Shown: piece by piece, positions 1 to 45,479 of the stretch
Layout: the number at the start of each line of letters is the position of its first letter
Position numbering within the stretch: position 1 is the stretch's first letter
NCBI GenBank assembly: GCA_021791335.1
Contig: JAJYWS010000010.1
Span: forward strand, 1-45,479
Direction of reading: 5' to 3'
Length of the DNA stretch: 45,479 nucleotides
Origin: Thermoplasmata archaeon
GTDB lineage: Archaea; Thermoplasmatota; Thermoplasmata; Lutacidiplasmatales; UBA184
Program-made: the position numbers and the translations under genes
Notes under the pieces: model-generated
Databases searched by the model: none
Told to the model about the DNA's origin: nothing
What the model saw: only the letters and a program-made list of their open reading frames with translations

Positions 1-4
1 TAGA

Positions 5-111
5 CGCCCGTGCTGGGATTCGAACCCAGGTCTGAGGCTCCGCAGGCCTCTAGGATAATCCACTATAGCAGACCGGGACGGTTCCCGTATCCGTAGCTAC
101 CCCACACGGGC
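5..111 (-). tRNA. tRNA-Arg (anticodon GCG) with ~34-nt insertion/intron in the D-loop (about 63..96)
   Basis: Reverse complement gives acceptor GCCCGTG/CACGGGC, anticodon arm GAGGC-CTGCGGA-GCCTC, T arm CTGGG-TTCGAAT-CCCAG. Removing 34 nt after GGGGTAG restores a normal D-loop (AGTGGATTA) and a 73-nt tRNA. Confidence 0.9.
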
Positions 112-238
112 GCACATGCGCGGACAAGCGCCGGGTCGCGCCGAACCGGACCTCCTATAAAAGAAGGCAGCCGACGCCCGGCCCGGCGGTCTCCCCCTTT
201 ATACCCCGCCGGTTTCGCCGGCCCGAGGCGCCCTATCG

Positions 239-1555
239 ATGGGAACCGATCCGGCCCCGGACCCCTGGGAGGTGGCCCGCCACTGGCCGGTCGAACAGCG
301 CGTCGAGATCACCGCCTCCGATGGGACCGTCTGGACGGGTCGGGTGATGCCGCCCCACCGACTGACCGGCGAACGGGTCCTGGTCCTGAAGCTCGATAGC
401 GGATACAACGTCGGGGTCCGGATCGAACCTGGCACCCGGCTTCGGGCACTCCCCGCCGAGCCTCGGCCCGATCGGCCCGCACCGGTCCCTTCGGGGTCGG
501 CCTCCCCGATTTCAGGCCCGATCGTGGCCCTTCTCACCACCGGGGGGACCATCGCCTCTCGCGTCGATTATGCGACGGGGGGCGTTCGGCCGGTCCGGAC
601 CGCCGCCGAGATCCTGGGGTTCTACCCGAAGTTGGAGCGCGAAGGCCCGGTCCGGATCGTCCCGGTCCTGGACCGCCTGAGCGAGAACATCACTCCCGAG
701 GATTGGGTCCGGATCGCCCATGAGGTGGTCCGCGCGTTCGGGGAGGGTGCCCGGGGGGTGGTGATCGCCCACGGGACCGATACGATGGGCTACACGGCGG
801 CGGCCCTCGGCTTCCTCTTGGTCGATCTCCCCGGTCCGGTCGTGCTCGTCGGGGCCCAGCGCTCCCCCGACCGACCCTCTTCCGATGGCCCTGAGAACCT
901 GGCCGCGGCGGTCGGGGTGGCCCGGACCGCCCCCCTGGGCGAGGTGGTGGTCCTGATGCATGCCGATCTCTCCGACCACCGATTCGCGATCCACCGCGGC
1001 AGCCGGGTCCGGAAGATGCACTCCACCCGGAGGGACGCCTTCCGATCCCGCAACATCCCCCCGCTCGGCTACTGGACCGAGGGGCAGCTGGAGCTCACGG
1101 GGCCGGTCCGTCCCCCCCGTCCCGGTCTCCCTCGGGTCGACGGAGGGCTCGATCCGGGCGCCGGCGCCCTGCTCTGGCTGTACCCGGGCCTGACCCCGGA
1201 GCGGGCGGCCGCCGCCTGCGAGGGGCTCCGCGGCGTCATCCTCGCCGGAACCGGCCTCGGGCACGCCTCGGAAGTCCACCTTCCCTGGATCCGGGCGGCG
1301 CTCGCCCGGGGCATGGTCGTCGGGATGACGACCCAGTGCCTGGAGGGTCGGGTCGACCCGTACGTCTACTCCACCGGCCGGGAGCTGGTGGACGCCGGCG
1401 TCCTCTACCTCGAGGATATGCTCCCCGAAGCGGCGTACGCGAAGCTTCTCTGGGCTCTCGGGCAGAGCCGGGATCCGGCGGAGGTCCGACGTAGACTCCT
1501 CGCCGACCGGTGCGGGGAACTCGACGGACGGCGTCGACCGGAGGAGAGCCCATGA
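239..1555 (+). CDS. gatD: Glu-tRNA(Gln) amidotransferase subunit D (asparaginase-like)
   Basis: VALLTTGGTIASRVDY and VIAHGTDTMGYTA asparaginase motifs; directly overlaps gatE. Confidence 0.95.
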   Translation: MGTDPAPDPWEVARHWPVEQRVEITASDGTVWTGRVMPPHRLTGERVLVLKLDSGYNVGVRIEPGTRLRALPAEPRPDRPAPVPSGSASPISGPIVALLTTGGTIASRVDYATGGVRPVRTAAEILGFYPKLEREGPVRIVPVLDRLSENITPEDWVRIAHEVVRAFGEGARGVVIAHGTDTMGYTAAALGFLLVDLPGPVVLVGAQRSPDRPSSDGPENLAAAVGVARTAPLGEVVVLMHADLSDHRFAIHRGSRVRKMHSTRRDAFRSRNIPPLGYWTEGQLELTGPVRPPRPGLPRVDGGLDPGAGALLWLYPGLTPERAAAACEGLRGVILAGTGLGHASEVHLPWIRAALARGMVVGMTTQCLEGRVDPYVYSTGRELVDAGVLYLEDMLPEAAYAKLLWALGQSRDPAEVRRRLLADRCGELDGRRRPEESP

Positions 1556-3426
1556 AGGTGGGCCTCGAGATCCACCAGCAGCTTGCGCCCCGGAAGCTGC
1601 ACTGCCGCTGCCCCGGGGAACTGACGGAGACCGTCCAGGGGGCGGTCGAACGTCGCCTCAGGGCCGCCCACGGCGAGGAGCAGGGGGTCGACCCGGCGGC
1701 CGAGTTCCAGGCGGCCCGGGAACTGGTCTACCGCTACGAATGGGGCCCATCGAACTGTCTCGTGGACCTGGACGAGGAGCCCCCGGTCGAACTCGACCCG
1801 GACGCCCTGGACGTCGCGCTCACGATGGCCCTGCTCCTCCATGCCCGCCCCGTCGACGAGATCCAGGTGATGCGGAAGATCGTGGTCGACGGCTCGAACA
1901 CCTCGGGGTTCCAGCGGACCTCCCTCATCGCGGTCGGCGGCTATGTGGAGGTCGAGGGCCGCCGGATCACCGTCCAATCGATCTGCCTCGAGGAGGATGC
2001 GGCCCGCAAGGTGGCCGAGAAGGACGGGGTGGTCACGTACCGGCTCGACCGGCTGGGAATCCCGCTCATCGAGATCAGCACGGAGCCCGAGATGTCGAGC
2101 GGTGAGGAGGCCCGGCGGGTCGCCGAGGAGATCGGGGCCCTGCTTCGGGCGACCGACCGGGTCCGTCGCGGCATCGGCACCATCCGGGAGGACCTCAACG
2201 TCTCCATCGACGGCGGGCGCCGGGTCGAGATCAAGGGCGCCCAGGAGCTCCGGCTGCTGCCGGAGTACGTCGAACGGGAGGCCGAGCGACAGCGGATGCT
2301 GCTCACAGTGCGGGAGGCGCTTCGCGGCCGCGGGGCGACCGCCCCCGACGGCCCCCCGGTCGACCTCACCGGGGCCTTGACCGGGGTGGCGGGCGGTCCG
2401 GTCGGTCAGGCGCTTCGGCGCCAGGGCGTGGTGCTCGGATTGCGGCTCCCCGGTTTCGCGGGACTTCTCCGCTCCCCCCCGGGGACGACGGAGCGGCTGG
2501 GTCGGGAACTCGCCGATCAGGCGAGGGCCTGCGGCCTGCACGGTCTCTTGCACTCGGACGAGCTCCCGAACGCCGAGATCGGCGAGGAGTGTGTCCGTCG
2601 GCTCCGCGAGCTCCTGGGGGCCGGGAGCCCGGACGCGTTCGTCTTAGTGGCGGGAACCGATCGACGCCCGCTGCTCCGGGCACTCGAGGCGGTCGCGCAG
2701 CGCGCCGCCGCGGCCCTCGAAGGCGTTCCCGGGGAGACCCGGGACCCGCTGCCCGACGGCCGCAGCCGCTACTCCCGCCCGATCCCCGGACGGTTCCGGA
2801 TGTATCCCGAGACCGATGTTCCGCCGATGGGCCTCGACCCCGAACGGATCGACCGGCTTCGGGCCGCCCTGCCGGAGCGACCCTCGGTCCGGCGGGATCG
2901 GCTGATCCGGGAGCACCGGCTTCCGGCCGAGGTCGCGGGTCAATTGGTGGTCGGCGGTCAGGCGGGACTCCTGGAGGCCCTGGTGGCCCGGGGCCGATCG
3001 GCCCCCCTGGTCGCCCGGCTCCTCACCCAGGATCTCCCGGCGGTCAACGGGTCCGGGGAGGGGGGGCTGGATCTGACCCCCGATCAGATGGACGAGCTGC
3101 TGCGCGCCTGCGAGGCGGGGCGGTTCGCGAAGGAGGGGCTGCCGCAGATCCTTGAGGTGTTGAAGGGGCAGGGCGCGGAACGGGACGTACCGCGGGCGAT
3201 CGCCACCGCCGGATTCACCGGGCTTTCGCGCGAGGAACTCGACCGCCTGGCCGAAGCCCTGGTCGACCGGAGCGCCGACCTGGTGCGCCGGCGAGGGGCC
3301 GCCGCATTCTCCCCGCTCATGGGCGACCTCATGCGCGAGGTCCGGGGTCGGCGCGACGGGCAGGAGATCGCCGAGGCCCTCCGCAAGGCCCTAAGGGAAC
3401 GGACCGGGGAGGCTCCGACTCCATGA
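1552..3426 (+). CDS. gatE: Glu-tRNA(Gln) amidotransferase subunit E
   Basis: Starts MKVGLEIHQQLAPRKLHCRC; GatB/GatE motifs; ATG overlaps gatD stop. Confidence 0.95.
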   Translation: MKVGLEIHQQLAPRKLHCRCPGELTETVQGAVERRLRAAHGEEQGVDPAAEFQAARELVYRYEWGPSNCLVDLDEEPPVELDPDALDVALTMALLLHARPVDEIQVMRKIVVDGSNTSGFQRTSLIAVGGYVEVEGRRITVQSICLEEDAARKVAEKDGVVTYRLDRLGIPLIEISTEPEMSSGEEARRVAEEIGALLRATDRVRRGIGTIREDLNVSIDGGRRVEIKGAQELRLLPEYVEREAERQRMLLTVREALRGRGATAPDGPPVDLTGALTGVAGGPVGQALRRQGVVLGLRLPGFAGLLRSPPGTTERLGRELADQARACGLHGLLHSDELPNAEIGEECVRRLRELLGAGSPDAFVLVAGTDRRPLLRALEAVAQRAAAALEGVPGETRDPLPDGRSRYSRPIPGRFRMYPETDVPPMGLDPERIDRLRAALPERPSVRRDRLIREHRLPAEVAGQLVVGGQAGLLEALVARGRSAPLVARLLTQDLPAVNGSGEGGLDLTPDQMDELLRACEAGRFAKEGLPQILEVLKGQGAERDVPRAIATAGFTGLSREELDRLAEALVDRSADLVRRRGAAAFSPLMGDLMREVRGRRDGQEIAEALRKALRERTGEAPTP

Positions 3427-4151
3427 CCCCGGCCCCCCTCCGGGTGGTGGTCACCGATGTCGATGGCACCTTGACCAGCCGGGCCCGGCTGCTCGATCCG
3501 GTCGCCATCGAGCAGGTGTACGCGCTCGAAGCGGCGGGCATCCCGGTCCTCCTGGCGACGGGCAACGCCCTGCCGATCGCCCTCGCCCTCCAGCGGTCGC
3601 TCGGATTGAGCGGCCCGATCATCGCCGAGAACGGGGGGCTGCTCTACGATCCGATCCTCGCCCCCGCCCGGGTGATCCGACTCGCCGATCCCCGGCCCGC
3701 CCGGGCCGCCTATCGACGCCTCAGAGCCGCCGGGCTTCCGGTCCGGCGCCTCCTGACCGACCGCTGGCGGGAGTGCGAGGTCGTGCTCGAGCCGACCGTG
3801 GCGCCCTCGGCCGTGCGTCGGGCCCTCCGGGGGCTACCGGTCCGGGTGGAGTTCTCGGGCTACGCGATCCATCTCATGGCGCCGAACGCCGGGAAACTCC
3901 CCGCGCTCAAATCGGCCCTCGCGGGCCGGGGGTGGACGCCCGAGCAGGCGGTCGTCTTGGGCGACGGGGACAACGATGTGGGAATGCTCCGGGCCGCCGG
4001 GCTCGGGGTCAGCTTCCCCAACGGCAGCCGGAGGGCCCGATCGGCCGCCGCGATCGTCACCCGGGCCTCCTACGCGGCCGGGTTCGTCGAAGGGATCCGG
4101 CGCAGCGGGATCCTCAAGGCGGGCCGGCCTGCCCCTCAGGGCTCGGTGTAG
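3423..4151 (+). CDS. HAD-superfamily phosphoglycolate phosphatase (archaeal type)
   Basis: DVDGTLTS HAD motif I, LATGNA, VVLGDGDNDVGML motif; ATGA overlap with gatE. Confidence 0.85.
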   Translation: MTPAPLRVVVTDVDGTLTSRARLLDPVAIEQVYALEAAGIPVLLATGNALPIALALQRSLGLSGPIIAENGGLLYDPILAPARVIRLADPRPARAAYRRLRAAGLPVRRLLTDRWRECEVVLEPTVAPSAVRRALRGLPVRVEFSGYAIHLMAPNAGKLPALKSALAGRGWTPEQAVVLGDGDNDVGMLRAAGLGVSFPNGSRRARSAAAIVTRASYAAGFVEGIRRSGILKAGRPAPQGSV

Positions 4152-4462
4152 GGCACGCCGGGCAGCACCCAGGGGCCCTTCGGCGTCTGGGTGCCGAGCC
4201 AGACCAGGGCCACGCCCAGCGCGCCGGCGGCCACGCCCAAGCCGAGGGCCCCCCACGCATAGGTGCCGAGGGTGGGGAAGATCCGCATCCAGCCCACGAC
4301 GAGTCCGCTCGCGGGCGCCAATCGGTGGGCCACAAGGTTCACGAGAACGGCCATGCCCCAGCCGAGGAAGATCAGGAGCCCGCCCGCGATGAAGTAGCCC
4401 AGCCTCGGGTCGCCCTTCGGGTCCATCGGGGGAACCGCCGGCTCTTCTTGGAGATCCGACAC
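4136..4462 (-). CDS. small integral membrane protein, unknown function
   Basis: 108-aa ORF with 2-3 hydrophobic segments (YFIAGGLLIFLGWGMAVLV; WGALGLGVAAGALGVALVWL). Confidence 0.6.
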   Translation of the reverse strand: MSDLQEEPAVPPMDPKGDPRLGYFIAGGLLIFLGWGMAVLVNLVAHRLAPASGLVVGWMRIFPTLGTYAWGALGLGVAAGALGVALVWLGTQTPKGPWVLPGVPYTEP

Positions 4463-4565
4463 GTCCCATCCACCCTCGCCGGCTCTAAATGGGTTTCCCT
4501 ACGCTCCCCGCGTGCGGCTCGCGGACTACCCCAGAGATCGGCGATCCAGCCCGGCGAAATTAGTT

Positions 4566-4603
4566 ATCTTTATATAGAATTGCTTACATAGTATTGTTGT
4601 AAG
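4566..4603 (+). promoter_or_regulatory. hsp20 promoter: TATA box (ctttatata) followed by inverted repeat CTTACA-N9-TGTAAG
   Basis: AT-rich block upstream of the Hsp20 ATG; inverted repeat 4583..4588 / 4598..4603. Confidence 0.55.
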
Positions 4604-4613
4604 AGGTGGGACG

Positions 4614-5084
4614 ATGACGACCGATATCGTGAACCGACCGACGAGCGACCTGTGGAGCCAGATCGACCGCGCCTTCGACGACCTGCACGACCACTTCCTG
4701 GACGCCTTTGGCGGCGCTCCGGCCCGGTGGGTCCGGGGGGAGATGCCGGTGGCCCGGGCGGCTCGGGTGGATGTCGTCGACACCGGGACCAGCTACCGGA
4801 TCCTGGCGGAGGTCCCGGGGATCCCCAAGGAGAACCTTGAGCTCAAGGTTCGGGGACCGACGGTGGAGATCCGGGGTCAGTTCGAGCAGGCGAAGGAGTC
4901 GAACGACGCCGAGTACCTGCACCGGGAGCGGCTCTACAACGGCTTCTACCGCCGACTGGACCTCCCCGAGGAGGTGGTGGGCACCGAGGCCAAGGCCAAG
5001 ATGAACCACGGCCTCCTCGAGCTCGAGCTGCCGAAGGTCCACCCGGCGCCCGGGGCCGGCGAGGTCAAGATCGCCATCCAGTAG
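4614..5084 (+). CDS. Hsp20/alpha-crystallin small heat shock protein
   Basis: Alpha-crystallin core with YRILAEVPGIPKENLELKVRGPTVEIRG and NGFYRRLDLPEEV. Confidence 0.95.
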   Translation: MTTDIVNRPTSDLWSQIDRAFDDLHDHFLDAFGGAPARWVRGEMPVARAARVDVVDTGTSYRILAEVPGIPKENLELKVRGPTVEIRGQFEQAKESNDAEYLHRERLYNGFYRRLDLPEEVVGTEAKAKMNHGLLELELPKVHPAPGAGEVKIAIQ

Positions 5085-5102
5085 GCGAAACCCTCCCCGG
5101 GG

Positions 5103-5128
5103 CCGGGCCCCGGGGCACCCTTTTTTTT
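5103..5128 (+). terminator. oligo-T terminator after hsp20
   Basis: GC-rich self-complementary stretch followed by TTTTTTTT at 5121..5128, directly between convergent genes. Confidence 0.55.
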
Positions 5129-5148
5129 GGGGGGGATCGGCCCCCGGT

Positions 5149-5445
5149 TCACCCGAACCCGGGGATCGACTTGCCGTCCTTCGCGCCCGATCGGAGGGGC
5201 GTCTTGCGGAGCTCCTTGGGGCACTCGACCAGCCGCACCAGGGGGGCCGACTGGACGATGTAGGTGGGCAGCCCCGTGTTGGCGTCGTTGCCGGCCCGCA
5301 GGATGTTCATGATCTCCAGCCGGACCTCGATGATCGAACCGTCCTTGAGCTTGAGCCGAAGCTTTCCGTCCCCCTCCAGGGGCTGGTAGTCGACGATCTC
5401 GGCGTTGGCCAGATCGGGGGGAGGTCCCCCCGGCCCGCCCATCAT
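5149..5445 (-). CDS. conserved-looking small protein of unknown function, co-transcribed with rpl11
   Basis: 98-aa ORF (DYQPLEGDGKLRLKLKDGSIIEVRLEIMNILRAG...); ATG overlaps the rpl11 stop. Confidence 0.7.
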   Translation of the reverse strand: MMGGPGGPPPDLANAEIVDYQPLEGDGKLRLKLKDGSIIEVRLEIMNILRAGNDANTGLPTYIVQSAPLVRLVECPKELRKTPLRSGAKDGKSIPGFG

Positions 5446-5900
5446 GCGGCGCCCCGCCGCTGTTTCAGGATCGCCCGGGGGTCCTCGCCGTCGACCGTAA
5501 GACCCATCGACACGCAGGTGCCCAGGACCTGGTTCATCTTCGCGTCGAGATCGGCCCCGAAGAGGTCGTCCCCCTTGGCCTCGGCAATCTTCTGCACGGC
5601 CGCCAGGGTGACGTCCCCGATGACCTCGCCCTTGGACTTCCCCGATCCCTTCTCCTTGCCGGCCTCCTTGAGGAGGAGGGCCGCGACGGGGGGACGGCCG
5701 ACCACGAGGGTGAACTGCCGGGTGGCCGGATCGACCCGGACCACGACCGGCACCCGCATCCCCGCGAACTGCTTCGTCTGTTCGTTGATCTTCTGGACCA
5801 CCTGGGCCACATTGACCCCGAGAGGACCCAGGGCCGGTCCCAGCGGGGGCCCGGCCGACGCCTTGCCGCCTTCGACGAGCACGCTCACTTCATCCGCCAC
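5442..5900 (-). CDS. rpl11: 50S ribosomal protein L11
   Basis: VEGGKASAGPPLGPALGPLGVNVAQVVQKINEQT motif. Confidence 0.97.
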   Translation of the reverse strand: MADEVSVLVEGGKASAGPPLGPALGPLGVNVAQVVQKINEQTKQFAGMRVPVVVRVDPATRQFTLVVGRPPVAALLLKEAGKEKGSGKSKGEVIGDVTLAAVQKIAEAKGDDLFGADLDAKMNQVLGTCVSMGLTVDGEDPRAILKQRRGAA

Positions 5901-6885
5901 TCGAACCGCCTCCCTTCTCTAGCATGCGAACGTGATCCCCTCGGACCGTGACCGGGATCGGTACCACCGCCTCGATGAGCTCGACGGTGATCTCCTCCTT
6001 GGTCTGGTCGATCTTCTTGACCCTCGCCTTCTCGCCCTTGAACGGACCGGCGATGAGTTCGACGATCGCGCCCTCGATGAATCCTTCGACCGTCACCTTC
6101 GGGACGAGGAGCGGCTCGACCTCCTTGAGGGACGTCTCGCCGGCGACCAGGCCCCGGGCCTTGCGGATCCCCCGGAGCATCTCATGGACCCCTTCGAAGC
6201 TCATGCCTTCCGAGAAGACGTACCCCCGGAGGGCCGATGGGACCAGCAGGGAGAACACCACATCGGGCTTCTCCTCCGCTCGGGCCGCCAAGGTGTCGGC
6301 CACCTCCCGCTCGTAGCCCCGGGAGGTCTTGATCGCCAGGACCGCCTGGCGGGCGATGCAGGCGAGGGTGAGCTTGGCCGAGGGACCGCCCTCCGAGGGC
6401 TGGGCCGTCAGCCGGACCTCGACCCGGTCCCCATAGCGGACCCCGACCGGGGCGGTGATCTCGAACGAGAGGGGGAACGAGGAGCCGCCCGGCAGCGGGA
6501 AGGTGGACTGTTGCTTGCGGACCACCATCTCGGCCCAGGCTCGCTTCCCCGGGGGGATCCACGAGACCGGCCACTCCGCGCCTTCGCCCGGGTAGGTCGA
6601 GGTGTAGGCGATCTCGGCGGTGAGCGTCACCGTCTGGTCGGCGGCGCTCCCGTTGGTCAGCACGACCGAGAGCGTGGTCACCGTCCCCGCGGTCACCTGC
6701 CGCGACGTGTCGTCGGCGGCCTTGAGGGAGAGGGTCGAGGCGGAGGGGGCCGTTGGCGACGGCGGGGGGCTGGGGGCCGTGGGGGTCGGTGCACTCGTGC
6801 CGAGCCCGGTGGCCCGGCTGGGCGGGGCCGCCGGAGGCTCACCGGAGAGCAGGCCAATACCTTCGTCAGGGGGAGTTTCGTTCAT
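5890..6885 (-). CDS. spt5: transcription elongation factor Spt5 (NusG/KOW) with N-terminal Ig-like extension
   Basis: C-terminal NGN + KOW (VELIAGPFKGEKARVKKIDQTKEEITVELIEAVVPIPVTVRGD); about 185-aa N-terminal extension; located between rpl11 and secE. Confidence 0.9.
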   Translation of the reverse strand: MNETPPDEGIGLLSGEPPAAPPSRATGLGTSAPTPTAPSPPPSPTAPSASTLSLKAADDTSRQVTAGTVTTLSVVLTNGSAADQTVTLTAEIAYTSTYPGEGAEWPVSWIPPGKRAWAEMVVRKQQSTFPLPGGSSFPLSFEITAPVGVRYGDRVEVRLTAQPSEGGPSAKLTLACIARQAVLAIKTSRGYEREVADTLAARAEEKPDVVFSLLVPSALRGYVFSEGMSFEGVHEMLRGIRKARGLVAGETSLKEVEPLLVPKVTVEGFIEGAIVELIAGPFKGEKARVKKIDQTKEEITVELIEAVVPIPVTVRGDHVRMLEKGGGSSGG

Positions 6886-6913
6886 GCTCAGTTCCTTCGC
6901 CGTCCTCGGTCCC

Positions 6914-7159
6914 TTACAGGTTTTGGATCAGGTTCTGCCAGATCCAGGGTCCCGATTGGGTGAAGAAGATGTAGATCACGAACCCGACGCTCCCGATCAG
7001 CAGCGCCCCGATCCAGGTGACCTCGAGGACCCGGATGTACTCCTTCTGGGTCGGTCGGCGGGCCATGCGGAGGATCCGTCCGTACCGGCCGTGGCCGACC
7101 GTCCGGAGCCGTCCGTCGAACTCGTCCTGCACTTTGCGTGCCCGGTCCAGGAATGCCAT
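6914..7159 (-). CDS. secE: protein translocase SecE/Sec61-gamma subunit
   Basis: Small single-TM protein RMARRPTQKEYIRVLEVTWIGALLIGSVGFVIYIFF; gene order ftsZ-secE-spt5. Confidence 0.92.
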   Translation of the reverse strand: MAFLDRARKVQDEFDGRLRTVGHGRYGRILRMARRPTQKEYIRVLEVTWIGALLIGSVGFVIYIFFTQSGPWIWQNLIQNL

Positions 7160-7168
7160 CTTCGAACC

Positions 7169-8278
7169 TCACCGCACCCGGTCGATCCGCTCGTCGGAGC
7201 GGGCGGCCGGAGCCGCCGGACCCAGAATCTGGGAAGACTTAACCCCGGTGACCACGATCATGACCCGGATCGTGCTCCGCATCGTCGGGTCGATCGCCGC
7301 CCCCCAGATGATGCGCGCGTTCGGGCTGATCGCCTTCTGGACCACCTCGCTCGCCCGCTGGGCTTCGCTGACCGTCATGTCGGGGCCTCCGGTGACGTTG
7401 ATGAGGGCCCCCGTCGCCCCGGCGATGTCGACCTTGAGGAGCGGGGAGTGGATCGCCTCGTTGACGGCATCCTCGGCCCGGTTGTCGCTCTCCGACTCGC
7501 CGATGCCGATCAACGCCACCCCGCCCCCCTTCAGGATCGTCCGGAGGTCGTTGAAGTCAAGGTTGACGAGGCCGGGCCGGGTGATGATCTCGGTGATGCC
7601 CCGGATCGAGCGGGCCAGGACCGAGTCGGCGACCTTGAAGGCGGTCTGGATCGGAAGGCGCGGGACCAGCTCCAGGAGCCGGTCGTTAGGGATGGTGATG
7701 ACCGTATCGACCGCGGCCGTCAACCGCTCGAGGCCCCGAAGGGCGTTCTCCTGGCGGACCGCGCCCTCGGAGGTGAAGGGCAGGGTGCAGACCGCGATCG
7801 TAAGCGGCCCCCCGGGGTTGGCTTCGCGGGCGGCCTCGGCGACCACCGGGGCCGATCCGGTCCCCGTTCCGCCGCCCAGCCCCAGGGTGATGAAGACCAT
7901 GTCGGAGTTCTTGAGGACCTCGCGGAGCTCCTCCTCCGCCTCCTTGGCCGCCTTCTCCCCGATCTCGGGGAGGGCTCCCGCTCCGAGCCCACGGGTGAGC
8001 CGCCGGCCGAGAAGGATCTTGCGATTGGCGTGGACCGTGAGGAGGTGCTGGGCGTCGGTGTTGCAGGCGACCATCTCGGCCCCGGAGAGCCCTTCTTCGC
8101 TGATCCGGTTGATGGTGTTGGAGCCGCCGCCCCCGCACCCCACAACCTTGATGTTCGTCTTGAGGGTCGCGAGGACCGCTTCGAGTTCGGCGTCGTCGCT
8201 CGACACGGGAATCGGCCGGGCCCGGCCCGTGGTCTCCGGCGGCAGCCGGGCGATGATTTCCTGAGCGAGCGGCCGCAT
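7169..8278 (-). CDS. ftsZ: cell division protein FtsZ
   Basis: GLGGGTGTGSAPVVAEAA tubulin signature; KVVGCGGGGSNTINR. Confidence 0.97.
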   Translation of the reverse strand: MRPLAQEIIARLPPETTGRARPIPVSSDDAELEAVLATLKTNIKVVGCGGGGSNTINRISEEGLSGAEMVACNTDAQHLLTVHANRKILLGRRLTRGLGAGALPEIGEKAAKEAEEELREVLKNSDMVFITLGLGGGTGTGSAPVVAEAAREANPGGPLTIAVCTLPFTSEGAVRQENALRGLERLTAAVDTVITIPNDRLLELVPRLPIQTAFKVADSVLARSIRGITEIITRPGLVNLDFNDLRTILKGGGVALIGIGESESDNRAEDAVNEAIHSPLLKVDIAGATGALINVTGGPDMTVSEAQRASEVVQKAISPNARIIWGAAIDPTMRSTIRVMIVVTGVKSSQILGPAAPAARSDERIDRVR

Positions 8279-8332
8279 CTGCGGTGTACCTTAGGGAGGG
8301 AGAGCAGAGGCCCTCTTATAAATCGTTATTTC

Positions 8333-8352
8333 CGTTCCGTCCCGACGGAACG
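8333..8352 (+). promoter_or_regulatory. 20-bp near-perfect palindrome CGTTCCGTC-CC-GACGGAACG between TATA box and mptE start
   Basis: Arms 8333..8341 and 8344..8352; TATA-like cttataaat at ~8315; GTG start at 8356. Confidence 0.6.
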
Positions 8353-8355
8353 CCT

Positions 8356-9099
8356 GTGGAGTACCGCGACTGGGCCCCGATGTACGACCGCATCTGCCGG
8401 GAGTTCGGCTTCCCGTTCGAACGGGAGAGGGCGTCGGCGGACGAGCTGGAGGCCCGGGCGGGCGCACGGTTGACGGCCGAACCGTTGGACCCCCTACGGG
8501 GCCTCCTCGCCGGCCGGACCGTCGTGGTCTGCGGGCTCGCTCCCGGAGCCGGGGCGCCGCCCCTTTGGCGGCTTCCCGCCGACGCGTCGGCCCCGCTGCT
8601 GATCGCCGCCGACGGGGCGACCGAGCGATGCCTGGCCGCCTCCTTGATCCCGTCCATCGTGGTCACCGACCTGGACGGACCGGTGGCCTCGGAGGTCAAT
8701 GCCAACCGGCGGGGCAGCTGGGTCGTCCTCCACGCCCACGGGGACAACCGACCGGCCATCGAGGAGTGGGCCGACCAGTTTCCGGGTCGTTTGATCGGAT
8801 CCTGGGCCGGGCCGCCCCGGCCCCGGCTCCTCAACGTCGGGGGGTTTACCGACGGGGACCGGGCCGTCCTTCTGGCCGAACACGTCGGCGCGGCGCGGAT
8901 CCTCCTTTGGGGATTCGACTTCGCTCGGGTCGACGAGGCCGACCCCCCCCAGCGGACCCGCAAGCTCGCGAAGCTGGCGTGGGCCCGCCGGATCCTCGTC
9001 GATGCGGCCCGCCGGCGCCGGGCCCAGATCGAACTCTGGCTTCCCGATGGTCGCCGGGTCCCCTACGCGGAGGGGGCGGACGAGAGCACCACGAGGTAG
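8356..9099 (+). CDS. mptE: 6-hydroxymethyl-7,8-dihydropterin pyrophosphokinase, MptE type (DUF115)
   Basis: MEYRDWAPMYDRICREFGF N-terminus; LLIAADGATERCL, VVTDLDGP, LLWGFDFARV. GTG start preferred because the TATA box lies downstream of the upstream ATG. Confidence 0.85.
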   Translation: MEYRDWAPMYDRICREFGFPFERERASADELEARAGARLTAEPLDPLRGLLAGRTVVVCGLAPGAGAPPLWRLPADASAPLLIAADGATERCLAASLIPSIVVTDLDGPVASEVNANRRGSWVVLHAHGDNRPAIEEWADQFPGRLIGSWAGPPRPRLLNVGGFTDGDRAVLLAEHVGAARILLWGFDFARVDEADPPQRTRKLAKLAWARRILVDAARRRRAQIELWLPDGRRVPYAEGADESTTR

Positions 9100-10874
9100 A
9101 CCACCTCGAGCCCGTTGCGGTAGAGCGGAACGAACGGCAGCTGCGTGAACCAGTGCTGGGCCGCCGTGCTGAGCGGCTGGGCGATCGCCGACGGGTTCAG
9201 CGCCACTCCCGTGTACATGACCGAATCCACCGCGACGAGGTCGATCGGCCGAAGCGTATGGGGGGCATCCGACGCGCGGAGTTCACTCAGGGCCGCCGTC
9301 CAGTTGGCGCCGTTGAAGAGGGCCGGGGTCGAGTCCCACGTGGCCGGGTTCCCGTCGAATCCGAAGATCATCGAACTCAGCCGGTGGTCGGTGGCGACCA
9401 CCCAGGTGGGCGGGGCGCCGAGGCCGACCCACATCCACAGCGTCGCGTCCCCATGGGTCAAACCCTCCTGGAACCCGCCAAAGTCGGCTTGGGGCGGGTA
9501 GACGATCGCCGCATTGGCGGCGATCAGGACCACGAGGCCGACGCTCGCCGCCACCATCGCCCGGCGGCCGGCCCGATCCCCGGCCCGGGCCACGAGCCGC
9601 CCGGCGCCGATGGCGACCAGGAGGCCCACCGGGATCAGGAGGTATTCGACATGGCGCGAAGGCGGGATCGCATTGATGAAGCCCGAAATCTGCGGGGCCA
9701 GCCCCCCCGCCACGAGCGTGGCGAGCGCCGAGATCCCGAGGGCCCCGAGCCAGGTGAGGGTGAACGGTCCCAGCCGGGCAAGGGTCGGCGTCCGACGGCT
9801 CCCGGCGGCGAGCAGTCCGAGCCCGAGGAGAGGGGTGAACCAGAGGATGGTGGCGGGGTTCGTCATCTGGGTCGTTCCGGGGAGCGGGACCAGGAGCAGC
9901 AGGGAGACGGCCCCGAAGACCACGACCGCGATGATCACGAGATCCCGCACGAGGCTCCGGTCGGACGGCAGCCGGACCCACCGGTGGAGCGGGCGACGGC
10001 CCCGGCGGTACCGGAGGAGGGCCGCCGCCGCGAGGAGCGTCAGGAGGGCCAGGGATTCGAGCGCGGCAAAGCTGGTCCCGGGAAGGTTGCCGAGGCCCGG
10101 GACGATGACGAGATTGACGAACGACTTGGCCGCAAAGAACCAGTAGACGAAGGTGCCGGTCACCAAGGCGCCCAGGAAGGCGAACTCCCGGGTCGGGAAT
10201 CGGCGGCTCCACAGGCGGGGACGCCAGAGTTCGAGCAGGAGGAGTCCGAGGAGCGCGCTGATGACGAAGAAGTAGGTCGACAGGTGGTGGGTCACGATGA
10301 GCGCGGCCGAGGTGAGGCCGAGCGGAAGGTACCATCGAAGGTCGCGTCGCCCTTCGACAAACATCCACAGCGCGGCCACGCAGAGAAAATCCCCGAGCGC
10401 GAGGGGAGCCGGATGCGCCAGGGAGAACATGCGGGGCATGGCGACCGAAGCGAAGGCGGCGCCGAGAAGCGCGACCGTGTCGTGCGGATAGATCCGGCGG
10501 AACAGCAGGAAGAGCGGGAGCACGCTCAGGGTCACGACGACGGGCAACAGGACCGTCAGGGCCGTGAAGGTCGAAAGGCCGAGCGCCCCGGCCCCGGCGC
10601 CCGTGAGAAGGAAGATTCCGGGGAAGTCCGGATAGGCGGTGCCCCATCCGAGGTAGTGGATTCCCCGGGGGATGTGACCGGTGGTCACGAGGGTGGCCGT
10701 GAGCCGGTAGTACTCGCCGGTGTCGGATCCGAACAGGGCGAACTGCCCGAGCGGCTCGAGGGCCAGGAAGACCAGCAGGGCGATGAGCGCCCCGAGCCAG
10801 AGGAGGATCTCGGGACGCATCGGAGCCCTGCGGGGCAGGGACTGAGCGGCGATCGAACCGTCCGAGGGGGCCAC
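9063..10874 (-). CDS. multi-spanning membrane protein, GT-C-like glycosyltransferase candidate
   Basis: About 603 aa with many hydrophobic helices and an acidic loop motif FGSDTGEYYRL after TM1. Confidence 0.6.
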   Translation of the reverse strand: MAPSDGSIAAQSLPRRAPMRPEILLWLGALIALLVFLALEPLGQFALFGSDTGEYYRLTATLVTTGHIPRGIHYLGWGTAYPDFPGIFLLTGAGAGALGLSTFTALTVLLPVVVTLSVLPLFLLFRRIYPHDTVALLGAAFASVAMPRMFSLAHPAPLALGDFLCVAALWMFVEGRRDLRWYLPLGLTSAALIVTHHLSTYFFVISALLGLLLLELWRPRLWSRRFPTREFAFLGALVTGTFVYWFFAAKSFVNLVIVPGLGNLPGTSFAALESLALLTLLAAAALLRYRRGRRPLHRWVRLPSDRSLVRDLVIIAVVVFGAVSLLLLVPLPGTTQMTNPATILWFTPLLGLGLLAAGSRRTPTLARLGPFTLTWLGALGISALATLVAGGLAPQISGFINAIPPSRHVEYLLIPVGLLVAIGAGRLVARAGDRAGRRAMVAASVGLVVLIAANAAIVYPPQADFGGFQEGLTHGDATLWMWVGLGAPPTWVVATDHRLSSMIFGFDGNPATWDSTPALFNGANWTAALSELRASDAPHTLRPIDLVAVDSVMYTGVALNPSAIAQPLSTAAQHWFTQLPFVPLYRNGLEVVYLVVLSSAPSA

Positions 10875-10985
10875 GGCCCGGGTACGCGTGGGCCCCTATA
10901 GGGAGCCGGGGGGTCGCCGGCTCAGAGCCGCGACCATACTCATAAATAGGGGGCCTTGGTGGGCCCCGCGTCGGGGTGCCCCGGG

Positions 10986-11405
10986 ATGCCAAGCAGCTCT
11001 CGCTCCCATCGAGCGGCCGGATCGGCTCGGTCCCGGTCCCGTTCTGCGCCCGCCAAGCGGGTCGCCTCCCCGGCCAAGCGATCGACCGTGCGGGGCTCTC
11101 GGCCCCCCCGGCCGTTGAAGCCGGTGAAGAAGCCGGAGGCGTCGAAGCCGTCGGCGCGCCGCCCGCCTTCCGGTCCTTCGACTCCCGCGGCGGCCCGCCC
11201 CTCCGGTGGGGAAACGGCGCCCGGCCCGCTGCCGTTCGGGGCCGAGTCCCGGCGGCATGTCCTGTCCCTCGCGTTCCTCCGGGACGGCGACGATTTCTTT
11301 GCCCGGATCGAAACGGACGCGGGGCAGATCACCGAGTTGAAGCACCGGGCCCTCGACCAGCTGCTCTCCCTGGTCGCGGGTGAGCTCGAGGATCTACTCG
11401 AGTGA
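10986..11405 (+). CDS. hypothetical protein; basic Pro/Ser-rich N-terminus, short globular C-terminus
   Basis: ORF with TATA-like cataaata at ~10940; C-term HVLSLAFLRDGDDFFARIETDAGQITELKHRALDQLLSLVAGELEDLLE. Confidence 0.55.
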   Translation: MPSSSRSHRAAGSARSRSRSAPAKRVASPAKRSTVRGSRPPRPLKPVKKPEASKPSARRPPSGPSTPAAARPSGGETAPGPLPFGAESRRHVLSLAFLRDGDDFFARIETDAGQITELKHRALDQLLSLVAGELEDLLE

Positions 11406-11505
11406 TCCGGGCCCCCGGCCCAGCCTGACCCTACCTGGGGTTGCGGATTCAAAGTCGGCCCATCTTGGGCGGACCCCGATCCGGCCGGTAGCTGATCCGT
11501 ATGCT

Positions 11506-14500
11506 CTACCGGACCCGACGGGGGAGCCCGTGGCGGCGATGGACGAAGACGGCGAGCGCGAGGCCCGTCAGTGCGACTCCGCCTCCCCCGGCCGCCCAAA
11601 GATACCACGCCACACCCCCGCTCGCCACGAACGAGACCACCACGGTGGGGATATCGCCGCCCGAGACCACCAACTGGCCTGACGACGGCAACGCCGCCAA
11701 GCCCGCGGTGTCGCCGACCGTGTACCCGTAGCTCCCGTTCCCCAGCCACACCTCGATCGTCCCGTTTCGGCTCACCTCCCTCTGTCCGGCGATCGTGACC
11801 GTCCAGGGGGTCCCGTTCGCGAGACCGCTCTCCTCGAACTCCACCCGATACAGCGTGGGGGCGAAGATCACCTCCACGCTCCCGCTCCGCCCCGCTACCA
11901 CGATCGTCCCCCCCCTCCCGTGGTAGCTCAGATTCCCGGAGACGAGGGCATATCGATAGCTGCCGTTCGTCAAGTTGAGCGTCACTGCGTTGCCGACCCC
12001 GGGATACGATCGCCCCTCCAACTCGACCGCCCACGCCGTCCCCTTCGGTAGCCCGGTCTCCGTCACGACCCACCCATACTGTACCGACTGGAATCGTACG
12101 AAGATCGTCTCTGAGCTCCCGTTGACCTCCAGCCCTCCCCCGCTCGCCGCCCACCGACTATCGTCCGTCCCCACCCCATAGGCATAGGTCCCGTTCCCCA
12201 ACTCCAGGGAGATCGACCGGCCGGTCGTTCCGTTCCCCTCCATCGTGCCGTTGATCGTCACCCACCAATGCAGTCCTCCGGGAAGCCCCGACTCCACCCA
12301 CGTCACCTCGCTCAGATACGGTACGAAGACTACCGACACCTGGATCGAGGCGCCGGCGAGAACGAAAAATCCTCCCCCACTATGCCTCGCCCGATCGGTG
12401 GTCCCGACCGTATAGCCGTATGTTCCGTTCACCAGTTCGAAGCTCAAGGTCGATGTCGCGGTCTCCCAACTCCCGATGCTGCTGACATTGATCCACCAAG
12501 GGGTGTGCGCGGGAAGGCCGGTTTCCGTCACCGTCACCGTGAGTCCGTACGGCACCGCCTCCATCACCGTCCCTGCCGCGCTATTCGTCACCTCCACCGT
12601 GCCCGTGCTCGGAACCAGCGCGAGGCCCCACGGGCTCGCTCCGACTCCCAACGTCGGAAACTGGGCGAAGTTCCGGCCGGGGTCCAGCACCCCCAGCACG
12701 TTGATCTCCGGCTCCGTGATCAGAAGCAGCCCCGTGACCGGGTCGTCCAGCATCCCCGTCGGGGGATAGGCAAACGTCAGGTTCTGCTCCACCTTCATCC
12801 GACTGGCGTTGATCACCGACAGGATACCGCTGTCCACGGACGAGACCACCACCTCCCCCTGGTTCGGGACGACCGCTTCCAACATCGGTCCCCGTCCGAC
12901 TCCGATCACCCCCTCCAGCCGGTACGTGGTCGCGTTCAACACCGTCACGTTCGACTCGGTCAACTGACTCACGTAGATCTGCCGGGTCGCCTCGTCCACC
13001 ACGGCCGCATACGACGGACCCCCGCCGGGCAGCATCACCCGGGCCGACAACCGCAACCCCTCCGCCGCGATCACCGAAAGATACGGGGCCCTGTTATTCG
13101 TCACCAGCCATGTCGTGCCCCAGGGATCGTAGGTCACCCCGATCGGGGCACCCCCCGTAGCCACCGTGGCGATCACCCGATCGGTCGTGGCCGAGATGAT
13201 GGAGAGGTTCCCCGTGAACGAGTTGGCCACCGCGAGTTCGCCCGTGACGGGATCGACCGCGATCGCCACCGGGCCGCCTCCCACCGGGATGGTCCCAACG
13301 ATCGTCAAGGTCACGGGATCGATCACTGCCACCGCGTCCTGGTATTCCTCACAGACATAGACGGAGCCGCTCACCGGATCGAAGACCGCTCCCAGCGGTG
13401 TCGTTCCGATCGAGATCGAGGCCTGGGTCGCCGATGTCGTGCTGTTGAGGACCTCCAGGGTGTCTTGGACCGGATTGGTCAGCAGCAGCTGACCGGGGGG
13501 TCCGGAGAGGAGTGCCCCCACCCCGCCGGGAATGGTTTGCCAGGTGTGGGTCGAGCGGAGGCTCGACGCGTTCGAAGCGTTGAGATTCCACTCGAAAAGG
13601 TACCCCGCGCCATTGTTGAGGCTCTCATTTCCGGTGGCCGCAAAGAGGGTCTGGTTAATCCCCGGATCAAACTGAATCGATGGAATCAACCCCATGAACA
13701 GGGCCGAGGCCGAGTTCGGCTGGTTCCAATTGCCCGTACTGGTCGTGGCCACGGTCCAGATGTGGGAGAGGTTGGCGAGTGAGACAGCCACCAATTGGTT
13801 CAGGTCATGGTCGAAGATGGACAAGCAAGGTTGGGGCGACACCGGCGCAACGTAAAGGAGGCTGCGCACGGGATCGAGCCCCAAGGCACCCGAGGGAAAG
13901 ATCGGGGGCGGAAGCGAGGCGCTGATAACATATCCCTTCGCAGGGTTGCCGCAGGTCAGATTGCCCGCCGGGGTGTCCAGATAGGGCGGGGGGGGCATCG
14001 ACAGGGTCGCCGTGAAACTCTCGTTGGAGGGGGAAAATACGCCAACCAGGGATGTCCCTGAAATGCTCGACCCACCTTCACCGGGCGTCTCCAGGACATA
14101 CAGTAGCCCAGTGTAGTTCGAAGTTCCCGGAGGTACCCAGAGTTCGGAGGTCGCCGGGTAGACCGTAGGCACGGATACGACAGGGAGCAGGGTCGTGGCA
14201 TTGTACACCGTAAGGGCGCCGGCGGAGTAGTTCTCTCCTTCGACCAGGTTCCCGCTTCCCACGACGAGTTCGTCGAAGCTCGGGATATACGCAAGACTGG
14301 CCGGAGGCGAGGCCGTGGCAATCTCCGTTTGGATCTGGTTGCTCGAGGTGTTCACGACGATCAGCAACGGGTCCACTTGACTCGCAATCACAATCGTCTG
14401 GTCGGCCGGGTCATAGACGATCGCCACGGGGGCCCCCGGCAGATGTATCGAGGTGATGGTACGACCCAGGGTCAGGTTGATTACGCTCAGCCCACCCCGC

Positions 14501-14904
14501 GTGAACGCGCCTAAGCTAGGGAGTTGGAGCACGTAGGCGCTATTGGTGGCCGGATCGTAGGCAACCTCTTGGGGATCGGCGGGGTCCATGGCCACGGGCT
14601 GCCGTCCGGGGTAGACTGTGTTGTTGTCCAGTGCCAGAGTCTTTGCGACCGAATAGAGTCCCTCGTAGTTCGGGGCCGTACCCACACCCGGGCTTGCGGC
14701 CCCTCCGTTGCTACCCAACCGCGGTGCGTACCCACTCAATCGGAAGGCGGTGGGGCTGGCCCTTAGGTCGATAGGGGCGACTGAGGACCCCATGACTAGC
14801 CCCACCAGCAACACAGCGACGAGCACGGCCGACCTGAAGTTCCACGTCTGCGGATCCCGAGCGGAGTTGTGCAGATCCTGCGCCGGTCCCATGGTATTGA
14901 TCAC
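11506..14904 (-). CDS. large secreted/anchored surface protein: YncE-type beta-propeller plus four ETGLP-type beta repeats and C-terminal TM anchor
   Basis: N-terminal signal segment; IPVGGGPVAIAVDPVTGELAVANSFTGNLSVI-type blades; ETGLPxGTxW repeats; C-term hydrophobic segment plus RRHGLPRRVR. ATG at 14892 is an alternative start. Confidence 0.85.
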   Translation of the reverse strand: MINTMGPAQDLHNSARDPQTWNFRSAVLVAVLLVGLVMGSSVAPIDLRASPTAFRLSGYAPRLGSNGGAASPGVGTAPNYEGLYSVAKTLALDNNTVYPGRQPVAMDPADPQEVAYDPATNSAYVLQLPSLGAFTRGGLSVINLTLGRTITSIHLPGAPVAIVYDPADQTIVIASQVDPLLIVVNTSSNQIQTEIATASPPASLAYIPSFDELVVGSGNLVEGENYSAGALTVYNATTLLPVVSVPTVYPATSELWVPPGTSNYTGLLYVLETPGEGGSSISGTSLVGVFSPSNESFTATLSMPPPPYLDTPAGNLTCGNPAKGYVISASLPPPIFPSGALGLDPVRSLLYVAPVSPQPCLSIFDHDLNQLVAVSLANLSHIWTVATTSTGNWNQPNSASALFMGLIPSIQFDPGINQTLFAATGNESLNNGAGYLFEWNLNASNASSLRSTHTWQTIPGGVGALLSGPPGQLLLTNPVQDTLEVLNSTTSATQASISIGTTPLGAVFDPVSGSVYVCEEYQDAVAVIDPVTLTIVGTIPVGGGPVAIAVDPVTGELAVANSFTGNLSIISATTDRVIATVATGGAPIGVTYDPWGTTWLVTNNRAPYLSVIAAEGLRLSARVMLPGGGPSYAAVVDEATRQIYVSQLTESNVTVLNATTYRLEGVIGVGRGPMLEAVVPNQGEVVVSSVDSGILSVINASRMKVEQNLTFAYPPTGMLDDPVTGLLLITEPEINVLGVLDPGRNFAQFPTLGVGASPWGLALVPSTGTVEVTNSAAGTVMEAVPYGLTVTVTETGLPAHTPWWINVSSIGSWETATSTLSFELVNGTYGYTVGTTDRARHSGGGFFVLAGASIQVSVVFVPYLSEVTWVESGLPGGLHWWVTINGTMEGNGTTGRSISLELGNGTYAYGVGTDDSRWAASGGGLEVNGSSETIFVRFQSVQYGWVVTETGLPKGTAWAVELEGRSYPGVGNAVTLNLTNGSYRYALVSGNLSYHGRGGTIVVAGRSGSVEVIFAPTLYRVEFEESGLANGTPWTVTIAGQREVSRNGTIEVWLGNGSYGYTVGDTAGLAALPSSGQLVVSGGDIPTVVVSFVASGGVAWYLWAAGGGGVALTGLALAVFVHRRHGLPRRVR
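11640..12555 (-). repeat. four tandem ~80-aa 'ETGLP...NGTYGYxVG' repeats inside the surface protein
   Basis: VTETGLPAHTPW / WVESGLPGGLHW / VTETGLPKGTAW / FEESGLANGTPW each followed by NGTY/NGSY-Y-VG. Confidence 0.85.
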
Positions 14905-14920
14905 GGTTTGTCAATCATCG

Positions 14921-16210
14921 TCATCCGAACCACCAGCAGCCAGATCCGGCGGTGAGGGGGGAACCCGTAGCCATCCCACTACACACGATCATCTCGGGTT
15001 GGCCCAGACGATTCCACCCTGTCGCGTACCCGGCGTAGGCTCGGGCCGTGGGAGCTTGGACTAGGTTGGGGTCGACCGACCATATGAAAGCCAGACCTCC
15101 CGGGGACGAGCCGGAAATCCGACCCATATACGTAGTGCCGGAAGGTGAAAGTCCTTGCGTTCCGCCGAAAAGGTAGTAGTACTGCGAAATACTTGTCAGG
15201 GCCGCGCCCTCGAAGGTCGGCGGGTTCGAACTACCTGCGCTCAATGGACTCCATACCGAAGCGGAGGAGCAGAGCGGCCCCGGACACATTCCGACATTGA
15301 CCTCGAGGAGATTGCCCTGGGCATTTGGGGCATTGCCTATCCGGTCTGCCCCTCCAAACTCGGTGTCATTAATGCTACTGCTGCCGGGACTCTGAAGTGG
15401 ACCCACTATGGTTCCCCCAATTTCGGGATTGGGCATTGAGCTGATTAGAGTCCAGACCAGGTGATAGGGCGTGCACCCTGCGGATGGTGTGAAGTTGCTG
15501 ACCTCCCAGCTCTGCGAACTGGCCGAGCCGTTCGCCGTCTCCCCTCCGGCCATCATCCCCAAGTTGATTGAGATTGCCTCCCCTACGCCCTGCGCCAGCG
15601 CTGAAGTGGGATGGGTCACCCCCGCACAGCTCTCCTTCACCCAGACCGATGCCGATGGAACGCTGTAGTTGTATTCGAACACCCAGAGGTCCGAGTCCAG
15701 TTGAGCGCAGATCAACTGCCCGTTCGCCCCGACTTTCGGTGCGGCTCCGCATCCGCCGTACAGGATCGAGACTCCCGAGTCCAGGTAGAAGAGGATCGCT
15801 CCCCAGCGGGGAGACGGAGCCCCGCATCCGCCGGAGGGGCAGACGGGAATGGCCCCTGACGTGTTGACCAGCCAGGTTGAATTGCTCAGGAGGTGAGTCG
15901 CCGGGTCATATCCACCAAAGAAGACGTACGGTCCGGGCGAGGTACCGTTGAAGCCCTGATAGGTCATGGAGGGGCTCACCACGGCCGGAAAGTTGGCGGG
16001 GATCGGTATCGGGGTCCACTGGGGACCGATTCCGCTACTGGCGATCCCACTCCCCCCCCTTTGAAGTTGCGGAGCGGGGGCCGCCGGCGCCCAGCCCAAG
16101 GTAAGGGACGCTAGGACGAGGGCGACAGCCAGGGTCACGAGGGTCGGCCAGGGAGGGCCCGAAGCAGGAATGAATTTGTTGGGTCTGTGGGCCGTACGGG
16201 AATAACGCAT
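14921..16210 (-). CDS. secreted surface protein with kelch-like repeats
   Basis: Signal-anchor (LVTLAVALVLASLTLGWAPAAPA); PYVFFGGYDPATHLLSNSTWLV, YYLFGGTQGL kelch-like blades; Ser/Thr/Asn rich. Confidence 0.75.
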   Translation of the reverse strand: MRYSRTAHRPNKFIPASGPPWPTLVTLAVALVLASLTLGWAPAAPAPQLQRGGSGIASSGIGPQWTPIPIPANFPAVVSPSMTYQGFNGTSPGPYVFFGGYDPATHLLSNSTWLVNTSGAIPVCPSGGCGAPSPRWGAILFYLDSGVSILYGGCGAAPKVGANGQLICAQLDSDLWVFEYNYSVPSASVWVKESCAGVTHPTSALAQGVGEAISINLGMMAGGETANGSASSQSWEVSNFTPSAGCTPYHLVWTLISSMPNPEIGGTIVGPLQSPGSSSINDTEFGGADRIGNAPNAQGNLLEVNVGMCPGPLCSSASVWSPLSAGSSNPPTFEGAALTSISQYYYLFGGTQGLSPSGTTYMGRISGSSPGGLAFIWSVDPNLVQAPTARAYAGYATGWNRLGQPEMIVCSGMATGSPLTAGSGCWWFG

Positions 16211-16465
16211 GCCACGCTGAGGGGCGTCACCGTCTTTAATTTTTCGGATTTCCTCCGTTCGCTCTCGCATCTCCGGCTGCCCTCGCTCCTCCTCAGCACC
16301 GGGAAGCGGACACGCGTCGTTGCACTGCAAGGGCATGGCCGCGCTCGGGTGGTCGTCCGTGTCCCACCGAACCGATCTCGACTGAGTTATCGGGTACCGG
16401 CGCCGGGCTGGCAGCCAAGAGACGCGAGGCACCTCTTGGACTTCGGTTCGGACAGCCGGTCGGCC

Positions 16466-17578
16466 TCACTCCATGAGGTTGCGGTCCATCCCGACCGAAC
16501 CGTCCGCGGCGACCGGTCGAGGGAGGGGCCGGTCGAGATCGACCAGCGGAACCTTCCGGGCGATTTCCCGGGCCATGGCGGAACAGCTGGAGGGCGGTAC
16601 CGGCCGCTGGGTGTAGCCCGGAAGCGCCAGGTCGTAGGTGACGACCTTCTTCTCGGCAATCGTCTCCCAGACGGCCCGGAACACCCGGTCCGCCGCTTCG
16701 GTCTTTCCGAGGTGGCGGAGCAGCAGTTCGACACACAGGATCTCGGCGACCGGATCGGCCCGGTCCTGGCCGGCATACTTGGGGGCCGACCCGTGCACCG
16801 GCTCGAAGACCGCGATCTGCTCCCCGTACAGGGCGCCCGGCGCGACGCCCAAGCCGCCGGCAAGCCCCGCGCAGAGGTCGGAGAGGACGTCGCCAAAGAG
16901 GTTGGTCGTGACCAATAGGTCGTACTCGCCCGGCTTCTTCGCGAGCTGCATGCACATGTTGTCGATCAGCCGCTCGTCCGAGGCCATCTGGGGGTACTGC
17001 GCCGCGAGGGCGCGGAAGGCGGTCTGGAAGAGGCCGCCGGTGGTCTTCATGATGTTGGCTTTGTGGACGGCCGTCACGCGGCGCCGGTGCTCCCGCCGGG
17101 CCCACTCGAAGGCGAACCGGATGATCCGGTCGGAGGCCTTCCGGGTGACGATGTTGACGGTCTCGGCCGCCGTATGATCCCGGTCCACCCAGTGCTCCAC
17201 GCCGGAGTAGAGCCCCTCGGTGGCCTCCCGGACCACGATGAGGTCGGTCTCGGGAAACCGGGTCCCCTCACCGGCGATCGCCCGGGCGGGTCGGACCGAC
17301 GCAAACAGGTCGAGTTCCTGGCGGATCGCGACGTTGACCGACCGGAAGCCGCTCCCGATCGGCGTCGTGATGGGGCCCTTGAGGGCCAGCCGGTTCTTTC
17401 GGATCGAGTCCAGAACCTCGGGGGGGAGGGGCGTCCCGCTCGATGCGATGGCCTTGGCCCCCGCCTCCACGACCTCCCACTCGAACGACACGCCGGTCGC
17501 CTCCGCCACCAACCGCGCGGCCGAGGTGACTTCGGGTCCGATGCCGTCGCCGGGAATCAGGGTGATGCGGGTCGCCAT
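16466..17578 (-). CDS. NAD-dependent isocitrate dehydrogenase (isocitrate/isopropylmalate dehydrogenase family)
   Basis: ITLIPGDGIGPEV; SVNVAIRQELDLFASVRP; TTNLFGDVLSDLCAGLAGGLGVAP. Confidence 0.9.
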   Translation of the reverse strand: MATRITLIPGDGIGPEVTSAARLVAEATGVSFEWEVVEAGAKAIASSGTPLPPEVLDSIRKNRLALKGPITTPIGSGFRSVNVAIRQELDLFASVRPARAIAGEGTRFPETDLIVVREATEGLYSGVEHWVDRDHTAAETVNIVTRKASDRIIRFAFEWARREHRRRVTAVHKANIMKTTGGLFQTAFRALAAQYPQMASDERLIDNMCMQLAKKPGEYDLLVTTNLFGDVLSDLCAGLAGGLGVAPGALYGEQIAVFEPVHGSAPKYAGQDRADPVAEILCVELLLRHLGKTEAADRVFRAVWETIAEKKVVTYDLALPGYTQRPVPPSSCSAMAREIARKVPLVDLDRPLPRPVAADGSVGMDRNLME

Positions 17579-17784
17579 GATGCCTACGGCTACGGCCCTT
17601 GAGCCAAAGCATTTGCGTCGGTGTCCGGCCCCGGTCGCCGGGCCGGATGGGTCCCGCGATCGTACGGCTCGCCGGGGCCGGCAACCCGGGCAACGAAGGC
17701 TCGCCCGTCTCGGGACCGGATGCCCCGAAACTGTATTCTAAGTTGACTAAGCTTTCTTATACTTGTAAGCCTTTAGGGTGTCTG

Positions 17785-18927
17785 ATGACGACCGTGGTGC
17801 ACCCCGAAGCGCTGTTGGAGCAGTGGATTCCGCCCGTGGCCATCGGGCGGGCCCGAGAGATCGATGCGACCGTTGCCGAGGCGGAATCGAGTCGGGAAGG
17901 GCCGTCCCGCCCCGGTCTGGCCGTCGTCGTCGGGCCGCCGGGATCGGGGAGTTCGGTGGTGGCCCGATGGGCCGCCCGTCGCCTGGCCGATCGGTGCCGC
18001 GCCCGATCCCCGGACGGGGGGATCCGGATCGCCCACGTTCCCACCCGGCTCTACCGCAGCCCCCACGGGATCGCGAGCGCGCTGGTGCGTTCGTACGACG
18101 CCGGACTGGATGGGCGCGGGTTTCCCTGGGGCGAACTTTTGGCGGGCTTCCTTCGCCGGGTCCGGCGGGACGGGCGTCCGACCGTGACCGTCCTGGACGA
18201 CCTCCGGTTGGCGGGGCCGGAGATGCTCCGGTTGATCCGGGCCCTGGCGGAACCGGAACGGTTCCTTCCCGAAGGCGATCCGGGGCTGCCGCCCTTCTAT
18301 ACGATCCTCGCGGGGGCCCCGGAGGGCCTCCGTCTCCTCGCCGGCGAGGGCGTCGGCCGCTGGGCCCGGTGCCGGCCCATCCGTCTCGACCCGTATCCGG
18401 AGGAGCGATTGCGCGAGGTCGTGGCGGATCGGATGGTCCGGGCGACCGACCGACCCGCCGATCTCGCCCGGGCGGCCGAGATCGCCCGCCAGAGCGCGCG
18501 GGACGGCGGGGGCGCCCGGCGGGCGATCGATCTGCTGCGCCAAGAATACGGGGTGCGGGAGTTGGTCGGAGGGCCGGACCAGCCTCGAGCGTCAGGCGGC
18601 ACGGCCTCCCTCGAACCGCACCTCCGCCGAGCGCTCGTTGCCGCGCTCTCGACCGGCAGCTGCGACGTCGGAGAGCTGCATCGTTGGGAGGTCCTCTGGG
18701 CCGAGCGGACCGGCCGGCCCCCGCTGGCCACCACCACCTTCTGGCGCCGGATGGTCGATCTCGAACGGCGGGGATGGCTTCGCCGCGAGGTCCGATGCGG
18801 CGGGGTCGGCGGGAGCCGGACCCGGCTCGTGGCCCGCCGGCCGGTCGAGGAGTGGATTACGGCTCGGCCGGGCCGGGAAATTCGTCCAGCCGACGGGCTC
18901 GTCGGCTCCGCGGGGGCGTTGGCGTAG
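17785..18927 (+). CDS. Orc1/Cdc6-family AAA+ protein, ATPase motifs degenerate
   Basis: Orc1-like layout (P-loop position GPPGSGSSVV, sensor-2 GGGARRAIDLLRQ, C-terminal winged-helix-like region). Leaderless: TATA tcttatact ~27 bp upstream of ATG. Confidence 0.75.
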   Translation: MTTVVHPEALLEQWIPPVAIGRAREIDATVAEAESSREGPSRPGLAVVVGPPGSGSSVVARWAARRLADRCRARSPDGGIRIAHVPTRLYRSPHGIASALVRSYDAGLDGRGFPWGELLAGFLRRVRRDGRPTVTVLDDLRLAGPEMLRLIRALAEPERFLPEGDPGLPPFYTILAGAPEGLRLLAGEGVGRWARCRPIRLDPYPEERLREVVADRMVRATDRPADLARAAEIARQSARDGGGARRAIDLLRQEYGVRELVGGPDQPRASGGTASLEPHLRRALVAALSTGSCDVGELHRWEVLWAERTGRPPLATTTFWRRMVDLERRGWLRREVRCGGVGGSRTRLVARRPVEEWITARPGREIRPADGLVGSAGALA

Positions 18928-21142
18928 GGCGCGGCGGAGCCGGCGGGACGAGGGTCTCCTTCGGCCGGACCTGCCGGAGCACCATCTCCGCGAGCGCGCG
19001 GGAACCCAGCGCGGCCTCGACCGGTTCCCAGGGGGCCGCGCGGAGGGCTTCCCGGTCGGCGAAGCCGGCCCGAAGGAGGGCCCGGGCCCGGACCCGCCCG
19101 ACGCCCTTCAGGCGGACGAGGTCGAGGAGTTCGGCCCGAACCCCGTACTGCATCCGGAGCGCCAGGTCATCGAGCCGGTTCGCGAGGCGGCGTTGGAACC
19201 GTTGGGCGAGCCGTCCGGCGCCGAAGAGCAGCCAGTTGGCGTCCTCGACCTTGGCCCGGAGATCCCCGGCGCCGATGCCGAACCGTTCGGTGAGCTGGAC
19301 GATCGGGGTCTCGTCGATCCAGGCCTCGAGGAGTTCGGCCGTCTTGAGCGTCGCGAGGAACATTTCGAGGTCGAGATCGAGGGGAGGCTCCTCGGGGCGG
19401 ACCAAGAGCTCCTCCAGGTTCTGGGTCATCCGCTCCAGCAGCTCCGGCTCCTCCCCTCGCCTCAGGAAGAGCGGGGGCAGATCGGGGGTCGCGGCGATGG
19501 CGGCGAGCAGCGGGAACTCCGATCCCCCGAGCGGCGCCTTCTCGAGCGCCGATCGGAGGACGGTGGCCGTGACGGGGTCGAGGTAGAGTTCGCTCGTGAG
19601 ATCGCCGAAAGGGGTGGCGGTGAGGCCCGGCCCCCGGGCAAGGAACTCCTGCTCCGTGAGGTACGTCCGGACCTGGCCGACCACCTCGGCCAGCTCCCGG
19701 AGCGAGAGGGTCTGGCCGTAGAAGGTGCCACGGAAGAACGCTTCGAGCTCCGCGTCCGAACGGACCGCGCCGCTCGCCACCAGCGCGAGGAGGTGCATCC
19801 TCAGGGCCGGCTCCGCCGCGAGCCGACTCTCGACATCCTCCGGCGGGGAGCGGAGGTAGGCATCGATGAGCGCTTCCTGGTCCTCGGGGCGACGGGCCAC
19901 GAGCAACGCCTCGCCCACCCGGTCGAACCGGGGGCGCCCCGCGCGGCCGAGCATCTGCTGGATCTCCATCGCCGGGATCGGCGCCTGCATCCCCAGCGCA
20001 TCGTTGTAGCGGGTGGTGTCGCGGACCACGACCCGGCGGGCCGGCAGGTTGATGCCGGCGGCCAGGGTCGGGGTCGCGACGAGCGCCTTCAGTGCCCGGG
20101 TCTTGAACGCCCGCTCGATGACGGATCGCTCATCGTGCGCCAGCGAGGCGTTGTGGAAGGCGACGCCGTTCGGGAGGAGCCCCGCGAGCCGCCGGATCCC
20201 TTCGGTCGTCTCCTCCGAGTTCGTGACCAGCTCATCGGCGGCCGCCCGGGCCTGCGCCCGGCCCGCCGCATCCAGCTTCCGGGCGACGACCGGCGCGAGC
20301 GCGTTCGCCACCGATTCGCTGGCCTTGCGGCTGTTGACGAACACCAGGGCCTGGCCTCCCTCGTCGATGACCTCCTCGACCAGGGCGGCGATCGGGTCGC
20401 GGCGGGCGGGCACCTCCCGATCGCGGCCGTCCTCGTAGGTGATTCGGCCGTCGCAGTAGACCCCCCGACGCAGCACGACCGGGCGGAAGTCGCTGGCGAT
20501 ATGGTCCGCACCGAGCCATCGGGCGACCTCGGCCGAATTGCCGACCGTTGCCGAGAGGGCGACCACCTGGAGCGCCGGATGGAGGCGGCGCAGCCGGGTC
20601 AGCGACACCTCGAGGGTCGGTCCCCGGTCCGGGTCCCGCATGAGGTGGATCTCGTCCGCCACGACGACCGAGAGTCGGTCGAGCCACGGATGCCCCTTGC
20701 GGAGGAGCGCATCGGCCTTTTCGCTGGTGGCCACGAGCAGGTCCGCCTTCCCGAGCTGCTCGTTCGAGAGGTCGTAGTCCCCGACCGATACCGCCACCCG
20801 GAACCCGAGGCTCTCGAACTGCCGCAGCTCCTCGCCCTTCTCGTGGGCCAGGGCCCGCAGGGGCACCAGGTAGAGGCCGGTCCGGCCGGCCCGGGCCGCC
20901 CGGATCAAGGTCAGGTAGGCGACGAGGGATTTCCCGCTCGCCGTTGGGCAGGCGAGCAGCACGCTCCGCCCCTGGAGAGCCACCTTGAGGGCCTCGGCCT
21001 GGGGGGGATAGAGCGACGTGATCCCGTGGGCCCGGACGGCCGCCTCAACTTCCGGTGCCAAGCCGATCTCCGCGAGCTCGACCCGGGCCGAGGGGTCGGG
21101 CGGCGGGGCGGGCGGGGCCGGGACGAATCGGGAGGCGGTCAC
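18857..21142 (-). CDS. hel308: Ski2-like DNA helicase Hel308
   Basis: LLACPTASGKSLVAYL, VVADEIHLM, VVALSATVGN, QMLGRAGRP, HhH GVGRVRARALLRAGF. Confidence 0.93.
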   Translation of the reverse strand: MTASRFVPAPPAPPPDPSARVELAEIGLAPEVEAAVRAHGITSLYPPQAEALKVALQGRSVLLACPTASGKSLVAYLTLIRAARAGRTGLYLVPLRALAHEKGEELRQFESLGFRVAVSVGDYDLSNEQLGKADLLVATSEKADALLRKGHPWLDRLSVVVADEIHLMRDPDRGPTLEVSLTRLRRLHPALQVVALSATVGNSAEVARWLGADHIASDFRPVVLRRGVYCDGRITYEDGRDREVPARRDPIAALVEEVIDEGGQALVFVNSRKASESVANALAPVVARKLDAAGRAQARAAADELVTNSEETTEGIRRLAGLLPNGVAFHNASLAHDERSVIERAFKTRALKALVATPTLAAGINLPARRVVVRDTTRYNDALGMQAPIPAMEIQQMLGRAGRPRFDRVGEALLVARRPEDQEALIDAYLRSPPEDVESRLAAEPALRMHLLALVASGAVRSDAELEAFFRGTFYGQTLSLRELAEVVGQVRTYLTEQEFLARGPGLTATPFGDLTSELYLDPVTATVLRSALEKAPLGGSEFPLLAAIAATPDLPPLFLRRGEEPELLERMTQNLEELLVRPEEPPLDLDLEMFLATLKTAELLEAWIDETPIVQLTERFGIGAGDLRAKVEDANWLLFGAGRLAQRFQRRLANRLDDLALRMQYGVRAELLDLVRLKGVGRVRARALLRAGFADREALRAAPWEPVEAALGSRALAEMVLRQVRPKETLVPPAPPRPTPTPPRSRRARRLDEFPGPAEP

Positions 21143-21184
21143 GGGCCGCGAACCCCTCGAGAGTACAAAGCGCCGCGCGGGGGC

Positions 21185-21715
21185 CTACCGGGGCCGGGCC
21201 GCCCGACCCCGGGGCGACCGAAGTTCCCGGGCCCTCCGGAGGAGGACCGTCGCCAAGGCGCGTCGGGTGCGTTGCCGTTCGGCCGGGTCGGGCCAGAGTT
21301 CATCCTGGTCGAGGGTCTCGAGCGCCCAGCCGACGATCTGCTCGGCGCGGTCCCGGACGAACCGTGCGCGGGCCTCGGGCGGCTGCATGTCGAGCAGGAG
21401 CGGACCGATGTTCTGGAACCGTTCCCGCCACTTGTCCGAACGGCGGCGGGAGAGCCGGAGCCTCCGGTGGCCGAGGGGCGTCAGGGCGTAGACCCACTCC
21501 CGGCCGCGCCGGTGCCGCTCGCAGTAGCCCTCGTGGAGCAAATCCTGAAGCACCGGGTACATGGCGCCCGGGCTGACCGACCAAGCCCCTTTCGTCCGCT
21601 CCCGGATCCGTTTCGAGATCTGGGCGCCGCAGAGCGGCTCCCGCTGGAGCAGCGAGAGCGTGTAGAGTCCGAGGAAGCCGGTCCGGCGCCCCGTCGATCG
21701 GTCGCTGGACGGCAT
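21185..21715 (-). CDS. PadR-family transcriptional regulator
   Basis: LYTLSLLQREPLCGAQISKRIRERTKGAWSVSPGAMYPVLQDLLHEGYCE. Confidence 0.9.
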   Translation of the reverse strand: MPSSDRSTGRRTGFLGLYTLSLLQREPLCGAQISKRIRERTKGAWSVSPGAMYPVLQDLLHEGYCERHRRGREWVYALTPLGHRRLRLSRRRSDKWRERFQNIGPLLLDMQPPEARARFVRDRAEQIVGWALETLDQDELWPDPAERQRTRRALATVLLRRARELRSPRGRAARPR

Positions 21716-21735
21716 CGCCCCCAAATCGGCCCGGG

Positions 21736-22890
21736 CTATTTATCCCCCGCCGCCCGAACCTTCGCCGGGGCCGGTTCGGGGCGGAGCAGCTCACGGCCGA
21801 GGATCATCTCCTGGATCTCGCTCGTCCCTTCCACGATCGGGTAGACCCGGGCATCCCGGTAGATCCGCTCGGCCCGGGCCGCGCGGGAGCCGGCGGGGGA
21901 CTCCCAGGCCTCCACCGCCCGGCCGGCAATCACGACGGCGGCCTGCGACGCGAACAGCTTCGCCGCCGATGCGAGCCGCCGGGACGGCTCGCCCCGGTCG
22001 CGCGCGGCCGCGGCCCGCTCGACCAGGGCGGCGGCGGCCTCCAGCTCGACGAAGCTCCGGGCGAGCAGCGGCCCCTTCCAGTCCGCCGGCACCTCCCGCG
22101 CGGCGGCTTGGAGCTCCTCGAAGCCGGCCCGGGCGACCCCCAGGGCGCAGGCGGCGATGCCCACCCGACCCCCCAGGAGCGCCTCCAATGCAATCGCCAG
22201 TCCCTGGCCCTCGGCCCCGAGTTGCTGGGACCTCGGCAGCCGGACCTCCTCCAACGTCAGCTCGAAGGTCGGTGATCCCCGAAGCCCCAGCTTGGCGAAG
22301 CTCTTGCTGGCCCGCAGCCCCAACGTCCCCTTCGGGAGGAGGAACGCCGTGATGCCGCCCCGACCCTCGGTCGGGTTCCGCGTGGCGAAGAGGACGACCA
22401 GGTCGGCGACCCCACCGTTGGTGATGAACGTCTTCACGCCGTCGACGACGGCGGTGTCGCCGTCCCATCGGTAGCGGCAGCGCAGTCCGGCGGCGTTCGA
22501 TCCGGCCTCCGGCTCGGTCAGGGCGAACGCGCCGAGCGCTCGCCCCTCGAGGAGCGGCCGGAGGAACTGCTCCCGCTGCTCCTCCGTGCCCCACCGGGCG
22601 ATCGGCGCCGCGGCCACCGAGAGGTGCACCGCCACGTCGACCGCCGCCACCGAACTCACCCGGGCCAGCTCTTCGAGCACCGCCGCGACGGTGCGGGTCG
22701 ATTCGCCGCCCCCGCCCCACGCCCGGGGTTGGCCGAGCCCGAGGAACCCCCCCGACGCGAGCCGACGCGTCAGGTCGGAGGGCGGCCGGTCGCTTCGGTC
22801 CATCTCCTCCGCGATCGGGGCGAGCTCCTGCTCGGCCCACCGACGGGCCCGCTCGCGCCACGCCCCGGTTTCGTCTCCCTCGAGGGCCAT
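21736..22890 (-). CDS. acyl-CoA dehydrogenase
   Basis: FALTEPEAGSNAAGLRCRYRWDGDTAVVDGVKTFITNGGVADL; C-term YRDARVYPIVEGTSEIQEMILGREL. Confidence 0.95.
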   Translation of the reverse strand: MALEGDETGAWRERARRWAEQELAPIAEEMDRSDRPPSDLTRRLASGGFLGLGQPRAWGGGGESTRTVAAVLEELARVSSVAAVDVAVHLSVAAAPIARWGTEEQREQFLRPLLEGRALGAFALTEPEAGSNAAGLRCRYRWDGDTAVVDGVKTFITNGGVADLVVLFATRNPTEGRGGITAFLLPKGTLGLRASKSFAKLGLRGSPTFELTLEEVRLPRSQQLGAEGQGLAIALEALLGGRVGIAACALGVARAGFEELQAAAREVPADWKGPLLARSFVELEAAAALVERAAAARDRGEPSRRLASAAKLFASQAAVVIAGRAVEAWESPAGSRAARAERIYRDARVYPIVEGTSEIQEMILGRELLRPEPAPAKVRAAGDK

Positions 22891-22951
22891 GACGGCGCCA
22901 AACCCGGCAAGGCTTAAGCGGTGCCGGCCGCGTGGATCGCCGGGCCGTCGG

Positions 22952-24859
22952 ATGAGCGTGGGCAAGCTGTCGGAGCCGAAGGACCGGTTCACCTCGCTCG
23001 ACACCCGCGCGGTGGGCCGGGAGCTCTCCGCCGTCGCTCCGGCCTGGCTGGATCGGGTCTTCGACGCCGGGGCTTCCGGGGTCGCGCTCGCGATGCGCTC
23101 CCCGAAGGAGGGCCGCCGCGAGCTGCTGATCGTCCCCGGGGTGTACGCAGCCCTTCTGCCCGGTCCGCGCGAGCATGCCGAGAGCCTCGGACCGGTCGCC
23201 CGGGAGCTGCGCCGTCTGCTCGGGAGCGCCCAACTGGTGTCGGCGTACTCCCGACCGGGCGACCGGGTGCTCGAACTCGAACTCAAGCGGGGTGACGACC
23301 CCGAGGCACCCTGGCTGGTCTCCGCCGAGCTGTTCGGAACCGGGAATCTGCTGGCCGTGCGCGGCGGCACGATCCGGTTCGTGCTGCACAGCCGACGCTA
23401 CGCTTCCCGGACCCTTCAGATGGGGGCGACCTACGAGCCCCCGCCGTCGCGGCGGGATCCGTTCTCGGTCGACCCGGACGCGATCGAACGGCTGCTCGCC
23501 GAGAGCCGGGTCGATCGGATCAGCACCCTCGCCGCGCGCGCCGGACTGGGGGGGCCGGTCGCGGAGGAGGTCCTCGCACGGCTCGGGCTCCCGGGGGACT
23601 CGCCGGCGCCGGAGTCGGCGGCCGACGTCGCGACCGGCGTGGCGCGGAGCCTTCGCGAGCTGGTCGACGAGGTCGAGCGGGGCCCCCGGGGCTGGATCTA
23701 CGAGATCGAGGATCGCCCGGTGGACGTCACGCCGTTCCGGTCCCATCGCTGGGCCCGCACGGTGGGCGTGCGGGAGATCGAGATCACCACCTTCTCCGAG
23801 GCCGCGCATCGCTACTTCGAGCCCCGCCAGGCGGTGCCCACGGCGGCCGCGGCCGCCGAGACCGACCGGCGGCGTCGGCTGGCCGCCCAGCGGGACCAGC
23901 AGCTCGACGCCGTGGCGGCCCTGACCCGGGACGCCGAGCGGCTCAAGGAGGAGGCCGATTGGATCTACGCGCATTATGCCGAGGTGGCGGAGTCGCTCGC
24001 CCGGGATCAGCTCGCCCGGCCCGAACTTAGGCGTCGGGAGGTCGAGGTCCTAGATCGGCGCCTCGACCTGGGCGACGCGCCGGATCCGACCGAGGCCGCC
24101 CGCCGGCGCTACGAGGAGCGGCAGCGGATCCGTCTCAAGATCCAGGGCGCCCGGACCGCCCTGGAGGAGACCGAGCGCAAGCTGCGGGCGCCCGCCGAGC
24201 GGCCGCGCGGCGCCGAGGCCGCCCCCGTGGCCGGCCCGGCGCACCGCCGACTCCACTGGTTCGAGCGGTTCCGGTGGTTCATCTCCTCGGAAGGCACGCT
24301 GGTCCTGGCCGGTCGGGACGCCCCCTCGAACGACCTGGTGGTGAGGCGCTACCTCAAGGAGAAGGATCGCTACGTCCATGCCGACGTCCACGGCGCGGCG
24401 AGCGTCATCGTCAAGTGGCCGGCCGACCAGCGCCCGCCGCCGACCGACCTCACGCTCCGAGAGGCCGGCCAGTGGGCCGTCTGCTACTCCAAGATCTGGC
24501 GGGCCGGCTACGGCGCCGGCTCGGCCTACTGGGTCACGGCCGAACAGGTCTCCAAGACTCCCGAGACCGGGGAGTTCGTCGCCCGCGGAGCCTGGGTCGT
24601 CCGGGGGACGAAGCACCCGCTCCACGACCTGCCCACCGAGATCGGGCTGGGCGTGGTGACCTACGAGGGGGAGCCCCGGTGGGTGGCCGCGCCGCCCGAG
24701 GCGCTCCGTTCGGCCGGCGGCCTCCGGGTACGGCTGGCGCCGGACGACGAACGGTCCCGGAACGACCGGGAGCGGGAACTGGCCCGGGAGCTCGGGATCT
24801 CTCGCGAACTCCTCCAGTCGCTGCTGCCCGCCGGGGGATTCCAGGTCCGGCGGGCGTAG
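22952..24859 (+). CDS. rqcH: RqcH/NEMF-family (NFACT) ribosome quality control protein
   Basis: NFACT-N SVGKLSEPKDRFTSLDTRAVGREL; NFACT-R WFERFRWFISSEGTLVLAGRDAPSNDLVVRRYLKEKDRYVHADVHGA; DR motif in GDRVLELEL. Confidence 0.92.
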   Translation: MSVGKLSEPKDRFTSLDTRAVGRELSAVAPAWLDRVFDAGASGVALAMRSPKEGRRELLIVPGVYAALLPGPREHAESLGPVARELRRLLGSAQLVSAYSRPGDRVLELELKRGDDPEAPWLVSAELFGTGNLLAVRGGTIRFVLHSRRYASRTLQMGATYEPPPSRRDPFSVDPDAIERLLAESRVDRISTLAARAGLGGPVAEEVLARLGLPGDSPAPESAADVATGVARSLRELVDEVERGPRGWIYEIEDRPVDVTPFRSHRWARTVGVREIEITTFSEAAHRYFEPRQAVPTAAAAAETDRRRRLAAQRDQQLDAVAALTRDAERLKEEADWIYAHYAEVAESLARDQLARPELRRREVEVLDRRLDLGDAPDPTEAARRRYEERQRIRLKIQGARTALEETERKLRAPAERPRGAEAAPVAGPAHRRLHWFERFRWFISSEGTLVLAGRDAPSNDLVVRRYLKEKDRYVHADVHGAASVIVKWPADQRPPPTDLTLREAGQWAVCYSKIWRAGYGAGSAYWVTAEQVSKTPETGEFVARGAWVVRGTKHPLHDLPTEIGLGVVTYEGEPRWVAAPPEALRSAGGLRVRLAPDDERSRNDRERELARELGISRELLQSLLPAGGFQVRRA

Positions 24860-25488
24860 ACCCGATCGATGCTCCGGGCCTCGATCGGACCGGAGAAACG
24901 CCGGAGGGTCCGTCCCCCGGTCCGGATTCCCGAGACCAGGTAGGTGGCGCCGTCCAAGGTGAGGTCGTCGCCGACCCCGATCCGTGTGCCCTCGGGAGGC
25001 GTCCATCGGAGGGAGCGGGTTCGGCGTCCCTCGATGATCGAGACCGGGACGTGGGCCGGTCGGTCGGCCGTGAGCCAGAGGCACTCCACCACCGCGGCCG
25101 CCGCGCGGGCCACCGAGCGCTGGCCCGAAAGCTCGATGCGGTGAATGACGAACTCGTCGGCCCCCAGTCGGATCCGGCCGCCCATGCCCACCTCCCGTTC
25201 GGGAGGGAGCTCGAGCTCGATGCGACGGGAGGTCGGGCCGTCGGAGACAATCGCCCGCAGCGTCCGCCGAGCGGGCGAAACCGAGTCGAAGGGGTGGGTC
25301 CACCGGCACCTCTGGCAGCGTCCGATCCCCGAGAGCGCCCGCCCCGAATCTCGGCGGACCGGCCCCTTGAGGCTGAGGATGCGGTGCGGGGTCCGTTCCC
25401 CGCATGCGTCGCAAAACAAGGTCGCGGCCGCCACGCCGGACCGGCGACGCTGGCCCGGGACCCGGGGCTCCGCTGCGGGCGTGGACAT
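24661..25488 (-). CDS. archaeal zinc-finger protein of HVO_0476-like type, with Ser/Arg-rich C-terminal tail
   Basis: FCDACGERTPHRILSLKG...RCQRCRWTHPF four-Cys ribbon; the tail past ~24859 is antisense to rqcH. Confidence 0.7.
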   Translation of the reverse strand: MSTPAAEPRVPGQRRRSGVAAATLFCDACGERTPHRILSLKGPVRRDSGRALSGIGRCQRCRWTHPFDSVSPARRTLRAIVSDGPTSRRIELELPPEREVGMGGRIRLGADEFVIHRIELSGQRSVARAAAAVVECLWLTADRPAHVPVSIIEGRRTRSLRWTPPEGTRIGVGDDLTLDGATYLVSGIRTGGRTLRRFSGPIEARSIDRVYARRTWNPPAGSSDWRSSREIPSSRASSRSRSFRDRSSSGASRTRRPPAERSASGGAATHRGSPS

Positions 25489-25611
25489 CGCCCCGACCAA
25501 CCCTGCCAGGGCATAGGGTTGGCGGCCCCTCTCAGGGGAGGGTCCGAAGCGAGGGGGAACCGTTTAGAGAGCGCTCCCCGTCCCTTGGAGGCCCGGGGAG
25601 TGGTCGGACGG

Positions 25612-26565
25612 ATGGAGGCCAGGCAGGGCCCCCTCGACATCGCCGTCGCCGGGGGCACCGGTTTCGTGGGTCGTGCGTTGGTGCCCGCGCTGGTCCAGGC
25701 CGGCCACCGGGTGCGGACCCTGGCCCGGGGACCGAAGAGTCCCGGACCGACGACGTTCCCGGCGGTTCGGGCATGGGCCGTCGACCTCGCGGAGGGTCGT
25801 GGGCTCCGGGCGGCGCTTCAGGGCGCGCAGATCGGCTATTACCTGGTGCACTCGATGGGCGGCGGCCCCGCGGCGGCCGACTTCGCCGATCGTGACCGTA
25901 CGGCGGCCCGGAACTTTGTGGAGGCGGCCGAAGCCGAGGGCCTGGAACGGATCCTGTACGTCGGCGGGCTCGGCGAGGCGACCGGCCGGCTCTCCCCCCA
26001 TCTCCAGAGTCGGAGGGAGGTGGCCCGGATCCTTTCATCCCGCTCCGTGAAGGTCACCGAACTGCGCGCGGCGATCATCGTAGGCGCGGGGGGCTCCTCC
26101 TTCGAGATGCTGCTCCAGCTGGTGGAGAAGCTGCCCGTGATGATCTGTCCCCGGTGGGTCAACTCCCGATGCCAGCCGATCGCCCGGTCGGACCTGGTCG
26201 GGTACCTGGTCCGGGCCCTCCAAGTCCCCGAAACGGTCGGAGGGGCCTTCGACGTCGGCGGACCGGACGTATGGACCTACCGACAACTGCTCGAGGCCAC
26301 CGGCGAGGCCATCGGTCGTCGGCCCCGGATCTGGGTGGTTCCTGTGCTCACGCCTTCGCTGTCCTCCCATTGGGTCGGTTTCATCACCGAGGTTCCGTCC
26401 GCGGTGGCGCGCCCGCTGGTCGAGGGGATCGTCACCGATGTCGTGACCCGGGAGGACCGGATTCGACAGTTGATTCCCCAGCCGCTCACCCCCTTCCGAG
26501 CGGCCCTGGCGGACGCGCTCCGCGAACGGGGCGCCGTGGCCCGGGGGTCGTCCCGGGGGCAGTGA
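25612..26565 (+). CDS. NAD(P)-binding SDR/NmrA-like epimerase family protein
   Basis: DIAVAGGTGFVGRALVPALVQAGHRVRTLARG Rossmann motif. Confidence 0.85.
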   Translation: MEARQGPLDIAVAGGTGFVGRALVPALVQAGHRVRTLARGPKSPGPTTFPAVRAWAVDLAEGRGLRAALQGAQIGYYLVHSMGGGPAAADFADRDRTAARNFVEAAEAEGLERILYVGGLGEATGRLSPHLQSRREVARILSSRSVKVTELRAAIIVGAGGSSFEMLLQLVEKLPVMICPRWVNSRCQPIARSDLVGYLVRALQVPETVGGAFDVGGPDVWTYRQLLEATGEAIGRRPRIWVVPVLTPSLSSHWVGFITEVPSAVARPLVEGIVTDVVTREDRIRQLIPQPLTPFRAALADALRERGAVARGSSRGQ

Positions 26566-26592
26566 AACACCCCCTCCCCGGGGCCGTTTCAC
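26562..26592 (+). terminator. inverted repeat GTGAAAC...GTTTCAC overlapping the stop of the SDR gene
   Basis: Arms 26562..26568 and 26586..26592 with a C/G-rich interior. Confidence 0.35.
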
Positions 26593-26637
26593 GCCCTGGG
26601 CGGCCAGTTTATCGCCCCCGGTTGTCCTCCCTGGCCG

Positions 26638-27051
26638 ATGACCGCCTCAACCCCGGCGAATGGAAAGTCCCACCCGAACACCCCCCGGACCTGGATCGAG
26701 TCGACGGCCGTGATGGTCCAAGATCGCCACCGATCGAAGGCCTGGTACCGCGACCACCTCGGCTTCGACATCATCAACGACTCCGACCACTGGGTCACGG
26801 TCGGCCGCAAGGGCCAAGGCGGCCAGATCCACCTCTGCCAGGTCTCCGAAGCCGGTGAAGGGGCGAGCCTCGAGCCGGGCAACACCGGTATCCTGATCTA
26901 CCTCAACGGAGATCTTCGGGCGACCTACGAACGGCTGCAGCGTGCGGGAGTGAAGTTCTCGAAAGGCGTGACGAAAATGCCCTGGGGCACCTTCTGCATC
27001 GCCGTGGATCCCGATGGCAACGAACTCATCCTGATGGAATCGGCCGAGTAG
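26638..27051 (+). CDS. glyoxalase/VOC family protein
   Basis: STAVMVQDRHRSKAWYRDHLGFDI...CIAVDPDGNELILMESAE. Confidence 0.9.
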   Translation: MTASTPANGKSHPNTPRTWIESTAVMVQDRHRSKAWYRDHLGFDIINDSDHWVTVGRKGQGGQIHLCQVSEAGEGASLEPGNTGILIYLNGDLRATYERLQRAGVKFSKGVTKMPWGTFCIAVDPDGNELILMESAE

Positions 27052-27253
27052 CGTATTTCCAGCGCGGGATCCGTCTCGGCAGCCGGCGGTATCCTCCCTT
27101 TGGGAGGCGGAGGGTTTCCCACCGGCGCACCGCGACGACCGGGCGTCCGCCGGTTAGGTCGGCTGGCCGGGCGGCCGGCGGTGGTCGCCCGGCCTCAAGA
27201 CCGGTGACATTCGCCGGCACTCCCATGCGGTGTCGCAGTTCCCCAAGGTCGCC

Positions 27254-27991
27254 TCATTCCCCGGGTGCGGGCTCGGGCACCAGCCCAACGACCCCCGCGA
27301 CCGGAGGCGAAGCCCAGAACCCACGCGGGACGAGCCGCTCGCTCGGCCCACGAGCCTCTGCCGAGTCGGGGTCACCGGAAGGGGGAGGGTCGGGCGGTAT
27401 CGGGTGTCGAGTCCCTCCCTCGGTCCCGGACTCGGTAGCGGGGTCCGTCGCGCTCTGCGCCCAGGACTTCCCCCTTCCCTTGCGGGTGACGAATCGCGCC
27501 CCGGGCCAGAGGCGATTGACAACCTTCGCGTACTCGACCCGGTAGGCGGCTGCCGTTCGCCCCTCCCAGACCATCAAGTCGGGGATGGACTCTGCCGAAG
27601 GGCCGCGTTTGACCTCTGCCTCGACGGGCGCAGGGTCGCATGGGTAGAACCGCGACAGGAACCGGAGCAGTTCGACCGACTTCGAGAGCTTGACCTCCAA
27701 GATCGCTCGGCCGATCTGCGCCCTCTTCTCGCAGTCGTTGTGCGAGGCAAACTGGGCGAGCTTCAACTGCCCCGCTACGGGACCGCGAGGGAGTAGAGCC
27801 GAGAGAACCGAGCCGTCCCACCGAAGGAAGACTACGGGAATATCGTGAATGGCGAGAAACCGCGCCGCTTCGAACGAGATCGTTCCCGAGTTGCCCTCGA
27901 CGACAACGGAATCGAACGGTAGCTGATGGGGGGAAAACGTCTCTCGGCGACCGTCAATCCCGTTGGAGACTTCGAGGACGTGGCTGCTCAC
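27254..27991 (-). pseudogene. cas1: truncated stand-alone Cas1 (N-terminal domain plus first catalytic Glu; C-terminal domain replaced by low-complexity tail)
   Basis: Cas1-like SPHQLPFDSVVVEGNSGTISFEAARFLAIHDIPVVFLRWDGSVLSALLPRGPVAGQLKLAQF and ESIPDLMVWEGRTAAAY; no NYGY/His/Asp catalytic region in any frame. Confidence 0.75.
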
Positions 27992-28091
27992 GCGGAGGGA
28001 GGAGCCGAAACCTGAAAGGAGGAGGGGGCGAATGTGCTATAGTTGGGGATATAACTAACACTCTTATAAGCGGTGCTCCTTCCATTCAATT

Positions 28092-28241
28092 CTGCCTCGG
28101 GTTTCGGTCAAGGCGTGGCTCTGCAATCGGTGCGGCCATAAGTGGCTCCCCAAGTTGGACCACGAAACCTCAGGGTGTCCCAAGTGCAAGAGCCCCTATT
28201 GGAACAAGAAGCGGGTGCGGCCCGTGGTCAAGAGGCGGTGA
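28092..28241 (+). CDS. small zinc-ribbon protein, CTG (non-ATG) start; not in the supplied ORF track
   Basis: LPRVSVKAWLCNRCGHKWLPKLDHETSGCPKCKSPYWNKKRVRPVVKRR*; TATA cttataag 28063..28070 about 26 bp upstream. Confidence 0.7.
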   Translation: MPRVSVKAWLCNRCGHKWLPKLDHETSGCPKCKSPYWNKKRVRPVVKRR

Positions 28242-30091
28242 ATGTGGGCAAGACTGGCCCGGTGGCCAACTGGGGGGCGGGAGGTATGGCGATGTCGGCG
28301 GTAGTAAACTACAAACCCTGCCGCCATAAGACCGGCGAGGACGGCCAGTCCTCCGACGAGACCTGCCACCCAGGGGATTTGCAAGAGTTGGGTCGCCGCC
28401 GGCAACGCCGGGACTAGCTGGATGTGTAGGTTGGTCAGGTTTCGGGGCAGGATCGAAACGGCAATGGAGACCCCGAAGTAACCGGGAGCTCGTGCAGTGA
28501 CCACATAGGTCCCCGGGGTCAGTGAGTCCACACTGAAATTGCCGGTGGACGTCACGTTTATGGACTGGTTATCCAGCGTGACCGTAGCATCTGAAGGTTG
28601 GATGGAACCCTGTATTGACCCAAACGGGGAAAGAAACCGTATCGGTATCGCTTGCGGGGTCCCCGAAAGCTGTACAGTCCCGGAAGTCGGGGAGGGTGTC
28701 CATCCCTGGGAGCCATTGACCACAAAGGTGTAGCTCCCGTTGAACTCGGGGATGCTGATCGAAGCTGGGCCGACCGCGGAATACACCTGTCCATCGATCG
28801 ATACCGACCAGTTAGCACCAACCGGCAGCCCCTGCTCCTCAAAGGTCAGGGTATACCGTGGGTAGTTCGGGAACACCTCAATGAGAGCGTTGGCGTTTCC
28901 GTATACGCCGCCTCCTCCACCAAGGTCCGGAATGAAGAGGGACCGGCTCGCCGAGTCGTACGTGACATCATAGGGGAAGGGGGGGACGTTGAAGGACCCT
29001 ACGACTTGGTTGGTCTGGGTGTTTACGACCGAGATGTTGTTCGACAACATGTTGGACACATAGAGGTAGCCATTCACGGGGTCAAGGGCAACCCCGACGG
29101 GCAGGATGCCCACGGGCAGCTTGGTGACCACATGGTTCGTCACCGTATTGAGGACCGTCACGGTCCCAGCGTCAGTGTTGGACCCATTGGGCTGTATGGA
29201 GGGGATTCCAGCGACGTACAGGTATTGGTTGGTTGGGTCGAAGACGCAGGGCCCTGAAGGGACATGGCGGATGTTGGAGATGATGCTGAGGTTGTCCGCA
29301 TTCAAAACCGTGAGGTTCGACTCGGCCCAACCTGCACTGACATAAACCTCTCTATTGTTGGGGTCGAACGCGGCCCCCCGAACGATGCCGCCGAGCCAGC
29401 TCATCGACAAATTCTGAAAGTCCGAGCCGTTGACTAGAATGACTTCGGAGGAGGAGGGTTCCCCGGCGTAGAGGATGTCTCCGTTGACGGGATTGGACGC
29501 CATTACAGACAGTATGTCCGCCGCGGCTCCCAAGAAAGTCGGAAAGGAGAGCTGATTTGTCGTCGCGTTGACGACACTAACGTATCCCCCCCAGATTCCC
29601 GCAAAAACACCTCCGTTGGCCGGATCGACCACCAGACCGCCATCCACCACCGTATTGTTCACCGGGATCTGAGTGATCTCTCTTCCGCTGGTCGGGTTGA
29701 CTACAGTAATTGCATAGGGCTCGTCCGACGAAAACAGTTGGAGGATGTCCGTCACGTACAATTCTCCATTGACCGGGTCATAGACGACCCAAGACGGATT
29801 GTAAGCCCCAGTCAGGTTCTCCGGGAGAATCTTGAAAGTCTGTCCGGGGAACTCGGTTGATCCGTCGGATAAGGTAGGGTCGACCTGCCCTGAGCTCACC
29901 GGCATGCGGGTCATTGGCCGGCTTTGGAATCCGCCTAGCGGATGCTCAATCGCCGATGAGGATCTTCCCAACGCACCGGGGTCAAGGAGCAGTGTCGATG
30001 TCAGCAGCAGGATGGCCAAGAACCACGTGACCCAGCACGGGCGTGGGTGGAATCGGGATCGGTCTCGGACCCAACGCACGGAGACTTCCAT
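28196..30091 (-). CDS. surface protein: YncE-type beta-propeller, EEQGLP beta repeat, carboxypeptidase-regulatory/PEGA-like domain, C-terminal TM
   Basis: Signal-anchor WVTWFLAILLLTSTLLL; KLPVGILPVGVALDPVNGYLYVSNMLSNNISVVNT blades; FEEQGLPVGANWSVSIDGQ; C-term WVAGLVGGLAVLAGLMAAGFVVYYRRHRH. Confidence 0.85.
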   Translation of the reverse strand: MEVSVRWVRDRSRFHPRPCWVTWFLAILLLTSTLLLDPGALGRSSSAIEHPLGGFQSRPMTRMPVSSGQVDPTLSDGSTEFPGQTFKILPENLTGAYNPSWVVYDPVNGELYVTDILQLFSSDEPYAITVVNPTSGREITQIPVNNTVVDGGLVVDPANGGVFAGIWGGYVSVVNATTNQLSFPTFLGAAADILSVMASNPVNGDILYAGEPSSSEVILVNGSDFQNLSMSWLGGIVRGAAFDPNNREVYVSAGWAESNLTVLNADNLSIISNIRHVPSGPCVFDPTNQYLYVAGIPSIQPNGSNTDAGTVTVLNTVTNHVVTKLPVGILPVGVALDPVNGYLYVSNMLSNNISVVNTQTNQVVGSFNVPPFPYDVTYDSASRSLFIPDLGGGGGVYGNANALIEVFPNYPRYTLTFEEQGLPVGANWSVSIDGQVYSAVGPASISIPEFNGSYTFVVNGSQGWTPSPTSGTVQLSGTPQAIPIRFLSPFGSIQGSIQPSDATVTLDNQSINVTSTGNFSVDSLTPGTYVVTARAPGYFGVSIAVSILPRNLTNLHIQLVPALPAATQLLQIPWVAGLVGGLAVLAGLMAAGFVVYYRRHRHTSRPPVGHRASLAHIHRLLTTGRTRFLFQ

Positions 30092-30119
30092 TGAACAGCC
30101 CCGGGTCGGCCGATGGGGG

Positions 30120-30148
30120 GTTGACGTCAAAGTGTTCTTGACGTCAAC
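30120..30148. promoter_or_regulatory. double palindrome GTTGACGTCAA-agtgttc-TTGACGTCAAC upstream of the surface gene
   Basis: Two perfect TTGACGTCAA palindromes at 30121..30130 and 30138..30147, 17 bp apart, forming a larger inverted repeat. Confidence 0.7.
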
Positions 30149-30211
30149 TCGGACACTACGGACGGCGCCATCTTCCAAAGAAGTCGTTGCAATCATAGTC
30201 GGTTGAACGAG

Positions 30212-31852
30212 TCAATAGACAGTAAAGTAAAGAGTCCCTCCCGGCGCCTCCGAAAGGGCGCCCGTCCAAAGCCTTTGATTTCCCAGCAGTGGAGCGATTG
30301 TCGCGAAGAAGCATCCTTGCAACGTTGGGGAAAAGGAATTGACCAGGAGATCCGTAAAGGTTACAGTCTGGCCGAAATTTGAATTTGACTTGGATGATAT
30401 TGTATTGAACTTGGGTTCAACAATCCATTCGGCGGACTGGGTGTTGGGCGCGAAGTCATAACTTACACTCCAAGCCACCCCGGAAGTTTCGTCCAGTACA
30501 GTGGCATACGAGACCCCGTTCTTTGTTGATACGGTGACTCTGATGATGTTCCCTGATTGAATGCTCATGGCCGCGTTGTAGACCACTTTGGCTCCTGTGC
30601 TGGCCGAAGTTGCCTCCCTGAAGGCTCGGATGATGCCATTGTCCCACTCGATGCCGGCCTGCCACAGTGGGGTCCCGCTCCCGAAACCGCCAATCCCCAC
30701 CCAAATTCCTGTACCGTCGTAGGCCACACTGTTAATGCTTGGGACGGTGAACTCTGTGGAAACTACTGTGAAACTCCCAGTCGAGGAGGCCGGAGAGTTC
30801 ACATATCCGGCCCAACCACTGTCGCCCTCAACAATCAGGGAGATGATGCCGGCATTCGTAATATAAATCGACGTCGTGGTGCCTGTGGCGGTCGACAGCC
30901 TACCGGCATTTGAGTCCCACTGTTCGACCGAAAATGAAGTGTTCGCAACAATTTCGTAGGTCTTATTGGAAGTGAGAGATGCGACCGCCCCGTTCGGGAG
31001 GTTCCGGAATGGGCAAATCGAAGAATTCGAAGAAGAAGAACAGATGGTCACACTCGCATAAGCGCTCCCCATGGCGTAGGCGACAAAGGTGTGGATTGTG
31101 ACCTGCACAGGGGTGGTCTGTTGAATGGTCTTGAGGGAGAGGTTGACCACCGCTGTGTAGCGCGAACTGAGGCTCGGCATCGTGAGGGTGAGTGTGGTGT
31201 TGATGCTGAAGGGATTCGACAGGGTGACATCCCCGTACGTCTCCCACCCGGTAAAGGTGGTGCCTTGCGGGTTGGAGTTGACTCCAACCATGGAGTACTG
31301 GCAGGCTGGCGCGTCACACAGCAGAAGATTGGTGACTTGAGCATTCCGACAAAACAGCGACCCGTTAAGCAGAATCTCTCCCCCCGTACATCCCAAGCTC
31401 ACATAAACCCCCGGCACAACGATTGAGAGGTTGACGACCCCCGAATAATGGGAATTGACATTAGCCACGGTCAGGTTGAGCGTGGTGTTCAGAACGGAGG
31501 GGTTTGCCACGCTTGCATCCCCAGTGGCTTGCCAACCGGTGAAACTGGTCTGGGGACTTAGCTTCACACCTTCCATGGAATATTGGCAAAACGGGGCGTC
31601 ACACAGATCAACGCTAACTGATGTGTCGTTGCAAATCAAGGTACTGTTGAGTAAAATCTTGCCTCCGGCGCAGTCCAGGCCCACATAATCACCGGGCAGA
31701 ATCAACGGGCTGTTGGTCAACGTCTCTTGTTCATTCCTGGACCCCCTCCCGACTATGGCCGCCGATCCGGCCGCGCCTGCAATTACCAAGCTCAACAGAA
31801 CCCCCACCGCGACTCCTGACCCAAGTGCTCGTGTGAGGCGTGCCACACTCAT
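30212..31852 (-). CDS. exported protein with two Cys-rich tandem domains and a C-terminal peptidase G1 (eqolisin/glutamic peptidase)-like domain
   Basis: Signal peptide SVARLTRALGSGVAVGVLLSLVIAGAAGS; WAGYV...FTVPSI...GIWVGIGGFGSGTPLWQAGIEW...AFREA...AEWIVEPKF...NFGQTVTFTD. Confidence 0.75.
   Translation of the reverse strand: MSVARLTRALGSGVAVGVLLSLVIAGAAGSAAIVGRGSRNEQETLTNSPLILPGDYVGLDCAGGKILLNSTLICNDTSVSVDLCDAPFCQYSMEGVKLSPQTSFTGWQATGDASVANPSVLNTTLNLTVANVNSHYSGVVNLSIVVPGVYVSLGCTGGEILLNGSLFCRNAQVTNLLLCDAPACQYSMVGVNSNPQGTTFTGWETYGDVTLSNPFSINTTLTLTMPSLSSRYTAVVNLSLKTIQQTTPVQVTIHTFVAYAMGSAYASVTICSSSSNSSICPFRNLPNGAVASLTSNKTYEIVANTSFSVEQWDSNAGRLSTATGTTTSIYITNAGIISLIVEGDSGWAGYVNSPASSTGSFTVVSTEFTVPSINSVAYDGTGIWVGIGGFGSGTPLWQAGIEWDNGIIRAFREATSASTGAKVVYNAAMSIQSGNIIRVTVSTKNGVSYATVLDETSGVAWSVSYDFAPNTQSAEWIVEPKFNTISSKSNSNFGQTVTFTDLLVNSFSPTLQGCFFATIAPLLGNQRLWTGALSEAPGGTLYFTVY
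31140..31706 (-). repeat. tandem duplication of a ~94-aa four-Cys domain
   Basis: PGDYVGLDCAGGKILLNSTLICND..LCDAPFCQYSMEGV..TGW..NTTLNLT versus PGVYVSLGCTGGEILLNGSLFCRN..LCDAPACQYSMVGV..TGW..NTTLTLT. Confidence 0.85.
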
Positions 31853-32226
31853 ACATACACAACCGGGTCTTTTAAAGTACGTGTTGCCGCCCTGACACTT
31901 GAAGATATCGAGATGGTAGGGTACGTGTTCGGGCTCCCCGAGCCACTGATGGCCTGAGCGGCTGAGTTCCTCTCCATCGACCTTGGGACAGGTTTGAGCG
32001 ATGGCCCTTCTCACGAGGCGTAGCTCTCCCGTAATGGTTGGAACCCTTCCAGGTATCGGAGTTGGCCCAACCGTCGGAGGTTGTAGCCCACTCCCCGAAG
32101 GAACCTGCTGGTCTGCCCTTGCCGAGGAGGAGGGTGCGAAGACATGGGCACATATCATCGACAGATACGCAAAGCACCGAGATCGGAAGTACGAGGTGGG
32201 ACCCGACGGGCGAATCGTTCGTCGTC

Positions 32227-32499
32227 ATGTCCTCGCTCGCAAATCGTTCCTCGTCGGCCTCGGTAAAGGAAGGGACCAAGCTCGCCGCTCGCCTGAAGCT
32301 CGGTAAGACCGCAGCCGCCGACCCCTCCCTCTTCATCGACTGGAAGAGGCGCCTCCTCGCGATGGGGAGGGCGGAGGCACGACGGCTGGGGCTGCCGTGG
32401 AATCGGGTCGGGGGTTGGAAGCGGACCGTTCGTAGGACAGGAACGCTTCGCGGGGACGCGCTTCGTAGGTTGAAGCGGGCGTTGATTGGGTCGGGCTGA
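32227..32499 (+). CDS. hypothetical basic protein, possibly a remnant (longer ORF from 32038)
   Basis: ORF only: TKLAARLKLGKTAAADPSLFIDWKRRLLAMGRAEARRLGLPWNRVGGWKRTVRRTGTLRGDALRRLKRAL. Confidence 0.3.
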   Translation: MSSLANRSSSASVKEGTKLAARLKLGKTAAADPSLFIDWKRRLLAMGRAEARRLGLPWNRVGGWKRTVRRTGTLRGDALRRLKRALIGSG

Positions 32500-32597
32500 G
32501 CGCGGGGGGACCCGCCCGAAGGGTCGGCAGGGGGTCGGACGCATCTTCGGGGGGTGGACCTACTTACGGGCCCCCGTAATATAGCGCCCGGTGTCGA

Positions 32598-32705
32598 TGG
32601 GGCTGCCCGAATTTGAATCGGGGTCCCGGGCTCCCAAAGCCCGAAGGATGGACCATTGGTGCGGCGAGGGAGTCGCTCCCCCGGCCGAATCTACCCCACA
32701 GCCCC
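32598..32705 (-). tRNA. tRNA-Pro (anticodon TGG) with ~35-nt insertion/intron in the D-loop
   Basis: Acceptor GGGGCTG/CAGCCCC, anticodon arm CGGGC-TTTGGGA-GCCCG, T arm CCCGA-TTCAAAT-TCGGG. Removing ATTCGGCC...ACCAA after GGGGTAG gives a 73-nt tRNA. Confidence 0.9.
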
Positions 32706-32716
32706 GCATACCGGGC

Positions 32717-33145
32717 CTAAACGGCCTCCACCCGACGAAGCTTGCGGCCGATCCGGCACTCCGCGGGGGCCGCATCGACCTGTTCGATCCGGTAGCGCTG
32801 CTTGGGTGGGAGCGACGGCCCCGCGCAGATCGTCCAGTTCGGACAGTCCACCCGGCGGCAGGCGTAGCGACCCACCTCGATCGAACTACCGGCGACGGCG
32901 ATCGGGGCCTCGACCACCAGGGGTCGGGGAATCCGCTCGACCTCAACGACAGCCGCCGGGCTCTCTTGGAGCTCGCACGGGTGCTGGACCGGACGTACCC
33001 GGGTGACCCGGTAGCGGCGGCCCGAATCGAGCGTCAAACAGGCGTTGCGGTAGGGGCAGGTCCGGCAGACCGGCCCGCCGCCCTGGTAGATGAACGCGTA
33101 GCCCGGGTTCGCCTGCGCCACCGCTAAGAGGGTAATCTCCGGCAT
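32717..33145 (-). CDS. UPF0179 family protein
   Basis: Cys pattern CRTCPYRNACLTLDSGRRYRVTRVR...CRRVDCPNWTICAG. Confidence 0.85.
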   Translation of the reverse strand: MPEITLLAVAQANPGYAFIYQGGGPVCRTCPYRNACLTLDSGRRYRVTRVRPVQHPCELQESPAAVVEVERIPRPLVVEAPIAVAGSSIEVGRYACRRVDCPNWTICAGPSLPPKQRYRIEQVDAAPAECRIGRKLRRVEAV

Positions 33146-33151
33146 CGGTTC

Positions 33152-34261
33152 CTATCCCACGACTCCCGTCACCGTGGCGAGCCTTTGGGCCGCCTCCCGG
33201 GTGAGACCGTTGTCGCCGAGGATCGTGTAGCGTTCCGGTCGGAGGGTGTGCGCTTGGACGAGCGCCTCGACCACCTCCTCGTTCGACGCACCCAGCTCCC
33301 GGGCCGTGACCGGGGCTCCGATAGCGCGCAGGGCCTTCTGGAGCCCTTGCCAGTCGCCGCCGTGGAGGTACATCATCATGATCGCGCCGACCCCGCACTG
33401 CTCGCCGTGCAGGCCGGCGTGCTTGGCGGTCCGGTCGAGGGCGTGGCTGAAGAGGTGCTCGCTCCCCGAACAGGGACGGGAGGAGCCCGCGACACTCATC
33501 GCGATCCCGGCAACGATCATCGGGCGGATGGCGATCCAGACCGACTCTTCGAGGTTCGGTTTGATCAGGCCGGCCCGGTCGATGATCTCGTGGGCGGCAT
33601 ACTCCGCCAGGGTCGCCGCCGTGCTCGAGTACTCCTCATGCCGCAGCCGGACCGCGAGCTTCCAGTCGAGGATCGCCGTCACATTCGAGATGACGTCGGC
33701 ACAGCCCGAGGCGAGCAACCGGAATGGGGCCTGGACGATGATCGCCGTATCGGCGATGACCGCCGAGGGGACCGCCGCGTCGATGCTGAGCCGGCCCGAC
33801 GACCCCCGGAGCGAGGCCCGAGGGGAGGAGATCCCGTCGTGCGCCGCCGAGGTGGGGAGGCTGATGAACGGGATCCGGAGACGGGCGGCCACCACCTTCG
33901 TGATATCGATCTTGCTCCCGCCTCCGGCCGCGACCAGGAAGCGCGCCCCCTGGGATTCGATCGCGACCCGGGTGCGATCGACCTCCTCCGGGGTGGCTTC
34001 ACCGACCGTCAGGATCGGCGCGTCGAATCCTTCGGACTCCAGCAGTTCGGAGGCGCGATGCCCGGCCAAGGTCGCCGTCCGCGGGCCGGTGATGACGGCC
34101 CCCTTCTTCGGGAAGTCGAACTGGCGGCAGGTCGACGCGAGCTCGTTCAACACCCCGTGGCCCGCGAGCACGATCCGGGGAAAGACCATGCCGCGAACCT
34201 TGCCGAAGGGGCTGTCCAAATCGCCGGTCTGGTCGGTGTGCTTCGACAGAACCCCGCCCAT
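33152..34261 (-). CDS. egsA: sn-glycerol-1-phosphate dehydrogenase
   Basis: VAAGGGSKIDITKVVAARLRIPFISLPTSAAHDGISSPRAS; GSEHLFSHALD. Start could be internal (MVFPRIVLAGHG). Confidence 0.95.
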   Translation of the reverse strand: MGGVLSKHTDQTGDLDSPFGKVRGMVFPRIVLAGHGVLNELASTCRQFDFPKKGAVITGPRTATLAGHRASELLESEGFDAPILTVGEATPEEVDRTRVAIESQGARFLVAAGGGSKIDITKVVAARLRIPFISLPTSAAHDGISSPRASLRGSSGRLSIDAAVPSAVIADTAIIVQAPFRLLASGCADVISNVTAILDWKLAVRLRHEEYSSTAATLAEYAAHEIIDRAGLIKPNLEESVWIAIRPMIVAGIAMSVAGSSRPCSGSEHLFSHALDRTAKHAGLHGEQCGVGAIMMMYLHGGDWQGLQKALRAIGAPVTARELGASNEEVVEALVQAHTLRPERYTILGDNGLTREAAQRLATVTGVVG

Positions 34262-34330
34262 GAGATTGGGATTGGAGCCGGCACGGTCTCTTTAGGGTAT
34301 CGTGGCGGGCGAGTTCGCCCCCCCCGGCCC

Positions 34331-34960
34331 TCACCGACCGGGGGTATCGCCCCAGAGGATCTTGTGGGTCTGGAGCATCACCCGGACCGGGAGTCGGTCC
34401 TGCAGCACCCAGTCCCCCAGCCGGCCGGGGGGCGTGCCCCAGGCCGGCTGGAACAGCGCGAGGGCGGCAAAGGGGTGCTGACTCAGGGTGCGACGGGCGT
34501 ACAGGTAGTCCTTCCGGTCGGCGATGACGAACTTGACGGTGTCGCGGCGGCGAAGCTTCGGAAGGTTGCTCCAACGGTTGCGGGCGTCCATCTTGGAGGA
34601 GGGGCACTTCACATCGACGCTCAGCAGGGTCCGTGGGATCGGGAGGTAGGGGGTGACGTCCAATGAACCTCCCGTCTCGATCACGGTGGTGTAGCCCCGG
34701 GCGGCGAGGGCCCGGACCAGGGCGACCGACTCCGATTGAAGGAGCGGCTCCCCGCCGGTCAGGCAGACCTCCCGGGTGCCGTGGCTCTCAATCTCCTGGA
34801 GCAGGGAGGCCACGGACCGCTCGACGCCGGGTCCGAAGGAGTACGGAGTGTCGCACCAACTGCAGCGGAGGTTGCACCGGGCGGTCCGGACGAAGGAGGT
34901 CCGTACGCCGGTCCGCAGCCCCTCCCCCTGGAGCGAATGGAAGACTTCGATGATGCGCAT
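34331..34960 (-). CDS. queE: 7-carboxy-7-deazaguanine synthase (radical SAM)
   Basis: FHSLQGEGLRTGVRTSFVRTARCNLRCSWCDTPYSF; LTGGEPLLQ. Confidence 0.92.
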   Translation of the reverse strand: MRIIEVFHSLQGEGLRTGVRTSFVRTARCNLRCSWCDTPYSFGPGVERSVASLLQEIESHGTREVCLTGGEPLLQSESVALVRALAARGYTTVIETGGSLDVTPYLPIPRTLLSVDVKCPSSKMDARNRWSNLPKLRRRDTVKFVIADRKDYLYARRTLSQHPFAALALFQPAWGTPPGRLGDWVLQDRLPVRVMLQTHKILWGDTPGR

Positions 34961-35147
34961 GGGGCGACTGGCCAGAGGCGGCCCGGTTCAAGGCTCTTTG
35001 CGAACGGCGCGTCCGACTCGAACGAGGGCAGGGCGTGACCCGGCGGCCCGCGGGGAAACGCGGCCGCCGGCGGCCCGGGGACCCGTCAGCGAAGGGCCGG
35101 GTGAATTCCCGCACACCCCTCAAATACGGCCCCCGACTCGGTCGGTC

Positions 35148-38063
35148 ATGGATCCCGGTCGGGCCGCTCATTGGCAGGAGGCCTGGGCCCGCGAAGGGAT
35201 CCCGATCGCCCGGCGCAAGGAGGGGGTCCCCAAGTTCTACGCCTTGGTGGCCTACCCGGGGCCGAGCGGGTTCCTCCACGTGGGGCACTTCCTCGGGCTG
35301 GTCTACGCCGACATCCTCCACCGGTACCACCGGATGCTCGGGGAGCAGGTCTTCTTCCCGACCGGCGTGCACGCCTCGGGGTTGCCCGCGGTCGTCTTCG
35401 CGGGCAAGGTCCGAGACGGGGACCCGGCGGTCCGTCAGGCCCTCGACGAGCTCGGCCTCCCCGACGAAGAGCGGGCCCGGATCACCGACCCCGTCGCGGC
35501 CGCCCGGTTTCTCGGGGACCGGTATCTGCAGGATTTCCGGTCGATGGGGATCCTGGTCGATCCCACCGCCTGCCTGACCACGGTCGACGACGACTACCGG
35601 GCGTTCATCCGCTGGCAGTTTCATCGGTTGAGGGACCGTGGGGGCCTGGTCCAGAAGGCGTACTTCGCTCCGGTCTGCCCGGTCTGCGGCCCGGTGGCGG
35701 TCGACGCCTCCGAGACCGACCTCTCCTCGGGGGGAGGGGCCGAGGTCGTCCTGTACACCGCCGTACCGTTCGCCCTGGACGACGGACGACTCCTGCTCGC
35801 CGCCACGCTCCGACCCGAAACCGTCTACGGGGTCACGAATCTCTGGCTCCACCCCACCGAACCGCTCCGGGGGTGGACCTACCAGGGCCGACGCTACCTG
35901 GTCGGCGAATCCGCCGCCCCGCGGCTCCTCGAGCAGCACGGCGGCGAGCTCGGGGGGGCGGTGCCGGCCGAGGCGATCATCGGCCGGACGGTCCAGGTCC
36001 CGCTGACGGGCCGGACGGTGCCCGTCCTGGCGAGCCGGATCGTCGACCCCGGGATCGGCACCGGGGTCGTGATGTCGGTGCCGGCCCACGCCCCAGCCGA
36101 CTTCCTGGCAGTTCAGGAACTCGCCCCGGAGCTCCGCGGATCGGTTCCCCCGATGGTCGAGGTGCTGGAGATCCCGGAGGAGGCCCCGCTCAGCGGTTCC
36201 GAACGGGCGCTGCGGGCATTGGAGGGCGCCCCGGCCGAACGCGCCCTCCGGGCGACCGGGGCCCGGTCCCTGGACGATCGGGGGCCGCTCAGCGAGGCGA
36301 CCGAGCGGCTGTACCGTCTCGAACTGGTCCGCGGCCGCATGACGGTGGGGGCGTATAGCGGCCGCCCGGTCCGGGAGGTCCGCGAAGCGGTGGCGGAGCT
36401 GCTGATCCGGGACCACGGGGGGATCGAGTTCCGGCAGTTCTCCGAGGCGGTCGTCTGCCGCAACGGCCATACGGTCGTGATTCGACGGATCCCGGATCAG
36501 TGGTTCCTCGCCTACGGAGATGCCGGCTGGAAGGCCGAGGTCCGCCAACGGCTGCCTCGGCTCCGCGTCCAACCGGACGACTACGCCCGGGAGGTTCCGG
36601 AGGTGGTGGAGTGGCTCGACGACCGTCCGTGCATCCGGCGGGGTCGATGGCTCGGGACGCCGTTCCCGTTCGCGCCCGAGTGGACCATCGAGCCGATCGC
36701 CGACTCGACGTTCTACCCCGCGTATTTCATCGTGCGGCGCTTCGTCCGGGCCGGCCGCCTCTCGGTGGCCCAGCTCACCGACGCGCTCTTCGACTTCGTC
36801 TTCTTGGGGGAGGGTCCGGGCGAGCCGGGGGTCGATCCCGGTCTCCAGCGGGAACTGCGGGCCGAATTCGAATACTGGTATCCCCTCGACTGGAACATCG
36901 GCGGGAAGGAGCACAAGCGGGTCCACTTTCCGGTCTTCCTGTTCACCCACGCGAAGCTGTTGCCGCCCGAGAAGTTTCCCCTCGGGATCTTCGTGCACGG
37001 CTGGGTGACCAATCCGGCCGGTGCCAAGCTCTCCAAGAAGGACATCGGGACCAAAGGCGGGGCCGTGCCTCCGCTCGCCTGGGCTCTTCGGGAGTGGGGG
37101 GCCGATACCCTCCGGCTGCTCTATACCCTGGGGTCCTCCCCCAGCCAGGACCGCGAGTGGGATCCCGACCTTGTCGAGACCGTCCGCAGCCGCCTCAGCG
37201 AAGTGGAGCGGCTGGTCCGATGGACCCGGGGCGAGGGCGACGGCCCGCCGGAACTGGAGGCCTGGCTGGAAAGCGAATTTGCCCGGCAGGTCATCGGCGC
37301 CCGGGCGGCGCTCGACCGGCTCGACCTGCGGGGCTACGCCGAGACCGTCTACGTTTCGATCCCGGCGACGCTGCGGAGGTTGGTCGTCCGGGGCGGGGCG
37401 CCGAGCGCCGCCACCCGCCGGCTCGGGGATCTCTGGGTGCGGCTCCTCTCCCCGGTGACCCCCTACCTGGCCGAGGAACTGGGCGAGGGCCGGTTCCCCA
37501 CGCTCGTCGCGCAGGCCCCGTTCCCCGATCCGGCCGAACTCGCGCGGTCCGACCGGGCCGAGGCCGCCGAGCGGTTCCTCGCCCAGGTCGAGGAGGACCT
37601 CCGTGAGGTCCTCCGACCCTCCGAGGAGCGGGGGGAGCCGCCCCCGAGCGAGGCGATCTTCTATGTCGCCGCCGACTGGAAGCGGGTCATCGACCCGTGG
37701 TTGAGATCGGCCGGCGCCACGGGCACCGCCCCGTCGCCGAAGGAGATCCTGGAACGGCTCGCCCGGGACGCCCCCGAACTCTCCGTCCCGAAGGCGGAGC
37801 TCGCCCAGTACGTGATCCGGGCCGGCCCCCTGGTCCGGACCGACCCCGATTGCCCCGGCACGCTCCATGAGGAGGGTGTGCTGCGGGCGGCGGAGGGGTA
37901 TCTGGTGCGTCGATTCGGGTTCCGCCAGGTCACGGTCCACCGGGAAGAGGCCGCGGCCCCGCACGACCCGTTGCGGCGGCGGGAACGGGCCCGCCCCGGC
38001 CGGCCCGCCTTCTACCTGGTCCGCGCCGCGCGCTCCCGCGAGCCGGAGGCTCGGGGGGGCTGA
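35148..38063 (+). CDS. leuS: leucyl-tRNA synthetase (archaeal type)
   Basis: YPGPSGFLHVGHFLGLVYADILHRYHRMLG; GAKLSKKDI (KMSKS-like); editing domain TLRPETVYGVTNLWLHP. Confidence 0.96.
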   Translation: MDPGRAAHWQEAWAREGIPIARRKEGVPKFYALVAYPGPSGFLHVGHFLGLVYADILHRYHRMLGEQVFFPTGVHASGLPAVVFAGKVRDGDPAVRQALDELGLPDEERARITDPVAAARFLGDRYLQDFRSMGILVDPTACLTTVDDDYRAFIRWQFHRLRDRGGLVQKAYFAPVCPVCGPVAVDASETDLSSGGGAEVVLYTAVPFALDDGRLLLAATLRPETVYGVTNLWLHPTEPLRGWTYQGRRYLVGESAAPRLLEQHGGELGGAVPAEAIIGRTVQVPLTGRTVPVLASRIVDPGIGTGVVMSVPAHAPADFLAVQELAPELRGSVPPMVEVLEIPEEAPLSGSERALRALEGAPAERALRATGARSLDDRGPLSEATERLYRLELVRGRMTVGAYSGRPVREVREAVAELLIRDHGGIEFRQFSEAVVCRNGHTVVIRRIPDQWFLAYGDAGWKAEVRQRLPRLRVQPDDYAREVPEVVEWLDDRPCIRRGRWLGTPFPFAPEWTIEPIADSTFYPAYFIVRRFVRAGRLSVAQLTDALFDFVFLGEGPGEPGVDPGLQRELRAEFEYWYPLDWNIGGKEHKRVHFPVFLFTHAKLLPPEKFPLGIFVHGWVTNPAGAKLSKKDIGTKGGAVPPLAWALREWGADTLRLLYTLGSSPSQDREWDPDLVETVRSRLSEVERLVRWTRGEGDGPPELEAWLESEFARQVIGARAALDRLDLRGYAETVYVSIPATLRRLVVRGGAPSAATRRLGDLWVRLLSPVTPYLAEELGEGRFPTLVAQAPFPDPAELARSDRAEAAERFLAQVEEDLREVLRPSEERGEPPPSEAIFYVAADWKRVIDPWLRSAGATGTAPSPKEILERLARDAPELSVPKAELAQYVIRAGPLVRTDPDCPGTLHEEGVLRAAEGYLVRRFGFRQVTVHREEAAAPHDPLRRRERARPGRPAFYLVRAARSREPEARGG

Positions 38064-38638
38064 CCGGTCGCGGGGTCCCGGCCGGACCCCGCTCGGGCCC
38101 GCGAGCGGAAGTTGAGGTACATCCGGGAGGGGGTCGGCCGGTTCGAGACCGCACGGTATTTGGCGGATTTCTTGTCCGAGTAGCTACGGGCGACGGCGCC
38201 GGAGATCTCGAAGTAGATCAGCTGGCCGATCGGCATCCCGGCGTAGATCCGGACCGGGAGCTTGACCGACATCTCAAGCGTCCAGTAGTTGCAGAACCCC
38301 TCGTCGCCCTTGCCGGCCGTGGAGTGGATGTCGATGCCGAGCCGGCCCACGCTCGACTTGCCCTCCAGGAAGGGGACGTAGCCGTGGGTCTCCGTATACT
38401 CCTGCGTGATGCCGAGGTAGAGCTGTCCGGGCAGGAGGACATGGCCCTCGGGCGGGATGCGGAACTCGCGGACCGGGTTCGGCTTGCGGGCGTCGAGGCC
38501 GCCGCCGGTGTACACCGATAGCCAGGGACCCAGGTGGACGTCGTAGGAGTTGGTCCCGAGCGATTCGTCCCGGAACGGACGGATGACGAGCCGCCCGGCC
38601 TTAAGCTCCTCCCGGATCCGGGTGTCGCTCAGGATCAT
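38012..38638 (-). CDS. dcd: dCTP deaminase
   Basis: MILSDTRIREELKAGRLVIRPF; GKSSVGRLGIDIHSTAGKGDEGFCNYWTLE. Confidence 0.95.
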   Translation of the reverse strand: MILSDTRIREELKAGRLVIRPFRDESLGTNSYDVHLGPWLSVYTGGGLDARKPNPVREFRIPPEGHVLLPGQLYLGITQEYTETHGYVPFLEGKSSVGRLGIDIHSTAGKGDEGFCNYWTLEMSVKLPVRIYAGMPIGQLIYFEISGAVARSYSDKKSAKYRAVSNRPTPSRMYLNFRSRARAGSGRDPATGQPPRASGSRERAARTR

Positions 38639-38662
38639 GCCGGACCGCGGCAGCGGGGAGCG

Positions 38663-39523
38663 CTATTTAAGGGACGGCCGGTCGGGCCCGCTCGACTCCA
38701 CCGTGAGGGCGCCATACCCGACGACCTGGGCCATCGGGGCGACCTCGCCGGAATGGCCGTATTTGAGGAGGCGCGATGCGGTCGGTTCACCCGCCAGTGC
38801 CGCCAGCAGGACCGTGGTCGGGGCGACACCGCACATCGAGATCCGGCGCCGCTCGACGACCTCGTAGAGCCGGGCCGGGTCCCCCCGAAGGATGGCGTCG
38901 AGCGCGAACCGGTCCTCGGCGGCCGCCACCTCGGGGGCGACGTAATGGGAAAAGTCGGTCGAGGCGACCAAGAGGACGTCCTGGCCCCGGATCGCTTGGG
39001 CCACCCGGACCCCGACCGCGCGGAGGTCGGGGAGGGCGGCCATCGCCACCTGGAGCGCGACCATCCGCGGTTTGGGCTCGACGTACTCCAGGAACGGGAG
39101 TTGGACCTCGATGGAGTGCTCCCGCTCGTGGGCCGACTCGTCGATCTCGAGCGGCGGTCGGTCGAGCCGGTCGACCAGATCCTCATCGACCTCGGTCGGC
39201 CCGAGCGGGGTCATCCAGGGGCGTCGGGAAAGGGCGAATCCGCCCCGCCCGTGATGGTCGACCCCGAGGAACAGCACCGTCGGGAACGGGGGCTCCTCGG
39301 CCACCCGCCGATAGGCCCAGGCGGCGATGGCCCCCGAATAGACGAGGCCGGCGTGGGGCACGACGAGGGCCCGGAGCCGTCGCGCTCCGGAGCGCTGGCG
39401 GGCCGGGAGCCCCCCCGGCCCCCGGAGAGGGTCGCAAAAGCAGGCTTCGACCAAGTTCGCCAGCGCGGCGGCATCGGCCGGATAGAAGCTTCCGGCAACC
39501 GCCGGCGGCCGGGGCGTCTGCAC
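38663..39523 (-). CDS. MEMO1 family protein
   Basis: AVAGSFYPAD, VVPHAGLVYSGAIAAWAY, HEREHSIEVQLPFLEYV, STDFSHY; GTG start. Confidence 0.93.
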   Translation of the reverse strand: MQTPRPPAVAGSFYPADAAALANLVEACFCDPLRGPGGLPARQRSGARRLRALVVPHAGLVYSGAIAAWAYRRVAEEPPFPTVLFLGVDHHGRGGFALSRRPWMTPLGPTEVDEDLVDRLDRPPLEIDESAHEREHSIEVQLPFLEYVEPKPRMVALQVAMAALPDLRAVGVRVAQAIRGQDVLLVASTDFSHYVAPEVAAAEDRFALDAILRGDPARLYEVVERRRISMCGVAPTTVLLAALAGEPTASRLLKYGHSGEVAPMAQVVGYGALTVESSGPDRPSLK

Positions 39524-39528
39524 GAGCC

Positions 39529-39948
39529 CTACCCGTCGCCCAGCTCCCGGAGCAGGGCGCGGGCGTCCGTGTCCGAAAGCCGGTTCCTCGCCGACTGGTG
39601 GAACGGATTGGGCTCCCCGTAGCGAGGGATGATGTGGAAGTGGAGGTGGAAGACGATCTGGCCGGCCCGCGCCCCCTGGTTGAGGGCGACATTGTAGTCG
39701 GGGCTCAGCCGGTCGGCCCGTCGGCAGACGGTGGCCAGGGCGTGGAAGAACTCCTCGTACTCCGACCTCGGAAGCTCGGTGAGCCGCGGGACATGCCGCT
39801 TGGGGATCACCAGGAGGTGGCCGCGGGTGAACGGGAACAGATCCAGGAACGCCAGGCACTTCGCGTCCTCGTAGACGATCCAGGCCGGGGCCCGCCGCGC
39901 GACGATCGCGCAGAAGATGCAGTCGTCCGCCGGGCCGTTCTCGGTCAC
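39529..39948 (-). CDS. HIT family hydrolase
   Basis: CIFCAIVARRAPAWIVYEDAKCLAFLDLFPFTRGHLLVIPKRH; VFHLHFHIIPRY. Confidence 0.95.
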   Translation of the reverse strand: MTENGPADDCIFCAIVARRAPAWIVYEDAKCLAFLDLFPFTRGHLLVIPKRHVPRLTELPRSEYEEFFHALATVCRRADRLSPDYNVALNQGARAGQIVFHLHFHIIPRYGEPNPFHQSARNRLSDTDARALLRELGDG

Positions 39949-40005
39949 GGACCTTCCGAAGGCGGGGCCGACTAAAGAGTTGTCGAGAGGCCGGCCGCGC
40001 CCCGT

Positions 40006-40623
40006 TCAGGGCGCCGGCGGGGCCGGTTCCGGGGGTTCGGCCGGCGGCGCATCGGCGGCCGTCTCGGGGCTCGCCGGATCGGCTGCCGGGGGTTCCGAAG
40101 CCGGGGCCGCGACCCCGAGCTTCTGCTCGAGGAACCGGCGGATCTCCTCGGGCTTGGTCGACGCGATCCCGAAGTACTCGGCAAACCGACGGGTGGTCGT
40201 GAGTTCCAGGGTGGCCCCGGAGGGGTTGGTGCGGATCAGGTTCAGGCCCCGGAGCCGCTGGACCTCCTCATAGGCCGAATCCCCGATCATCCGGACCAGC
40301 GCGCTCTGGAGGATCGGCTGGTGGTAGGCGATGAGCGTGAGCGTCCGGAGGGTCCGGGGCGCCATCTCGACCGGCGTGACCGAGTGGACCGTCGGGACCC
40401 ACTCCTCCCGGAGTTGGAGCGCGTAGCGGTCGCCGACCCGCCGGACCTCGAGGGCCGACTGGCGGTGGGCGTAGTTCTCCTGCAGGGTGCGGACCGCCGA
40501 CTGGACCGGGCGGTAGTCGTCGAGCGCGAGGGCCTCGGTGATCTCCTTGACGCTGAGCGGCTTGCCGGCGGCAAACAGGAGGGCCTCGACCTGAAGCACC
40601 TCGGGGGTGGTCTTGGCCGACAT
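40006..40623 (-). CDS. scpB: segregation and condensation protein B
   Basis: VEALLFAAGKPLSVKEITEALALD; LIAYHQPILQSALVRMIGDSAYEEVQRLRGLNLI; adjacent to scpA/smc. Confidence 0.92.
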   Translation of the reverse strand: MSAKTTPEVLQVEALLFAAGKPLSVKEITEALALDDYRPVQSAVRTLQENYAHRQSALEVRRVGDRYALQLREEWVPTVHSVTPVEMAPRTLRTLTLIAYHQPILQSALVRMIGDSAYEEVQRLRGLNLIRTNPSGATLELTTTRRFAEYFGIASTKPEEIRRFLEQKLGVAAPASEPPAADPASPETAADAPPAEPPEPAPPAP

Positions 40624-40628
40624 GGGGC

Positions 40629-41600
40629 CTAGCCCTCCGGCCCGGGCGGTACTCGGGTCTCGATCATCCGGGTCACCAAAATGGGAGTCTCGCAGAGGAT
40701 CTCCTGCGAGAGCTCGATCGCGTGCTCGCGGGCCAGGTAGAGGAGCGCCAGGAAGGTCGCGACGAAGCGATCGATGCCCTGGGCCCGGTTCCAGAGGTCG
40801 AGCAGCGGGAACGGCTCGCCGACCGCGTGGCGCAGGGCGACGGCCCACGCCTCCTCGACGTCCCGTTCGGGAATGTCGCCATGGACGAGGATCTCGGGGG
40901 CGGCCCGTTGCTCTTCGCGCAGCCGGTCCCTCAGCTCCTCGACCCGGATCGCCCGCCGAGCGTCTTCCTCCGCCTCGCCGAAGGCCCGGACCAGCTCGAG
41001 CAGCGACACGGGGCGGGTTTCGGGGTGACGGACCATCTCCAGCAGCGGGGGCGCCTCCGTCGAAGCGAGCACGGCCGTGGTCACGTCGACCGCCTCGGGG
41101 GTGTGGAGCGAGTCGAGGTAGCTCTCCTCGACCGCCGGCGCTCCGTCCTCGGCGCCGAGATCCATGGGCTCGGCGCCGGGCGCGGGGGTCTCCCGGGAGC
41201 GGAGGACCGCCTCCGACTGGAGGTAGAGGATGCTCCACGCCATTCCCACGAGACGGCCGGCGATCGCAAAGTTGACCGAGCCGTCCTCCTGGACCCGCTC
41301 GAGGTAGGCGTGGGTGAACTTCGCGAGGTCGATCTCCCAGGGATCAAACTCCTTGTCCAGGACCAGCTCGAAGAGGAGCGCGGTCGCCTTCTGGAAGGGG
41401 TCGTCGATCACAACATGGACCCCTTCCTTGAGGTTCTCCACCAAGCTCAGGTACCGTTCGAGCAGGGGCGAGCCGGTCTCCCCTTCGCTGCCGAGGAGCG
41501 AGCGGTGGAAGGTCAGGTACTGGAGGACCTTCTCCGCCATCTCCCGGGGCACCGCTTCCTCCCGGGCGGCCGGGAGGGCCATCGCAGGGAGGGCGGTCAT
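40629..41600 (-). CDS. scpA: segregation and condensation protein A (kleisin)
   Basis: FELVLDKEFDPWEIDLAKFTHAYLERV; FVATFLALLYLAREHAIELSQ; overlaps smc stop. Confidence 0.92.
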   Translation of the reverse strand: MTALPAMALPAAREEAVPREMAEKVLQYLTFHRSLLGSEGETGSPLLERYLSLVENLKEGVHVVIDDPFQKATALLFELVLDKEFDPWEIDLAKFTHAYLERVQEDGSVNFAIAGRLVGMAWSILYLQSEAVLRSRETPAPGAEPMDLGAEDGAPAVEESYLDSLHTPEAVDVTTAVLASTEAPPLLEMVRHPETRPVSLLELVRAFGEAEEDARRAIRVEELRDRLREEQRAAPEILVHGDIPERDVEEAWAVALRHAVGEPFPLLDLWNRAQGIDRFVATFLALLYLAREHAIELSQEILCETPILVTRMIETRVPPGPEG

Positions 41601-44600
41601 CGGGCCTCCATCGGACCGGCCAGGGTGGCCGACTTGGGGCCGTCCCGCTCGTCGACATCCCGGATGTCCTCCAGCTTGAGGCCGACCACCCGCGAGCAGC
41701 CGTCCCCCCGCATCGTGACGCCGAAGATCCGGTGGGCGAACTTGAGGGTGACCTTCCTCAGGGAGATGACGATGAACTGGGCCTTCTCGGCATTGTGACG
41801 GAGCATCCGCCCGACGTACTCGGAGTTGATGCCGTCCAGGGACATGTCGACCTCGTCGAAGACGTAGAGCGGGCTCGGGTCGTGCCGCTGGACCGCGAAG
41901 ATGAACGCGAGGCTGGCGAGCGACTTCTCCCCTCCGGAGAGCTGCTCGAGCCGCTGGACCACCTTGCCGGTCGGGCTCGCCCGGATGAGCAGGCCGCCGG
42001 CCAAGGGATCCTGGGGATTCTCGAGCACGATCTCGCCGTGCCCCCCGGCCGACAGCTCGTGGTAGATCTCCTGGTAGGCGGTGTTGACGTGGCCGACGAT
42101 CTCGGTGATCTTCTCCCGCTTCTTGGTCTCGATGGTCTGGACCAGCCCCATCAGCTCGGTCTTCTCATTGGTCAGCCGTTCGACCTCGGCCTCGAATTCG
42201 TCCAGCCGGGTCTTCTCCGCATCGTACTCCTCGACCGCGCGCTGGTTCACCGTGCCCATCGATTCGATCTGTCGGGTGACCTGCTGGAGGGTCCGCTGGA
42301 GCTCGTCGACCGGAACGGGCGGTTCATCGGGGGCCGCGGCGGGAAGTTCTTGGAGGGCGGCCTCCACCTCGGCGAGGTGGCCGCGGGCGCTGGCGAGCGC
42401 CACCTCCTCCCGATGGAGGAGTTCCTGCTGGCTGACCAGCGACTGCTCGGCCTTGCCGATGAGACCGGCGACCTCGACCAGTCCGGCCTCGAGTTCCCGC
42501 TTGCGGACGGTCTGCTGGCGGAGCGCATCGGACTGCTTGCTCTCCACCCCGCGCAGCCCTTCCAGCGCCTCGCGCGCGGCCGCGAGTTCCCGCTCGATCC
42601 GTTCGATCTCGGTCCGTCGGCCGGCGGTGGCGGCTTGGGCGGAGGCCAGGAGGGTCTGCTTTTCGTTCCGAGACCCATCGAGCGCCCGGCGGGAGGCCCG
42701 TACGCCCTCCAGTTCGCCGTTGACGCGGGAGTGCTCGGCCCCCGCGGCCTGCAGTTCCTCCTGGAGGGTCCGTAGCCGCGCCGAGAGGTTCTCCGGCAGT
42801 TGGCCGAGGTAACTCTCCCGGGCCGCCTTGAGCTTCGCCTTGATGTCGTCGAGGGCCCGGGCGGCCTCGGCCACCGTCGATTCCGCCGCCCGAAGCGACG
42901 CTTCCGCCGCGGCGTGCTGCTGCTCGGCCCCCTGAATCCGCTCGCGGGACTGCTGGAGTCGGAGCTTGGCCTGGCCGAGTTCCCGCTCCAGGCCTTCCCG
43001 GCTCCCCTGGGACTTGGAGTCTTCGATCGATCGCCGGGCGAGCTCCTCGCTGGCCTGCCGGATCTGGGCGGTGATCTTCTGGAGTTCCTCACGGGCCGCC
43101 GACTCGGCGGCGCTCTTCTCCCGAAGCTCGTCGCCGAGCCGCTTGAGCTCGACGGGGCTGTCGAGCCCCCGACCCTGGGCGGAGGTGTCGAGGAAACCCC
43201 CGGTGATCGCCCCGGTCGCCTCGATGAGGTCGCCCTGGAGGGTCACCAACCGGACCCCGCCCATCTGTTCGCGGGCGTGGGCGAGATCGTCCATGACCAC
43301 CGTCTCTCCGAAGACGTACCAGAACGCCGGGCGGAACGCCTCGTCGAACTTCACGAGGTCGAGGGCGAAGCCGGTGGCCCCCGCCGCATGGGCCGCGACC
43401 AGGGACTTGCCGTGGGGCCGGCCCCCGAGCATCTTGTTGAGCGGGAGGAAGGTCGCCCGGCCCCGCTTTTCCTGACGGAGCAGCCGGATGCACTCCTCGG
43501 CCACCTGGTCGCTTTCGACAACCAGCGCCTGGAACCGGCTGCCCGCGGCCACCTGGAGGGCCGTGCGGTGCTGAGCCTCGAACGTGGCGAGCTCTTCCAC
43601 CGTGCCGCGAATCCCCTGGATCTTCCCGAGGTTGCGCTGGGAGAGGAGGAAGTCGACGGCCGCCCGGGGCCCGGAGCGGCCGGTCGGATCGCTGCGGGCC
43701 TTCAGGCGGGCGTCCAACGCGCTGTAGCGCCGGTTGAGTTCGAGGAGTTCCCGGGAGAGCCGTTCGGTCTCCTCGCCGAGGCTCTTTTCCTTGGACCTCC
43801 ACTGGAAGAGCTGTTTCTGGAGTTCCCCGGTCGTCGGGCCGCCGGCGGACTTGCCCGGCGCCGTCTCCTTGAGCTGGAGCTGGAGATCCTGGATCTCGAC
43901 CTCCCGGGAGCGATGATCGTCCTCGGCCTGGGCCTGGGCCCGTTCGCAGGTGTCGAGGGCCCCCTTCGCGGCCTCCCGCTGCTCGACGGCCGACTGCCAG
44001 GCCCCCTGGAGCTGCCCCTCCTTCTTCTCCAGTTCAAGGACCTGCTTGCGGGAGGAGGCGAGCTTCCCCTTGGGACCGGTGTCGCCGGTCAACTCCGCGA
44101 TCTGCTGGGAGCGTTCGGTCGAACGCGCCTCCAGCTCGGCGAGCTGCTTGGAGAGGCTCGCCTCCGAGGCCTCGAGCTTCGCGGCCGTGGAGGCCATCTG
44201 GCGGAGCTCCTCGGTATAGGCCTGGATCCGCTGCTCGATCTCGTCGATCCCTTCGCGGTGTTGGGTCAGCGCCGTCTCCAGGCGCATGACCGCGAGCCTT
44301 CGGTCGTTGAGCTCGGACTGGAACTTTCGGGCCCGCTCGCCCCCGATCTCGGCCATCTCCCGCTCGACCTGGGCGATCCCGTCCTGAATCGTGGCCCGTC
44401 GCTCGAGCAGGGCCGTCCGTTCCTTCTGGAGCCGTTCGATCTGCGCTTGGAAATCCGAGAGTTGCCGCTCCCGGGTGGCGACCTCCTGTCGGGCGGCCAG
44501 CTGGCCGGCGCGGGCCAGCCGAGCCTCGGTCTTCTTCCGTTCCTCCACCAGGGCGTTGTACTGGATGGCCAGCAGGCGCTGGGACTCGAGGCCGGTCAGC

Positions 44601-45220
44601 CGTCCCTTGATCTCTCCCAGAAGGGTCCGGATCCGGTCGAGGTTGGCTTCCAGATCGGTCTTCTTGGCCTCGGCCCGGTCCAGCTCCTCATCGTACTGGG
44701 AGATTCCCGCCAGCCGTTCGACGAGCTGCCGGCGCGGCACCGGGCCCATGCTGACGATCTTGTTGACGTCCCCCTGCTGGACGAGGTTGTAGCCGTCCCC
44801 CGAGAGCCGCGCGTGGGAGAGCAGCGCGTCGATCTCGCCCTGGGTCGTCCGCTTCCCATTGACGTAGAAGTACGAGTAGTAGCCGTCCGGGTCGCTGGGC
44901 ATCAGCTTGACGTACCGGGTCACCTCGACCTCGGGCGATTCCAGCGGCAGCATCCGGTCCCGGTTGTCGAAGACCAGGGAGACCTCGCACTCGGTCGCCG
45001 GTTTCTTGGCGGCGCCGCCGTTGAAGAAGAGGTGGGTCAGCCGGTCGGCCCTAAGCGCCTTCGAACTCGTGGGGCCGAGGACGAAGAGGATCGCATCCGA
45101 GATGTTGGACTTCCCCATCCCGTTGGGTCCCGCGACCCCGGTGAATCCCGGCTCAAAGGGAATCTCGGCGGCCCCGGCGAACGACTTGAAATTCCGCACC
45201 TTGAGCTTCTTCAGATACAT
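41597..45220 (-). CDS. smc: chromosome segregation ATPase SMC
   Basis: MYLKKLKVRNFKSFAGAAEIPFEPGFTGVAGPNGMGKSNISDAILFVLG; coiled coils; hinge FLDTSAQ region; LSGGEKSLASLAFIFAVQ; VFDEVDMSLDG. Confidence 0.97.
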   Translation of the reverse strand: MYLKKLKVRNFKSFAGAAEIPFEPGFTGVAGPNGMGKSNISDAILFVLGPTSSKALRADRLTHLFFNGGAAKKPATECEVSLVFDNRDRMLPLESPEVEVTRYVKLMPSDPDGYYSYFYVNGKRTTQGEIDALLSHARLSGDGYNLVQQGDVNKIVSMGPVPRRQLVERLAGISQYDEELDRAEAKKTDLEANLDRIRTLLGEIKGRLTGLESQRLLAIQYNALVEERKKTEARLARAGQLAARQEVATRERQLSDFQAQIERLQKERTALLERRATIQDGIAQVEREMAEIGGERARKFQSELNDRRLAVMRLETALTQHREGIDEIEQRIQAYTEELRQMASTAAKLEASEASLSKQLAELEARSTERSQQIAELTGDTGPKGKLASSRKQVLELEKKEGQLQGAWQSAVEQREAAKGALDTCERAQAQAEDDHRSREVEIQDLQLQLKETAPGKSAGGPTTGELQKQLFQWRSKEKSLGEETERLSRELLELNRRYSALDARLKARSDPTGRSGPRAAVDFLLSQRNLGKIQGIRGTVEELATFEAQHRTALQVAAGSRFQALVVESDQVAEECIRLLRQEKRGRATFLPLNKMLGGRPHGKSLVAAHAAGATGFALDLVKFDEAFRPAFWYVFGETVVMDDLAHAREQMGGVRLVTLQGDLIEATGAITGGFLDTSAQGRGLDSPVELKRLGDELREKSAAESAAREELQKITAQIRQASEELARRSIEDSKSQGSREGLERELGQAKLRLQQSRERIQGAEQQHAAAEASLRAAESTVAEAARALDDIKAKLKAARESYLGQLPENLSARLRTLQEELQAAGAEHSRVNGELEGVRASRRALDGSRNEKQTLLASAQAATAGRRTEIERIERELAAAREALEGLRGVESKQSDALRQQTVRKRELEAGLVEVAGLIGKAEQSLVSQQELLHREEVALASARGHLAEVEAALQELPAAAPDEPPVPVDELQRTLQQVTRQIESMGTVNQRAVEEYDAEKTRLDEFEAEVERLTNEKTELMGLVQTIETKKREKITEIVGHVNTAYQEIYHELSAGGHGEIVLENPQDPLAGGLLIRASPTGKVVQRLEQLSGGEKSLASLAFIFAVQRHDPSPLYVFDEVDMSLDGINSEYVGRMLRHNAEKAQFIVISLRKVTLKFAHRIFGVTMRGDGCSRVVGLKLEDIRDVDERDGPKSATLAGPMEAR

Positions 45221-45259
45221 CGTTCCCTCACCACGATCGTTGGATCCCGAGACCGCCAG

Positions 45260-45278
45260 ATGTCTGTTTGTCAGACAT
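45260..45278. promoter_or_regulatory. inverted repeat ATGTCTG-tttgt-CAGACAT upstream of smc
   Basis: 7-bp perfect arms 40-58 bp upstream of the smc ATG; TATA-like gttaaata (minus strand) at ~45310. Confidence 0.55.
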
Positions 45279-45318
45279 TTGTCAGCAGCCGCCTTTCGGG
45301 TCCGGGCTATTTAACCGT

Positions 45319-45479
45319 ATGGCCGGAGAAGAATCTCGACCGGTGGTTCCGGCGTTGGGACCCGCAGGCTCGGGTCCGCCGGTGGGCTCCCCCCGACACG
45401 ATGGTGCCGGCCCCGGCACCGAGACCCCCTCCGCCGCGGAAAGACGCGGAGATGCGGGGGCGCCTTCCCGGGCTATGGA
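45319..45479 (+). CDS. partial ORF running off the window edge, unknown product
   Basis: Open frame MAGEESRPVVPALGPAGSGPPVGSPRHDGAG... to window end; low complexity. Confidence 0.25.
   Translation, partial: MAGEESRPVVPALGPAGSGPPVGSPRHDGAGPGTETPSAAERRGDAGAPSRAM

Follow-up and report, generated by a model that had tools for sequence, protein, structure and literature searches.

Outside the canonical 37/38 site, introns of archaeal tRNA genes have been described chiefly in Thermoproteota, Thaumarchaeota, and ARMAN (PMC6379350; PMC8450103), and reviews link them to endonucleases of broad specificity that carry an extra loop (PMC6379350; PMC12397907). Reviews describe α′2 endonucleases as narrow, whereas (αβ)2 and ε2 enzymes with a CSL/ASL handle relaxed motifs. 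Within a full pre-tRNA, EndA from Archaeoglobus fulgidus is able to cleave a relaxed 37/38 motif. The mean number of introns per tRNA gene is 0.21 in archaea and 0.84 in Thermoproteales. Our literature search found no paper on tRNA introns in the lineage described here, and the word "intron" is absent from the genome paper on Lutacidiplasmatales.

The window, the whole stretch of 45,479 nucleotides that was analyzed, is an entire contig (C15) of a 1.41-Mb archaeal genome that is 93% complete. The best named relatives of its splicing endonuclease EndA come from uncultured Thermoplasmata, among them UBA184 and the AcS and SubAcS genomes; UBA184 has been placed in Ca. Lutacidiplasmatales by authors who also name an AcS genome of their own (PMC9287336). 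By sequence comparison, the host is an uncultured Thermoplasmata, a soil-type archaeon related to Ca. Lutacidiplasmatales, with the order placement taken from the similarity of one protein. Its tRNA introns resemble those of Thermoproteales, Thaumarchaeota, and ARMAN in being short, in occupying D-, T-, and anticodon loops, in their bulge-helix-bulge (BHB) or relaxed BHB motifs, in their hairpin core, and in occurring twice in some tRNAs. However, they belong to a Thermoplasmata lineage near Lutacidiplasmatales, their main site is T-loop position 59/60, and the enzyme is α′2 rather than (αβ)2 or ε2. Compared with the canonical 37/38 intron, the EndA/RtcB pathway and the BHB rule are the same, but the position differs, as only 3 of 20 introns here lie in the anticodon loop. 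The intron-bearing genes look functional and the kind of intron is already known; the informative parts are which clade hosts it, how far noncanonical sites dominate, and the enzyme type.

Read along the minus strand, the tRNA-Pro(TGG) gene runs GGGGCTGTGGGGTAG, 35 nt, TGGTCCATCC...CAGCCCC-A, with the insert between GTAG and TGG (Table 1). The 35-nt string and its internal hairpin are as originally predicted, and the insert core folds at -17 kcal/mol (RNAfold). In tRNA-Arg(GCG), an insert occupies the same place, as had been proposed, but it is 34 nt long and not of equal length. ARAGORN in default mode makes no tRNA-Pro(TGG) call, in intron mode it misreads the gene as tRNA-Pro(ggg) with an intron in the anticodon arm, and it truncates tRNA-Arg(GCG) to 5-73. 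Rfam scans at gathering and permissive thresholds found no match at or near the Pro locus because the intron breaks the tRNA model. With the inserts removed, ARAGORN reads tRNA-Pro(tgg) and tRNA-Arg(gcg), and both spliced forms match uninterrupted orthologs. Folding the complete Pro pre-tRNA under constraint was uninformative, since the unconstrained fold is 4 kcal/mol more stable than the cloverleaf. A self-splicing group I or II intron was ruled out, as the insert measures 33-35 nt against a ribozyme core of about 200 nt or more and Rfam is blank at and near the locus. The census of detected tRNA genes contains a single tRNA-Pro with a TGG anticodon, so this gene should be needed.

Table 1. 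Coordinates of the two interrupted tRNA genes and associated features in the window.
Feature	Position	Strand	Basis
tRNA-Pro(TGG), including discriminator base, D-loop interrupted	32598..32705	-	R2 full-length match, 56.8 bits; cloverleaf by inspection
35-nt insert as bounded in the original prediction	32656..32690	-	Direct reading; set against 20 other intron-bearing genomes
Predicted 33-nt intron TCGGCC...GCACCAA, cut GTAGAT^T...AA^TGG	32656..32688	-	Inferred from the standard BHB cut rule and uninterrupted orthologs (3 nt between G15 and G18)
Exon strand GTAG (G12-G15) of proposed central helix	32691..32694	-	Intron pairing 4/4 in 24/24 Arg, 3/4 in 18/21 Pro, 2/4 here
Intron hairpin (helix h') CGGCCGGGGGAG CGA CTCCCTCGCCG	32662..32687	-	Fold of -17 kcal/mol; covariation over 21 genomes
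CACC (proposed central helix, intron strand) and AA (intron part of 3' bulge AA^T)	32656..32661	-	Positional comparison, 45 introns
UPF0179 protein gene, with 11 nt between its stop codon and tRNA-Pro	32717..33145	-	Pfam PF03684, E 2.3e-33; upstream sequences in relatives
tRNA-Arg(GCG), interrupted at the same D-loop site as Pro	5..111	-	R2 match, 58.1 bits
Predicted 32-nt tRNA-Arg(GCG) intron, cut GTAGCT^A...AG^TGG	63..94	-	Same geometry; central helix GTAG/CTAT 4/4, one G-U

The two genes differ in their surroundings. tRNA-Pro(TGG) begins just past the UPF0179 stop codon without a TATA-like box, and its upstream region is similar in most relatives of the genus; the gene is probably co-transcribed with UPF0179 and processed out of the mRNA. 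In nearly all relatives, by contrast, a TTTATA-type box precedes tRNA-Arg(GCG) by about 50 nt. The contig breaks just past the 3' end of tRNA-Arg(GCG) (window 1-111), and several other contigs also end at or near tRNA genes.

The presence or absence of the inserts was compared across relatives, as the original prediction had proposed. In a pattern search of 40 relatives, tRNA-Pro with an insert of 33-38 nt at the same site was found in 20 of the 24 other genomes of the genus, the four without a match being incomplete. tRNA-Arg(GCG) is interrupted in 21 of the 24 and also, by 23 nt, in G026, a genome from another family of the order (f3). Given this recurrence at one site, the Pro insert is not due to chance. 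Pro orthologs have an uninterrupted D-loop in eight genomes of other families (e.g., GTGGGGTAGCTTGGTCCATCC in f3), while in family f2 the Pro genes carry an intron in the anticodon loop instead. For Arg, f2 and five further families of the class have a D-loop without interruption. Insert-less orthologs in related families read GTAGCTTGG for Pro and GTAGTTTGG or GTAGCTTGG for Arg. Across 21 genomes, the Pro exons are near-identical and the intron diverges, and exon stems, the anticodon stem included, show compensatory changes (CGAGC/GCTCG, CGGGT/ACCCG). Pairs 2, 4, and 5 of the intron hairpin are formed in 21, 20, and 20 of 21 genomes versus 17.4, 12.8, and 11.3 in shuffles, which indicates covariation. 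A general D-arm pattern search found no third tRNA with this insertion in the genus. A pattern match on contig 36 of G026, apparently a further D-loop intron, proved not to be a tRNA.

The Pro and Arg inserts are very probably ordinary archaeal BHB introns at a noncanonical D-loop position that are cut by EndA. This explanation builds on the observed gene anatomy, conservation, covariation, insert-less orthologs, and EndA and RtcB genes, from which we infer cutting, exact cut sites, and ligation. The intron would sit in the D-loop after nucleotide 17. In the precursor, exon nucleotides G12-G15 (GTAG) would pair with a CTNN close to the intron's 3' end, with the remaining intron forming the hairpin. 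This pairing would leave two bulges for the homodimeric α′2 EndA to cut, NN^N on the 5' side and AN^T on the 3' side, and RtcB would be expected to ligate the halves. The mature Pro D-loop would then read AG-AT-T-GG-TCC-A, a length found in uninterrupted orthologs.

Arg and Pro differ in the intron alignment and BHB check that had been suggested. GTAG can pair with a CTGC, CTAC, or CTAT that starts six nt before TGG in all 24 Arg introns. The GTAG/CT(A/G)(C/T) helix is complete (4/4), the spacing is an invariant 3 nt (a 5' bulge of 3 nt), and the 3' side is AN^T, each in 24/24. Pro has the same layout, but nearly all genomes place a C opposite T13 of the central helix, and the gene in the window pairs at 2/4. 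The motif fits on the intron side in Arg-GCG (24/24) and has one mismatch in most Pro genes and two here. Because the outer helix is not adjacent to the 3' bulge, the motif is of the relaxed HBh' type, which α′2 enzymes reportedly cut poorly. This and the weak central helix in Pro count against the proposed mechanism, as does an alternative register that pairs better there. That register, which joins GTAG to the last four intron nucleotides (CTAC), was rejected: it fails in Arg, and a cut by the rule would delete the conserved G of G18G19.

Archaeal splicing endonucleases cut between nucleotides 2 and 3 of each bulge. The spacing that would result in Arg, AG-CT-T-GG, equals that of uninterrupted orthologs and of Pro-CGG, Pro-GGG, Arg-TCG, His, and initiator Met in the host genome. 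On these two grounds, the introns are most likely 33 nt (Pro) and 32 nt (Arg) long, with the first two nucleotides of each insert belonging to the exon, a placement we hold with moderate confidence. Removal of exactly the 35 nt between GTAG and TGG, leaving one nucleotide between G15 and G18, is unlikely. Such boundaries would agree with the invariance that stops at GTAG and restarts at TGG in 21/21 Pro genes and with the AGTGG D-loops of other host tRNAs, such as Val-GAC, and ARAGORN takes either spliced product. However, nearly all uninterrupted GGGGTAG-type tRNAs have 3 nt at this place (CTT, TCT, TTT, CAT), the rule of a 3-nt 5' bulge puts the cut two nucleotides further inside, and most genomes have CT after GTAG, like the orthologs.

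The insert might instead stay unspliced and lengthen the D-arm of the mature tRNA as a hairpin, as its stability would allow, but this is very improbable. The splice-type bulge geometry persists while intron sequence and length drift freely, the genome encodes EndA and RtcB, and the inserts at 59/60 in the T-loops of 13 tRNAs would hardly be tolerable in mature molecules. Still less credible, to the point of being negligible, is that the genes are pseudogenes or the inserts assembly or sequencing errors. The window does end at tRNA-Arg, and contig ends are prone to assembly failure, but the same inserts recur in about 20 other assemblies with conserved exons and covarying introns. Nor do the genes look like non-functional duplicates, part of the outcome named at the outset as refuting the prediction, as they are the sole ones detected for their anticodons.

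A separate matter is origin. The Pro intron could tentatively be regarded as a copy of an older Arg-GCG intron, transposed between genes with the same D-arm. The Arg intron also occurs in f3, whereas the Pro intron was observed in the genus only, and in several genomes a single contig carries both genes, 5-41 kb from each other. Both introns share CTACGG...CCGCT in most relatives, so the proposal that they have a site but no sequence in common applies mainly to the host genome and a few others. Against transposition, shared intron ends may reflect functional constraint, Pro and Arg introns are no more alike within a genome than across genomes (p 0.34), and the f3 sample is a single genome.

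Introns are widespread in the host genome. An intron-tolerant covariance model (R2, matches over 41 bits), applied through model searches and to selected genome stretches, detected 38 tRNA genes. As had been anticipated, many tRNAs are affected: 19 genes are interrupted by 20 introns, of which 13 lie in the T-loop at 59/60, four in the D-loop, and three in the anticodon loop. The census is incomplete, as R2 did not find some expected tRNAs of the host genome, including Trp. D-loop introns interrupt Arg-GCG, Pro-TGG, initiator Met, and Lys-TTT, and anticodon-loop introns a CAT tRNA, Tyr, and Leu-TAA. T-loop introns occur in Arg-TCT, Arg-TCG (intron end taken from the genomic sequence, as the R2 match is truncated there), Asn, Ala-GGC, Glu-CTC, Lys-TTT (its second intron), Gly-TCC, Ser-GCT, Ser-CGA, Ser-GGA, Gln-CTG, Asp, and His. 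The T-loop set fits an hBHBh' motif at 59/60 in which TTCR pairs with the intron (45/52 central pairs). The base opposite nucleotide 57 tracks it, being C in 5/6 introns with G57 and 0/7 with A57 (Fisher p 0.005).

This distribution bears on the idea that insertion recurs at TGGGGTAG with a special specificity for TGGGGTAG^TGG. Recurrence holds across the genus but extends to only two tRNAs per genome, and most introns lie elsewhere. The specificity itself finds no support. Only Pro-TGG and Arg-GCG are interrupted at that site in the host genome, the GGGGTAG-type genes Pro-CGG and Pro-GGG are uninterrupted, and Arg-TCG and His, with the same D-arm, carry introns in the T-loop, where 13/20 of all introns reside. 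Moreover, GTAGNN^N...AN^TGG is the better placement of the cut, and one insert is 1 nt longer than the other.

The host EndA is encoded by a single gene (354 aa, contig 8) with two endonuclease units (two PF01974 matches within the ORF). Alignment to known EndA enzymes assigns the catalytic residues Y292, H300, and K331 to the C-terminal unit, and the triad is kept in all 65 homologs readable by motif search. A 6-residue linker stands where the crenarchaeal loop sits, as in A. fulgidus EndA; a 20-residue "linker" in one homolog (L101) was a regex artefact. No separate β subunit, third unit, or CSL/ASL loop was found, the host genome having one two-unit gene only, and relatives contain no extra subunit gene except a contig-end fragment in G011. 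By these sequence features, the enzyme is of the α′2 type without a CSL/ASL loop. An RtcB gene is present (PF01139, E 2.9e-167). Like the α′2 enzymes of A. fulgidus and Thermoplasma acidophilum, the host EndA has one gene, two units, a C-terminal Y-H-K triad, and no CSL/ASL insertion. Unlike them, it must serve noncanonical introns in about 85% of cases (17/20), if nothing else assists.

With 0.53 introns per detected tRNA gene, 17/20 of them noncanonical, and a loop-less α′2 enzyme, this genome is a test case for the model of intron-endonuclease co-evolution. The chances are about even that such an enzyme processes introns rich in D- and T-loop sites, including relaxed HBh' motifs, so that broad intron use would need no CSL/ASL. 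Either its specificity would be wider than that of known α′2 enzymes or the introns would be held to near-strict geometry. As intron-blind tRNA finders miss or misread many such genes, the tRNA genes of metagenome-assembled Thermoplasmata genomes may be undercounted.

Introns in D- and T-loops also occur in two other sampled families of the order and in one other family of the class. In four families of the class (f1, f2, f3, and f5; L193, L214, L201, and L231), tRNA-Lys(TTT) is interrupted twice, in the D-loop and in the T-loop, so these introns may be old. Short AT-rich D-loop introns are found in Thr-TGT, Arg-CCT, Arg-TCT, and Thr-CGT of G026 (L195, L197, L200, and L204). In G039, of the same class, several tRNA genes (L216, L218, and L220-L224) carry a near-identical anticodon-loop intron, AAGCCCCTTTAAAAAG..GGCTTTACCCGTAAAGGGGCTT, which suggests that one intron was copied among them.
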